This document shows, one piece after another, positions 1 to 64,000 of a stretch of 64,000 bases of DNA. The translations under genes were made by a program, and so were the position numbers. Numbering within the stretch: position 1 is the first letter of the stretch; every line of letters begins with the position of its first letter. This stretch comes from Chrysophaeum taylorii (taxonomy: Eukaryota; Sar; Pelagophyceae; Pelagomonadales; Pelagomonadaceae). A model generated the notes under the pieces. It was given only the letters and a program-made list of their open reading frames with translations, did not search any database and was not told where the DNA came from. The stretch spans positions 310,001 to 374,000 of the forward strand of contig JAQMWT010000309.1 of assembly GCA_029834535.1 (NCBI GenBank), given 5' to 3'.

Positions 1-300
1 AGCTGCCCGCCGCACAACGACCGTCAAAGCAAAAGGTCGGCCGCCGAAGTATAGTTTCTGCGGGAGAAGTTTTTCGAGTTTGATGATTCTCGCGGGATGT
101 CGAACAGCGAGCGTGAGCAAGCGGCCGAGGATATACTGCCACGAACAACGCCGAGTTCTCGTTCAAATTGGAGATGATCGAGTCATAGCTGCTAACACCA
201 TCCACTCGTTGTTGCCTCGGGCGCTACAGAACGCGTCAGCTGTCTCAAACTTTGAGAGGCGCATTAAATCCGACGGCGACGTCGTTAAATTCGAGCTCAA

Positions 301-400
301 GTCATCGCGCGCGGCGCGACAATAAGTCATCGCGCGCGGCGCGACAATAAGTCATCGCGCGCGGCGCGACAATAAGTCATCGCGCGCGGCGCGACAATAA
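301..400. repeat. 25-bp perfect tandem repeat, four copies
   Basis: Four identical 25-bp units follow one another at 301, 326, 351 and 376. Each contains a CG-only palindromic core (GCGCGCGGCGCG) and ends in AATAA. No gene is evident around it. Confidence 0.95.
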
Positions 401-1999
401 AATCTGGTCGCACTTGTCGGTCTTTGAACAGCGAATATTGTTAGTCTAGTGTTGTATTCCCGAGTCGCTATCTCGTTCGATCCTCGCGCGGGCTCTATCG
501 CGGTCGTCCTCGATCCCTCGCGCTTTTTCCGCGCCGAACAACTCGATCGCGACGACGACGTTCTCCCGTTTGCCACTGCCTTTCGAGAATCGCCCGAGAC
601 CGTTTTTAGGGTGGGCGCTTTTTCCAGGAAATCAAGCAAGCGGGCATGTTGAGCCCCCTTCAGAAACTACCAGCACGAAGCGCTGCTGCTGTATTCATTT
701 CGGTTTGTTCGCGGGAGTCGACGTCGCCCTTTCTTCGTCCCCAAAGTTGCGACCAATACTCTCTGCTACCACGCCGAGGCAGGCTCTGCGCGGCTTCGGC
801 ACGTATACGTCGTTACCGCGACCGATAAAGTTCTGGCGACTCCTGGAAAGCAGGGTAAGAAAAAAAAGCTACATCACAACGTCCAACGCGTGCAGCACGA
901 ACATCCATCCCTCCGGCTACCGCCCCTGCATTTACTATTTGCGTGCCCATCGATAGCCTTGTTGTTTCGAATGCGAGGGGGGCTCTTTCTTTCCGTCGTC
1001 TCCATCAGAGTAGCAATCCGTTCATCAGAGTAGATAGGCAACATCAGATTCTCGTCGTCGTCGTCGTCGTTTAATTTTTTTGTGCACCAGGAACTTACTT
1101 CGTCGGCTACTACGCACACCTACCTGGGGTGGCCAGCGCGGCATGCCACATGACTTGGCCAAAACCTGCGTGGTCGCGGCGCTGACGTGAATCGAAGGTG
1201 TCTGTGCCAACTATTTTTTGAACACCGAGGCCGGGCGTGGCGCGCTGTGGCGTTACCGCCCTCAGCCTCCGGCAGCCCAGGAAGCTAGGCCGCCCGCGCC
1301 GGACATCTCACACTTCGTCTCAAGTACGTCCGGCGGTAGCATGCGTCCGGCCTGCGGGCGGGGCCCATCCTCTCTTCCCCCGCGCCCCCCGGCGCGCGGC
1401 GATAACCTCGGGATCCTTTTTTCAACAAACACACTGCGTGTAGTAGGTCTTTTTTTATTGTAGTCGACCAACAAAAAACTTATTACCCTCGAACCTTACC
1501 CCAAACCGCCCGACGCGTATGATTTTTTGACATAGAAGCGGCCTCGCGAGTCGGCTGGGGAAGAAAAAAATAAGAACCTTTTTCCTTGTCGCTGCTCGAC
1601 AGGCGGGCGGGGATCCATCGCCAAGGGGGTGGGAAGGTTGAAGGGTGGCATAGAGAGCAGCGAGCCCAAGAAGGCGAGCGTCTTGAGAGTTGCTCGGTGC
1701 TATCGAGCGTCGCGAGGATTTTTAAATGTCGACTAGTGGCAAGGGCTCGGACGCTGAACAGCGAAACTACCCTGTCGTTGTCTACGCGCGTTGCGGCGGC
1801 GTAGTCGGCTTCGGAACTGCTGGATTCCCTTCTTAGTTTCGTTAGCTGCGGTTGAGCCACAGGACTTTGCGATCGCGACGCCGGGGAGGACGACCCCGAG
1901 CGCCACGCGGGCTCGCAGATCTGCACCCGCACCCGGGAGCACCGTAGGAGTCGCTGCCGCTGCGAGGTGACAGCCAATGTCGGGTCTTCCTGCCACTTT
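401..1999. other. No supported gene
   Basis: Only short overlapping open frames on both strands, with no recognisable domain. At about 1300-1400 there is a GC-rich module whose plus-strand translation includes SGGSMRPACGRGPSSL. A related version lies at 30290-30370 (minus) and a diverged one near 24060-24150, so it looks like a fragment of a dispersed element rather than a gene. Confidence 0.6.
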
Positions 2000-4900
2000 G
2001 AACGACAAAAGTGGCCTTTTCATTAGGCATCAAATTTTTTTGAACCGAAGAACAAAATCGCGCCAAAAAATCGTGCTCTCAGCCAGGCTCTCTTCGTCGG
2101 CGGACTCGACGTGGGGGCAGCAGCATGCTCGGCCGGGCCGCCGCGGGCTTATCTTGAGCTGGCGCTGGCATCGGAGGCAGAGGCATATCGACGCGGGAGC
2201 GGGCTTCTTCGATTCGATTCGATTCGGGCATTCTCCTCGTCGTTCTTGCCGCCGTGGCCATAGATGAAGGACTTGAGCTTGCCAGGAAGGAGCTTTGACG
2301 GCGGCGGCGGCGATTGCCCGCTCGGCGGCACGGATCTCAGAGCGGCGCGTCACCTTCGCTGTGTCCTTGGCGGCGGCGGCGGCCTCCTCCTCCTCGAGCA
2401 AGGAAGTCTCGTACTCGGTGACGCAGTTTCCAAATTTGTTGTTGTTCCGGGAGTCACCTGCGACGGCGTTTGGGGTGGGGAACGAGGGCCGCTCTCGACC
2501 ACCGGAGCCGTCGTGAGAAGCGAAGCGCCCCGCCCACCACCTTAATTTCTTCCTCCATCTTTTGGGCGGACGCGGCTGAAGTCGCGTCGTCCAGAGCGGA
2601 AAGGAGGGCGACTGCGAGGTAAGAAGGCCTCGCCGTCGGTCGTCCGGTCCAAGTTGGTGCTAGGGGCCACCTTGGTCTACCGTCAACGTTGGATCGCACT
2701 GTAATAATAAATGACGTCCTGAATGATGAAAAAGCCAGCGTCACGGCTCGAAAAAGGGCCTCGACGATGATAAGCGGCCGCGGTACCTGCCACGCTCGCG
2801 GAGCGAAGAGGAAATCTGTCATCAGCCTGTCTACGATCGACGTGGCCATTGGGCACGTCGAACTGCTTGATTCCAACGCGGGTCGCGACCGGTGGTGCGC
2901 AAGCCGCCCGACCTTACGCGACGAAGAAGCGACGCGAGGCTCCTGTCCCGGCATTGCGAGTCTGGCGAAGACGCATTCTGGCGCCAACTCTTTCGGGTTG
3001 AGATGCGCCAGCCGTCGGCGGCGGCAACGGCCCGTCTCGTGATGCGCGGCTCCGCGTCGTGGTCATCAGGATTGTCGTTGGTGTTCGGGCGGGAAAGAAA
3101 CCCGGCGACGGTAACCGCCCGTTTCCAAACAAGCCGATCAGTGATCTGCTCTGCTCTGCTCTGCTCTGCTCGAAGGGGACGGTGACGTTGGTGGCTGGCT
3201 CGCGTCGTCCGGACTGGTTGCGCGCGAACTTGCACAAATCGACGAACGTATTTTTGTCGTAGTCGACGGGACCGTTCTGGATCTCGGTCGAGTGCCGCAG
3301 GTCCTCGACTTGGCGCGGACGCGGCTCAGCTTCTGGCTGCGGTGGCTGGACGTTGAAGCGCTAATTGATCCGGCGGATGAAAGCGCGGTAGATCGACCTC
3401 GGTGGTCCGCGAGAACTCCTCTTTCATATTTTGGATTCGATCGCCGTCTTCCGTCCTCGATCGAACGGCGCCCGCTTCGGGTGGATCACGGCACGTTGGC
3501 CGTCTCCATCACACAGTGGGAGTGCTCGCCGGCCACGCTGATGCAGTTCCACAAACCAGTGGCGTTTGTCGGGGCATCCTTCTCGAGCTACTGCTTCGTC
3601 GTGCTTAGGCTTTGGGCTGGCCGAAGTTTTTGTTAGCCAGGCCGCAGATGATGTGGTGGGCGCCGCCCAGCTCGCCGTTCCAGTCGTAGAGGGGTGGCGT
3701 TGTTGGAGCCGCGGATCTATAATCACCGCGCGCGATGGAGCGTCTGCTGCCTCGCGTCGGCGCCGGCTGGTCTTCCGTCGCGACTGACGCGTTGTCGACG
3801 TTCAAGTCAATGGTTGCCAGGACGGCTCGAGCCACGCGCTGCGGGAGCCTAGTCTCGTCCAGGCCAAGGGTGGTGATAAAAATGAGCAATCGAGGCGGGA
3901 TTCGGAGACCAGTGCCGCGAGAACCGTACGGCTGAGGGGTCGGCCTGCCAGCGAGGACGGTGGCTACGGGCATGAGGACGGTCGGTGATGTCCGCCGCCG
4001 CCCTGAGATACTCGTAGAAGGCGCTGACTCTGCGGGCGCGATGTTGACAACGAGCTCGTCAGGGATCCGCTCCGCGAGATCGTTGCATACGCCGACGCGC
4101 AAACAAACAAACAAACTCGCAGCTGAGATGTTGATTGGCAAGCATCGGAGCTGCCCGATCCTGATGGAGTCTGCACAGTCGCTGCCAAACACTAGATTTT
4201 CAAGCCAGTTCCCGAGCTCCTTGCCAACGTTTTTGGCCGGCCACCTTGTTCGAAAACGGGTAGAGCCAACAAGCGCCGTCGGCGCGCGGTCCCAGCCATC
4301 GAGAGTAGTCGCAGATCACGCTGCGGGTCGGTCCCGGCCACATTGACCCCGAGCTTGTACCAGCCGATCTTGGAAATCGGCGGCGTCTTCGTCACGCCGC
4401 GCTTGAAATAGAGGTCCTAGGACAAGTCCGAAGTCCGTACGCCGGCTCAGAGACGTATGCCTACCGAGGGAGACGAGGATGCCGAAGATGCGCATAAAGG
4501 AATCCTTGGTGCCCTCGCGAAAAAAAGACATCGACGACCGCCTCGATCATTTGTAGGTATGCGGCTGACGCCGAATTGCCCAGGCAGACGAGCTTTATTT
4601 ACGTCGAGGATCGTGTCTTGGAACTCTAATAAGTCGCGAACTGGGGGGGGTATAGCTATCTTTATCCCGGCAGGTGAAGAAAAAGGTCACCGCCGCCGCA
4701 GAGAGGCCGCTGGAACATGCTTTGGGCCGACCGGAGGAGCGCACGAAGGCGGTTTATGGTGACGTCCGCCGACAACGGCTCGCCGCCTTTGACCAGATGG
4801 TGGGCGAGCTCCTGGTACAGGGTTCTCCACTGTAGGCCGTCGCCTCGTCAATAAACGAATCCCAAGACGGCATCGCCGCCAAAAATGCTTCCACGATCTT

Positions 4901-5140
4901 CTTTGCCGGCGACCGTCTTGGCCGCATCAATCGCCAGCACGGCCGGTGAAGTCGGCGCCGGACATGGTCGCTGCCGTTCGAATCGCAAAGGCCCGCGAGA
5001 CAGCGAGTTCGTGTGAGATTGCGAGTCGACGCAGTATGTGCACCGATATAGAGCTTTTTTTGCGCTCCGCCTGATTTGACTCCTTCTCACGGTTGGTGGA
5101 GGAGAGAGTGGACGCCCGGTCATTATTTCTTCCATTCTAA
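2000..5140 (-). pseudogene. Decayed coding remnant of unknown family
   Basis: The minus strand holds several short stretches that read like real protein but lie in different frames and are separated by stops. Examples are around 4850-4960, around 4316-4600 (VVDVFFREGTKDSFMRIFG-like) and around 3605-4190 (LLIFITTLGLDETRLPQRVA-like). The pattern suggests an old gene or transposon ORF broken by frameshifts. I do not recognise the family. A TGCTC microsatellite sits at 3146-3171. Confidence 0.3.
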
Positions 5141-5572
5141 CGGAATTGGCGGAACCTTCAGTTGCTTTTTTCTTGTTTTTCTGGGCAGGCTATCATCAAG
5201 CGAAGAAACCAGAAAATGAAGCATTCTCTAATTTCTCCCGGCGGTGCCATGCAAGTTGCAGGGCCGCTCCTATTCATTTTGGGTTTGATTCGATTTGCGT
5301 CATGCAAGTTGTCGAAATATTGCCGATAGTTTGACGTCAAGACGGTCGGTCTCGAGGGGCTGGCTTCGGGGGATGTGCCGCGCTCGTGCCGAAGGGAGGT
5401 GCCACGTAAGAGCAGAGTGTCTGCCCACATCTGTATCCCGGCGTACTTTTGCTCGAACTAAAAAGCCGCGTCAGTCACAACAACCCAGAGCCGTCTCGGT
5501 TCGGGCCGGCTTGCTGGCTTGGAGAAGGGCCTGTCGACTTTTTGTCTGGTCTGCAGTGTCTGCTTGGACGGA

Positions 5573-5596
5573 CAGAGCAGAGCAGAGCAGAGCAGA
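5573..5596. repeat. AGAGC pentanucleotide microsatellite
   Basis: About five tandem copies of AGAGC. The same unit on the other strand is at 3146-3171. It belongs to a set of 5-bp repeats seen throughout the window. Confidence 0.9.
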
Positions 5597-5725
5597 CGGA
5601 CGGACGGGCGGGAATTCGCCGTGGTGGCCTCCTTCCTGATTTGATTGATTTTGGCCGCCCGCAAGCCCGGCCGGCCGCGAAGAAGCAGCACAAGCACCCT
5701 GATCGTCGTCTTTGTGTTGAGCAAG

Positions 5726-6772
5726 ACAAGTGCAGGCCAGTAAGTTCACCTAGTCCCAATCTCTAACCCCAGCAAGTTCACCTGTTTCTATTAAGTTCAC
5801 CTAGTCCAAATCTCTAACCCCAGCAAATTCGGCGTAAACCCAATCTCTAACCCCAGTAAGTTCGGCGTAAACTAACACCCACTCTCCTTTGAGCTCGTCG
5901 CTCTCACTCCCGCCAATCTAAGCCGCTTTGATCCGCACACGCCGCTAAGCTTTGAGTTTACTCTAAAAGCCCCAGTAAGTTCACACTCGGTCTCAGTAAG
6001 TTCACCTGGTCACTAAGTTCACCTAGCCCCAATCTCTAACCCCAGTAAGTTCACCTGGTTCCAGTAAGTTCACCTGGTCCCAGTAAGTTAACCTATAGTG
6101 CGCGTGTAAACGCCGGGAGGGGGCTTATCGGTATTGCGCAGCACGTGTGGAGTAGGGTGGAGTCGTCGACCAAGAAGAGGATATCCTCGGGGTTAGTTGC
6201 CGATCGACAGAGAGCCACGTAGAGCTGGACGTGGCAGTAGACGGGCTTCGCCAAGAGGACGCCGACCTCGCGGGGCGTCTGGCCCTGGCTCTTGGTGATC
6301 GTTTGGCGTCGGCGGGCCTTAAGGGATACAGGTTGGAGGAGCCTCGGTGACAACGACACGATCGATCATGTATCTGGTACCGTTGCAGTGGCCGTGCGAC
6401 GGGTCGAGGTTGCGAAGACCGTAAGCTCGCGATCAAAGTCAGCATACCGTTGGTTGTCAGGGAGTTGAAAACTCTACTGTAAAGAGCGAGGCGTCGTCTT
6501 CCGACCCAGCCTAGTCAGCCGAAAAGAACTCCGACGCCTCGTCTCCGGGAAAAAAAAGGCCGCGGTCATGCGCGCGTTGTCAGCATCGACAACATCGTTT
6601 CGACGGGGCGTGAGAATGGCGCGCTGAAAGAACCGCCGCGGGTCGTGGAAACAGTCTGCGAGGTCGCCGTAGACGGCTTTGAGGATCAATGCCTGCTGGC
6701 TCGCGGGCCTACATGATCCTTAACCTAAGTAGGGGGACAAACAGACAAACATCTGTCGATTAGTAGTTAGGA
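5726..6772 (-). mobile_element. Helitron-type relic H1 with Pif1 helicase C-terminus
   Basis: Read on the minus strand, the element starts near 6772 with TCCTAACTACTAATCG and ends near 5726 with GGCCTGCACTTGT. The interior (about 6093-6690) encodes pieces of a Pif1-like helicase: RAILTPRRNDVVDADNA, then TKSQGQTPREVGVLL and QLYVALCR. These match helicase motifs V and VI of Helitron Rep/helicase proteins. The reading frame is broken and the Rep domain is missing. The 3' side carries an array of a motif related to AGTAAGTTCACCTGGTCCC. This is a non-autonomous, decayed copy; Helitron assignment is by helicase type and ends, so a Helentron-like variant is possible. Confidence 0.75.
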
Positions 6773-7002
6773 AGCGAAGGTGCCCCAATTTCGAGAGGGC
6801 TCGGATGGTGTCGAACGCCGAGGTCAACGTGAAGGTAAAATTACTAATGAGTGAAGGTAAAATTACTATTGAAATTGTTCCCTTAAGTTGCCTTGAGGCT
6901 TGAGGCTTAAGGTTGGCGTGTCGTCGGTTTACGCATGTGGACGCGCGGTGACGCCATGTTCACCACGGAGAAAAAAGGCTCGGAGATGACGTTTGTTTGA
7001 TT
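6773..7002. other. Spacer between Helitron relics H1 and H2
   Basis: Contains a duplicated AT-rich phrase (GTGAAGGTAAAATTACTA) near 6830-6865 and no open frame of note. Confidence 0.6.
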
Positions 7003-8394
7003 TCTTAACTACCAATCGACAGATGTTTGTCTGTCTGTTTGTCTTTAAATGTCCACTGTTAAGAGGGGGGTGTTTGTTTGTCTGTCCCTCGATTTAGGGT
7101 AAGGATCAGGTAGGCGCGAGAGTAAGGATCAGGTAGGCGCGAGAGGCAGACAGTGATCCTCCAAGCCGTCTACGGCGACCTCGCAGACTATTTCCACGAG
7201 CCGCGACGGCTCTTTCAGCGCGCCATTCTCACGCCCCGTCGAAACGATGTTGTCGATGCTGACAACGCGCACATGACCGCGGCCTTTTTTTCCCGGAGAC
7301 GAGGCGTCGGAGTTCTTTTCGGCTGACTAGGCTGGGTCGGAAGACGACGCCTCGCTCTTTACAGTAGAGTTTTCAACTCCCTGACAACCAACGGCATGCT
7401 GGCTTTGATCGCGAGCTTAATGTCTTCGCAACCTCGACCCGTCGCACGGCCACTGCAACGGTACCAGATACATGATCGATCGTGTCGTTGTCACCGAGGC
7501 TCCTCCAACCTGTATCCCTTAAGGCCCGCCTACGCCAAACGATCAACAAGAGCCAGGGCCAGACGCCCCGCGAGGTCGGCGTCCTCTTTCCCAAGCCCGT
7601 CTTCTGCCACGTCCAGCTCTACGTGGCTCTCTGTCGATCGGCATCCCCGAGGAGATATACTCATCTGGGTCGATGACTCCACCCTACCCCACACGTGCTG
7701 CGCAATACCGATAAGCCCCCCCCCGGCGTGTACACGCGCACTATAGGTGAACTCTACTGGGACCACGTGAACTTACTGGGGTTTGAGATTGGGACTAGGT
7801 GAACTGAGTGACCAGGTGAAACTGGGACCAGGTGAACATACTGGGGTTTTTAGAGTAAAGGGTTTTTAGAAAAAACTCAAAGGTTGGCGGCGCGTGCGGA
7901 TCAAAGCAGCTTAGATTGGCGGAGGCGAGAGCGACGAGCTCAAAGGAGTTGGTGTGAGCTAGGTGAACTTACTGACCCGGTGAACAAACAAACAAACAAA
8001 CAAACAAACAGACAGACAAACAACCCCACAAACCCACCCACATCCTTCATGCTCCCCACACACACCCCCCTCTTAGCAGTCGACATTCAAAGACAGAAAA
8101 ACATCTCTCATACCCCACAAACCCACCCACATCCTTCATGCTCCCCCCACACACCCCCCTCTTAGCAGTCGACATTTAAAGACAGACAAACAACCCACCC
8201 ACATCCTTCATGCTCCCCACACACACCCCCCTCTTAGCAGTCGACATTTAAAGACAGACAAACACACCTCTTAGCAGTCGACATTTAAAGACAGACAAAC
8301 ATCTGTCGATTAGTAGTTAAGACTTACTGGGACCAGGTGAACTTACTGGGGTTAGAGATTGGGACTAGGTGAACTTACTGGCCTGCACTTGTAG
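7003..8394 (+). mobile_element. Helitron-type relic H2 with Pif1 helicase C-terminus
   Basis: Plus-strand copy starting TCTTAACTACCAATCG at 7003 and ending GGCCTGCACTTGTAG near 8394. The helicase remnant lies at about 7200-7746: ILTPRRNDVVDADNA, INKSQGQTPREVGVLFPKPV and QLYVALCRSASP. Its frame is interrupted between the two blocks. Between about 7983 and 8323 a minus-strand fragment of the family's own 5' end interrupts the 3' repeat array, and that fragment is itself tandemly duplicated (see separate entry). Confidence 0.75.
7983..8323 (-). repeat. Nested Helitron 5'-end fragment with tandem copies
   Basis: An (AAAC)n/(AGAC)n tract is followed by three to four imperfect copies of a segment containing CATCCTTCATGCTCCCCACA and TCTTAGCAGTCGACATT. 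It closes with the family 5' terminus (minus TCTTAACTACTAATCG) at 8323. It is embedded in the 3' repeat array of H2. Confidence 0.8.
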
Positions 8395-8408
8395 TGAATA
8401 ATAAGAAG

Positions 8409-9599
8409 ACAAGTGCAGGCCAGTAAGTTCACCTAGTCCCAATCTCTAACCCCAGTAAATTCGGTGTAAACCCAATCTCTAACCCCAGTAAGTTCGGCGT
8501 AAACCCGCACCCACTCACACCACTCTCCTTCGAGCTCGTCGCTCTCACTCCCGCCAATCTAAGCCGCTTTGATCCGCACACGCCGCTAAGCTTTGAGTTT
8601 ACTCTAAAAGCCCCAGTAAGTTCACACTTGGTCTCAGTAAGTTCACCTGGTCACTAAGTTCACCTAGCCCCAATCTCTAACCCCAGTAAGTTCACCTGGT
8701 TCCAGTAAGTTCACCTGGTCCCAGTAAGTTAACCTATAGTGCGCGTGTAGACGCCGGGAGGGGGCTTATCGGTATTGCGCAGCACGTGTGGAGTAGGGTG
8801 GAGTCGTCGACCAAGAAGAGGATATCCTCGGGGTTAGTTGCCGATCGACAGAGAGCCACGTAGAGCTGGACGTGGCAGTAGACGGGCTTCGCCAAGAGGA
8901 CGCCGACCTCGCGGGGCGTCTGGCCCTGGCTCTTGGTGATCGTTTGGCGTCGGCGGGCTTTAAGGGATACAGGTTGGAGGAGCCTCGGTGACAACGACAC
9001 GATCGATCATGTATCTGGTACCGTTGCAGTGGCCGTGCGACGGGTCGAGGTTGCGAAGACCGTAAGCTCGCGATCAAAGTCAGCATACCGTTAGTTGTCA
9101 GGGAGTTGAAAACTCGACTGTAAAGAGCGAGGCGTCGGCTTCCGACCCAACCTAGTCGGCCGAAAAGAACTCCGACGCCTCGTCTTCGAGAAAAAAAGGC
9201 CGCGGTCATTCATGCGCGCGTTGTCAGCATCGACAACGTCGTTTCGACGGGGCGTGAGAATGGCGCGCTGAAAGAACCGCCGCGGGTCGTGGAAACAGTC
9301 TGCGAGGTTGCCGTAGACGGCGTGGAGGATCCATGCCTGGCTCGCGTGCCTACCTGATCCTTACCCTTAATCGAGGGACAAACGGGTGGGGCCCGGCCCG
9401 TCCTCTCTTCGCCTGCCCCACGCCTCGGCGGTGACCCCGACTAGGTCCCGCGTACTTATCTCCGCCTTTCAGGCACATCCCTAATACCCCACAAACCCAC
9501 CCACATCCTTCATGCTCCCCACACACACCCCCCTCTTAGAAGTCGACACTTAGAGACAAACAGACAAACAGACAAACATCTGTCGATTAGTAGTAAGGA
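8409..9599 (-). mobile_element. Helitron-type relic H3 with Pif1 helicase C-terminus
   Basis: Minus-strand copy. The 5' end (TCCTTACTACTAATCG) is near 9599 and the 3' end (GGCCTGCACTTGT) near 8409. It is highly similar to H1 over the helicase remnant (8734-9209): TKSQGQTPREVGVLL, QLYVALCRSATN. Its 3' end faces the 3' end of H2 across about 15 bp, giving a tail-to-tail pair. The 5' part (about 9386-9440) carries the GC-rich module also seen near 1300 and 30300. Confidence 0.75.
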
Positions 9600-9647
9600 T
9601 AGATAGACTTGATCACATCACTCAGGAGGCAGACAGACAGAAGAGGG

Positions 9648-10493
9648 TTAGGGAAATCGGTCCTTCCTGCGGCGGAGTTCGGCAAAGACCATGTGATCGG
9701 GGGTGTCCGGGGGGAGGGCGAGGGCCTTGCGTACTGCGTTGATGCGGACAAAGGGGTTGGTCCTCTTCTCGAGCTCGACCGTGGTGGGGACGGTCGGGAG
9801 ACCCTTGGCGCGGTCGGCCTTGATCTCGTCGATGCGGTGGAGGAGGTCTTCGTTGTCGGTCTCTATGGTCGCCGCAAACTTGGCGTTGGCCTCGGTATAT
9901 TCGTGGGCACAAAAAAGCTTCGTATCGTCGGGGAGATCCATGAGGCGCTGGAGGGTCTTGTGGAACTGCTCCGGGGTCCCCTCGAACATGCGGCCGCAGC
10001 CAAGCGCGAAAATTGAGTCGCCGACGAAGCAGGACCGAGCGACGCTCGAGTAGTACGCGACGTGACCGAGAGTGTGGCCGCCGACGTCGATGACGTCGAG
10101 CTCGAGGGACCCGACGAGGACGCGGTCCGTGCCTTCAACGGGGACGTCGATGCCCCCGCGAACTTTGTGTTGCTCGGACCGAGGACCGACAACCACGACG
10201 CCTGGATACTTGGTCTTGAGTTCCTGGTTTCCACCCGTATGATCGGCGTGGTGGTGCGTGTTCAGGATGTGCGTCAGCTTCCAGGAGTGCTCCCGCAGAG
10301 TTGCGACGATCGGTTCGACCTCGGGCCTGGAGTCACAAAGGTCGACAGGGAATTTATTTTAAGCAAGTCCTCACGTGTCGATCGCCGCCGTCGCTCCGCT
10401 CGATGGATCGTGAAGGAGAAAGCCGTAGTTGTCTCGTAGTGCCCCGAACTGCGCGATCTTGAAGCTCGCCCCCTCGCTCCGAATGCTACCCAT
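9648..10493 (-). CDS. Hydroxyacylglutathione hydrolase (glyoxalase II), two exons
   Basis: Hydrolyses S-lactoylglutathione to glutathione and D-lactate, the second step of the glyoxalase pathway that clears methylglyoxal. Exon 1 is 10375-10493 and exon 2 is 9648-10326. The 48-nt intron at 10327-10374 starts GTGAGG, ends CTCCAG and splits a Thr codon. The spliced protein is about 265 residues, the usual length for this family. The metallo-beta-lactamase metal motif THHHADH falls at residues 63-69. It is followed by GGHTLGHV, GDSIFALGCGRMFEG and the HEYT motif, and the C-terminal helical domain is complete. The ATG at 10493 is the only Met before the conserved N-terminus; no transit peptide is obvious, so a cytosolic enzyme is likely. 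It is divergent from the gene at 10686 across 192 bp. Confidence 0.93.
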
Positions 10494-10649
10494 CACCGCC
10501 GCCAACACCCTCAGAGCCGCCGTCTTGCTAGCTTCTCTCCGCTCAACTTGCGGGGCAACATGACCCAGAACTACTTCAATTGACCGACCCAACGGCTCTA
10601 AAGAAATCAAGGCGACGACGACGTCATCGCTCCTTTTCAGACTAGACTG

Positions 10650-10682
10650 ACGTCGCCCGCCCGCCCGCCCGCCCGCCCGCCC
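10650..10682. repeat. CCCG tetranucleotide tract in a divergent promoter
   Basis: A run of CGCC/CCCG units directly upstream of the ATG at 10686, within the 192-bp shared upstream region of the glyoxalase II gene and its divergent neighbour. It probably lies in the 5' leader. Confidence 0.8.
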
Positions 10683-10685
10683 AAT

Positions 10686-11369
10686 ATGTCCGTGTTGTTC
10701 GCGCGCATGGGCAGCATGGCCGAGGTGGTGGTGAGCAAGTTGTTTCCCGCGGGCGCCGGCTGGCAGGCCTCCTCGATCCTGGCCGACCAGCTCGGCCACG
10801 CGGCCGACACGGCGACCTTCGCCGCCATCACTGGCGTCGGCGAGGGGTTAACGGTCTTCGCGGGCCACACCACCTACAACCTCGTGAAGAAAATCGTCAA
10901 GCCCGAGGTGTCGCTCGCGAGCGAGGTGGGGGTCGCCACGTGGCTCGGGTCCGCCGCGACTTGTTCCGGCGCGTCGTGGCAGCCCATCGTTAACGTGCTC
11001 CAAGCGTCGGGCATGCCCTTCGAAGTGGTGTTTGCCGGCACGTGGCTCGGCTGCGGAACCGTCTTCCTCGCCGGCCTCCGCGTCGGCCGGGTCTTGATGC
11101 CGTGGATGCCCAGCCCCGACAACGGAAACTTCAGCTCGGACGCTTTCCTTTCGATGGCTATCGGCGGAGCCACGGCCTTCTTCGTCGGCACGGACGTCGC
11201 GTATCTAAACGGAACGGGGAATTTCCTTCGACCCATCGTCGGCGTCGAAAATCTCGACTCCGACCTCATCGCCTGCATCAAGGCCGGCTCGTCGACGGCG
11301 CTCGGCTTCACCGTCGCTCAGACGGCCCAGAATCTCACCTTCCCTGCGAACACCGCCTGGTGCGACTAA
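10686..11369 (+). CDS. Uncharacterised small integral membrane protein
   Basis: An intronless 227-residue protein with clean coding character. Hydrophobic Gly/Ala-rich segments occur near residues 45-62, 78-96, 112-135, 155-175 and 200-220, suggesting four or five membrane spans or amphipathic hairpins. Motifs such as GTWLGCGTVFLAGLRVG and MAIGGATAFFVGTDVAYLNG look structured and conserved in style, and I believe related proteins occur in other algae. I cannot name the family or a function. Location is unknown: there is no clear signal peptide. The ATG follows a CCCG tract and is the first of the open frame. An A/T-rich 3' region with AATAAATAAATG follows at about 11522. Confidence 0.8.
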   Translation: MSVLFARMGSMAEVVVSKLFPAGAGWQASSILADQLGHAADTATFAAITGVGEGLTVFAGHTTYNLVKKIVKPEVSLASEVGVATWLGSAATCSGASWQPIVNVLQASGMPFEVVFAGTWLGCGTVFLAGLRVGRVLMPWMPSPDNGNFSSDAFLSMAIGGATAFFVGTDVAYLNGTGNFLRPIVGVENLDSDLIACIKAGSSTALGFTVAQTAQNLTFPANTAWCD

Positions 11370-11642
11370 ACCGTCTTCCTCCAAATGTATCTATTTCCAT
11401 CCAGCAAGATCAGTAACACAGACAAAAGGGCGGCCCCCCCTTTTTTTTATTATTAATTAATCAGGCTCTGCAGCTTCCTTCATTATACCACGTCGTGCGC
11501 ATTACCCTTCGACCACCACTAGAATAAATAAATGTCGTCGGGTGGTGGTGGTGATAGAAAGAAAAACCAACGACACCTTCACGACGACGAGCCCGCGAGA
11601 TGGGGGGAATAACCCAATCAGGCGGTCAGACGTGAGATCAGA

Positions 11643-12647
11643 TCACATCCCGGCGACGACGATGGCGGGATCGGCGGCAAGGAGCGAGTTGGCGGCGTCG
11701 GATATCTTGTCGTCGTCGACCGCCGCGAGCTTGGCGTTGAAGGCGAGCGGCTCGTAACCTTCCGCAATAGCTCGGCAGAGTTCGACGCCGGTCGTCGAGA
11801 GCATCTTCGTCTTGTAGGCTTGCTTGGCTCGGGCAAAATCCGCCGTAGCCAGTGTGGCGGCGAGGTCGGCCTTTTGAGGAGAACCCGCCACCACGACGAG
11901 GCCAGCGTAGGCCCGGCCGCCGAGAGCTGTCGCTAGGATGCCGGCGATGACGGGATCGCCGCAAGGGTAAGCGATCGCGGCGGGAGATCCCGTCGCGACC
12001 CCCGGGCGAAAGACCGGGGGGGGGGGCGCCGGACCGCGTTCGGGGAGGCCCGCGAGCGCGGGGGTCACCGCGGCGAGGAGCGCGGCGTGATCGAGGCCGA
12101 CACCGACGACCGACAAGGGCATCGACGCGACGGCCGCGGCCAGAACGTCGCTCGCTTCCCCCGAAGACGGACTCCCCGCACCACCATAAGCCGCCTTGAG
12201 CACCGCGTCCTCCGCCGGCTTGGTGCCCTCGAACTCCCAGTAGACGTAGGGTTCGCGGTCGATGGCGGCAGCGAGCGCCGCCGTCATCTCCCCGGCAAAC
12301 TCGGGCAAACCTTCCACAGCGATCAGCAATTTGTCCGTCACGACGCCGTGCGGCGTCGCCCCCATGAGCTCGAGCTCCCTCTGGATTGCGAGGTCTGTCT
12401 TGTGGGCCGACGATTTGAAAGCCATCGCCTTGGACATGAAGCTCAAAGGCGGCGGCACGCAGACGGACATGCCAATCACGCACGAAGCCGCGGCCCCCGT
12501 GCTCATCACCTCGATCCCGTTCGGCAGTTTAGACGTCGTCACGCCCACCTGAAACAACGGCGCGAGGGCCGCCGCGGGATACTCCTCATCGAAGTTCGGA
12601 ACGGCCGACAACAACCTCCGCCCGCGACGCAACATCATCATCATCAT
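11643..12647 (-). CDS. bc1-complex core protein / inactive M16 peptidase-like, mitochondrial
   Basis: 334 residues, intronless. The N-terminus begins with several consecutive Met codons and then LRRGRRLLSAVPNF, a typical mitochondrial presequence. The body resembles M16-family subunits (UQCRC core proteins and mitochondrial processing peptidase alpha): LPNGIEVMSTG near the start, then MAFKSSAHKTD, ELELMGATPHGVVTDK, and a second half ending AADPAIVVAGM. In active M16 peptidases an HxxEH zinc motif precedes the AFKGT-like segment; here that place reads SFMSKAMAF, so it cannot bind zinc in the usual way. This points to a structural core-2-like subunit of ubiquinol-cytochrome c reductase. It is about 100 residues shorter than animal UQCRC2. 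Any of the clustered ATGs at 12635-12647 could be the start. Confidence 0.8.
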   Translation of the reverse strand: MMMMMLRRGRRLLSAVPNFDEEYPAAALAPLFQVGVTTSKLPNGIEVMSTGAAASCVIGMSVCVPPPLSFMSKAMAFKSSAHKTDLAIQRELELMGATPHGVVTDKLLIAVEGLPEFAGEMTAALAAAIDREPYVYWEFEGTKPAEDAVLKAAYGGAGSPSSGEASDVLAAAVASMPLSVVGVGLDHAALLAAVTPALAGLPERGPAPPPPVFRPGVATGSPAAIAYPCGDPVIAGILATALGGRAYAGLVVVAGSPQKADLAATLATADFARAKQAYKTKMLSTTGVELCRAIAEGYEPLAFNAKLAAVDDDKISDAANSLLAADPAIVVAGM

Positions 12648-12711
12648 CACCTTTGATCCGTTTCGAACGGTCCGGAAATTATTATTTTCTTTCGCGCGAC
12701 GCCATCATGGA

Positions 12712-13745
12712 CAGGCGGTGCCTATGGCCTGCCGCGACAAGGCTCGTAGTCCGCGAGGCGACGATGCGTGTCGTGGGCCTGTCGCGAGCGCTTTGGACAC
12801 GGGGCCTGCGGCCTGGGCGAGCGTCAGCTACAGGGCGGTCGCAGATCGCGTTGCGACGATAAAGAAGGCCGGGTTTGCGGCGATCATCAAAAAGAAAACG
12901 TGCCGCCGCCGCCGCCGACGACGGAGCTGCGACTCGAGGTTTTAGCGCCGGAAGCTCTGGATCAAAAAGGAGAGCGCGGACGGGGCGGGCGTCTTGGCTG
13001 ACGGTCAGTACTCTCGCGGCCGGCCTCGCGGACAGCTGCAGCGCGCTTTACGGCGAGGATGCGAAGTGCTCGGAGAAAAAAAAACTCGGATCAGATCGGA
13101 TCGGATCGGATCGGATCGGATCTACGCCGCGTCGCCTTGAATCTCCAAGAGACGACGACGCTCGAGTGCTTAAGCTTAAGGCGTGGCTGGCTACGGGCTA
13201 CTCGGTAAAGGCTCCATCACGGAGCAGCTTGGCAAGCGCAACCTCGGAGCCTACACCACCCAGGACGACGCCGGCAAGATCGCCCTCCTTCGCCACCTCG
13301 AAAAAATCCCAGTTTGGCATGAAAATCCTCCACCTTTGGCTCCCCGAGAGGCAAAGTTTGCCCCGAGAAAACGCTTGGGGGAGGCACCGCCGCCCAAGAA
13401 AGGGGGAAAAAAAAAGAAGCCCGACGACGACGACGACATAGGCGCCGTCCAACTCAAAGCCAGGTCCGAGGAGTCCCAACGCGCCTCGAAAGCCCATCGG
13501 GTGCCGCTTCCTCCCATTCAAGCTTCCAACAAACACCACCTCAAGTGTCCGAGTCGCCCTCGGGCTCTCAGACACTCCTCTAACCTTCGCTTCTACCTTA
13601 TTCGGGCGCCCGCCCAGACGGACCATCCGGAAGCACACAACAGAGCTCACCAGAAAAAGTTCCGGACACCGGGGCGTCCGTGGGGACTGATGACTCGTAG
13701 GAGTCCGCTCGCGTCTTTCCTTCAGAAACCCGCGCAATTCAACCC
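12712..13745 (+). repeat. Dispersed repeat family A, copy 1 (decayed element with coding traces)
   Basis: Closely similar to 22630-23996. Shared landmarks are GTGCCTATGGCCTGCCGCGA at the left, a (CGGAT)n tract at about 13092-13122, and coding traces such as SITEQLGKRNLGAYTTQDD and AGKIALLRHLE (about 13200-13310). An internal stretch of about 370 bp present in copy 2 (about 23115-23485) is missing here. The coding trace is interrupted by frameshifts in both copies, so this is probably an old transposon ORF of a family I do not recognise. Confidence 0.75.
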
Positions 13746-15886
13746 TCACAAAATAGCCGTCGGTGCGACCATTACTCGGATGACCGTCCAACCCCAGCTT
13801 CTTTCTCGTGGCTTCGAAAGGGCATCATGAGTCGTTGTTTTGAGCCGTTTTTGATGGCCGAGCACATCGCTCGTACGCCGCTCGCTCGCATTTTCCCCTT
13901 CACTCACCTGAGAATAAATAACAGGTACGTTATTCGATCCGCCAATAAGTCGTACCCGCGGTGGCGTACCTTCTTCCTAGAATCAAGTCGGATCGCGAAA
14001 AAGTCTCAAAAGATCGGGTGTCGCGCATCTTGGATTCCTTTCGCTACTACTTTTGGATTCAAACTGCCGACCGACCGATCTTCAAACCACTGCCTTAGAA
14101 AGCGGTCGTGATTTGCGCTTTACCATCATCACACCCGTGGTCTTCACCCGACTCTGCTCGCCCGACCGACCCATCCTCCGGTGGTTGCGACGATGACGCT
14201 GCCGCCGGTGACACTGATCTCCTTTTTGACCAACAATGCGGGCGGAAGACACCCAGAGACTTGCTCTTCCTTCTGCAGTTTTTATTTTCTCCGTTGCTGC
14301 TGCGAGGTTCGATTATGACAGACACAAGGCGGTGCCATGGCGTCTTGAGGCTCCGCCGGAGTTCGCGTCTTAGGTCGGTCGATCGATGCACAGGGTCGAA
14401 GAATCCTAGACCGCTCGAGCACGTCGCGCAATTAGCGCGACGTCTAAATTGACGGCCTCGAGAAGTATCCATGAGCAAAACGCCGATCTGCAAGTGAAAT
14501 AAATCTCGTGGTCCCGTCCTTCCTACCGGGTACAAGTGCGGAGTTGAGTCCTCGCAAAGATCTATGATTCTCCCTCCAAGCCAAGAGAGGCCGACGTCAG
14601 AAACCACAGTATACAAAATGCGCGGCTTGGACACATTCTGAGCTCGGGTTGTTGTTTGTCAACAACTATCATTGTCCTGCTGGCTGTTGTCACGTTAGCC
14701 CGTCAACGTAATTGCGGGGTGTAAGTCTGTTTGATGAGGTGGCTGTTGTCACAAAGTGCCTCCTCTGGCACTTACTACCAATGATGCCTCGTCTTTCCGA
14801 TTGGCGGCGGCGGCGGCCGTCAACGAGCGTAGTTTAGAGATGCTGATTTGACTTGACTTTAGGGGTGAAATGCTATTCAGTCTACTGTCGAGGCTTAAAA
14901 TTATGGCACGCGTTGATCACAACAACGATTTGCAAGAAACGTGATGCACCGGAGGCGTCATTTTCAAGGCACGCATTGCCGCGATGCGCCGCGATTGTGT
15001 CCTCCAGAGATATCTTCCGAGGCTGCTTCCACGACGCACCCACCGTACAGGCAAGGCAAGGCAACCAACAACCTCCCCAGTCGGCTGGCTGCCCGCAAAA
15101 AAATGATAGTCGTATTTGTAGAGGTATTCCGGCGCGAATTGCCCTGCGAGTCCGCCGCGTGAACCAGAACCTCGCCCCCCTTGTTGAATAGAATGAGAGT
15201 TTCAAAGTCAAGAAGAAACGACGCATCTATTGCGAAAAACGGTGGGCGGATTCTTTCCACCACCTAGCTTCTCTCTTCTGCTCGATTTGTTCTTGTCTGT
15301 GGCAAGATGTTCTGAATGTGAGTTTAAACCTCCGGAGCACCGTATATTACCCGGGCCAAGAGATGCATGGCATGCGCTCCTAGAGATAGGCCCGGCACCG
15401 AGACACGCGGGGCACGCCCGAACGTATCGCCAACGACACCGGAGAATAATATCTGGCGCCACGATATCGCCAACAACATCGAACATTTCGTGTTCGGCAC
15501 TGATGCGCCATGCAGCCGTGGTGATGAGTCCGCGCATGGTGGTGTGTGCACAATTTTGCATAGACGCATACTGGATGGTGGGCGAGCACTCGAGGGTCAG
15601 GCGTTGTGCATTTCGCTGGTGTCCATTGTCCTGCAGGGGGCGGCCAAGCCCCAAGCTCTTTGTTTCCGGCAACTCGCTCGAAACACCTCCCGGGATTCCC
15701 AGCACTGTGTCGATATTGCCTCGGCTATAACCCCCGGGGAGCCGAAGGTGTATTTGTTGAGAACATCCATCGTTAGAGATATAAAACACATATAATCCTC
15801 GGTGTCATCTCATAGTGATAATTGAGTGAATGAATATTCCACTCGCTGCGCAGCAAGGCACTTCTTGACTTGGCTGGTAGCACTAA
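13746..15886. other. No supported gene
   Basis: Several open frames of 100-190 codons exist on both strands (for example 14095-14634 minus and 15230-15730 plus) but none begins convincingly, shows a recognisable domain or fits a splicing pattern. A TGTTGTC-rich segment near 14650-14750 is weakly repetitive. Confidence 0.5.
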
Positions 15887-16486
15887 CTACACGTCGCCCC
15901 GAGCGCCTTGGCCATTCCAGTCCATACCCTCGTAAAGCCCGACCCCCGTGGTCGCGGCGCAGGCCTGGACGTACCACTTGCGCGTTCTGAGGCTTGCGAA
16001 GTCGAGCTTGGCGGCGAGATTTGTGGCAGAGAGGGCATGCGGAAGATCTTGCTTACTTATAAACGTACACGAGGAGGCAGGCGTCGTCGCGAAGTTCGTG
16101 CCTTGGTGCAGGAGTTTGTGGAGCTCGTATCGCGCGTCATCGAGTCGCGTTTGGTCGTTCGAATCGACGACGAAAATCAAGCCGTGCGTGTCCGTCAAGT
16201 AGTGGAGCCAGAGCTGCCTTATCTTGTCTTGTCCACCGATTTCCCAAACCGTTAGCTCGATACCCTTGTATGTCAGGCGCTCGACCTGCAATGATTTTGG
16301 AGAAAGAAGCAACAAATCGTGAACAACGCGCCGCACGTTGATCGTTGGAATCGTGCTGACCACCTCGCCGAGTTTCAGCTTGTAGAGGATAATCGTTTTG
16401 CCGACGGCGTCAAGCCCGAGCATCAGGAGGCGGCCCTCTAGAATGATGTACATGCGACGCGAGAATATCGAGAAAAGGATGCCCAT
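15887..16486 (-). CDS. Divergent ARF-family small GTPase, two exons
   Basis: ARF GTPases recruit vesicle coats at Golgi and other membranes. Exon 1 is 16337-16486 and exon 2 is 15887-16285. The 51-nt intron at 16286-16336 (GTGCGG...TTGCAG) is a multiple of three without a stop, so the frame also reads through it. Spliced length is about 182 residues, as in ARF1. The N-terminus [11 protein letters not shown] keeps the myristoylation glycine. The P-loop GLDAVGKT is present, as are [17 protein letters not shown] and [18 protein letters not shown]. Differences from ordinary ARF are serious: switch I reads PTIN-VE, lacking the Gly-Phe of PTIGFNVE; the G3 Asp is Glu (EIGGQ); and the G4 motif NKQD is SKQD. 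It is either a specialised paralogue or a recently inactivated copy. The frame is fully open. Confidence 0.85.
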
Positions 16487-18978
16487 GTTGTAGCGCTTCT
16501 CCTTGGTTGGTGTATGGATCCGACTGATCAGATCTGAATCACGTCTTCAATGAGTCATCCGAAACGGCCGACACACATTTTCATTTTCATTGTCATTGTC
16601 ATTGCATGACTCGGCAGAAAAAAAAAAAAATCCCAACGGACCGATGCACCTTGCGCCGGGATGAGTCGACCCCCGGACGACGATTGCCGATCCGGTCAAG
16701 ACGTGTGACTCGTACTACGCTCAAGGCCAGGCAGACCTCATGATCTTAAAACATAAGACATCGTCACCGAAACGCTCGACAATCACGTCGAATCGAAGCG
16801 GCAACTTACACACACAGTCGTCGGCAAGGATCATGCTAGCCTAGACCTTTCTCCCGCCGCAACCAAATCGCGTCGGCGATTGCCGCGCGCGCTGGCATAA
16901 TCTAGAAGCGCGAGGATTGTTGTGCCCTTGTCAGGAACACCAAAGATGGATGCATCATCTCCACGTGTCCGCGACGCTTCTTCTTCTTCTTGTTCTTCTT
17001 CTTCTTCTTCTATTTGTCCGCTTCTGCGCTGGCCGTCTGCGTTCGCGGATGGTAGTCCGCGCGTCTACGGATCGTGAATTAAAAAACCCCTGCTCAGAAC
17101 GAAATTCCCCGTTTGTATTGGGTGTTACGCTGCTCACAAGCAGACTTGGACGCTCGAACAGTGAACGTATGCAGATTCTCCGCAGGGTGGATACTCTGCT
17201 CGCCCTTTCAATGAAGCCAAGAAAAAGGGGGCGAGCGTAAATTTGTCGAAAGAGCAGGAGTATCACGAATATGTTCGTCGAAGCCGTGCCACTTTTCGCG
17301 CGGCACTCTTACTCATGACCAGGTTATTCTGGGTACACAAAATCTCCGAGTCAGCTCCGGCGTACGGAGCGAGAGTTTCTGGGCGCGGAGAGGTTATGCT
17401 TCGACCTCGTCGATGAAGTCACCCTCGATGCGATCGCTCTCCCCTGGCGATTTGTCGAATTAGGTAGGGCAGTGCTCTGCTCCCCCGACCTCGCGCTCGG
17501 CGGGGTGAGCTTCGGCAGCGACCTGACTGCGGGCCTGCGAAGGAGGATGCACACAACTTACGCTGGGCGACACGGATATCTCGCCCACCGCCGCGAGGGG
17601 CCGCCGGATGGCCGTCCATGACGAATTCTACCGGCCTTACGCTTGCCGCGCTCTTCGACGTCGAATTCGCGAGCCTTTCGTCGGGCGCGCGACTGGCGTG
17701 GTCAGAAGGACAGTCTCGAATTCTTCCATCGTCCGCGCGTTCGTCTGTCGATATCCGACAACAAGATTGACAACTTCATCGGGGACGTTGACGAAAGCAA
17801 CGACGATAAGCTAAAGAATGGCCGCGCAGCCAAGAAAGACTCCGCTGGCTGGCTCCTCGTGGACCCGAAGAGCTGGTCCCGGCGATCAGACTCTGCCTCC
17901 TCGTACTGGGCGCCTGATTGCTGCGACAGGGGTGGCGGAATCTCAGTGATGCCGAGCGCCGCGCGGTCGGCGAAGCTGTTCGAGGGCCTACGGCAGCCTT
18001 GCGCCGTCGGGGGGCTGGACGTCGACTCTGAGGCAAAAGATGAGGCAAAAGCGTGCCGTCTCGTCTCGTCTCGTCTCGACGACACAGCTAGGCGGCAGCT
18101 GACGGTTCATCGAGCGCGGGCGGGAAGCGCCCGGGACGACGCCAGCGCACGAGCCACGGCCTTCGCGCGACGATACGCTCCAAGCTCGTTGTTGACTGGG
18201 AGCAATCGATCAATCGGGGGCCACGTCTCTTTCGAGCTCCTCCTCTCCTCGGGCACGGTCGCGCTTTCCGTTGGCGTCGACCACCGGCCTTCGCTGACGC
18301 GTCTCCTCCATGAGATCGATCGATCCACTTCTTTCTCGCAGCTTCAAATAACACTTAATTAACGGTCGATGTTGCAGCACGCTTTCGGAGACATGCTGCT
18401 TCCTTCCGGTTGTGCAGTTTGGGCCACACCAGGGAGATGTGATTAAGGTTGAGCTTTTTTTCGCCACTTGCTCCGCAAGCACAGCGATGGCCTCTGCATC
18501 GCCCTTCGCATGAGGTCGACACGTCTTTTGTGTTCTGACGTGGCGTATAAGGAAGGTCTAGCGTTCTTACGCGTGTGATGTCCTTCAAGGTGCGTGCGCG
18601 ATGATGACGCTCGATAATACGGATGTCGTGACGATCTCTTAAATCTTTGAGAGCTGATGCGCGTAGGCGAATCATTGTGAGCGCGGATTGCCGACAGAAC
18701 AACTGACGGGGTTGTCGTTGCGAGAGTGGCAAGCAATGGAGGAGGCATCAGGTCGTGTCGGAGATGACCCCGGGTTTCTTCCCGTGCAGCGGCGACGGCG
18801 TGATGCATGGTCGACTGCGTCGAGGTCGAGCGAGATAAGGAGGTGTTGTTGTTCTTGTCGACGACGACGGCCCTGAAGTGCGGCACCTACTACGCCGACG
18901 ATCATCATATCCACCCCCCGGGCAAAACACGCAAGAGCCCGACGAAACGAAAGGGGCGGCAAGATTTAAGTCGGCATA
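16487..18978. other. No supported gene; weak coding remnants
   Basis: Includes a (TTTCAT/TGTCAT)n tract near 16578-16605, a TTC-rich microsatellite near 16978-17010 and TCTCG repeats near 18056-18078. On the plus strand around 17380-17830 the frames read like a decayed protein (for example CFDLVDEVTLDAIALPWRFV and PDLALGGVSFGSDLTAGLRR) but shift repeatedly. I do not recognise it. Confidence 0.45.
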
Positions 18979-19563
18979 TCAGTACAGCTCGATGGAGATG
19001 AGGTCGAGGGCGAAAGGACCTTCTTTAAATTTCGGATTGAGTTTGCCGTCGAATTCGAACTTGCTCAGAGCGAGCTGTAAGACAGTCAATTTTGACGTGT
19101 CGAGGGGTTTGGTTTGGACGGTGCGCGCGAAACGCGTGGGGACCGCGTCCTTGAAAGGCAGCAGGACTTCCTCGGCCGTGTCGAAGATCCACGTCCATGC
19201 GACACCGTTCCAGTCCTCGTCGTCCCTTACGACGAACTTGAGCCGAAGATTATCCCCCGACATTCGCACGCGAAGGCCCGTGTATTGCGACGCGTCGATC
19301 GGGGGTCTCATCGGTCGACATCGCACGCCGACGAATCCACCGTTCTTTTCGATAACGGTCCCTCGCCACCTCCCGTCTTGGATCGTACTGGAGGAACTGC
19401 CACCCATCACCACGTCATCCAAAGGCCCCCATTCGGTCCCCGGGAACAGTTGTCCGCTGGGCGCCGGCGTGGCGGCGAAGGGCTGGTTGAAGAACCAGGC
19501 CTGCCGCGCGAACCGCCCGATGTCCCAGGCCGCCGCGGTGACCGCCAACAACAACAACATCAT
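18979..19563 (-). CDS. CIA30-domain protein with signal peptide
   Basis: 194 residues from the tandem ATG at 19563. The N-terminus MMLLLLAVTAAAWDIG looks like a signal peptide, or the first part of a bipartite plastid-targeting sequence as used by secondary-plastid algae. The rest is a single CIA30 domain (NADH:ubiquinone oxidoreductase intermediate-associated protein 30 family), recognised by EWGPLDDVVMGGSSSS, WRGTVIEKNGGFVGVR, a YTGLRVRMSGD strand and LALSKFEFDGKLN. CIA30 proteins assist assembly of complex I in mitochondria, and plastid relatives act in photosystem biogenesis. The leader here argues against simple mitochondrial import. The longer open frame upstream of 19563 overlaps the divergent gene and lacks this logic. 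The divergent neighbour starts about 80 bp away. Confidence 0.87.
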   Translation of the reverse strand: MMLLLLAVTAAAWDIGRFARQAWFFNQPFAATPAPSGQLFPGTEWGPLDDVVMGGSSSSTIQDGRWRGTVIEKNGGFVGVRCRPMRPPIDASQYTGLRVRMSGDNLRLKFVVRDDEDWNGVAWTWIFDTAEEVLLPFKDAVPTRFARTVQTKPLDTSKLTVLQLALSKFEFDGKLNPKFKEGPFALDLISIELY

Positions 19564-19642
19564 ATAATGAAGAAAAGTCCGTTTCGTTATTCTAACGGAT
19601 AAAATGACGCGCCATCGACCGTTGTTGGTTGTTGTTGGAGCA

Positions 19643-20023
19643 ATGAGCAATAAGTTGGACGAGTTGTTCGCTCGAGTGAGTCTCGAGGAGGAGTATAATA
19701 AGACGCCCTTGAAGAAGCGCGGCAAGGAGGAGGAGGAGGAGGAGGTGATAAAGACAACCCCCGAGTGGTGCGCCGAGGTGTCCGCCGCCTTCGAAGCCGC
19801 CGCTGGAAGGAGCAGCCCGGTGCGCGTAATCAAAGTCGGGGACCTCCAACACCACCAGACGCCGCGGCTTCCGAGGTACGTTGAGTCCTATGCCGAGACG
19901 CCTCTGAGCGGCGGCTCCTCCTCGTCCTCCTCCTCCTCCGAGTGGACCCCCAGCTCGACCACCACCACAACCACCACCACATGCTCAGTCGCCGGCTCGG
20001 AAGAAGAAGAAGAAGAAGACTAA
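19643..20023 (+). CDS. Acidic, Ser/Thr-rich protein of unknown function
   Basis: An open frame of about 126 residues starting MSNKLDELFARVSLEEEYN. It has a basic/acidic patch (KKRGKEEEEEE), a central stretch PEWCAEVSAAFEAAAG that may form a helix, then long Ser, Thr and Glu runs to the stop. Much of the C-terminal half is low complexity from triplet repeats. The compact setting (about 80 bp from the CIA30 start and 13 bp before the convergent glycosyltransferase stop) supports a real gene. An in-frame ATG at 19604 would add 13 residues. No domain recognised. Confidence 0.55.
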   Translation: MSNKLDELFARVSLEEEYNKTPLKKRGKEEEEEEVIKTTPEWCAEVSAAFEAAAGRSSPVRVIKVGDLQHHQTPRLPRYVESYAETPLSGGSSSSSSSSEWTPSSTTTTTTTTCSVAGSEEEEEED

Positions 20024-20036
20024 GTAGTTACTTGTA

Positions 20037-20888
20037 CTAGTCCACCCGGTATCGCGAGCCACACTTGTGATCGATGATGATGTCGATGGCCGAGGCGTTG
20101 AAACAGCAACGCGAGTCGGGTTTGGTGTGGGGTTTGAGGAGGCGCGGTTCGATCAAGTACCGGTGCCAGGCCCGCATGTTCCAGATCGCTGGGAGCACGT
20201 AGAGGCGGAGACCGCCATTCCTGACCGCGTCGTAGAGCGCGGCCCTCAGCGGCTGCTGGACGTGGGCTTTGTAGTCGTCCTCCTGGCCTCGAAGGGTCTC
20301 GACGAAGCGGTCGAGCCAGTCGAACAAGAAGCGTTCGAGGGCTGGTGATTTTCGAGCAAAAATAACCCCGGCGTTGACCTCGGTAAAGGCTATCGGATAC
20401 GTCTCGGGGATCCCTAATCTCGTAAACCCCGGGGAAACGTTCTGCGCCGCCAAAAAGTCGTAGATGTCGAGGAGACTGCCCTCGGAGGACGACGACAAGA
20501 GCTGGAAAATAGCATCGAAGGAGCGGCAAGGATGAGCGTCCGCGTCCAAAAATAAAGTGACTTCGTAAGGACTCAAAATCAAAGCCAAAATCTTCGCCGC
20601 GTGGCTCCGCGAGAGGAACCGGAGAGTGGGCCCCATCTCCATCTCTTTCCACTTCTCGATGGCCTCGAATTTCGGAAACTCCAGGACAACGCACGACGCG
20701 TTCCGAATTTCTTTGCTGCACTCGGACACGCCAAGGGATCCCGTCAAGTATACCGTGATCGGCGCCTCCTCCAGCGCACGCGCCGCGATGCCGGCGAGAC
20801 GAAGGTAGTCGTATCGATTCACGCCCTCGTCGACGACAAGTACGGCGCCGCGGCTCAAAGCGCTCGCGACCGCAAAAAACAACAACAT
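20037..20888 (-). CDS. Glycosyltransferase-like protein with DxD motif
   Basis: 283 residues, intronless, with an N-terminal hydrophobic segment (MLLFFAVASALSRGAVLVV) that is a signal peptide or membrane anchor. The centre contains LFLDADAHPCRSFDAIF, whose DAD fits the metal-binding DxD motif of GT-A fold nucleotide-sugar transferases. It is followed by NAGVIFARKSPALERFLFDWL, the usual position of an acceptor-side segment in such enzymes. NRYDYLRLAGIAARALEEAP near the N-terminus resembles a first Rossmann-like strand and helix. Likely a Golgi/ER enzyme acting on secreted or surface glycans. The exact GT family and sugar cannot be told from the sequence. The ATG at 20888 begins the hydrophobic segment. 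Confidence 0.75.
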   Translation of the reverse strand: MLLFFAVASALSRGAVLVVDEGVNRYDYLRLAGIAARALEEAPITVYLTGSLGVSECSKEIRNASCVVLEFPKFEAIEKWKEMEMGPTLRFLSRSHAAKILALILSPYEVTLFLDADAHPCRSFDAIFQLLSSSSEGSLLDIYDFLAAQNVSPGFTRLGIPETYPIAFTEVNAGVIFARKSPALERFLFDWLDRFVETLRGQEDDYKAHVQQPLRAALYDAVRNGGLRLYVLPAIWNMRAWHRYLIEPRLLKPHTKPDSRCCFNASAIDIIIDHKCGSRYRVD

Positions 20889-22082
20889 CGTCCGTTTGGC
20901 AGAACAGAAAAAACGCTTTATTCAACGGACGGACTGACGGACGAGGTGAAAATCGTTCGCGTCGCCCTCTTAAAACTGATGACCAACTCAAGATCCGAGA
21001 ACTGGCCGTGCGTTCTATCGGATGCGCGAATCCAGGTATTGCGAAAGCATCAATTCTTATTGCTCCAAGGTCCTGAATCATCGAGGCTATAGAACGTTTG
21101 ATCGAGTTGATGGACGACGCCTCGCCACGCTCAGCGACGACCTTCGCGGAGCTGAGTTGACGCAGGCGTCAGAACCACAAGGCGCCGGGAGGCTGCAATG
21201 GAGCACAATCGCAACGGGCGGCGGCGGCGGCGGCGGCGGCGTCGAGAAGGCCCGCGAGCGCCAGGCGAACGACTACGCCGAGGCCCAGTGATATAGTCAA
21301 ACCCGTCGCGGGCCCGTCTCTCGACGGTCAAGACTCGGCACTTAAGCAGCTCCCGAGCGAAGCAGCGCGGTCGAACGTCCCAAATCGTACATCGCGAGGT
21401 ACGTCGGTGGCGACCCCTGAACCTCGGGCGAGGACCCGACGATCTGCCAGGCCAGTTCTTCTTCTTCTGCTAAAGCCAACCTCGAATTCCTCGCCTCGAG
21501 TACGTCTACGAACGTATCAAGACCAACTCCCGCGACTTGGATGCCGAGGCAGTGGTGACGACTCGACTGCAGCTGCCAGCGTTCGGGACCACCAGCACGT
21601 CGAAAAAACTCGACGCCAAAGGCCGCGCGCGAGCGTCGACGAGCTCGAGGCCAAGGTTGTGGAGTGCCTCTCGCCACCCTAAAAAGCGGACGCGGATAAC
21701 GAGTGGCAGCTCGAAGCTACCGACGATCGACGCGGCGTCCGTGCGTCGAGTAGTTTCTCTGGAAGTTGTCGGGTCATCCGGGTTGCTACTGGATGCCCGA
21801 CAACACCATCGAGGCGGTATTCGACGACGAAAATTCCAAGCACGGTCGCAAGAACCTCTGGGTTGCATCTACGTTTTTTCCTATGCCGACGGCTTAAATA
21901 AGCGGGTGACTCTTAAACGACTCCGACCCGGCTTCCTGGCGCTTCGTTGTCCGAGGACAACGAATACGACGACGACGACGAGGGAGGGAGGACGCGACGG
22001 ACGTCGATGACAAAAACGACGACCTCGAATAAATGGCTGTATTTGCGGGACCCGACGCAGGTGGTCTTCCGCGAGGATAACG
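20889..22082. other. No supported gene; decayed plus-strand coding traces
   Basis: A (CGG)n tract lies at about 21219-21242. Between 21440 and 22100 the plus strand shows protein-like pieces in shifting frames (LEYVYERIKTNSRDLDAEAV, PDNTIEAVFDDENSKHGRKN, FSYADGLNKRVTLKRLRPGF). This looks like a broken ORF, possibly part of a transposable element. Family not recognised. Confidence 0.4.
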
Positions 22083-22463
22083 AACTTCAGACCTCTCCCG
22101 AGGCATGTGAGCCAGAGCATTGGAGCCAGGCCGGACCGACAGGACCCGATCCGGTATCGCAAAATCACGCAGTCGGGGCAGAGCGGAGGGACGAGGACGG
22201 ACTTGTTGATGGCGGACCGCCACTGCGGACCGCGGTCGTGTGCGAGGTCGTGCAAAAAAACCTCGCAGGCCGCGAACGTGTTGGTCCACGAACAATCGAC
22301 CTGTCTGTCGCGTTCTGCCCAACCGAGCGAACCCCATGATTTCCAGACTGCAGACTTTTTTTCCCCCCCGGGTGCTAATAACCGGCAAGCCCGGGAGGCG
22401 AGCAGGCACCGTCTCACTCCGGGATGCGTCCCGTGGCCGCCGCAGGGACCAAGCGTGTTGGGC
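22083..22463 (-). repeat. Inverted dispersed repeat B, copy 1
   Basis: About 380 bp that recur in the opposite orientation at about 37950-38311. On the minus strand the shared frame reads RRCLLASRACRLLAPGG, SWGSLGWAERDRQVDCSWTN, FLHDLAHDRGPQWRS and INKSVLVPPLCPDC, the last with a CxxC pair. The best-preserved frame in both copies suggests a former protein-coding element, family unknown. Confidence 0.75.
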
Positions 22464-22629
22464 GCCGCAGTGGCCCCAGCCGCGCGAAAGGCGCAGTCTA
22501 ACCACCCGCACAACTCTCTCAGACATTCCCGATGCGGAAAATGTTGTATATTTGGTGCCATCTTGCAGAATAGAGCCGCTACTAGGCTCCCGCCTCCCCC
22601 GAGCCTAGTGCCCAAAACACCTCCATGGA

Positions 22630-23996
22630 GTCGCAGGCAGTGCCTATGGCCTGCCGCGACGAGGCCAAGCTCGTAGTCCGTGAGGCGGCGATGCGTGTCG
22701 TGGCCATCAAGGGGCCCGTCGCGAGCGCTTTGAAGAAGTCCCAGGCCGAGACTACGGCCTGGGCGAGCGTCAGCGATAGGGCGGTCGTAGATCGCGATGC
22801 GACGATAAGGGAGGCCGGGCTTGCGGCGATCATCAAAGAAAACGTGCCGCCGACGACGACGGAGCTGCGACTCGAGGTTTTAGCGCCGGGAGCTCTGGAT
22901 CAAAAAGGAGAGCGCGGACGGGGCGGGCGTCTTGGCTGACGGTCAGTACTCTCGCGGCCGGCCTCGTGGACAGCTGCAGTGCGCTTTACGGCGAGGACGC
23001 GAAGTGCTCGGAGAAAAAAAAACTCGATTCGGATCGGATCGGATCGGATCGGATCTACGCCGCGTCGACCTTGAATCTCCAAGAGACGACGCTCGAGTGC
23101 TTAAGCTTAAGGCGTGGCGGGCTGCGCTCCAGCCCGAGGAGGTCTACCGCAAGGCCTCAGGGTCCAAGTCCGGCCTCTCCCCCTTCAAACACCTATTGGA
23201 TCCAGCTCTACCAGGAGCAGCAGCAGGACGCCACCCGCACGGCGCCGGCAGGCGAACTCTCTACGGTTCTGAACACGTCTACGCCGACGCTGTTCCCGTC
23301 TTCTCGGAAAAAAACGCGCCACCCCCGCCGCCAACGCCGGCCCGGATGCCGACCCAGAATCCGAAGCTCCCAACGCCAGCGGCGCTCGCCTGACATCTGC
23401 CGACCTCCAAAGCTGCCCTGGTGCCTCCACCTCCGCGGAGAGAGAAACTCCGGATCTCGTACCTCAAGCAAGGTGTCTCGGCCATCGAGGGCTACTCGGT
23501 AAAGGCCCCATCACGGAGCAGCTTGGCAAGCACAACCTCGGAGCCTACACCACCCAGGACGACGCCGGCAAGATCGCCCTCCTTCGCCACCTCGAAGAAG
23601 CCCAGTTTGGCATGAAAATCCTCCTCTCCTGGCTCCCCGAGAGGCAAAGTTTGCCCCGAGAAAACGCTTGGGGGAGGCGCCGCCGCCCAAGAAAAAAAGA
23701 AAAGACTGACGACATAGACGCCTTTCAACTCAAAGCCAGGGCCGAGGAGTCCCAACGCGCCTCGAAAGCCCATCAGGTGCCGCTTTTTCCCCATTCAAGC
23801 TCCCAACACCACCTCAAGTGTCTGAGTCGCCCTCACGCTCTCAGATATGCCTCTAACCTTCGCTTCTAAGTTTTCTGGGCTCCCAGTCGGACCATCCGGA
23901 AGCATACAACAGAGCTTGCCAGAAGTTCCGGTGCCGGGGCGTACGTCGAGACTCGTAGGAGTCCGCTCGCAATTTTCCTTCAGAAAACCCGCGCAC
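22630..23996 (+). repeat. Dispersed repeat family A, copy 2
   Basis: The longer copy of the 12712-13745 repeat. It contains a plus-strand frame at 22625-22939 (ATIREAGLAAIIKENVPPTT), a (CGGAT)n tract at about 23035-23055, and downstream traces (EKLRISYLKQGVSAIEGYS, QLGKHNLGAYTTQDDAGKIA, LRHLEEAQFGMKILLSWLPE). The reading frames are broken. The extra internal part (about 23115-23485) distinguishes it from copy 1. Confidence 0.75.
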
Positions 23997-24059
23997 CCCC
24001 CCGACACCGAGGCCAGCCCCGCCTCGGGAAGTGCTAGAACCAAGGTGGTCGCGCGTGCC

Positions 24060-24400
24060 CAGCAGCAAGGTCCCACTCTGTCGCATGTACGTCCGGCGGC
24101 AGGATGCATGCGCCCTGCGGGCTCACCTCCTTTCCTCTCGTCGCCTCCCCCCAGCAAGTCGGCGGCTCTGCATCATTCCTCTCAGGGCACAGCTTTGGAT
24201 ACCCTCGCAATGCCCTCCTCTGAAACCCACTTCCCAAAACAACGAGAGTCGGCTCTTGTGCGAAAGCCATGACCGCTTTACTTTTAGTCTTAAGGGGGCG
24301 TACCTAAACGACACCTACTTAGGTTCGCGCCAGGAATTCGAGGTACTCAGGAATAGGCGTGTTGAAACTTGCCACATGGTAAAATAGTACTTTTACACGA
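24060..24400. other. Fragment of GC-rich dispersed module, otherwise nothing seen
   Basis: GTACGTCCGGCGGCAGGATG at about 24085 matches the module near 1327 and its reverse near 30340. The rest has no recognised feature. Confidence 0.5.
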
Positions 24401-24482
24401 AAGCCGCCTCACGCGCTTATTTCTGTTGGTGAATCGGGCAAGAAAAAACGCGCCCCGAACATGTCGCCGCGCGTCTGGAAGT

Positions 24483-24980
24483 TCACCTCGGCGAAGCAAT
24501 CTCGAACACCGTTACGAAGTCCTCGTCGGGCTCGATCTCGGCATCCTCGCATTCTAGCTCCTTCTTGAGCGCGGCGGCTAAAGCGGCCTCGGCGTCTGCG
24601 AATGCCACGCCAACAACCACAGGCGACGGCGGCGGCAGCGGCGGCGCTTCGTCGCTCGAGCTGCCATCGACAAACGCGCGAGAATTGTCTGGTGTCGCGT
24701 CGACAAGCCCCCAGAGCAGCTTGGCCGTGTTGTTCCAGGAGCCCGTCGCGAGGAGTTCGCCCGTGGGCGAGAAGGCGACCGAGTTTACCCACCCCGAATG
24801 TCCCTCGAACGTGTTGACGAGTCTCCGTGATCGCACCTCCCAAAGCTTGGCCGTGTTGTTCCAGGAAGGCGACCGCGTATACACTATCCAACTGCCCCTT
24901 GAACGTGTGGATAAGGCACCGCGATCTTACATCCCATAGCCTGGCAGTCTAGTCGTCGAAGCCCGTCACGACTCTTCGTT
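24483..24980 (-). pseudogene. WD40-repeat protein fragment
   Basis: The minus strand encodes two or three WD40 blades. An upstream part reads TARLWDVRSRCLIHTFKG (about 24880-24945, with a stop just before it). A second blade in another frame reads NNTAKLWEVRSRRLVNTFEG, then HSGWVNSVAFSPTGELLATG (about 24720-24860). A third beginning WNNTAKLLWGL runs into an acidic Pro/Ala-rich tail ending DEDFVTVFEIASPR. The stop, the frame change and the lack of a full propeller of about seven blades indicate a degraded fragment. The nearly identical NNTAKLW segments suggest recent internal blade duplication. Confidence 0.65.
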
Positions 24981-25325
24981 TTCTGTCCTTGCTGTTTCTC
25001 TAGAGTGTATGGAATGCTCCCTGAAAGTGTGGTATATATCCGGTGCTGATTTTTACCCCACTTTGCATTTTGGTAGAACGGGGCTTAGCGGAAAGGTTCA
25101 GCGCAAGTGCACTTCTAGTAACTTCCGATCAAAAGTGCCCCTGCGACCCGTAGGTCTGAAACTAGGCCCTAATCTGAGTCACGCTGAGTCATCGGCTTGG
25201 CACGCTAACACTTTTTGCGTTCTAATCCCCGTATCTTTGTGTGAGGAAAAAAATCAGCGGCAAAAAACAATATGTTCTAAATCGAACACCAACTTCGGGC
25301 CGCGAAAGCACGCGATCGGAGCAGC

Positions 25326-27186
25326 GTGACCCCCGCCGGACTTTGCGTCCACGGAAACTTCACGACCTCATCTGTCGGTCAGGCCAAAGTCCGGTGGGCA
25401 GACGGAGCTCATCGGAGTGTGCAGTCTCCACCACTTCTCGCAGCAGCTGCGGACGATTTTTTGGCGGCAGCGACGGCATTAGACACCGAAGGCTGGTGGG
25501 AAATCGGCGTTGGTTTCGCACGACGCGTCGGTGCGAGTCTAAATCTCACTGTCGACTACGAAATACTTAACGCCGCGCTCATTGGAGATCTTGGTCCGAC
25601 TCTTCGATGGCACCACCACAAAGATGCGGCTGGCCGCCGGAGCCCCTGGTCGTACTGCAGTAACCCGACGAAGTTCACGGGCAACCCCCCCCCCCGCCGT
25701 ATTCATTGCCAATGCGGCGCAGGCGAAAGCCGCGGGACCAACCACCTACCCAGCTGTCAGGCCTGGGACTGGCCGAATACAACGACGTGGGCCATCCTCT
25801 CGGAGTACGGCGCCGGCGGCTATCCCAAGCCGCGTGCTGTGGAGGCCCCAGTCCCCGCCGCGGCCCCCGACTTCGCCACGGCCCTGGCCTCTACCGAGAC
25901 CCACGTCAACCCCCAATGCCGAGTACCAACAAGAGGCGGGCTTTGCAGTCAAAGCAAAGCACCTCCAAAAGTCGGACGAGGAGTACGACGACACGCCATC
26001 GCCAGCCCCGTACCGGCAACCCGAGGCCGCCATGGCTTTAAAAGCCCGAGCTCGAAGCCGAGGATCACTCAACGGAGATCGCGAGGCTAAGAGCGCGTGT
26101 CAGGCACCTCGGGTACGAGAAAAAGGACGTTAAGACCAAGCTGCTGCAGCCGAGAACAACTTACCGTGCGTGGTCTACGACATCCCCAGCCTCAAGATGG
26201 ACCCGGCCACCGCGCGCGACGTCCTGGCGCAGTTCCAGCGCGTGGCGATGCGCTACAGCGCGCTGGGCTATTCGGGTGAGCTCCTCCAGTTCATCCACGA
26301 CGTCGACAATCTCAGCGCGGATCGCCGCCGCAACCTCGACGAGAACCTGCCGAAGCTCGTGGGCGTGATCATCGAGTACATCCACGGCAAACTCGCCGAG
26401 AGCGTTACCACGCACAGCATTTCCACGGTCGAGAGTATCAACATGCAGCATGCAAGCATGGAGAGCGTCGAGCGCGGCGTCGAGCTTCTTTACCTCATCA
26501 TCAACCACGACGCCCAGCTCGACGCGACACTCCGGACATCTTCGGATCCGACGAGTTGATCGGCAAACTCGCTGGCCATCATATCCGTGGTGTCGTCGAC
26601 CAGGCCATGAAAGCGACGGCGACGCCAATCCAGAAGAAGAAGAACAAAAAGGGCGACGTGGTGGCCGACGACTCGCGGCTCGTCATCTCTGGCCTGGGTA
26701 GGAGGAGTTTCACGATCCCGAAGTGCTTGCTCCTGGACGAGGCCGCCACCAACGAGAAGAAGAAGGGGAACATCATTGAATCTATCGCGAAGCTCACGAG
26801 CCTCGAGAACGAGCTCCCGACCAAAACGCTCTTCGAGTGCGACGAAGCCGGCAACAAGATCCCCCTCTCATAGATGGACCACGCCGCTCTCGTCGCTGCT
26901 CTGCGCCAATACGAGCACAACTTCGAGCCGCCAGCCGGACTGACGGGGCACGAGCTGCTTGCGACGGAGCGTCGCAAGCAACTCGTGCTCACATCTCCGC
27001 CTCAAAATCATCCAGGAGACGACAAAGGTTTCCTACGGTAAGGTGTGCGATCTCGTTCGCAAGCTCGGAAAATGTGACTTCAAAAAAGGAATCGTTGGGA
27101 ACGAAGGCGTCTTCGCCAAGTATGACGAGCCTGGCGATACCGATACCATCCCCACCGACGACCCGATGGAGTCAATCGAGACTTGA
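25326..27186 (+). pseudogene. Broken coding region of unknown family
   Basis: Protein-like frames follow one another on the plus strand but shift. 25326-25620 includes DTEGWWEIGVGFARRVGASL. About 26045-26160 has a coiled-coil-like STEIARLRARVRHLGYEKKD. 26197-26559 is a clean helical block (DPATARDVLAQFQRVAMRYS, LGYSGELLQFIHDVDNLSAD, KLVGVIIEYIHGKLAES). After a frameshift near 26530 comes 26556-26873 (IGKLAGHHIRGVVDQAMK, ISGLGRRSFTIPKCLLLDEA), and then 26959-27186 (KVSYGKVCDLVRKLGKCDFK). The order and codon usage suggest one former gene of about 600 codons. The helical repeats and coiled coil could fit a structural or gag-like protein, but this is inference and I do not recognise the family. 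Confidence 0.5.
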
Positions 27187-27229
27187 GTTCGATGAAATCA
27201 TCGGGGGAATCCAAACTGGTTGAAGGATA

Positions 27230-27660
27230 TATACTGAACTTGTTATTAAGCTTTTGAGTGACGCTCGTCGGGGAACCGAGTCAGAACTTCAAAATTAGGG
27301 CCTACAGGCGGGTCGACACTAAAAATTGCTGTTTTGCAGCTTTGTGCATTTACTCAAACGTTAGTAAAAAATAGGGATCGGTCAAGTTTGGTCAAAAAGT
27401 TTGGTGAATTTCTTTCATGTTTGCTCGATTTTGATGTATGATTAAGGAAAAACTCACATGTGTGGTCACTTTCCATAGAAGTTAGGTCAGTTAAGTTTGG
27501 TCACTCCGAAGTTGCATTAAGTTTGATCAATCAACCCTTCAAGTTTGATTAATTTCCTTGTAAGTTTTTGGTCAACAAGTTTGATCACTACTCCTCAAAC
27601 TTCCACAGTAATAATTGACCAAACTTCGGCTTTTTAAATCAAACTTAAGGAGGCTTTTTA
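27230..27660. repeat. AT-rich array of AAGTTTGATCA-like motifs (left flank of the MULE)
   Basis: Many scattered copies of AGTTTGGTCA / AGTTTGATCA on both strands in an AT-rich stretch unlike the GC-rich surroundings. A similar array is at 32310-32450 and single copies near 33305-33350, so this is probably the subterminal region of the Mutator-like element next to it. Confidence 0.7.
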
Positions 27661-28428
27661 AGGGGGCGCGTGAGCGCTTTTGGTGCGAAAATGCTCTTAA
27701 AACGAAAGCTAGGTGCTGCAGCTACGCAGAATCTACCGTGGCGTTACACGCGCGGCATGGACACCCCCCCATGACCGCCTTAGAAGGAGATCCTATGGCA
27801 GCGCGGCGATACGCAAGGAGCTTCGCATATTGAGGGCTGCGACGCGCGGCCTCGCCAGCAGTTTCCCACGGCTTGACGCGGTTAAGCTGGGCCCATTCTC
27901 GCACCTTCCATCGTAGGAGCATCCCATACCGCGACTCACCATGGTGCTGTTGCCGTGGTCGTCCGCCATTCTTCGGCAAGAGGCAGACGCCAAAAGACAA
28001 AGGTAAATGGTCAGCGTGACACGGATCACCCCATTCTGGATCCCAAAATCCGAGAGGGAGAGCGTCTTTGCGAATCGATTCAGGGTCGAGAGCGCGCATC
28101 AGAGGTTCTAAGGAGGGTGCCTCTTGATAGTGTTGTGGATGTTGTCGTTGGCGGTCTTGTCGAGGCAACCACACGGCTATGTCGAAATGCCCCCCGGGCG
28201 TTAATGAACCATGGATTTGAAGTCGACGCGGGAGCTTGGAAATAAACAAGTCACCTGTGAGCCTTGTTGAACGAGCGGAGAACATGGCGCACTGGGTCCT
28301 TTTCTTGGAGCGAGGCTTTCCGGCCGGTGGAGCACGTGTAGGCCGTCCTGATTGATTGGATTCCTGCACGAAGCCCGTTGTTTCCGTGTCGAGTGCGTTG
28401 GGTGTACATGCCCGATAGGACCGTGGGG
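27661..28428. other. No supported gene
   Basis: Lies between the AAGTTTGATCA array and the recognisable 3' end of the MULE coding region. One minus-strand frame (27722-28432) is open but has no recognisable motif; it may be non-coding interior of the transposon. Confidence 0.4.
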
Positions 28429-30095
28429 TCACACGAGCTCGCTGCTACAAACATTCTTGGACACTCCCATAAAAACACACATCATTGAACTCGGCTTCAA
28501 ATATCGCACCGAATCGTTCTCGAAAGGTAAGAAGTACCCCATACTCAGCTCGGCAAGGATTCCCTTGTCTTCGTCGTTCGCATCATACCGCTCCGTATCG
28601 TCCCCGTTGTCGTACGTGACGGCGAACTTGTTTCTGGCGTAGGTGACCGTTCCAGGAACGTAGTGTTTAGGCTGCGCAGCGGGATATGGCACATCCGAAG
28701 CCATCACCCGGACTGATTTGACACTCCTTCCGCGCGCCGTAAGCATATTGAGGGTGGTGGTGAGCTCGGCGCGCGCACGGTCCCACGCTTCTTTGTCTGT
28801 TTGCCACCAGGGAGGAAACGAGCTTGTAGACGACTCTTTCTGCTGCTTGTTTGGGGGCTCGGTCGACGCGGGAGGCTCGGTATACGCGGGAGGCTCGGTA
28901 GGCTCGGTATACGCGGGAGGCTCGGTAGGCTCGGTAGACGCGGGAGGCTCGGGAGGCTCGGTTGCTTTGCGGCCTCCTTTCCTCCGCTTTTTACTGGCGA
29001 CCCGGGCTGCAGTTCCTTCTGGGTCCAACCCGGCGAACGTCTTGGCCATTTCTTTTCGTGCTCGCTTCCGGTCCTTCTTTGACCCCGACCCCGTATTCTT
29101 CCGTAGCGAGGATTCTTGGCGTTGGTCGTTCTTTGGCCTGCCTGTCCGTCGGGGCCCGATCGCGGATGGCAGCCAAGGCTCAAACTCCTCACCAGCTTCT
29201 TTGCATTCGGCTTCAATTCTCCTTGCGCCGATTCAATTTCCGTCGCGTTGAGAATCGGAAACACCCCCCCGACCCGATATTGATTTTCCCAACGCTGCGT
29301 CGTGGTCCAAAGTGGATAGAGATCCTCAGCATGCTCACCGCGAGCTATCTGAGCTCCAATCATGCAAACGCACGGCAAGCGAGAGAACGCGTAGTTGCCA
29401 CAGCTACAGGAAAGTACGTCGAGTTGCTCCGAATCTTCAAAATTCACGTATCCCTTCTGCCCGATAACAACGACGGACGTAAGTTGCTGATTGTTGTCAC
29501 CTTTGACATACACCAAGAACGTCCCCTTATTGGCCCCAGCGCCGCCGCCGTAAGGCTGAACTCTTGTTATCCGGGTCTTGCTTTTTGCAACCTTGACTTG
29601 GGCATCATTATTGTAGTTGGGCCTACGGTTCACGCTTAGATATCACATAGAACAACCCGACAAGTGTGAACATAACAACGGGAGTTTGATCTGAAAAGAC
29701 AAAGGCCCGTAGGCCCGTACGTATTTGAGATGGTTGAGACCCTTGAGATTATTGGCCGAAAACACGCTATTTTGATCGAAGACAAGACGAAACTAATGAC
29801 GCAACAATTTGCATCCGAACACGAGGAACACTCACGTGAGCCTCTCGCCGGTTTTTGCGCACCGGATGGCCGCTGCGCTCGTATCCGCGTAGGTCGTTGC
29901 CTGCTCAGCGAACAAGGTCTGGAGGGACTTGGGTCCGTTGCATAACCTCGCGTTGATGTGCTTCTTGTTGAAAGCCTCCGCCGGGTTGTTCGTACTCGTG
30001 CCAAAGAGTGCCCTGGGCCCGTCTAACACTGTGACGGTGTCTGCTTCCTGATCGTTCAGATGCTTTCGCGCATATTCGCGCCGACTGGGAACCTG
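28429..30095 (-). pseudogene. Mutator-like (MULE) transposase, C-terminal half with SWIM zinc finger
   Basis: This is the C-terminal part of a MULE transposase; the N-terminal part is at 31375-33255 beyond a Helitron insertion. From the break on the minus strand it reads QVPSRREYARKHLNDQEA and STNNPAEAFNKKHINAR, a typical MULE segment after the catalytic core (29830-30095). Then come CSCGNYAFSRLPCVCMIGAQ and LYPLWTTTQRWENQYRVGG at about 29280-29420. That is a SWIM zinc finger whose expected His position is Cys. Further on are a Pro/Thr/Glu spacer with repeated EPPAYTEPT units (about 28855-28965) and, in another frame, VPGTVTYARNKFAVTYDNGD (about 28590-28650), which resembles a Tudor-like fold. 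Frameshifts make the copy inactive. Confidence 0.78.
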
Positions 30096-31374
30096 TCTTA
30101 ACTACTAATCGACTGATGTTTGTCTGTCTGTCTGTTTGTCTGTTTGTTTGTCTTTAAATGTCGACTGCTAAGAGGGGGGTGTGTGTGTGGGGAGCATGAA
30201 GGATGTGGGTGGGTTTGTGGGGTATGAGGGATGTGCCTGACGGGCGGAGATAAGTACGCGGGACCTAGTCGGGGTCATCGCCGAGGCGTGGGGCAGGCGA
30301 AGAGAGGACGGGCCCCGCCCGTAGGTCGTACGCATGCTGCCGCCGGACGTATGTGCGACGAAGGGTGACGTCCTGCTGGGATGTTTGTTTGTCCCTCGAT
30401 TTAGGGTAAGGATCAGGTAGGCCCGCGAGCCTGGCAGGCATTGATCCTCCAAGCCGTCTACGGCGACCTCGCAGACTGTTTCCACGACCCGCGGCTCTTT
30501 CAGCGCGCCATTCTCACGCCCCGTCGAAACGATGTTGTCGATGCTGACAACGCGCGCATGACCGCGGCCTTTTTTTCCCGGAGACGAGGCGTCGGAGTTC
30601 TTTTCGGCCGACTAGGTTGGGTCGGAAGACGACGCCTCGCTCTCAAGAGTCGAGTTTTGAACTCCCTGACAACCAACGGCATGCTGACTTTGATCGCGAG
30701 CTTAAAGTCTTCGCAACCTCGACCCGTCGCACGGCCACTGCAACGGTACCAGATACGTGATTGATCGTGTCGTTGTCACCGAGGCTCCTCCAACCTGTAT
30801 CACTTAAGGCCCGCCGACGCCAAACGATCACCAAGAGCCAGGGCCAGACGCCCCGCGAGGTCGGCGTCCTCTTGGCGAAGCCCGTCTTCTGCCACGTCCA
30901 GCTCTACGTGGCTCTCTGTCGATCGGCAACCCCGAGGATATCCTCTTCTTGGTCGACGACTCCACCCTACTCCACACGTGCTGCGCAATACCGATAAGCC
31001 CCCTCCCGGCGTCTACACGCGCACTATAGGTTAACTTGCTGGGACCAGGTGAACTTACTGGATCCAGGTGAACTTACTGGGGTTAGAGATTGGGACTAGG
31101 TGAACTTAGTGACCAGGTGAACTTACTGAGACCAAGTGTGAACTTACTGGGGCTTTTAGAGTGAACTCAAAGCTTAGCGGCGTGTGCGGATCAAAGCAGC
31201 TTAGATTGGCGGGGGTGAGAGCGACGAGCTCGAAGGAGAGTGGGGTGAGTGGGTGCGGGTTTACGCCGAATTTACTGGGGTTAGAGATTGGGACTAGGTG
31301 AACTTAACGGGAACAGGTGAACTTGCTGGGGTTAGAGATTGGGACTAGGTGAACTTACTGGCCTGCACTTGTAG
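30096..31374 (+). mobile_element. Helitron-type relic H4 inserted in the MULE
   Basis: Starts TCTTAACTACTAATCG at 30096 and ends GGCCTGCACTTGTAG near 31374. Contains the Pif1 remnant (30441-30997): ILTPRRNDVVDADNARMTA, TKSQGQTPREVGVLLAKPV and QLYVALCRSATP. The 5' side holds (TGTC/TGTT)n, the AGCATGAAGGATGTGGGTGG segment and the GC-rich module. The 3' side holds the AACTTACTGGGACCAGGTG array. Deleting the element joins the two MULE halves in the same reading frame with no duplicated target bases, as expected for Helitrons. Confidence 0.82.
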
Positions 31375-33255
31375 TGCCAGAAAACTCAATGCCACGAGGA
31401 GATTATGACTCACCCAACGCTGGGCCTTGGGAGAAAGTTCGGCATGAAAAGCGTCGCTGGCCGCCTTCGTAGGCGCCTCAACAAAGCGACGAAAGATAGC
31501 GGCGTCCCCGATTCCGCGATCTTTGCGATGTTCTCGCTGCCGTGGTTCACTGTGAATAGGACGTATTCACGAAGAGTAAACAGTTTATCAAAGACTTACT
31601 GCACGAGAAGGCGTCGGCCTCGGGCGTATGCTGCGCAGGAATCGGAATTAGACGAGGAATCAAATGGTGCTAGCGAGGTCACTCACGGTGACGTGCGCTA
31701 TGAGGCCTCCCTTTTGGAAGTCCAGTACTATGACGAATCCCTGACAGTTTCTGTGCGGGATGTTCTCGACGGTCAGTTTAATGACCTTGCCGATCGATTC
31801 CGCAGACTCGGTCATGTTCCACCGCGAAGTGGATATCATCACGAGGTGGTTGTTGGCATCACGGCCGGTCACAGAAATCATCACCTGGTTGTCGAGGCAG
31901 TGAGCGCCGTCAATAAACGCCTGCCGGCGCAGGAGGCCCGCATTCATCATGCGTATGGCGGGTTTCGACACGACGACATAATCTAAGAAGAACTTCCTAT
32001 CAGCCAAGGTAGGTGACTGCAGCGTTTCAGGGATCTTGTAGTCGTTGAGGTCTAAGCTCTTGTACCGGCTCCTGTCGGAGCCATGCCTGAACTCTTGTTC
32101 CGACTTGTGCTTAGACTTGAGCCTCTTCATGAATACCTTCAGGAGATCTCCTTGTTTCGCGCCATACAACTTAACCGCATGACCGTGGGCTCGCAACGCG
32201 CGCTGGCAAGCGTGCAACTCCGCCTACGAGAATGACAAGTGTGACTTTGATGCACACACGTGAATGTAGATGTGGCGAAGTATACTAACACACTAAGCTA
32301 CGATTTTCAAGTGTGGTCACGAAACCAAAAGAGTTTGATCAGAAAGCTACAAGTTTAATCACAAAGTTTGATCACACGGACATAAGTTTGGTCATACAGT
32401 CACAAGTTTTGTCACAAAGTTTGGTCAGAACATTACAAGTTTGATCACACACATGCACCTCCTCGCAGGACAACAGCCACAAACAAGACCTGCGCAAGAC
32501 ACCGCTGATACCGCGTTCCTCTCCTCGTTTCCCAAGAGCGCTAGGATGGACTTGAGCTAGATGTTCTCGACGGATGAGAGTGTATGCTCACGGTTCGTCA
32601 TCTCATTGAGCCTTTCCTTGATGACGTTGTTGTGGACATCTACCAGACGCCTTTCCGAGTAGTGCCTCCTGACTTGCTCTCCATAGAGCCCTTCTTGATG
32701 ATGGTCGTCACAGCCTCTAAGAAGTGCTCTGCGCGGTAGTTTGACTTGGGCTGGGTTTTCGTCGGTGTAAAAACTCCTGTGTGAGGTTCATCATGCGTGA
32801 CGACGAAGTCTATAAGCCCATCACGACGAGCAGCGCGCTTAAAGAAGCCGCAGCCCTCTACTTTACACTTGAACGACAACGCCGTCGCGGTATTGATCAT
32901 GTTATGCACGCTGTTGCTTGCCCCCCGTGTCGACCATCTTCTTCTGCAACTCGGCCTCTTCCCGAACGCACATACTAAATTCGGATTTCGTCGGGTAGCG
33001 TGAAAGCAGCGAAACGTGGTGCTTGAACATTCTGAGCTGCGACAGCGTACGCGGCGATCTGTCACAGTCGTTAACCTTCGTCAGGCCACGCTTGCCGTTC
33101 TTGGTGTCGTCGTCGCCCGACGTCAGCGTGATCGCAGCACGGTCCCGCTCGACCTGAGCAAAGCCCTCGTCGATATCGACCTCCTCGTCATCCGTGTCGA
33201 AGTCGAAGGACGCTCCGGAGTCACGACGCGACTTGCAGAACCTCCAAATGCTTGA
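31375..33255 (-). pseudogene. Mutator-like (MULE) transposase, N-terminal half
   Basis: The minus strand runs from an acidic N-terminal stretch (DTDDEEVDIDEGFAQVERD, about 33100-33200) to a FAR1/WRKY-like zinc-finger segment, FKCKVEGCGFFKRAARRD (about 32820-32880). Then comes the DDE domain at 31660-32217: RRQAFIDGAHCLDNQVMISV and GRDANNHLVMISTSRWNMTE (first Asp and the SAES region), and VIVLDFQKGGL (second Asp). The part next to the Helitron reads IFRRFVEAPTKAASDAFHAE and KAQRWVSHNLLVALSFLA, and continues in frame at 30095. Stops and frame changes occur between the blocks. AGTTTGATCA-like motifs flank the region. Confidence 0.75.
32290..32460. repeat. Array of AAGTTTGATCACA-like motifs inside the MULE
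   Basis: About eight variants of AAGTTTGATCACA/AAGTTTGGTCATA in direct orientation between the DDE and zinc-finger parts of the transposase. It resembles the 27230-27660 array. It may mark a second small element inserted into the MULE coding region. Confidence 0.75.
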
Positions 33256-33356
33256 TCACAGCGGGCCTTGTTTTGTCAGCGAGCCCTATCCTTGCTTTCC
33301 TCAAGCATAAGTTTAGTCAGCCAAGATACGGATTGACTAAACTTAAGTGACCAGAC

Positions 33357-33417
33357 CCACCCACATCCTTCATGCTCCCCACACACACCCCTCTTAGCAG
33401 TCGACATTTAAAGACCA
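33357..33417 (-). repeat. Solo Helitron 5'-subterminal fragment
   Basis: A segment containing CCCACATCCTTCATGCTCCC and TCTTAGCAGTCGACATTTAA, identical in layout to the 5' subterminal part of H1-H6, stands alone here without helicase or terminus. Confidence 0.75.
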
Positions 33418-33600
33418 AACTTGTTGGGGATTTACGGTGGCCAAACATACATGGTGGTTGGAAACTTGACTTTTCCCTAAAAAATATCACGTAATTCCTT
33501 TACTTTCCCTACTTTACTTTACCTTTACTTTACAGTCGTTTCAAAATGATGGTAAAGTAGTTTTTTTACATTACTACATCCTATTATAACCTATGTCGAC
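33418..33600. other. AT-rich spacer
   Basis: Contains repeated TTTACTTTACC-like phrases near 33498-33532. No gene seen. Confidence 0.5.
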
Positions 33601-33608
33601 GAATCGAG

Positions 33609-34440
33609 TTGAACGACGTGGCGGGGTCTGTAGGCGATGTCTGCGTTACGGACCCCCATGCGACGGCCAGGCCGAGTCCCGAAGCGGAGCAGTCGCCTCC
33701 CGTGGCGTGCCACAACGTGGAGGATGAGATCGAGGATGGTACTGATGACAACGGTGAGGAGGGGGACGGCAACGCCTTCGTGCCTGTGAACCAGTACGGC
33801 GACAACACGCCAAGAATTTAAGGAGGGCAACGTCAATTCCTCAGCCCGAGGAGCAGCAGCAGCAGTAGCAACCTGGGCAATCGGAGGCGGCGATGCCGGA
33901 CTTCAATGTGGAGTTCGAACGCGTCTTCGTGAAGTTGGTCTAGTACGCTCGTTGGTCTAGTGCGCTCGCAGCATCGATTGGCTCTAGGAATTTATTTCCT
34001 GACGACCTCTCGGACTTCTCTAAACATCCAGGATCCCCATGCTCATGGACCTGAGGATGATGCTCAACGTCGGCAAGCTCTACGCGCGATTCGAAGGCAA
34101 CCAGGAGTACGGCTACCTTCCAGACATTGCACGAGGCTTGAAGGGCAATCAATCAATATCGGCGCGCTGCCTGGCCTGCTGAGAGGTGGTTCTGCGAGCG
34201 CATCATCTCAGCTGCCAGCTTATCGTCATGACTGAGGGCAACAAGCACCCTCCTGAGCGACGAGGAGCTGGACATGTTTGTGACCCTGCGCATGAACAAG
34301 GAGTTTATCACGTGGGTTCGAGACAAGTACGGCCACATCCTCAAGAAGTTCGAGTTGAAGTCCGAGATCATTTTCCTCTAAGAAAACAAAGGAGTCGAGA
34401 CGATTCACGACGACGATTAACCACTAGAAGCAAGCGAGTC
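33609..34440 (+). pseudogene. hAT-like transposase C-terminal relic
   Basis: Plus-strand pieces in several frames: an acidic stretch (EDEIEDGTDDNGEEGDGNAF, about 33720-33780), MMLNVGKLYARFEGNQEYGY (about 34050-34110), and then AERWFCERIISAASL followed by LLSDEELDMFVTLRMNKEFI (about 34180-34310). The last two have the arrangement of the hAT dimerisation domain: an AER/SERxFS helix, then a Leu-Ser-x-Glu helix ending in LRMNK. Frameshifts and stops separate the blocks. Assignment rests on this motif alone. Confidence 0.5.
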
Positions 34441-34824
34441 CGCTGATCACATCGTTTCGTAGTGCTCCGTCCCTGCACGAGGTTGGGGCTGGAATAGAAT
34501 TACGATCTCACAGGCTGGGTGCGGGCAAGGGGGCGGTCAATTTTCGGGGGGGCTATCCTCGAATAAGCTTGCAATGCTCGTTACATTACAAAACTGATTT
34601 AGTAAATGCAAAACGCTGCTGTTTTGTCGCAAACACGGACCGAACTCGACCAACGAAAGATGTGAGACAGACGCTCAGGAGTACTCCCGACCACTCTCCT
34701 TTCGGACCTGGGGCACGCCATACCCCAGTTTAACGTGATCGTGGCATGGTGTGGGATAATGTCTAGCAGTACCCGACACTAAAAATTACCAGGGACGTGA
34801 GGAAGGGGAGGATGGCGAGCCACA
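34441..34824. other. No feature seen
   Basis: Intergenic stretch between two transposase relics. No open frame of note. Confidence 0.5.
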
Positions 34825-34843
34825 CTAGGTGTCGAAATAAGCA

Positions 34844-35820
34844 TTATGACCGTAGCTCCCGGAGTGTCGGTGGGGTCGCTGCTTTGGGGCGGGTCTCAGG
34901 TAGCTGGTTGGTTCGTGGCTGGGGTCGCCGACGGCGGCGACGACCGTGACCGACCTCGCGCTCGAACTCGGCGTCGCTGTCCTCCTCCTCCTCCTCTTCT
35001 TCAGCATCAGCATCATCCGGCACGGCAAATGCAAGATCCTCCAGCGCCTTTTTGCACGCGTTCTTACTGCACCGCTTCCGTTTGAGGTTCCCGCTGATCT
35101 CGCAGTACTTGAGTTTGCTAGCGTCGCACGCGGGCGCCGTTGTCAAGGCCGCAGACGCAGCCGTCCTTGCAGCGCTGCCACGCTTCGAAGCATGCCGAGA
35201 AAAAAAAGCCGCGTATAAATCGCGGCCCGCACAGGCCCCAGCACATCACGTCAGCGTTGCACTCGCGGTAGTCATAGGCCTCAGCCCAGCAGACGCCAAC
35301 CTTGTTGCCGGCCCCAAACTTGGTCTTGGCGTGTTCCCTTTGTTGTTATCGGCGTAGTCCACGAACTGGGGCGTCTCGTCGAGGTTCAGGACAAGGCGGG
35401 GGTCCGATATGGCGCCGTGCTCGTCCATAATCCCCGCGGCCTTGAGCTCGGCGCGAAGTCCGTGGATGCCCGCAAAGTACTCCTCGACCATCTCGTCGCA
35501 GTTCACGGCGGCACGCTTCGCCTCGATTATTTTGCTTGATCTTCGTGCTTATCCGGTGCGAGTTGCCTGCGAAGAAACCTATGAATAATTCTTCCATGAG
35601 GGCGAATGGCCGCACACAAGTTTGTAGTTGGCGTTGTTGTTGACCGGGACTTTCTCGCGTCCTCCGCCGCGCCGGTTCTGAAGAAGTCGACGATTGAGGA
35701 GTAACATATGGCGCACTTTGTTGACTCCGATCTTTTCGCACCTTGTCGCGGGCCTTTGTTGCTTGCTCTCAACGATCCATTTCATAGGCGCCTGCTCCTC
35801 CTTTGGCGTGAGCAACATCC
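34844..35820 (-). pseudogene. pogo/CENP-B-like DDE transposase relic
   Basis: On the minus strand an N-terminal helix-turn-helix-like block (LTPKEEQAPMKWIVESKQQR, about 35760-35818) is followed, after stops, by MVEEYFAGIHGLRAELKAAG and PRLVLNLDETPQFVDYADNN (35330-35480). NLDETP is the usual first catalytic Asp context of pogo/Tigger-type DDE transposases. A further frame reads KVGVCWAEAYDYRECNADVM (about 35250-35310). The C-terminal piece has a long acidic run (34900-35000). Frame changes make it non-functional. An exact superfamily is not certain. Confidence 0.55.
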
Positions 35821-36095
35821 GGTCCGAGTTGGAACGTGCGTCGCGGCTCTTTCATCAGACAAAACACGCTCCTTCAGTCTATCGTCGAGCTGTCGTCTGG
35901 ATACAACCGGCACGACACAGCCACCGGTGAACTGAACGCAAGAGCCGCGAATGCCCGCGAGATCATGACGTGCGTCCCTTGTTAAACGATGGTAATATTG
36001 TTAGTTCTGTCCACGGGTTGGCTCCTCCGAGATCGTCCGCCTTGCCCCTCTCTTTTTGCGCTGGCGTGTGCTCACGTCCTGCGGTGTTATCACCA
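35821..36095. other. No feature seen
   Basis: Short region between the transposase relic and Helitron H5 with no recognisable gene or repeat. Confidence 0.5.
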
Positions 36096-37303
36096 TCTTA
36101 ACTACTAATCGACAGATCCTAACTACTAATCGACAGATGTTTGTCTGTTTGTTTGTTTGTTTGTCTGTTTGTCCCCCGATTTAGGGTAAGGATCATGTAG
36201 GCGCGAGAGTAAGCATCAGGTAGGCGCGAGAGCTAGACAGTGATCCTCCAAGCCGTCTACGGCGACCTCGCAGACTATTTCCACGACCCGCGGCGGCTCT
36301 TTCAGCGCGCCATTCTCACGCCCCGTCGAAACGATGTTGTCGATGCTGACAACGCGCGCATGACCGCGGCCTTTTTTTCACGGAGACGAGGCGTCGGAGT
36401 TCTTTTCGGCTGACTAGGCTGGGTCGGAAGACGACGTCTCGCTCTTTACAGTAGAGTTTTCAACTCCCTGACAACCAACGGCATGCTGACTTTGATCGCG
36501 AGCTTAATGTCTTCGCAACCTCGACCCGTCGCACGGCCACTGCAACGGTACCAGATACATGATCGATCGTGTCGTTGTCACCGAGGCTCCTCCAACCTGT
36601 ATCGCTTAGAGTTTTCAACTCCCTGACAACCAACGGCATGCTGACTTTGATCGCGAGCTTAATGTCTTCGCAACCTCGACCCGTCGCACGGCCACTACAA
36701 CGGTACCAGATACATGATCGATCGTGTCGTTGTCACCGAGGCTCCTCCAACCTGTATCGCTTAAGGCCCACCTACGCCAAATGATCAACAAGAGCCAGGG
36801 CCAGACGCCCCGCGAGGTCGGCGTCCTCTTTCCCAAGCCCGTCTTCTGCCACGTCCAGCTCTACGTGGCTCTCTGTCGATCGGCATCCCCGAGGATATAC
36901 TCATCTGGGTCGACGACTCCACCCTACCCCAGACGTGCTGCGCTATACCGATAAGCCCCCTCCCGGCGTCTACACGCGCACTATAAGTGAACTTACTGGG
37001 ACCACGTGAACTTACTGGGGTTTGAGATTGGGACTAGGTGAATTGAGTGACCAGGTGAAACTGGGACCAGGTGAACACACTGGGGTTTTTAGAGTAAAGG
37101 GTTTTTAGAGTAAACTCAAAGGTTGGCGGCGCGTGCGGATCAAAGCAGCTTAGATTGGCGGAGGCGAGAGCGACGAGCTCAAAGGAGTTGGTGTGAGCTA
37201 GGTGAACTTACTGACCAGGTGAACTTATATGAAACTTACTGGGACCAGGTGAACTTACTGGGGTTAGAGATTGGGACTAGGTGAACTTACTGGCCTGCAC
37301 TTG
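36096..37303 (+). mobile_element. Helitron-type relic H5 with internal duplication
   Basis: Two consecutive 21-bp copies of the 5' terminus (TC at 36096 and at 36117) open the element; it ends GGCCTGCACTTG near 37303. Helicase traces: RAILTPRRNDVVDADNARMT (about 36310-36365), and INKSQGQTPREVGVLFPKPV then QLYVALCRSASP (36780-36900). A 155-bp segment, 36452-36606, is repeated immediately at 36607-36761. The 3' part has the AACTTACTGGGACCAGGTG array. Confidence 0.78.
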
Positions 37304-37308
37304 TTAAG

Positions 37309-37575
37309 TCTTTAAATGTCGACTGCTAAGAGGGGGGTGTGTGTGGGGAGCATGAAGGATGTGGGTGGCTTTGCTTGTCTTGCTTCATGTCTTTAAATAA
37401 CGACTGCTAAGAGGGGGGTGTGTGTGGGGAGCATGAAGGATGTGGGTGGCTTTGCTTGTCTTGCTTCATGTCTTTAAATAACGACTGCTAAGAGGGGGGT
37501 GTGTGTGGGGAGCATGAAGGATGTGGGTGGGTTTGTGGGGTATGAGGGATGTGCCTGACGGGCGGAGATAAGTAC
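37309..37575 (+). repeat. 81-bp tandem array of Helitron 5'-subterminal sequence
   Basis: Three units start exactly 81 bp apart (37309, 37390, 37471), each with CGACTGCTAAGAGGGGGGTG and AGCATGAAGGATGTGGGTGG. The last runs on into the longer subterminal sequence. It abuts the 3' end of H5. Confidence 0.88.
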
Positions 37576-37949
37576 TTGCTTCATGTCCTGCTTTGCCCTC
37601 TCGAAGGATCCTGCCGTAGCCACACATCGGTGTTTCTGCCTTTTAACGAGCCGCCCCCCCCCTTACCTCGCGATCTCGTGATTATCTCTTGCTGTGTGTC
37701 GCACACGAACCGAGTTATTCGACCAATGACCGAACTATGTTGCGGCTGAGCAACGAAAATAGTACCGCACGGTCTGGACACAAAAAAAGTCGCGATTTCT
37801 CTCTTATTGGACGCAGTGTCGTAGTCGTCTTTTAGTTCCGGTACTACGCGGCGGCTCTGTGGCCCGCTATACTACTACTACTACGTCCAGCACCTCGTCG
37901 GTCGAAGTCAGAGGTTAACTAGCTTTTGATCAAAAAGGAGGACGGCGCC
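37576..37949. other. No supported gene
   Basis: Contains an ACT triplet run near 37871-37884 and no open frame with recognisable content. Confidence 0.5.
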
Positions 37950-38311
37950 TAACACGCTTGCTCCCTGCGTCGGCCCCGGCCGTCCCGGAGTGAGACGGTG
38001 CCTGCTCGCTTCCCGGGCTGGCCGGTTATTAGCACCCGGGGGAAACAAAAAGTCTGCAGTCTGGGAATCATGGGGTTCGCTCGGTTGGGCAGAACGCGAC
38101 GGACAGGTCGATTGCTCGTGGACCAACACGTCCGCGACCTGCGACGCTTCTGCACGACCTCGCACAAGACCGCGGTCCGCAGTGGCGGTCCACCATCAAC
38201 AAGTCCGTCCTCGTCCCTCGCCTCTGCCCCACAACTGCGTGATTTGCCTCTGTGATTCCGTACCGGCTCCTGCCGGTCCGGCCTGGTTCCTATGCTCGGG
38301 AGAGGTCGGAA
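37950..38311 (+). repeat. Inverted dispersed repeat B, copy 2
   Basis: Matches 22083-22463 in opposite orientation. Here the plus strand carries the shared frame (RRCLLASRAGRLLAPGG, ESWGSLGWAERDGQVDCSWT, then HDLA-DRGPQWRS in a shifted frame). Decayed element of unknown family. Confidence 0.75.
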
Positions 38312-38328
38312 GTTAGTTAGATCAAAAA

Positions 38329-39475
38329 AAGTGCAGGCCAGTAAGTTCACCTAGTCCCAATCTCTGACCCCAGTAAGTTCACCTGGTCCCAGTAAGTTCA
38401 CCTGGTCCCAACCTCTAACCCCAGCAAATTCGGTGTAAACCCAATCTCTAACCCCAGTAAGTTCGGCGTAAACCCACACCCACTCTCCTTTGTCATGATG
38501 CGCCGATGGAACTAGTCCCCATAGTGAAGTCGGCATCCTTTCGCCCCCTCACGCAAAAAAAGGAAAACGCCCACGCGTTGTAGGACCCGTCGTTGCGGCG
38601 CGGGCTAGTCTCGTTTTCTTATCCGACCCTACCTTTGAGCTCGTCGCTCTCACGCCCGCCAATCTAAGCTGCTTTGATCCGCACACGCCGCTAAGCTTTG
38701 AGTTTACTCTAAAAGCCCCATTAAGTTCACACTTGGTCTCAGTAAGTTCACCTGGTCACTAAGTTCACCTAGTCCCAATCTCTAACCCCAGTAAGTTCAC
38801 CTGGTTCCAGTAAGTTCACCTGGTTCCAGTAAGTCCACCTGGTTCCTGTAAGTTCACCTGGTTCCTGCAAGTTCACCTGGTCCCAGTAAGTTAACCTATA
38901 GTGCGCGTGTAGACGCCGGGAGGGGGCTTATCGGTATTGCGCAGCACGTGTGGGGTAGGGTGGAGTCGTCGACCCAGAAGAGGATATCCTCGGGGTTGCC
39001 GATCGACAGAGAGCCACGTAGAGCTGGACGTGGTCGCGATCAAAGTCAGCATGCCGTTGGTTGTAAGGGAGTTGAAAACTCGACTGTAAAGAGCGAGGCG
39101 TCGTCTTCTGACCCAACCTAGTCGGCCGAAAAGAACTCCCGACGCCTCGTTTTTGGGGGAAAAAAGGCCGCGGTCATTCATGCGCGCGTTGTCAGCATCG
39201 ACAACATCGTTTCGACGGGGCGTGAGAATGGCGCGCTGGCTGAAAGAGCCGCCGCGGGTCGTGGAAACAGTCTGCGAGGTCGCCGTAGACGGCTTGGAGG
39301 ATCACTGTCTGGCTTGCTGGCCTACCTGATCCTTACCCTAAATCGAGGCACAAACCCACCCACATCCTTCAATGGCTTCATGCTCCCCACACACACCCCC
39401 CTCTTAGCAGTCGACATTTAAAGACAAACAGACAGACAGACAAACAGACAAACATCTGTCGATTAGTAGTTAGGA
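38329..39475 (-). mobile_element. Helitron-type relic H6, internally deleted
   Basis: Minus-strand copy with the 5' end (TCCTAACTACTAATCG) near 39475 and the 3' end near 38329. Compared with H1 and H3 it lacks about 200 bp of the helicase remnant around 39032, so the KSQGQT block is gone. It has extra AAGTTCACCTGGTTCC units at 38800-38890 and carries an unrelated 139-bp insertion (38493-38631). Confidence 0.75.
38487..38637. mobile_element. Small insertion in H6 flanked by CCTTTG
   Basis: H1 and H3 read through CTCTCCTTTGAGCTCGTCG (Helitron H3 has one change). In H6 the sequence is interrupted by 139 bp and CCTTTG occurs on both sides (38487-38492 and 38632-38637), as for a 6-bp target-site duplication. 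No clear terminal inverted repeat is visible. Confidence 0.7.
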
Positions 39476-39572
39476 CTCCCCACACACACCCCCCTCTTAG
39501 CAGTCGACATTTAAAGACAAACAAACAGACAAACAGACAGACAGACAAACATCAGTCGATTAGTAGTTAGGA
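39476..39572 (-). repeat. Second Helitron 5'-end copy adjoining H6
   Basis: Repeats the CTCTTAGCAGTCGACATTTA segment, the (AGAC)n tract and the terminus (minus TCCTAACTACTAATCG at 39572). Either a tandem duplication of the H6 end or the remnant of another copy. Confidence 0.8.
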
Positions 39573-39661
39573 AAAGAAGATGGCACGCAGCTTCCGGCAC
39601 TATATAGTTTTTTCCATTGTCCAGAATAATAATAATAATAATAGAGGCACAAAAAAAAAAT

Positions 39662-40594
39662 TTAGGCGTAGAAAGGGAGGATGAGGGTGAGGAAGTGGAA
39701 CCTGGCTCGCGTTTGAGCGAGCCAGCGGAGCGCCTTGTAGTAAGGTTCGTGGTTGTCTGCGTGATCCTTTTTGAGGTGAGCGCGTCCGCGCTCGACGAGG
39801 TCAAAGACGAGGAGAACCGGAAGTTTGGTGCGGAGGGGAATAGCCACGAGGGTCGCGTCCCCCGTTCCAACGTACAAGGAGTCGCGACTTCGGACGAGGG
39901 AGCAGGGCGTAGAGACGGTCGCGAGCGTAGATACCGTTTTGGCGGTTTGATCGATAACTCGTATCCTGTCGTTTCCAAAGTCGGATACGTAGATTCTGTG
40001 GGACTCGACCGCAATCCCTCGAACCGTATAGAAACGGGCGACGTCGATTGGGCCGTCGCTATACCCTGCTTCGGCGCCAGCTATCGTCTCGACTCCAACG
40101 TCCGGCCGCCACACTCTCACGCGATTTCCGTCAGCTAAATAGAGTCGATCGCCCAGGAGGGTTGCCGCGTACAGCATCCAGAACCGGCCCTCCTTGCCGT
40201 CGGCAAACCCGCGTTCCCCCAGTTTGCCGGCGAGAACTTTCCCCGTCGACGACGCGACGCAGTGAGCGCCGTCTCGGTCGTCGGTTACCGTAACGTACTT
40301 CGGACTCGCGAAGCAAGGCCGCATCGGCGACATGTCGACGACTGTCGTCGCTTCGCCCGACGGCAGGACTCTCCGGACGCGATGGTTGTCCCTGTCTGCG
40401 AGCCACAGCACTTGATCTGCGTCGAGCATGCCGGAACTGGGATAGTTCAAGCCCGTTGCCAAAAGCGGTTTCAGCTTTCCATTAACGGCGACGCCGATGC
40501 TGTTCGCACACCTTTGCACGACCACAACGCCGCCGTCGGGGTACACGCCGCACGGGTACATGAGCCGTCTCTCGGGTCCCAATAACATCTTCAT
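39662..40594 (-). CDS. NHL-repeat beta-propeller protein
   Basis: 310 residues from the ATG at 40594. Repeated strands of NHL type occur: SSGMLDADQVLWLADRDNHR followed by VRRVLPSGE; LYLADGNRVRVWRPD with GYSDGPIDVARFYTVRG; and IYVSDFGNDRIRVIDQTAKT. This is a five- or six-bladed propeller of the kind found in NHL domains of peptidylglycine lyases and TRIM-NHL proteins, but no partner domain is present. A basic hydrophobic tail (RFHFLTLILPFYA) closes it. There is no signal peptide. Function cannot be told; NHL propellers usually bind protein or RNA. It has no neighbour within 800 bp upstream. Confidence 0.8.
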   Translation of the reverse strand: MKMLLGPERRLMYPCGVYPDGGVVVVQRCANSIGVAVNGKLKPLLATGLNYPSSGMLDADQVLWLADRDNHRVRRVLPSGEATTVVDMSPMRPCFASPKYVTVTDDRDGAHCVASSTGKVLAGKLGERGFADGKEGRFWMLYAATLLGDRLYLADGNRVRVWRPDVGVETIAGAEAGYSDGPIDVARFYTVRGIAVESHRIYVSDFGNDRIRVIDQTAKTVSTLATVSTPCSLVRSRDSLYVGTGDATLVAIPLRTKLPVLLVFDLVERGRAHLKKDHADNHEPYYKALRWLAQTRARFHFLTLILPFYA

Positions 40595-40609
40595 TATGTG
40601 ACGTCGCAA

Positions 40610-41471
40610 GACACGTCATATTACGGTTCAAATCAGATACGCACGTCTTAGAACCCGAAACTTTTGTCGTCGGTGGGTGCGCAACGAAAGGCGCCTGTAG
40701 TGGTGGTTTTCTCAGAAACCCGCCCTCCTGGCCGCCGGACCAGGGGCCTCAACACCCCTTTCTCCCAACCCGAACCGCGGTTGAAACCACCACACGCCCG
40801 ATCTCAGCGCAATACCCCACGCCATCACGAAATCGGACGATCAAATGAGGATGAGGGTAATAGCAAGAGAATAGCAAGAAAGCAATACACGTGCCTGGTC
40901 GACATTGGGTTCTTCAGTGGAAGCGCAGGTGAGGGTGTCAAGGTGATGACACCCCCCATAATTGCAAGGTCAGTAGTACAAGAGCAACAACCAGGGTAAG
41001 TCATGTGGGCCATTGTGGCAGGCAGGCAAGTGGGGGTATGGGCGTTACTGCCACACGCCACTCCGCGCGTGCTGCTAATCTCCAACAGGGCGATCGATAA
41101 CTAAACTCAGAAGAGGACCCGAGGCGACGCTTCCGCGCCAAAGCGCACGCAGCCGCCACGAGCTCGCTCGCTCGCTCGCAAGGGCGCCCATCAAGGCGTC
41201 CGTCCGTCCGTCCGTCCGTCCGTCCGTCCTGGCGTGGTGGGCGAGCGTTTCGAGTTCTTAAGAACTCCGCCTTCAGCAGCTCGTTCGTTCGTTGGTTGGT
41301 TGGTTGGTTGGTTGAGGGCGGTCGGGATATCATGCATGCGTCTGCGCGCGTGCCCCAAGACGCGAGGGCATTGTGGCACGGCCCAGCTATCGACTGAGAG
41401 AGGAGGGTAAGGTTCGCTCCGTTGCGAAACAGAAGCCCGCAAGACAAGAAGAGTGGCGAAGGAAGTCTTAT
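40610..41471. other. Intergenic region with tetranucleotide repeats
   Basis: Upstream of the large surface-protein gene. Holds (CGCT)n near 41165, (CGTC)n near 41200-41228, (GTTC)n/(GTTG)n near 41280-41315. No gene seen; the last part is presumably the 5' leader and promoter of the gene at 41472. Confidence 0.6.
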
Positions 41472-44400
41472 ATGTCATTTCGATGCGCGCTCCTGTGCTG
41501 GGCGGCCTGCGCAAGAGCAGAAGAAACGTGCTTCGAGCTCGTGATGAAGGACGCCGGAGGGAACGGCTGGCAAGGCTCGAGTTATACGATCGAAAGTGCG
41601 GGGAGCGCTCCTGTCCGAAGGGGAACAATCGCATACGGCTACAACCAGACTGACACTATCTGCGTAGCGCCGGCGTGCTTTTCGATCAAGGTGAGCTCGG
41701 GAGATACCGACTCCGAGGTTTCGTGGACGCTCGGCGGTGCGATCAGCGGTGGCGCGCCGGACCTCGGTCGCGAGTTCTACGCTCTTCCCGGAGGGGAAAT
41801 CGTCCAGGGCTCGTGCACATCGACGCCCACGCAAACACCTGCGCCGACGCCCTTGGTATCCTCTTATGCCGTCTTAGTCGCCGCGGTGCAGTCTGGGGCT
41901 GGAACTATCGACGTTGCCGGCTCGATCGACTTCGACGACGAAATCGAGATGAGCAGAAAAGACGTCGGTTTCGTGGGCGTTCCCAAAGCCGTCTTTGATG
42001 GCGGATCTCGGACGAGGCTCTTCAACCTCAAGAACGCGACCTTGTCCCTCACAAACGTTGTGCTCATCTACGGCAGGGCGTTTGTCGGGGGCGGGTGCGC
42101 GCTCGCGACCGACGGATCGAGAATTGACTTGGCGGACTGCGTCGTGACCGCGTGCCGAGCGAGCATTGGAGGTGCATTTTATTTGGATGATCGGAGCCAC
42201 CTCGTCGTGACGCGCTCGAACATAACCTTCAATACGGCCAACTCGGCAAGCGAGCGTCCTTTTACCCAGCACCTTCATACTTAATCATGTAGGATGGCGG
42301 CGTCGCGTACGTCGCCTCGAGGAGCACCATGACCGTAAACGCGAATAGCACGCTCTCGCACAACACAGCAGTAAGATGATGATGATGAGACCAGTGTGTG
42401 TGTGTGTGTGTGTGTGTGTGCCCTCCGGCAACACGAGCGGGAGTCTTGTTTTACCCTCTATTATTATCCGTCTCGAGCTTTTCGCTACCGCAGGGCGATG
42501 TGCGCAGCCAGTGCCGCGCGCGTTTCTCGACCGACTTCCTCGTGCCCGCAGTGCGGCGGCGTCGCTTCCCTCGCAGAATCGAGCCTGGTGAATTTCGAGG
42601 ACAGTCTGCTCGCGTGGAACTATGCCGTACGAATAAAAAAATTATTCTGCGTTGGGATTGATGATTTTTTTCGTCCTCATAAAGATATCTTCTCAAATGA
42701 CGACGACGACACCGGCAGGTCGACGTGCGCCACATGATGCTTTTGTTCTTGCCGCGGTCTACCGACGACGACGATGTCTGCAGGATGGCGGCGTCGCCTG
42801 CCTCCTTCGCTCGAGCTACGTGAATATAAAGAACAGCCAGCTCGAGTCGAATTCCGCCGTACAGACCTACGCAGGGTCCTCCTCTCTTTGCTGTTGTTTC
42901 CTTCTTCGCTCGCGCCTCTACGTTTCTTTGTTGCCCCTCCCGTGCGATGTCTCCTTCTGCGTCGTCACCTACACGCAGCGAAGAACCCCAATAAATCTCC
43001 TCGTAGGGCTCGGTGAGTCGAAAGTTTGTACTGCGCGAAAGAAAGAAAGAAAGAAAGATGGCGCTCTCCTGGACCAACCTTTGTTTCTTCTCGCGTACCG
43101 CTTGCAGTTCGGCGGCGTCGCACTGATACAGAACGCAAGCGTCGTTTCTATCGAGAACAGCGCGCTCGAGTTTAACTCGGTACGAAACGGTTTTGAACCC
43201 GTGGGGGTATCTTTCTTTCCTCTCGCAGGCCGCCGTGCGTCTGGCATCGCCTTGAAACCATCTTTCGCTACCGTATGGAAGCACTGCTGTCTACAGGGCG
43301 GCGGTATCGCGTATGTGGAGGACGCGAGCACGATGGTCGTCGAGAACAGTACGCTCGGAGCAAACATGGTGCAAAAGAAGAAGAAACTCGGCCACGTTTT
43401 TGACACTAATAACGACGACAGGCCGGGGTGCGACAAACAAGTCGTGTGTGCTTTCGTGCGAACGATGTTTGTCCACCGACGCCCTCTTTTTCGGCGCTTT
43501 GTGTGCAGAGCGGCGGCGTCGTCTTCCTTCTCGATTCGAGCACGACGAGCTTCGTCGGCAGCATACTCGCGCATAATTCGGTGCGATGGAAGCGCCAACC
43601 AGGGAATATCTTCTTCTTTCGTGCCTGGCTTTTGTGACTTGTGTGTTCTTTCTTTATCTGGAATGCACCTTGTCTCTACTTCGCGCTCGCTCAAACAAAC
43701 GACGACGGCGACGACTCCCGTAGGCAGCTGCGTGCAGTCAGCGTCGCACACAAGTCGTGTCGCTACTCCAAACTATAGTGTGTCGCGCAGAACGGCGGGG
43801 TCGCTTTTTTGGATTCCTCGAATACGATGACCATCACGGACAGCACGCTCATACATAACACGGCCGTACGATAAAACATCACCCGATTTCCTCGACGCGT
43901 GTTCGGAAAAAAACTGTTACTTTCTGCAGGCTGTGGTGCGAAAGCCAACGCCGCGAAAAAGCCTCTTCTCGTTACGAGATTGCTGACAACACTCCGCTGT
44001 TTGTGCGTCGTAGGATGGCGGCGTCGCGATTGTTTTCGCCTCTAATAGCTTGAGCATTACGGGAAGCAAGCTCGTGGCGAATTCAGCCGTGCTACAAAAT
44101 CCGTCAGCGTCTTTCTTTCGTACCACACATGATCTGTGTGTGTGTATTCGCCCCCCCGCTGGGATGGTGCACTCAAATCACGCACGTCTTGGTCCGCAGG
44201 CCGACGTCCGCCATCCAGCGCCGAAAAAAATAACTCGGAACTGCGACTAGGCGATGGCATTATTACGGTTGTGAGATGCCCGTAGGCTGGCGGCGTCGTG
44301 TACGCGTTCATATATAGTATTATAAGCATCACGGACAGCATGCTCGCAAACAATTCGGCAGTACGAAAAGCACCGTTTATTATTATTCGACTTTTTCGCG

Positions 44401-47400
44401 TGAACGACAACGCCGTCCCATTTCTTCCTCAGGTCGACGTGAGTCGTCCGTGCTGTGTTGTGCAAACCCACAGCTGTAGCGCGGCGGTGTTGTGTTTCTC
44501 CGAGATTCGAGCACGGCGCACGTCACGAGAAGCACCCTCGAGTCGAATGCCGCTTCCGTAAGAAAGTTCTGGACGACGTGGTTGGTTACTCCGTAATAGA
44601 TCTCGGGCGGTGTATTTTTCCTCGCAACGAGGAGCAATTTGGCGCTTTTTGAGACAACGCTCACGAGAAACACGGCCGCAGACTTGACTGGGGCGGCCCT
44701 GGAATGTCAGGTATGTCATGTATCACGTTTTCCGCGCAGCACTTGGAACTACAGGCGTCGAGCACGGTCTACGCTGCGTTGACGACCCTAAACCCGTTGA
44801 CGCAACAATTCAAGTTGGCGGAATCGTGTGTCATGTGAGTTTCGAAGAACGAGACTCGTGGCGGTAGGCATTCTAAGGGCAGGTTCTTCTACCTCGCAAA
44901 CAACAACGGCTCCAGTGCAATGGCGAAGGTTCTTGACGACGCAATAAGCGACGCCGGGACCACCGACCACACATACTGGACTTATCCCTGCGGGGCAGGT
45001 CGGTCTTTGTCTTCCTCGTGTCGTCGTGAACTCACCACTGTTTGCTTTGGTTCATTCATCACATCACATCACATCACATCACATCACATCACTCTGAGTG
45101 AACCGCCAGGCCAATATTCTTCGGACGGGCTAGAACACGGGAACACGCGGGCTTACAAAGACGCTAACAACAGGACAATTGATGAAAATGACCCGTCGTG
45201 TGTAGTAGGAGTGACTTCATCATTGAATGAAGCCGCGTGCTCGGACAGCTGCGTGCCATGTGCACTGCGTGTCATGTAGTGTTATTACGTTGTGGTTTCT
45301 TTCCCACCGCGAAGCTGAAGCTCGGACATTTTTTTTTTTTTATAACAACGACGCACGCGTTTGTTTGCAGGCCCAAGCGGCAGATACAACGAATTTTCGC
45401 TCGACCGCTACTCGCGCTTGGGAGAGGGCTCGTGCAACGAGTGTGAGTGTCGTCGACGCGTTTCCTCTTTTCACGTCCGCGCAGGTCCAGTCGGTCGATT
45501 CCTAGAAGACAACGGCCTAGACGCATCTCTCCACGACGACGAGTCCGATTGCCAGTTGTGTGCGAGAGCCGTTTTGGATGTCGACGACCATTTTAAGTGC
45601 GCAATCCAGGTCCACCAGGAAAATTTGGCAATGCTGTGGGAGAGGACGAGTGTACGACGTGCTCTGTTGGTGAGGAGCAAAACCAGGGAGCTTCTTTTCA
45701 TCCAGTAGTGCTGTAGGCACTTTTGCTGCTGATTCGGGGAACCTGTTCTGCGCGAGCGCCGAGCCCGGATTCCACGTGAATACCTCCGGGGCAAGTGCAG
45801 AGATACCGTGCGCTCGCGGGACGTTTTCGGTCGGGGGGGCGAGCGAATGCACCGAATGTATGCCGCCGCCGCCGCCGCACCCGAGCGTTTCGTTGCCCTA
45901 ACACCAAGACAGGCGAGATTGGTTCGTTCAACAGCGAAATCGGCAATTCGGCGTGCCGTATCGACGCCAGAGTTGGTGCATTTTTTTCGCCTGTCTGTTG
46001 CTGCCGCTGTACGCGGACGCGTCTTCCCACACCCCGTTTGCAAAAAGTTTTGCCGCGTCGCTCTCCTGGAAGCACAATGTCAGAGCGCGCAAAGTTCAAG
46101 ATCAGGTCGCTGTCCGAGCACTATGACAACAAGACACACAGCGTCACGGATGTGCGATGCGTGCGAGGTGTGGACGAGCTACACACATCAACCTCCCGCA
46201 CGGCGGCTTTGCAGGCGTCCTACTATTGGGACTCGGTGCGCTATGCCGCGTACGAGCAGCAAGAGGCACAGTGCACGGAGTGCTGCGTGCAATGCGATAG
46301 TGCCTGCCCCGACGACGATGACGCATGCCATGAGTGCGAGGATCGGCGAGGGGTTATTACTCTCGAGTCATATCCGGTTCAACGAGGATATTGGCGCGCG
46401 ACGCCGTTGTCGACGAAAGTCTACGAGTGTGAGCTCAGAGGCGCGTGCCGCGGCGGCAACGACACAAAGACGAGCGCGCAATGCGCGAGGGGTCACTACG
46501 GTGCGCTTTGCGGTGCATGCCGCGCGCATTTTGATTACTCCCAGCTCCGAAACAAATGCGTAAGTCTCGATGATGAGTCGCGACCAAAAATTGGTCGTCG
46601 TCGTCGACGTCGTTGATCAGGTGAAATGTGGTGGTCCAGCGATAAATATGGTTGGCTCGGCTGGCACTTTAATAATAGTTCTCTTGATCTTCGTCACCAT
46701 CGTTTCCCGTTTTCTGATGCGAAGATTCGGGTTGCACGGCACGTGTTGGCGCGTGTTCGAGGAAATCTTGACGGGTCGTTTCGAATTCATCGAGGCGGTG
46801 AGCTCCTGGGAGCAGCAGCAGCAGCAGCAGCAGAGCGCCGATTCGGAGCGCAAGCAACGCGAACGCTTTCGATCGATCATGACAAAACTCAAGTAGGTTC
46901 ACCGCCGGCGGCTCTCTAGAAACATGACGACGTCTCTTCTTCTGCGTGCGTAGGATTGTGATTGCTTGCTGGCAAATCTCGTCGTCGACGGTCTGGACGC
47001 TGCCGCGAGTGCGGTTTCCGGTTCTATTCGAGGTCGTGCTCAAGACTGGCCGCGCCTTGGGCTTGGACTTCATCGAGCTCGGAAGCTTCAACTGCGCGTT
47101 GCAATTGTCGTACTTCTCCAAGTTGTGCGTCGCGAGCCTCCTTCCGTTCGCTTTCGCTCTCGTAATCTGCTGCGCGTACGCCGCGGATCTCGCTCGATCG
47201 AGGGTGTGGCGCCGCCGCGACGATTTCGAGGAGCGCAAGGAGCGCGCGGCTTCGATGGCCACGTATTTGCTGCTCTTGATCTTCTATGTCGCGCTTCCGA
47301 GTTGTTCGTCGTACACTTTCCGTTACTTTTCGTGCTTGAACTTCGACCGCGGCCGCGGACGCGACAACCTCCGAGTGCTCGCCGTATCGATGGACATCCG

Positions 47401-48442
47401 ATGCACGAGCCCAGCATACCGAGGCTGGCTGTGGTTCGTGGTGCTGATGGTGATAGTCTGGCCGATCGGCGTGCCTCTCTCGATCGCCGTGCTGCTGTGG
47501 TCTAATCGGCACCGGTCGGTCTCGCGTTGTTGTTGTTGTTGTCGTCGTCCCGAGGTAAAAGTTCAGGTTGGATCCGCCGTTGGAAGGGGACAGCCGGCGT
47601 CTTTTTCGGCGCGATCGCCGCCAGCTGGTCGCCGCCGCCGATCAGCGAAAGAAAATCGAAGTTCGCGACAAAGATCACGAGCTCCGGCGAATCGAGTTCA
47701 TCTTCGAGGAGTACCAGCCTCGAGTACTCTCCGAGTTTTTTTTTCGCTTTCTCTCAGCTGCTCGCTGCAGGTGTGGGCCTTTCCTGTTTTCGAATTGGTT
47801 CGACGCGTCTTCCTCTCGGCCGTTCTCGCGATGTGAGCCTCCCTCCTCATCCTTTGATTGGATTGGATCAGGTTCTACCCCGGCTCGACGAGCCAGGTCG
47901 CCGTCGGCGCGCTTGGCGCTTTCGTCGGCTCGCGCAGCGTCTCTCTCTTGTTTAAAAGCGACGCGTCTGGCGAAGGTGTCGCATCGCGTCTTCCTGCACT
48001 ACCAGCCCTACATAAGCGACGAAGACAACCTCGTCAGCGAGCTCGCGCAGACGCGTGAGTCTTTTTTTCGTCTTTTTTTCGTCTTTTTTTCGTCTTTTTT
48101 TCGTCTTTTTTCGCGCGTCCGTTTCTCACCTATTTGCGCGACCAGAGCTCGTGATCATCTATTTCGTGCGTGCGGCCGTGTGACCCTTAGTTCTCACTTT
48201 CACCTCAGGCGGCTCTCGTGGTGTACGCGAGCAACGAGACCAGACAAAAAGAGGGAGTCTTCGCGAGCAACACCTTTGGGGCCTTGCTGGTCATCGTCTA
48301 TTTTTCGTCCTTCGCCTTGGCTGTTTGGATCGTTCTCCTCCAACTTTATGGTGTCGAGGAGACCCCCAGCGGCGGCGGCGAGAGACTCGATCCTGCGCGA
48401 GAAAACGTCGTCGACATGGATTTTGAGGAAGCAAAAAACTAA
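41472..48442 (+). CDS. Large multi-exon surface protein: beta-helix rungs, Cys-rich repeats, membrane domain
   Basis: Exon 1 from ATG 41472 encodes a signal peptide (MSFRCALLCWAACARAEE), a CFELVMKDAGGNGWQGSSYT domain ending near SEVSWTLGG, and the first beta-helix rungs. Ten exons then each carry one rung of the type GGVAxLxxSSxxxIxxSxLxxNSA: 42293-42370, 42552-42626, 42784-42858, 43108-43179, 43297-43368, 43509-43580, 43791-43865, 44014-44088, 44286-44360, 44480-44557. All are phase 0 at both ends. Exon 44600-44710 ends the series. Further exons code Cys-rich GCC2/GCC3-like segments (PCGAG|QYSSDG, PVGRFLEDNG, PPGKFGNAVGEDECTTC, CARGTFSVGGASECTEC). Next comes GYWRATPLSTKVYECEL, then membrane segments (TLIIVLLIFVTIVSRFLM, YLLLLIFYVALPSCSSYTF, WLWFVVLMVIVWPIGVPL, GALLVIVYFSSFALAVWIVL). 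Likely a plasma-membrane protein with a large ectodomain; function unknown. The last splice is unresolved (frames across 48052-48209 do not join by plain GT-AG). Confidence 0.8.
45057..45096. repeat. CATCA pentanucleotide microsatellite in an intron
   Basis: About seven tandem copies inside an intron of the surface-protein gene. The donor follows GGGGCAG near 45000 and the acceptor is most likely CCGCCAG near 45110. Confidence 0.9.
48056..48112. repeat. CTTTTTTTCGT 11-bp tandem repeat in an intron
   Basis: About five units of T7-CGTC form an extended pyrimidine tract in the last intron of the surface-protein gene. Confidence 0.88.
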
Positions 48443-48464
48443 TATATATATGTGCTTAGGTCCC

Positions 48465-48495
<31 letters not shown>

Positions 48496-48767
48496 CTTAA
48501 CGCGGTACGCGTCTTCGTCTTTACGCGATGATACCGTGGTCTGGTCCCGATCGGACGCATCATCGCCGGAATCCTCGAATATGGTGTGGTCCCAATTTTC
48601 GACGACGACGACGACGACGGATGATAGCATCGAGCTAGTACCGAGGTGGTGCCCATCGTCGACGACGACGGTGGACGACGACGTCGCGCCCGTCCACGAC
48701 CTACACACAACAATCGGCGCGTAAAAAAAAAAAAAGTTATAATTAGAATTTCGTACTACAGACGACG
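48443..48767. other. Low-complexity convergent 3' region
   Basis: Holds (CAA)n at about 48470-48494 and (CGA)n near 48600 and 48658. The open frames here are repeat translations, not genes. It separates the convergent stops of the surface-protein and FKBP-MsrA genes. Confidence 0.65.
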
Positions 48768-49685
48768 CTAGCCGTAGCAGCGGATGGTGTCGGTCGCCTT
48801 CTTTTTCGCAGTCTGGCCGCCCTTCTGGAGGTAGTGTTGGTGGTAGTCTTCCGCGTGCCAGAAACGTTCAGTTTTTTTGAGCTCGGTGACTATGGGTCGG
48901 TCGGGGTGTTTGGGAAAGGAGTCTTGCGCCATCTCGCGCTGGCGGTCGGAGTGGTAGTAGATGCCGTGGCGATACTGCGTCCCGCGGTCGTTGCCCACTT
49001 GGTTGAGCGCGTAACGGTTTTCGCCCAGCCGATCCCAGAAGAGATCGCAGAGACGACGATAGGACACCAATTCGGGGTCGAACGCAACCTGGACGGCTTC
49101 GGTGTGGCCGGTTGTTCCGGAACAAACGGATTCGTACGTTGGGTCTTGGGTCTCACCCTGGGTATACCCGACCCAGGTGGCCGCGACGCCGGGTTCCCGC
49201 TGGTAAGCGAGCTCCAATCCCCAAAAGCATCCCCCCGCAAAGGTTGCGTACTCGAGGGTTTCGCCGCCGTAGATCTCGCGGACGGTGGCAGTGAGTTCAA
49301 GTTCCTTTCCCGCCAGCGGATGATTGGCGTCGATCGTAATCGCGTCGTCGCGCACGTCAGAGACCCAAGCCGTCAAGCCGTTCGAGAGCCGGACTTGCCC
49401 CCCCTTGGACACTCCCGGCGTAAAGCCGACATCGACGGGTCCGAGGCGCGGGTTCCGGGGTCCGAAGGCCTGGGTTCGCGTTGTTATGGGTACGTCGAGT
49501 TTCTCCGTGCGGAGCAACGTCTCGTGGAGGGCTGGGATGAAGCCGTTTCCCACCACGCAGCGGACCTCTCCCTCGTCCCAGACCGCGAAGGACCCGGCCC
49601 CCTTCAAGCACCAGTCTATGCCGACGTAGTCCCCTCGCGACACGAGAGCCGCCGCCATCATGCCGCCGCCGCCGCCGCCACGCAT
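48768..49685 (-). CDS. SlyD-like FKBP fused to peptide methionine sulfoxide reductase A
   Basis: 305 residues, intronless. Residues about 15-135 match SlyD-like FKBP peptidyl-prolyl isomerases: GAGSFAVWDEGEVRCVVGNG early, a flap region with KGGQVRLSNGLTAWVSDVRD, and the hallmark NHPLAGKELELTATV near residue 120. Residues about 145-300 are a complete MsrA: YATFAGGCFWGLELAY with the catalytic Cys153, GVAATWVGYTQGE, TGHTEAVQVAFDP and FWDRLGENRYALNQVGNDRG. It reduces methionine-S-sulfoxide in proteins; the isomerase half could present the damaged Met or aid refolding (inference). An extra Cys near the C-terminus (TIRCYG) could serve as a recycling thiol. No targeting signal is apparent; the N-terminus is a Gly run (MRGGGGGG). 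It is divergent from acetyl-CoA carboxylase with 128 bp between the starts. Confidence 0.92.
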   Translation of the reverse strand: MRGGGGGGMMAAALVSRGDYVGIDWCLKGAGSFAVWDEGEVRCVVGNGFIPALHETLLRTEKLDVPITTRTQAFGPRNPRLGPVDVGFTPGVSKGGQVRLSNGLTAWVSDVRDDAITIDANHPLAGKELELTATVREIYGGETLEYATFAGGCFWGLELAYQREPGVAATWVGYTQGETQDPTYESVCSGTTGHTEAVQVAFDPELVSYRRLCDLFWDRLGENRYALNQVGNDRGTQYRHGIYYHSDRQREMAQDSFPKHPDRPIVTELKKTERFWHAEDYHQHYLQKGGQTAKKKATDTIRCYG

Positions 49686-49813
49686 ATCTCTTTCAAAACA
49701 AAAATTGAGGGTTTGTTTTTTTTCAGAAAAAAAAGTTGTTGTCGTCTTTCAATTCAATATAACCCCCCCCCCCCCTCAAAAGATATCGGCGACGATCCAA
49801 CCAACAATAAAAT
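49686..49813. promoter_or_regulatory. Short divergent promoter region
   Basis: 128 bp lie between the start codons of the FKBP-MsrA and acetyl-CoA carboxylase genes. It contains an A/T-rich tract, a C homopolymer of about 14 at 49761-49776 and an AACAATAAAAT just before the carboxylase ATG. It must serve both genes; no defined element is identifiable. Confidence 0.5.
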
Positions 49814-52800
49814 ATGAAGAGCATGGACGAGTTCGTGGCGCGTCTTGGGGGGACGAGGGTGATTCGCAAGATCTTGATCGCGAACAACGGGATCGGGGCC
49901 GTCAAGGCGATCCGATCAATCCGACGTTGGGCGTTCGAGGTGTTTCAGAGTGATATTATGCACTTTGTTGTGATGGCGACGCCCGAGGACTTGAGGGCGA
50001 ATGCCGAGTACATCCGGATGGCGTCGGAAGTTGTGGACGTGCCGGGCGGGGCGAACAACAACAACTACGCGAACGTTTCGTTGATCATAGAGTTGGCGAA
50101 GAGGTACGGGGTTGATGCCGTGTGGGCGGGTTGGGGCCACGCTTCCGAGAATCCTCTGCTGCCCGAAGGTCTCGCGGAAACAAAAATAAAGTTTATCGGA
50201 CCATCCGGCGGGCCGATGCGGGCGTTGGGGGACAAGATCGGGTCGACGATCATCGCGCAGTCGGCGGGCGTGCCGTGCATCGCGTGGAACGGGTCGGACG
50301 TGGAAGTGGACTTTCGAGATTTCGACGGCACGGTCGCGCGAGATCTGTACGATCGTGCTTCTGTGAAAAGTGTGGAGGAATGTTTGGGCCATTGCGAGAG
50401 AATCGGGTTTCCGGTGATGATCAAGGCGTCGGAGGGGGGTGGGGGGAAGGGGATCCGGAAAGTGGTGGAGCAGAGCAAAGTTCCGGACGCGTATCGTCAA
50501 GTAGCTTCCGAGATTCCGGGTAGTCCTATTTTTGTGATGAAGCTCGCGACAAAAGCGCGACATCTCGAGGTCCAGCTACTGGCGGACGAATACGGCGAGG
50601 CTATCGCGTTGAACGGTCGTGATTGTTCGATCCAGCGGCGCCACCAGAAAATTATCGAGGAAGGCCCTCCGGCGGCCGCGGCGCCTCAGATCTGGTCGAA
50701 GATGGAGAAAGCGGCAGTCGCGTTGGCGAAGGCCGTAGGGTACGCGAACGCCGGGACGGTGGAGTACTTGTTTTCGGACGAAAACGAGGAGTTTGCGTTT
50801 TTGGAGTTGAACCCGCGACTCCAAGTAGAACACCCCGTCACGGAGATGATCACGAGAGCGAACTTACCGGCTTGCCAGTTGATGGTCGCGATGGGCATTC
50901 CGCTCCACCGGATTCCGGATATTCGCAGGCTGTACGGGCGACCGCCGTATTCCACGTCCACGATCGATTTCCAGGAGGAGCACAAGCAGCCGGCGTTGGG
51001 CCACTGCATAGCCGTGAGGGTGACCGCCGAAAATCCAGACCAAGGCTTTCAGCCAACTTCGGGGTCGATCACCGAGGTGAATTTCCGATCCACCCCCGAC
51101 GTTTGGGGGTATTTTAGCGTCGATTCGTCGGGGTTGGTCCACGAGTTCGCGGATTCGCAGTTCGGGCACCTTTTCGCGTCCGGCGTGGACCGCGAGGCGG
51201 CGAGGAAGTCGATGATCATGGCGTTGCACGAGATCTCGATCCGAGGCGATATCCGGACGACGGTGGAATACGTGGCGGAACTCCTGCAGTCGGAGGACTA
51301 CGTGTCGAACAAGATCGACACGGCCTGGCTGGACGCGCGGTTGCTGCAGCCGCCGCAGAGAAAAAAAACGGCCGCCGCCGCCGCCGCCGCCGCCGATCAC
51401 GACCATAAGAAGAACGACAATAAGCTCCCCCTCAAAAACCCGGGTCCCGAAATCGCCGAGAAGCTGATGGCGTCGCGCGTCTGGTCGCAGCAGGATCCGC
51501 TCGTCGCGGCGCACGCGGCGTTGATCATAGCGCACGACCGAACCATCGAAAACGCGAGGGAATTCGTCGAGTCTTTGGGGAAAGGTCATTTTCCGGAATG
51601 CGAGCGGTTGACGGCGACGCATCAGAGGGTCGAACTGTTGTTAGAAGGCACCAAGTACGTTTTAGACGTAGCTCGGACGGGACCTCACAATTTTGCGGTC
51701 TCGAATGCTCGGCACTTCTTCACGACGAGAGGGTATGTCGGGGGTTCGGTGCGGCCCCTGGCAGATGGTGGGTATTTGGTCACGATTGGCGGCCGGTCGC
51801 GCGTCGCGTACGCCGCGCAGCCGCCAAATCAAGCGCTGAGGTTGATTTTGGACCGGAAAACCTACATGTTCGAGCTCGAGTACGACCCTACAACCTTAAA
51901 AGCCGAATCCGCCGGCAAACTCGCCAAAAAGCTCGTGCCGGAGAACAGTAGGGTGGCCGAGGGGCAGGCGTACTGCGAGGTCGAGGTGATGAAGATGTAC
52001 TTACCTCTCAAAGTCCAGCAGCCCGGAGTGTTAAGGTGGAGTTTGGCCGAAGGCGTCGCCCTGGAGAGCGGCGACGTCATCGCCACGGTCGACCTCGACA
52101 ACCCGGATCTCGTGCAGCCGGCGACGCTCTACGAGGGCGACTTCGAAGTCGAGGAGGACGAGGCGACGATCACTTCTTCTTTTTTGGCCGCCGAACCGCC
52201 TCACGTGTTGTTGCGGCGCGCGGTGGGCGTTTTTGAGCAGATTTTGGACGGGTATGCTGTTCCCGAAGATCAGAGGAGGAGGGCGCTGTCTGATTTCGAA
52301 GCTTCTCTCAAAGATCCGATGTTATATTCGCTCGAAGTCCAGGAGGCGAGCGCGCCGTTGAGGTTGAAGTTCGACAAAATCGACGAACCCGACGAGATGC
52401 TGGAGAAGCTGGCGCCGGGGAGCACCGAGCCGGTGAGGGAAGTGGTGTTGAAGCACAAAAACGGACGCGCGACGGACTGCGTTTTGTCGTTGGTACGGCG
52501 GTTTTTGGACGTCGAGAGGGAGTTCGGGGACGGCGCGAGTCTGGCCGACGTCGTCGCGAGGCTGAGGAAGGGCGGGAAAGTGCAGCTAGAACGGATCTTG
52601 GACATATGCCGAAGCAGAATCAAAGGCGTCGATCGCGGGGCGTTGATTTTGGAGCTCCTCCTGCACAAAACGAGCAGCGACGATTATTTGGCTCCGGCGC
52701 TGACGGAATTAGCATCTCTCCGCGACGACGCGTCGGCTCCGGTGGCGTTGGAGGCGCGCCGGCTCTTGATTCAACAATCCCTCCCGTCCAGGGAGGAGTT

Positions 52801-55800
52801 GCTGCAGCGAATTTCGGGATTCGTCACCGCGATAGCAAGGGGAAGGTCCCAAGAAGTGGAAGCCTTCGTTCGGTCGGGTCTGCCGATGCGCGACGTGGCG
52901 GTGCAACTGTTTAAAGATCCAGATCCCGCGCGCAGAATGGCCGCGGTGGAGCTCTACGTCCACAAAATCTACGAAGCTCACGCTGTTGCGGGGTACGCGA
53001 CGACCAATCCCAACATCGCGCGATGGCGGTTCCAGCGGACCTCCAAAAGCAGTTCGGATTTAGCATCGCTGGCGGCGGCTGACTCCTCCTCGACGACGAC
53101 CCTCGAAGACGATATCCACTCGGCCGCGTTCGCGTTGTTTGCGAAATTCGAGGACGTTCGGCTGGAGAATCTCGCTTCCGAGTCCTGCCTCCACATCGCT
53201 TTGTTAGAAGAATCCGAGTTTGCGGTCTCGACGGCCGTGTCCTTACTGCGAGCGAACTTGAAGCTCTTAGAGAAGGTGCGGCGCGTGACTTTTCTGGTCG
53301 GGTCGGAGCATTTGCCGCAAATCTTTACTTTTCGATCCAAATCCGATTTTGCGGAGGACGTGCTGTTCCGGCACATCGAGCCTCCGCACGCCTTTTACCT
53401 CGATTTGGTCCGGCTGCGCAATTTCGAAATTCGACTCGCAGACGCCCAGCAAACGCTGTATTCGAACGTCCATTGCTACGAGGCCGTCGAAAAAAAAAAT
53501 CCCAAAACAAGAAAATCCGTTTCGTATTTCGTGCGGGTGCTGACGATGCGGGACTCCCCCAGCGAAGCCGAACGGATGTTGGTGGAGTCGTTGGCCGCGT
53601 TGGAACTTCAACCACCAACCAAAAACAACCACGTCTATCTGCATATCGTCGACCGGCGCGCCACGACGACTGCCGAAAAGGAATTGCTCAAGGTGCTGTG
53701 CGAACGCTACGAAGACAAGCTGCGGATGCTGGGGGTGCGCGAGGTGGAGCTGAAGATCACGTCTGCTTCCCGAACGACGCACGTCGTCGCGACGAATCCG
53801 ACGGGGTACGTGCTCCGCCTGGATCATTATTCGGTGGAAGACGGGAAGTTTTCGGGCGAAGGCGAGTGGCGCGGCGACGTCGTGACCGCCCCGTACGTCC
53901 TGCCTTCCTTCTCGCGCGAACGAGCGATCGCCCAGCGCGCGGACACCTTGTACTGTTACGACTACCTCACCTTGTTCGAAGAAGCAGTGCGCCTATCGTG
54001 GAAATCACCACCACCGTGCTGCTGCTGCGAGTTCGAGGAATTGGAGCGGCCGTCCAACGATATCGGAATGGTGGCGTGGCTGGCCAAGCTGAGAACGCCC
54101 GAATATCCCGACGGTCGAGAGATCGTGCTGATTGCGAACGATATCACGAAGTTTGCGGGCAGCTTTGGCACCAGAGAGGACGAAGTGTTTGATCGGGCTT
54201 CGAAGCTGGCTCGTCGAAAAGGCGTGCCGCGAGTCTACGTCGCGGCCAATTCTGGCGCGAGGATTGGTCTCGCCGCGGCCGTAAAGGAAAAGTTTCGCGT
54301 CAAATGGAAAAACGACCAAGATCCAACCGAAGGCTTCGATTACTTATATCTAGACGGCCCCGAGCATTCGGGATTAAAAGATGCTGTCGACGCGAGCATC
54401 GTGACGTCGCTCGAAGACACGCCCGAACGACTCAAGCAAGGCGCGCCGGCGCCGTTTAAGCTGAATGCCATCCTCGGCACCGAACCGGATCTCGGGGTGG
54501 AGAATTTGAGAGGATCGGGCAACATCGCCGGCGAATCAGCGCGAGCTTACCGTGATATAGTCACGCTGACGTTGGTGGTGGGACGGTCGGTCGGAATAGG
54601 GGCGTACCTCGTTCGTCTCGGTCACAGGACAATCCAGCGCGCCACGAACTCGCCCATCATCCTGACGGGATACCAGGCGCTCAACAAGTTGCTGGGCAAG
54701 CACGTCTACAACTCGAACGATCAGCTCGGCGGCCCTGAGATTATGTATCCGAACGGCGTGTCTCATCTCGTTGCCACGGATCATTTCGACGTCGTCGCCA
54801 AAGCGCTCCAATGGCTATCTTACATTCCCGAAAAACGCGGCGCGCCGCTTCCTATTTCCTTAAACCAACAACAGGATCCCGTGGAGAGGGAGATCACCTG
54901 GCAACCAACGCAGAAAACGTACGATCCGCGTCATCTTCTCGCTTCATTCTTCGACGAAGACTCGTTTTTGGAGACGTTAGCCGGCTGGGCCAAGACTGTG
55001 GTTGTCGGGAGAGCGCGCCTCGGCGGCATCCCGACGGGCGTCATCATCACAGAAAACAGGACCGCCGAAGCCGCACACCCGGCAGACCCCGCCGACCCGT
55101 CTTCCTCAGAAACGGTCACGCCCCAAGCTGGCGGCGTGTGGTTCCCCGACTCGGCGCACAAAACTGCCCAGGCTATCGCCGACTTCACCGCCGAAGATCT
55201 GCCGTTGTTTATTTTCGCGAATTGGCGCGGCTTTTCCGGCGGGCAAAGGGATATGTTCGACGAAATATTGAAGTTCGGAGCGCAGATCGTGGACAGGCTG
55301 GTCGCTTACGAGAAACCGGTCTTCGTCTACATTCCGCCGCTCGCAGAGCTGCGCGGCGGCGCGTGGGTGGTGGTCGACCCCACCATTAACTCCCGCGTCA
55401 TGGAGATGTATGCTGCCGAGACGGCGAGGGGTGGTGTCTTGGAAGCGGAGGGTCTCGTGGAGATTAAGTTCCGGGATATCAAAAAAGCGATGCACCGCCT
55501 CGACGACGTTTTGGCAAAGCTAGACGCCGAAATCGCGGACGCGAGGGGCGATTCCGGCAAGGAGGCCGAGCTGCGCGGCCAAGTCGATGCGCGAGAGAAG
55601 CTCCTTCTCCCAGTATACACGTCGGTGGCCGTCCACTTCGCCGACCTTCACGACACTCCGGTCAGAATGAAAGCCAAAAGCGCGATCCGGGACGTCGTGC
55701 CGTGGAAGCGAGCGCGATCTTTCTTCTACTGGCGACTCCGCCGCCGGCTCGTGGAACTCGAAAACGGCTACGCGGACGGGCCCGACGACGACGAGGCGGC

Positions 55801-55963
55801 CGTCGAATACTACTCTGGCAAAAAAATATCCTCGCGACCATCACGTGATGGTGATGATGATGTCGCCGCTCTCTTCACCGAAGCTACTATCTCGAAACTC
55901 AAGCACCTCCCCGCCGCCCTCAAAACCAAGCTCAAAGCCGCCCTCGACGACGAGGATTCTTGA
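49814..55963 (+). CDS. Homomeric acetyl-CoA carboxylase
   Basis: 2049 residues in one uninterrupted frame. It makes malonyl-CoA from acetyl-CoA, bicarbonate and ATP, the committed step of fatty-acid synthesis. Domains in order: biotin carboxylase (about 15-510; ILIANNGIGAVKAIRS, EGGGGKGIRKV near 204, RDCSIQRRHQKIIEE near 270, LNPRLQVEHPVTE near 332); an Ala/Asp/Lys low-complexity linker (about 516-540); the biotin carrier (VEVMKMYLPL, biotin on Lys727); a central domain (about 800-1390); and the carboxyltransferase (about 1400-1950; DIGMVAWLAKLRTPEYPDGR, GGPEIMYPNGVSHL near 1640, RGFSGGQRDMFDEI near 1805). It is shorter than yeast and plant forms (about 2230-2300), mainly in the centre and N-terminus. 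With no signal or transit peptide it is probably the cytosolic form; a plastid copy would lie elsewhere. Confidence 0.97.
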   Translation: MKSMDEFVARLGGTRVIRKILIANNGIGAVKAIRSIRRWAFEVFQSDIMHFVVMATPEDLRANAEYIRMASEVVDVPGGANNNNYANVSLIIELAKRYGVDAVWAGWGHASENPLLPEGLAETKIKFIGPSGGPMRALGDKIGSTIIAQSAGVPCIAWNGSDVEVDFRDFDGTVARDLYDRASVKSVEECLGHCERIGFPVMIKASEGGGGKGIRKVVEQSKVPDAYRQVASEIPGSPIFVMKLATKARHLEVQLLADEYGEAIALNGRDCSIQRRHQKIIEEGPPAAAAPQIWSKMEKAAVALAKAVGYANAGTVEYLFSDENEEFAFLELNPRLQVEHPVTEMITRANLPACQLMVAMGIPLHRIPDIRRLYGRPPYSTSTIDFQEEHKQPALGHCIAVRVTAENPDQGFQPTSGSITEVNFRSTPDVWGYFSVDSSGLVHEFADSQFGHLFASGVDREAARKSMIMALHEISIRGDIRTTVEYVAELLQSEDYVSNKIDTAWLDARLLQPPQRKKTAAAAAAAADHDHKKNDNKLPLKNPGPEIAEKLMASRVWSQQDPLVAAHAALIIAHDRTIENAREFVESLGKGHFPECERLTATHQRVELLLEGTKYVLDVARTGPHNFAVSNARHFFTTRGYVGGSVRPLADGGYLVTIGGRSRVAYAAQPPNQALRLILDRKTYMFELEYDPTTLKAESAGKLAKKLVPENSRVAEGQAYCEVEVMKMYLPLKVQQPGVLRWSLAEGVALESGDVIATVDLDNPDLVQPATLYEGDFEVEEDEATITSSFLAAEPPHVLLRRAVGVFEQILDGYAVPEDQRRRALSDFEASLKDPMLYSLEVQEASAPLRLKFDKIDEPDEMLEKLAPGSTEPVREVVLKHKNGRATDCVLSLVRRFLDVEREFGDGASLADVVARLRKGGKVQLERILDICRSRIKGVDRGALILELLLHKTSSDDYLAPALTELASLRDDASAPVALEARRLLIQQSLPSREELLQRISGFVTAIARGRSQEVEAFVRSGLPMRDVAVQLFKDPDPARRMAAVELYVHKIYEAHAVAGYATTNPNIARWRFQRTSKSSSDLASLAAADSSSTTTLEDDIHSAAFALFAKFEDVRLENLASESCLHIALLEESEFAVSTAVSLLRANLKLLEKVRRVTFLVGSEHLPQIFTFRSKSDFAEDVLFRHIEPPHAFYLDLVRLRNFEIRLADAQQTLYSNVHCYEAVEKKNPKTRKSVSYFVRVLTMRDSPSEAERMLVESLAALELQPPTKNNHVYLHIVDRRATTTAEKELLKVLCERYEDKLRMLGVREVELKITSASRTTHVVATNPTGYVLRLDHYSVEDGKFSGEGEWRGDVVTAPYVLPSFSRERAIAQRADTLYCYDYLTLFEEAVRLSWKSPPPCCCCEFEELERPSNDIGMVAWLAKLRTPEYPDGREIVLIANDITKFAGSFGTREDEVFDRASKLARRKGVPRVYVAANSGARIGLAAAVKEKFRVKWKNDQDPTEGFDYLYLDGPEHSGLKDAVDASIVTSLEDTPERLKQGAPAPFKLNAILGTEPDLGVENLRGSGNIAGESARAYRDIVTLTLVVGRSVGIGAYLVRLGHRTIQRATNSPIILTGYQALNKLLGKHVYNSNDQLGGPEIMYPNGVSHLVATDHFDVVAKALQWLSYIPEKRGAPLPISLNQQQDPVEREITWQPTQKTYDPRHLLASFFDEDSFLETLAGWAKTVVVGRARLGGIPTGVIITENRTAEAAHPADPADPSSSETVTPQAGGVWFPDSAHKTAQAIADFTAEDLPLFIFANWRGFSGGQRDMFDEILKFGAQIVDRLVAYEKPVFVYIPPLAELRGGAWVVVDPTINSRVMEMYAAETARGGVLEAEGLVEIKFRDIKKAMHRLDDVLAKLDAEIADARGDSGKEAELRGQVDAREKLLLPVYTSVAVHFADLHDTPVRMKAKSAIRDVVPWKRARSFFYWRLRRRLVELENGYADGPDDDEAAVEYYSGKKISSRPSRDGDDDVAALFTEATISKLKHLPAALKTKLKAALDDEDS

Positions 55964-58610
55964 ATTATTATTTACAAACACCATCGTCGTCGTTCGTCGT
56001 CGTCGTCGTCGACTGTGTGTGCTCTCCTCTTATAAAAAAAGCAAATATTATAAAGCAACACACACCTTCCTTCTTACTTGTGTGTGTGGGATTTTGGTGT
56101 GGTGAGGGCGATCCGCCTCTTCGCGGGTCGCTCGATCTCTGGGTATCGTTCTCTGACGAGGCACTTTGGTCCTTTCATCGTCGTGATGTACTCCAAGCTG
56201 CCCTTGACAGTAAAAGACAATCCCACATTCTGGCCGAACGTCGCGAATCTATCTCCTTCCCAGTTCACCTTCGTCCTCTCAAGCATTTCTGCCATGATGG
56301 CCGACGTCGGTTTGTCGGCGCCGTCTGTTTGTTTGATATGGGGTTTGCTCCACTTTGCTGACGCACAACTTGGCAGCATCGCGCGCTTATGAGTTTGCCG
56401 GCGTCGTCTATCCTCTCACTTCTCCAGACAGACATCTCTTGTCGGCCCGTGCAAATCCGCATCTGCTACCTGGGAATTTTGTTGTTGTCCCTGCTCACGC
56501 GTTCTTCGCTTTACCACCCACTTTGACGACGACGACGACGGCGAGACAGAGTTATGTGGCTACTCTGCTGCTCCATCAGCTTGTACTCGCGAGCAAGCGA
56601 CTTTACAGGACCGGTTTTAAGACTTCCCGTCTCTCTGCTTCCCGTAGTTGATCTACGACGCTCGTACTTCTCTTCGCGTATGGCACCGACGTGCTTATGA
56701 CTTCGCATGCTTGTTGTTGACATCCTTGTTGTTGCTCGTGACGTCGATGTTGATGATGACACGCGGTGGTTGCCTTGTCTTCTCGCGACATAAATTTTTT
56801 GGCCCCCAGACCAAATTATGGAGGCCTCTTCGGGAGGTTTGTGCTGCAACCGTCGTCGTTTCCTCGTGTCTTTCTTCATCTGCCGTTTCTCTCTCTCTTC
56901 TTCTTCTTCTTTCCCTTTGCCCTCTGTGTCACTCCCTCTTGCCTTGCTCCCTTCTTCTACTACTTACTACCTTAGCCTCTGATGAGAGTTTGCGTTCTGG
57001 CTTGATCCTTGTTTCCTTCTGCGCGCATATCCTTTGTATTCTTGCTGCTTGTTTCCTTGCGCTCATCCATTCTGGCTCTGAGAGCCTGGGAGGTGCAAAC
57101 CACAATAATAATAATAATATATATTAGTGCAATGGAGATCGATGATGATTCTGAGTGATAGACAGATCATCCCATTAGTCGTACAAGAAGGCGAAGAAGT
57201 ATTAGGAAGTCTGGCTGCGATATTCCGCCGACGTATCATCAGTAGGTATTATACTCGTGTGCTTTGTTGTTGTTGTGAGTTGCTGCAACACGCCCATGAC
57301 TAAGAAAAAAAAACCGTTGAATCTACTTCAATAATGCCAAAAAAAATGTGGAGTACCATGCAGATAATCCAACCGTTAGTAATTCAACGACGACGACATT
57401 ATCAAACATCCTTAGTAATCGCGATGCTCAAAGTTCTTGTTGATTGAATCAGACTGGTTGGGGAGACTGCGAGGCGGAAAAAGAGATTACACTAGACCAT
57501 TCCGCCGCAACGCATGCGACTTGCAGCATATGTTCGCGGGCAACATTAACACACTTGCAGAGAAATACGGATAGCTGCTCATTACACAGGAAGACGTTTG
57601 GTTGACCGTGATCAGCAAACTGGCATTTCACCAGTCTCAAAAAAAGTGTGATAGGTCAGAAGAAGTGCGGAGCGTCGACGAAGTATATCGAGATAATGCT
57701 GAATATGGGCAAATCTCTCTGGAAGCACTTGTGTGGCCGAGGGAGGGAAGAAGCAAATGTGAGCACTTGAAGAAGTTTTGAGCTCTTGCCTCAGTCATGA
57801 AGGGCAGCAGGCTAGGCGCGTCCACTGGCGCGAGAACGGTGCTTAGCGGAGAAATAACCCCTTCTCTAATCTCCCGCTCCCCCATCGTCACATGTATACA
57901 AATGTTTTTTTGATTTCGATTTCTCAAAAGTAGCACGCGACGCTAACTTCTTCGGCTTCTTAACTCTCTTAGATCTTATGAGTTTCCTCTCAACCCATTC
58001 GCTTGCAAGCAAGCTCATGTCTCTCTTTCTTGCTTGATGACACCAGCGCACTTCATGTGGCTCCCCCCAAAGTCAACGCTCCATCATCATGCCGCAACTT
58101 TACGCGAATTTTTTTGGCACTTACGCACCAGAAGAACAAAGTTCCTTCGTTGTCCGCCGCTATGGTGTCCTAAACACTATTAGATAGTCTCTATCGTCTT
58201 CGATTAGGGGTTGCTGGTGGCATCTCGCGGAGCGGGTTTCTTGGGTTTCGAGGGAAGCAAAGTAGTTTTTGATGAAGAGACCTTAGGGAAGAAAAGTAGT
58301 AGGATATGTCCGCTGGCAATACGTTATTGACGCAGGCGCGATCTTAGGAAAATGGCGATAACAGTTGGCAAGACGAACAACGCCTTTGACGTTTGTCGTC
58401 GGCGATGTGAAGCTTGGGTTATTTATTCGTTGCATGTATACTACTGTTTGGTATCTTGGTTGTGCTTGGACGTGGGGTGTGGGTGTGCTGCAAGGGGATT
58501 CTTGATGGCCTGTGGCGTCGAGAAAGTTGCCTTTCACGATGGCCTTCGTCTCTTCAGACCGCACTCGTCTGATGATCGACCGGTCCTAAACTAGAGGGAC
58601 TTCTCATTTA
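55964..58610. other. Intergenic, CT-rich and AT-rich DNA without a supported gene
   Basis: The first part (to about 57110) is pyrimidine-rich on the plus strand, which gives Leu/Ser-rich open frames (for example 56648-57127) with no motif. 57120-58600 is AT-richer with only short frames. An ATA/ATT run lies near 57103-57125. No RNA gene recognised. Confidence 0.55.
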
Positions 58611-58710
58611 CTTAGGGTTTTAGGAGTAAACTCAAAGGTAAGCAGCTTAGATTGGCGGGGGTGAGAGCGTCGAGCTGAAATGAGAGTGGGGTGGGAGGGT
58701 GTAAGGGGTG
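58611..58710 (+). repeat. Solo fragment of Helitron 3' region
   Basis: Contains AGTAAACTCAAAGG and CAGCTTAGATTGGCGGGGGT, matching the 3' part of H1-H6 (for example 37110-37190), but no terminus and no helicase. Confidence 0.7.
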
Positions 58711-58729
58711 TAAGCAAGGACGGCAAGGC

Positions 58730-61700
58730 GTTAGCCTAACCGTCCGGCCGCCGGTGCAGGGAACTCCCGGCGGCCGAGTGACAGACGTAGGGGCAACAAA
58801 CAAGCTGGCGTTTCTTTCGTTAGCGCCTTGGCGCTCCCTGAAGTGCGCCTGTGCGCAATGCCGTCGCCGGAGGTGGGCGGTGGCTGCACCGCCTTCGGAG
58901 ACATACATACTGGAGGCCTGCTAGAAGGAGACGGGCGCGCTCGCGATGCACCGCGATGGAGAGACGCCGCCGGTAGAGGCGCGTTGTCTGAGCCGCCGCG
59001 GCTGCCGCGAGGGAAGGGAAGGAGCACCCTCCTTGAGGCCGGTGTTGATGCCAATTTGACGGGCAACACGGTGAAGGAGACCATGTAGATTGTCACTACC
59101 CTCCGCGAAATTACCAACGACAAACCCCAGCAATCGGGGTCCAAACTCCGAGAGGCGCTCCCGGAACGGGCCCCGCGGGGCTGCCGGGTCGACCCCGCAG
59201 AATTTCATTTCCTGTCGGCGTACGCAGCGTGCGCGACGTATTCGCGTTGGATGTCGTTGGCCCGTTGCTTGTCGACTGGGCTCGGGGTGCTGCCATAATT
59301 CGCGGCGGCGATCGACGTTGGTGGTCGGATACAGCGACGGGCAGAAGACGATCGTTTTTGCCCTCGGCGGAGACCGCCCGGAGTAGGCGTTCCCGGTGGC
59401 ACCGCGATTGATAAGTCAGGAACGAGCCTCGACGCGGACTCGAAAGAACGGAAAGCACGCCGGGCGAGAGGTGGGACGCAATTCCAGAACAAGCCCAAGG
59501 GCTCGACCGCGTGCCGGACGCCCCCTTCGTGCATGTTATGGCCACTCAACAAGCAAAGCACCGAGTCGTGGATGCAGGACCGACCTCCGTTGCGGTTGAC
59601 CAAGCGATTGTGCAAGACGTTGCCGTACGGGTCGTCGAGAACCCGCTGGGTGTCTGTCGCCAAGAATGCCACGCCCGGACAGCGGTACGCAGGCCGTCGA
59701 TGGCAGCACGAAGAAGTTGCCACAACGACTTCCGGCGGCAGGAAGTCGCTGTTCGAGAATGCCAGAGATCGCGAGGGCCATGAAGCCACCCAGGCGGTGG
59801 AGAGCTTGTCAGTGCACAGGTAGGACACCACCTTGCGGACGTCACGCGGAGGGAGAGTTCGAAGGTCCGCCTCAAGGCGCGAAGAGCCTCGCGTTGCCTC
59901 GTCACGGCCCGCTGTACCTTCCCGTACGGGGCTCTGGCCGATGTGTCAATGCCCGCGCATTGTACTGGCGCGGCTAATGGGCCCTCGTCAGGCCTCCCGG
60001 CGTCCGCCTGCAAACCGCTCCAAGCGCCACAGAAAGAAAAGAAAAGAAAAGAAAAGAAAAGAAAAGAAAAGAAGAGCGCGGGCGAGCAAGGGCGTTGGTT
60101 GGAACGCCGCAAGGGTCGCGAAGCGCGAGCTCGTGTTGGCCGCGTCGTCGTAAGAGTTACGCCCCAGCAAGGGCGCGAGCGGCTCGCAGAAACCGCGCGC
60201 TGTGCCGCCCATGGCCCGAGAGCGGCTGAGCATGCGGGAGAGGACCGCACAGGCGGTTCCAGCAAAAGCCGCATCAGCGACATCGGCACGCGAGCGCAAT
60301 CCAAGGCCACGCAACCGACTGGGTAAACGCAGGCGACGTGTCGCAAAGGGGTCCGCAGCCACAATATCGCCGGCAGGGCCCAGCGCCGTGTAGTAGGAGT
60401 CAAGGGCCGAAGCGTCAAAACGGGTGAGGGCTGCACGCGAGTCGGCTGGGTAGGCGTGCTGCCCTGAGAGTGCTGGGTAACGTGGTCTGCAAGAGAAGTA
60501 GCACAGTAGTACATGACAGCATGGGCGGCATGGCGCGAGTATGACGTGAGTGCACGTTGAATAGTTTCAATCTTATTACTTGGTCTTATTGCACATTTTG
60601 TCGATTTTCTCGCTCGCCTCTTGCCGGGCAAAACGACGGGGTGCCAACCGCAATGCCGCCAATCGTATGGATGCCCTCACTCACCTCCCTAATAATGCCG
60701 CGGAGAGTTCGAAACGAGCAGCCGCCCTCTGTGTGCCATTCCACTAGATCCTGGACGGAGGTGTCGTCCAAGACGCGAAGACCCTGGGCCGGGCAGTGGA
60801 GGTAGGACTTGTCAAGCCGCAGTGCACCGTTGCGCACCTTGATCCCCTCCCTATACGCCAGAGCAGCCAGCACAGCTTCGCGTGGGGGGGCAGCCATGAC
60901 GCCGTCATCGACGAAGAAAAAGCGGGCACAACCCCCGTGCGAGCTGAGACGGTGGTCTGATGCCTTCTGCTCGGGGAAGGTAGCCATAGCGCACACAGCC
61001 GGGAAGGTGGGCACGCCCCCTGGCGTCTCCGCCGTTCTCTGAACGGAAGGAGGCAAAGTCGCCGCCGTCAAGAACTAACTATGGGGGAAAAAAACGGGCG
61101 TCAACACGGCCTCTGCAAGTCGTCCGAGCGACGACGACGCAAGGTTTGCCCCCTGTGCTGCGTAGCATCGCCGTATCGACAGTTGCGCGTTCGATGCGGC
61201 GGTTGAAGCAGTTCTCCTCATCGAGCTTGAGATGACGGCAAAATCGGGACGTAGCTCCTCCAACAAAGAGCGCAGTCCAAGGATGAACTGAGAGATCCCG
61301 CGAGGCACGCCGACGCCGCACTGAATTGGATAGCAATGTGCGGCAACATCGTCACGGATTTGTAACGCGAAAGTGCGGCCAGTGGCTCTCTTGCGCACGC
61401 AGCCCATCGCAATAGGACGCGCGTCCGGCACCGCGTCCGGGGACTCGAGAGGTCTCTTCAAGAGCGGCACGAGGATGCTTGTACCCGACGAAGGTGTAGT
61501 ACCAGGCGGGAAGCTCGCCGGCAGCATAATACGCAGACTCGAAAAACTCGTCTACAAGATACATGACGCGCTTGGCCTTCTTGGCCTTCGGGAGGGAAGT
61601 GCGCGACAGTCAGCCACTCGATAGCTCGCGAACGGTCCGAATCGTCGGCCGCGTCCTTCCATCACCGCGTTACGTCGACCATCACCCGCGCCCAGCGCAC

Positions 61701-62340
61701 TGCGACGTCGGGACGGCACGGGTTCACGTTTGCCGCGAGGGGGAGGACATGGAGCATGGGTCCAGGTCGAGCTCGTGGATAACCGACCAGGGATTCGCAG
61801 GATCCCGGCGTGCTATTATTTTGGGGTGGGATATGCCGCGCGAAGATGATCCGCCGCTGTCTGGGCTACAGCAGCGGCGGCGGGCAGCACGGTCCGCCGC
61901 GGCCGCAGGTCGCGCGGCCGCGGCAATGCCGGCAGCGTCGGCCGCCGCTGCCGCCGCAGCGCTATCTCGCCTTGCCTCCGCCTCTGCTGCGGCGGCCGCC
62001 GCATCGGCTGCAGCTCGAGCATCTGCCGCTCGAGCATCTGCCGCCGCCGCGGGGTCGGGAGCTGACTGTCGCCGTCGGCGCCGTGTGCCTCTTGACCCTG
62101 AGAGGCCAGGGTGTGGCTGTGAAGGTGGCGGTGGATTAGGGTGGCTGCGCATACTCCGAGCGCGCGCGCGCACGAACGAGTTCTAGTCACGACATCGCGC
62201 GGGGCCGTCGGGGCGAGGCGCCCGCCGGCGTACTCCTGATCCACAGCTGCGGAGCGCTCCCGGGCGTCAGCAAAAGCGGCTTCAACATTGTCCGTGGCGA
62301 AGGTTCCCCCCAGTGGCGCGTCAGAGCAGCGACGCCGCAA
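58730..62340 (-). pseudogene. Decayed non-LTR retrotransposon (reverse transcriptase)
   Basis: On the minus strand, in order, there is a Pro/Arg-rich leader (61720-62340) and a finger/palm segment (MYLVDEFFESAYYAAGELPA; then SPDAVPDARPIAMGCVRKRA, CYPIQCGVGVPRGISQFILG, 61075-61564). After a frame change comes LKLDEENCFNRRIE (about 61190-61240), the A-box Asp. CARFFFVDDGVMAAPPREAV follows (about 60850-60920), where VDDG corresponds to the catalytic YxDD-type motif. Then come LRLDKSYLHCPAQGL and GIAVGTPSFCPARG, and a thumb-like LPSRLRGLGLRSRADVADAA (about 60270-60330). The C-terminal domain has SIAVPPGTP and QREYVAHAAYADRK (59205-59430). Frameshifts and an AGAAA repeat expansion at about 60033-60073 inactivate it. 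The lineage within non-LTR elements is not determined. Confidence 0.7.
60033..60073. repeat. AGAAA pentanucleotide microsatellite
   Basis: About eight tandem copies of GAAAA/AAGAA type inside the retrotransposon relic; read on the minus strand it gives a Phe/Ser-rich run. Confidence 0.9.
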
Positions 62341-62571
62341 TCAGAATTTTATCACGGTTGAGGGAACCTGCTGGGCTTTGAACACCGAGAATCGAGCTGC
62401 GGCCGCCCTATCGATGGCCATGCGCACAATCCGCGCAGCCTTGCGGAATTCGGCGTTCGCCCGACTCGACGACGAAGTAATCCCGAGCACAACAGCTCGG
62501 GCGGCGCTTATTATAGAGAAAGAAGCCGCGAAGTCCATATTGGAGCGCGGCGCGTAAATAAACACGAGAAT

Positions 62572-62587
62572 TAGGGTTAGGGTTTTG
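62572..62587 (+). promoter_or_regulatory. Telo-box-like sequence upstream of the G-patch gene
   Basis: TTAGGGTTAGGGTT lies 15-30 bp before the ATG at 62602. Its complement AAACCCTAA resembles the plant telo-box found in promoters of translation and RNA-processing genes. Position in the leader is suggestive only. Confidence 0.35.
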
Positions 62588-62601
62588 AGAGTCGAGGAAG
62601 G

Positions 62602-63543
62602 ATGGGTGTTGTGCAAAGACCGTCGTGGGAGAAGCACACCAAGGGGATCGGGTTCGGTTTGTTGGAGAAGATGGGGTTTAAAGGTCGTCTCGGGAAAGAT
62701 GAGACCGGCGTGACGGCGGCTCTGGAGGTGTCGTTTCGGACCGGGAACCGGGGGCTCGGGTACGACAACAACAACAAGAAGAACGAACTCGCCGAGGCGA
62801 AGGAGGCCGAGATTATCGAAGAAAGGAAGCGGGGGTATGCGCGGCTTTTGGAAGAGGTCGAGGCGGCGCGAGGCGTCGCGAAGAAGAGAGTCCTCGAAGC
62901 GAAGTTGAGGCTTGAAGCCGAAGCGTCGCGCGGTAGAGAGCTTCGAAGAGAGTTGAAGTCGGCTCTCGACGCCGTTTCCGGTACCGGTTGGAAGCGGCAA
63001 CTTCTGGCGGAGGCCAAGCCGACCCCCGCGTCGGTTCGCGCGGTCCGCGACGCTTTTGGCGTCGACGCGATGGAAGTTTGTGGCGTCGCGAGCCTTTTGC
63101 GCTCGGAGGTCGCCCGTTGGGACCCGTTTGGCGATCCCATGCTTCCCGCGCGCCTCCGCGTGGAATGGGGCGACGCCGCGATCAAGTTTTTCGCCGAGAA
63201 GAGGTACGAGGCGCTGAGTGGTGCCGTGGATTGGAGGGATAATAGAGTTTACGAGTTGTGCGCGTGCTTCGAGCTCGACGCCCGCGCGGCGCGCCTCGTC
63301 TCGTCCAGGGCGCAAACGGCATTATTCTTGCCTCTCCTCCCTAAACCAGAGGCCGACGTTCTCCGGTCGCGCCTGGTTCCCCTCGTCGACCTCGGCGTAT
63401 TGCTGCGCGCGGGGAGATTCGAGGACGCTATCGACTGGTACCTCGACCGCCGCGACGTCCTCCGCCAAACAGCCCTCGCCTCCCGCGCCCTCCGCATGAT
63501 CGACGATCGTCGACCCGAGCATCCTGCCGGTAGTAGAGAATGA
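62602..63543 (+). CDS. G-patch protein related to splicing factor TFIP11/Ntr1 (short)
   Basis: 313 residues, intronless. Residues 8-54 form a G-patch (WEKHTKGIGFGLLEKMGFKG, then LGKDETGVTAALEVSFRTGN and RGLGY) with the TKGIG start typical of TFIP11/Ntr1 proteins, which activate the DEAH helicase Prp43 during spliceosome disassembly. A charged coiled-coil stretch follows (about 62-125). The rest (ARWDPFGDPMLPARLRVEWG, FEDAIDWYLDRRDVLRQTAL) resembles parts of the GCFC/TFIP11 C-terminal domain. Full TFIP11 is usually over 600 residues, so this is a minimal or divergent form; a downstream exon seems unlikely because the stop is clean. Nuclear location expected. Confidence 0.8.
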   Translation: MGVVQRPSWEKHTKGIGFGLLEKMGFKGRLGKDETGVTAALEVSFRTGNRGLGYDNNNKKNELAEAKEAEIIEERKRGYARLLEEVEAARGVAKKRVLEAKLRLEAEASRGRELRRELKSALDAVSGTGWKRQLLAEAKPTPASVRAVRDAFGVDAMEVCGVASLLRSEVARWDPFGDPMLPARLRVEWGDAAIKFFAEKRYEALSGAVDWRDNRVYELCACFELDARAARLVSSRAQTALFLPLLPKPEADVLRSRLVPLVDLGVLLRAGRFEDAIDWYLDRRDVLRQTALASRALRMIDDRRPEHPAGSRE

Positions 63544-64000
63544 CGCTATCTAAACTCATCTGGCTGGGTGCCTGCCGCAGTCACGGCACGATCGGGAAAC
63601 GGGGGCGCCATCTCATCTCATCTCGTCTCATCTCATCTCAGAGTAGTTGGTTCGGCGGGCGAAAGGAAGGGAGAGAGAAAGAAAGCCTAGGAATAGAACA
63701 CAAGTTTTCTTTTCGCGACGCTGCTTCTTCAATATGCCATCTTCAGGCGGCTTCCGGCCGAAAGCTGCGATTCGCGAGCTATGCTGACATGACGCCAAGA
63801 TAGGAAGAGGAGGCAATCTTGTTTTGCGCGATAACCAACCCTCGAGCACGCACCCTGGGCGAGACTAGACTACAAACACCAAATTGTGTCGCATCGATAC
63901 CTTACCCTCCGACCTGATAACGATAAAGTTCCTTACCCTAGGACCCGACGCAAGAACTTCGGTTGTTGTTGTTGTTTGTTTGTTTGTTTGTTTGTTGTTG
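63544..64000. other. Intergenic, no supported gene
   Basis: Contains TCATC/TCTCA pentanucleotide repeats at about 63608-63642 and (GTTT)n with GTTG units at the end of the window (from about 63964). Confidence 0.6.

Follow-up and report, generated by a model that had tools for sequence, protein, structure and literature searches.

The window, the whole stretch of 64,000 nucleotides of Chrysophaeum taylorii DNA that was analysed, carries on its forward strand a gene whose product is probably a secreted, membrane-anchored beta-helix-type protein of this photosynthetic alga. Its parts are listed below. Ranks are those of a splice-site matrix that orders the candidate internal exons of each space and was trained on the other genes (leave-one-gene-out).

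41472..42245, +, first exon, open frame: signal-peptide-like start (by eye), N-terminal domain and first uninterrupted rungs; end NTANS
42246..42292, +, GC-AG intron, 47 nt, without microexon; linker residues N and S in the preceding exon
42293..42370, +, rung exon 1, 78 bp
42494..42499, +, predicted microexon 1, GGCGAT (Gly-Asp), rank 1
42552..42626, +, rung exon 2, 75 bp
42719..42724, +, predicted microexon 2, GTCGAC (Val-Asp), rank 1
42784..42858, +, rung exon 3, 75 bp
43007..43012, +, predicted microexon 3, GGCTCG (Gly-Ser), rank 2
43108..43179, +, rung exon 4, 72 bp, end NS
43229..43234, +, predicted microexon 4, GCCGCC (Ala-Ala), rank 1; first Ala would complete NSA
43297..43368, +, rung exon 5, 72 bp, end NM
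43422..43427, +, predicted microexon 5, GCCGGG (Ala-Gly), rank 2; Ala would complete NMA
43509..43580, +, rung exon 6, 72 bp, end NS
43724..43729, +, predicted microexon 6, GCAGCT (Ala-Ala), rank 1; donor GC; Ala would complete NSA
43791..43865, +, rung exon 7, 75 bp
43930..43935, +, predicted microexon 7, GCTGTG (Ala-Val), rank 1
44014..44088, +, rung exon 8, 75 bp
44200..44205, +, predicted microexon 8, GCCGAC (Ala-Asp), rank 1
44286..44360, +, rung exon 9, 75 bp
44433..44438, +, predicted microexon 9, GTCGAC (Val-Asp), rank 1
44480..44557, +, rung exon 10, 78 bp, end NAAS
44558..44599, +, intron, 42 nt, without microexon; linker residues S and I,S in the flanking exons
44600..44710, +, rung 11 exon, 111 bp, ISGGVFF...
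44755..48442, +, rest of the gene, which has relatives: Cys-rich repeats, hydrophobic multi-pass region and stop at 48442 (all by eye)

The initial annotation had each rung encoded whole by a single exon that starts just before the GG pair and stops after NSA or NTA. The ten rung exons do lie where it placed them (42293-44557), all in phase 0, each flanked by AG and GT and each a multiple of 3 in length. Their boundaries are less regular than it proposed, since NxA lacks its last residue in the exons at 43108, 43297 and 43509 (which end in NS, NM and NS), the tenth ends in NAAS and the fifth opens directly at GGG. The symmetrical phase-0 body exons thus stand, but a whole repeat per exon does not: every one of the nine spaces contains a 6-bp unit from which the absent linker residues would come, giving each rung a predicted second exon, a two-codon linker microexon. 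We therefore predict that six bp of each inter-rung space are translated. The donor of the first exon is GC (gcaagc), and the exon that follows rung 11 (44755-44834) is not symmetrical because it is 80 bp long. An intronless relative matches Ephrin_rec_like.

All nine spaces of the window gene contain an AG, six nucleotides and a donor in direct succession; some microexon donors are GC, in this gene that of one space, the other eight having GT. Strict donors are found in seven of the nine spaces (mean 0.13 and maximum 1 in 300 shuffles), and GT or GC donors in all nine (shuffle mean 1.93, maximum 5). These units are not a product of chance. Five genes were compared, namely the window gene and the paralogue arrays on C542, C548, C11 and C684, and in 34 of their 36 inter-rung spaces YAG/GNNNNN/G[TC] lies at least 41 nt from both ends, that is, with acceptor and donor in register and with viable flanking introns. 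The strict donor form shows a spacing of 6 in 26 of the 36 spaces and no other spacing between 0 and 45 in more than 3; a slightly looser form was observed 27 times, against a mean of 0.58 and a maximum of 4 in 300 dinucleotide shuffles. The splice-site matrix puts the 6-nt unit first in 20 of the 36 spaces and among the top three in 33, and no other exon length comes first more than 3 times, although in 16 of the 36 introns (14 of the 34 with the unit) the top score goes to an internal exon other than the 6-nt one. A longer coding exon that runs on from the hexamer into a VRxPxP-like downstream segment was considered and rejected, as by eye it meets stops within a few codons in several copies.

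The unit is fixed at exactly two codons, while its letters vary. In the two exception spaces and in four single introns at array ends, YAG-N6-G[TC] is absent and the linker residues sit in the flanking exons. For two of the 34 units (C11 1763 and C548 937) the linker comes to 4 residues, as the exon that follows has two residues before GG.

Comparison at the protein level bears on whether these six bases are read. Uninterrupted rungs are common among relatives within this genome, as had been anticipated for proteins of this type, and the linkers of such rungs have at least 2 residues in 52 of 53 cases; the rung period is 26-29 in 50 of 64. The window gene has a period of 24-26 without the microexons and of 26-28 with them, so that their inclusion restores the repeat length of the uninterrupted relatives. 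It also raises the similarity to them: the spliced protein finds 98 genome matches with microexons (11 of them own exons) and 42 without (10 own exons), and the best match outside the gene rises from 36.8 to 61.9 bits. The latter score is that of C688 (25.7 without microexons); C9 goes from 23.1 to 59.4 and C11 from 31.6 to 58.8 bits, whereas for L047 the version without microexons scores marginally higher (35.4, with them 34.3). The summed BLAST score is 308.9 with the true microexons, 222.1 with none and 285.8 (sd 8.1) with random 2-residue inserts, none of which reached the true score in 40 trials. Inserts of 1, 3, 4 or 6 residues gave lower summed scores (0/40 each), and the true set thereby beats all 200 random-insert controls; when the microexons were permuted among junctions, 8 of 40 sets reached the true score.

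A two-rung HMM scored the microexon version higher at 27 of 33 junctions, including all nine of the window, and not higher at the remaining six, one of which is a tie. Overall, the microexon residues did no better in this test than random dipeptides (mean rank 31 of 60), so it speaks for length and not for identity; identity is supported in the summed BLAST test, subject to the permutation result above. At the three of nine window junctions where the body exon lacks its Ala, the first residue of the microexon is an Ala, a fit equalled by no more than 3, 4 and 1 of 60 random dipeptides.

Taken together, we consider it very probable, on the grounds of splice signals and similarity, that two exons in phase 0 encode each rung. 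The first, a body exon of 24-26 codons, would span GG...NxA, and the second, a 6-nt microexon, would contribute the two codons of the turn that leads from NxA to the following GG. Each space would then consist of two short introns that are removed around the microexon, leaving the latter in the mRNA; these introns measure 41-149 nt in the five genes, as compared with 42 and 47 nt for the single introns of the window gene. Since 6 nt are too short for both splice sites to be bound simultaneously, splicing may proceed as two intron-defined steps. Conceivably, it is helped by a shared CAGYGY element just downstream of many donors: CAGYGY[CG] lies close to the donor of 16 of the 34 first introns (shuffle mean 0.29) and of 19 of the 34 second introns (0.34).

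The same signals could be read differently. If every rung had one exon and every space were a single intron, AG/N6/GT would be a conserved intronic element (decoy splice sites, an enhancer or a splicing ratchet) that never appears in mRNA. The six-base unit does lie inside a wider conserved intronic patch, GTGCG..CAGYGCC, and the Pfam model Beta_helix (PF13229) favours the version that lacks the six bases (9.9e-20, 71.2 bits) over that with microexons, which has no match at E 1. The Pfam result is contrary to a coding contribution, for which similarity argues indirectly; genuine uninterrupted rungs of the gene's own family reach only 22.6 bits with this model, below its cut-off. An intronic element would not be expected to span exactly two codons with variable letters, to start on Ala precisely at body exons that lack one, to improve the fit to relatives from the same genome, or to be missing where the exons carry the linker. 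Because of linker length, relatives and exceptions, we reject this as the leading view and retain it as a rival that is very unlikely to be right.

Possibly, the microexons are real and optional, with inclusion or skipping of turns and skipping of body exons producing many ectodomain variants per gene, as has been proposed for the LRR exons of brown algae. Rung exons and microexons being symmetrical throughout the array, any skip retains the frame, and there is precedent in the ROCO LRR exons, for which the consulted part of one account gives up to nine transcripts (PMC11378527). Skipping, however, would create periods of 24-26 residues and linkers of 0-1 residue, and a 1-residue linker occurs in only 1 of 53 cases in the uninterrupted relatives; we regard such optional use as rather unlikely. 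A splicing-coded construction kit, in which regulated inclusion of turns and rungs is directed by the intronic CAGYGY signal and builds a large ectodomain repertoire from few genes, is in our judgement highly doubtful.

As to how two-exon rungs may multiply, the initial annotation had suggested aligning the introns to see whether they were copied along with the exons. On C542 they were: neighbouring copies share as much as 94% identity in their first introns and 97% in their second, this array having grown by copying of exon plus introns. In the window gene, the introns can be aligned only at short signals and no recent copying is visible. Repeat number probably changes by block copying of body exon, microexon and both introns, as on C542. 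It is extremely improbable that the arrays represent pseudogenes in decay, or neutral relics whose old intron structure has simply survived the copying of repeats. One related copy, on C469, looks decayed and retains few recognisable rungs, and the newest copies on C542 have introns about as conserved as their exons. Against decay, frame and splice sites are intact in all rung exons of the window, silent change per site equals or exceeds replacement change in five neighbouring C542 exon pairs (nearly equal in two, with small counts), and in the diverged genes the introns drift while the six-base units retain their length and splice sites.

Several known systems resemble parts of this arrangement. 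Bacterial Pmp/POMP-type proteins carry GG[VAI] and NxA repeat motifs, and the uninterrupted algal relatives share these motifs and the rung period with the window gene; in both groups the coding sequence is uninterrupted, whereas the window rungs are predicted to be split. No Pmp model was among the matches of the window rungs in Pfam at E 1 or NCBIfam at E 10, and searches of PHROGs and solved structures with the rungs gave nothing useful. Repeat-exon genes of the ROCO and NB-ARC-TPR kinds are reportedly treated for brown algae in Zambounis 2012 and Teng 2023. They have in common with the window gene symmetrical repeat exons in tandem and of near-constant length. In the portion of the account consulted, such ROCO (LRR) and NB-ARC-TPR genes have one symmetrical exon per repeat (72 bp in the ROCO LRR), tandem copies and a putative role in recognition, each whole repeat lying in one phase-2 exon (PMC11378527), whereas the array of the window gene is phase 0, probably has another fold and would divide its repeat into body and two-codon linker. 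Provided that the microexon is used, the symmetrical body exons of the window gene do not each hold a whole repeat. Copying of an exon with its introns in the brown-algal manner is found on C542 and is not detectable in the window gene.

Schistosome micro-exon genes likewise have arrays of short exons down to 6 bp in one gene; the sections consulted describe secreted proteins with mostly 3n exons, mostly of 15 bp, and introns of 0.1-5 kb (PMC10526429). In contrast to what is described there, the 6-bp exons of the window gene would alternate strictly with exons of 72-78 bp, the introns around the units are 41-149 nt long over the five genes and the window gene encodes a repeat-domain protein; it does not consist mainly of very short 3n exons with long introns. 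The ultra-short microexons of plants (1-15 nt) are, like those predicted here, a few nucleotides long and easily missed. According to the part of that work consulted, they escape annotation, depend on signals in the flanking introns and occur one or two adjacent per gene (PMC8831610), as compared with nine predicted inside a repeat array in the window gene.

If the two-exon reading is true, a single gene alternates strictly between repeat exons and 6-nt exons, with nine of the latter, and the total over five paralogues is 34. This would be a dense natural test set for how the spliceosome handles exons too short for both splice sites, with uninterrupted relatives and introns without the unit as matched controls, and it would illustrate how exon boundaries can partition a repeat protein into rung bodies and turns. 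Annotation and gene prediction are likely to drop or garble the turns of such arrays.

Elsewhere in the genome, a rung-start pattern gave no clear further arrays (21 matches against 6 for the reversed control, 11 of them in known arrays). No rung array was seen by eye in the C2 region, a possible intron-rich member, and no rung ectodomain in the 3 kb examined on C370. The pattern GTGCG N4 CCAGCGCC has 16 matches (reversed control, 7), only 5 of which are in the gene's family. The fuller pattern YAGG N5 GTGCG N5 CAGYGCC, with at most one mismatch, has 23 matches against 16 reversed. The units, constant in length, with good splice sites and present in all five paralogues, are concentrated in this family, whose arrays hold 17 of these 23 matches; 10 of the 23 are exact, nine in the family and one on C60.

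The regular exon structure of the window gene is real, and it is richer than the initial annotation described. AG/GT borders and open frames are present for the ten phase-0 exons of 72 to 78 bp that had been placed at 42293-44710, each said to encode one rung (one GG...NxA repeat of a probable beta-helix) and to stop after NSA/NTA. Three of the ten end in NS or NM instead, and while the correspondence of one exon to one repeat holds for the body exons, it would fail for completeness of the repeat, a 6-bp unit in each space having been overlooked. All nine inter-rung spaces contain an acceptor, six bases, and a donor (GC in the sixth), i.e., a candidate two-codon phase-0 microexon.

Rung array of the window gene (forward strand; linker, residues between NxA and the next GG)
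Rung exons 1-10: 78, 75, 75, 72, 72, 72, 75, 75, 75, 78 bp
Eleventh rung: 44600-44710, 111-bp exon
Microexons 1-9 (residues): GGCGAT (GD), GTCGAC (VD), GGCTCG (GS), GCCGCC (AA), GCCGGG (AG), GCAGCT (AA), GCTGTG (AV), GCCGAC (AD), GTCGAC (VD)
Intron 42246-42292: without YAG-N6-G[TC]; linker in exons, NTA-NS/D-GG
Intron 44558-44599: without YAG-N6-G[TC]; linker in exons, NAA-S/IS-GG

With the microexons included, the repeats would read NTA-GD-C-GG, NYA-VD-D-GG, NSA-GS-F-GG, NS-AA-G-GG, NM-AG-S-GG, etc. Three body exons end before the Ala of NxA, and in each case the microexon that follows starts with Ala.

The same arrangement recurs in the intron-rich members of the family, which lie on C309 (the window contig) and on contigs C11, C542, C548, and C684. 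Across the 36 inter-rung spaces of these five genes (9, 9, 11, 5, and 2, respectively; exon ends chosen by hand), YAG/GNNNNN/G[TC] occurs in 34, with an intron of 41 to 149 nt on either side. YAG-N6-G[TC] is absent from all four single introns at array ends, where the linker residues are exon-borne.

Spaces without a unit and array-end introns in the paralogues
C11 2777: no unit; next exon starts NF-GG
C542 13124: no unit; 70-nt intron, upstream exon end NIA-Y
C684, last intron of array: 151 nt; NYA/GNS-GG, linker in exon
C542, last intron of array: 64 nt; NIA-N/GS-GG, linker in exons

The two exceptions and the four array-end introns therefore indicate that microexon and exon-borne linker substitute for each other. 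A 4-residue linker results at two of the microexon junctions (C11 1763 and C548 937).

Chance does not readily produce this pattern. With a strict donor, 26 of 36 introns had the pattern at a spacing of 6, and no other spacing in the 0-45 range was seen in more than 3 introns. A slightly looser form gave 27, against a mean of 0.58 and a maximum of 4 in 300 dinucleotide shuffles (window only, with a strict donor, 7/9 against a mean of 0.13 and a maximum of 1); allowing any GT or GC donor gave 34/36 against 9.16 and 16 (window, 9/9 against 1.93 and 5). A splice matrix trained solely on the rung-exon borders of the other genes of the set and scanned over all internal exons of 0 to 60 nt ranked the 6-nt exon, each time the YAG/GNNNNN/G[TC] unit, first in 20 of 36 introns and third or better in 33, while no other length ranked first more than three times. 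In the window, the unit came first in seven spaces and second in two; over all five genes, the best score went elsewhere in 14 of the 34 unit-bearing spaces.

The protein sequences point in the same direction. Eight relatives were read as open frames; among them, L049 had no rungs and L012 represents the uninterrupted portion of C548. In these relatives, the stretch from NxA-like to GG has 2 to 6 residues in 52 of 53 cases and 1 residue in the other (counted by regular expression, including some overlapping matches), and the GG-GG period is 26 to 29 in 50 of 64; exon lengths in the window gene give 24 to 26 without and 26 to 28 with microexons. A genome search (E ≤ 1) using the spliced rungs as query yielded 98 matches when the microexons were included, of which 11 were exons of the gene itself, and 42 when they were left out, of which 10 were. 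Omitting them lowered scores on C688 (61.9 to 25.7 bits), C9 (59.4 to 23.1), C11 (58.8 to 31.6), and C548 (55.8 to 36.8), although a few regions behaved oppositely or nearly flat (C340, 19.0 to 22.8; C679, 34.3 to 33.2). Summing the scores over seven uninterrupted proteins gave 308.9 with microexons, 222.1 without, and 280.4 with XX; for L047, a member of this set, the match was slightly better when they were omitted. Random in-intron peptides of 1, 2, 3, 4, and 6 residues scored 245.8, 285.8, 273.0, 236.1, and 208.3, none of 40 at any length equaling the true microexons, whereas permuting microexons among junctions gave 298.6, with 8 of 40 reaching the true version. A two-rung HMM built from 57 uninterrupted segments favored the microexon version in 27 of the 33 junctions scored (of 34), including 9/9 in the window. 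Random dipeptides on average equaled the microexon residues in this model (mean rank, 31 of 60); at the three Ala-lacking window junctions, the real microexon was equaled by only 3, 4, and 1 of 60. By these sequence comparisons, a two-residue length is strongly supported and the exact residues moderately so.

Pfam Beta_helix (PF13229) matches the microexon-free version (71.2 bits; E, 9.9e-20), and the version with microexons matches nothing in Pfam at E 1; NCBIfam TIGR04212 (rhombotarget A) matches only the latter (E, 4.7e-6, far under the curated cutoff). We infer that the PF13229 result reflects the shorter period of that model, because uninterrupted relatives match it poorly: the C548 rungs that need no splicing score 22.6 bits, under the cutoff, and no PF13229 match was found for the intronless relative on C45. 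The C45 protein carries Ephrin_rec_like repeats (8.5e-19) and a MAM domain (2.5e-9), and in the PDB it matches mastigoneme-like Mst1 (2.4e-12), a Chlamydomonas protein. By eye, the start of the window gene product looks signal-like and its C-terminal region hydrophobic; with the features of this relative, they suggest that it is probably a surface protein.

The position, length, splice-site quality, and recurrence of the microexons and their effect on similarity are observed. Their inclusion would involve one short intron on either side of each, the two being excised in succession by intron definition, because six bases cannot accommodate both complexes; the same argument has been made for plant microexons (PMC8831610). 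The literature describes ultra-short microexons in plants (PMC8831610), arrays of tiny 3n exons in schistosome MEGs (PMC10526429), and symmetrical 72-bp, phase-2 exons, one per repeat, with alternative transcripts in brown-algal ROCO genes (PMC11378527). In searches of openly licensed literature, we found no description of a repeat array in which body and putative turn exons alternate, which does not prove that none exists.

CAGYGY[CG] lies 7 to 32 nt past the donor in 16/34 first and 19/34 second introns (mononucleotide-shuffle means, 0.29 and 0.34) and in the next 26 nt in 0/28 and 1/28. The motif being common to both introns, the microexon donor resembles the rung-exon donor in context and sequence. 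Genome-wide, 9 of 10 exact joint-pattern hits and 17 of 23 with at most one mismatch fall in this gene family; the reversed pattern gave 16 hits anywhere. Window gene introns did not align past short signals when checked for copying with their exons. In C542, neighboring units are up to 94% (first introns) and 97% (second introns) identical and are recent copies. Silent/replacement changes per site in five neighboring equal-length exon pairs, from seven of the twelve exons and with small counts, were 0.32/0.07, 0.15/0.09, 0.06/0.06, 0.17/0.15, and 0.53/0.16; diversifying selection is therefore not indicated. Four neighboring rung exons of this array have GC donors (gcaagac or gcgagac; rung exons at 11737, 12017, 12295, and 12573, joined reverse strand of loci L009+L010+L046) and the other eight GT, and the variant seems to have been copied along with the unit.

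The assembly to which the window belongs comprises 70.8 Mb in 697 contigs. Across it, the hydrophobic C-terminal region of the window gene has at least 50 matches, its own included, and 15 of the 50 listed lie in open frames of at least 1,000 codons. A gene on C370 (L049, C370:200000-203000) has the same module, and the 3 kb examined upstream of it contains no GG..NxA rungs and has other repeats, cadherin-like by eye; its ectodomain may have been exchanged. A relative on C469 (L013, ~5000-6200) has only three recognizable rung starts, shows odd lengths, and looks decayed. Near-identical match sets on C10/C297, on C133/C140, and at two places on C670 suggest haplotype copies or assembly duplications. 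The chlorophyll a/b-binding family has 84 matches, so the alga is photosynthetic; light-harvesting gene clusters with near-identical match scores lie at C88:35406-41267, C539:24843-30127, C390, and C533. Within the window, short tandem unit families (19-bp CCAGTAAGTTCACCTGGT-like, 33-bp, 23-bp, and long C-rich units) are dispersed at 5809-8735, 31028-31177, and 36095-39572, recurring in two or three places and sometimes inverted, as would be expected if they came from several copies of a single mobile element.
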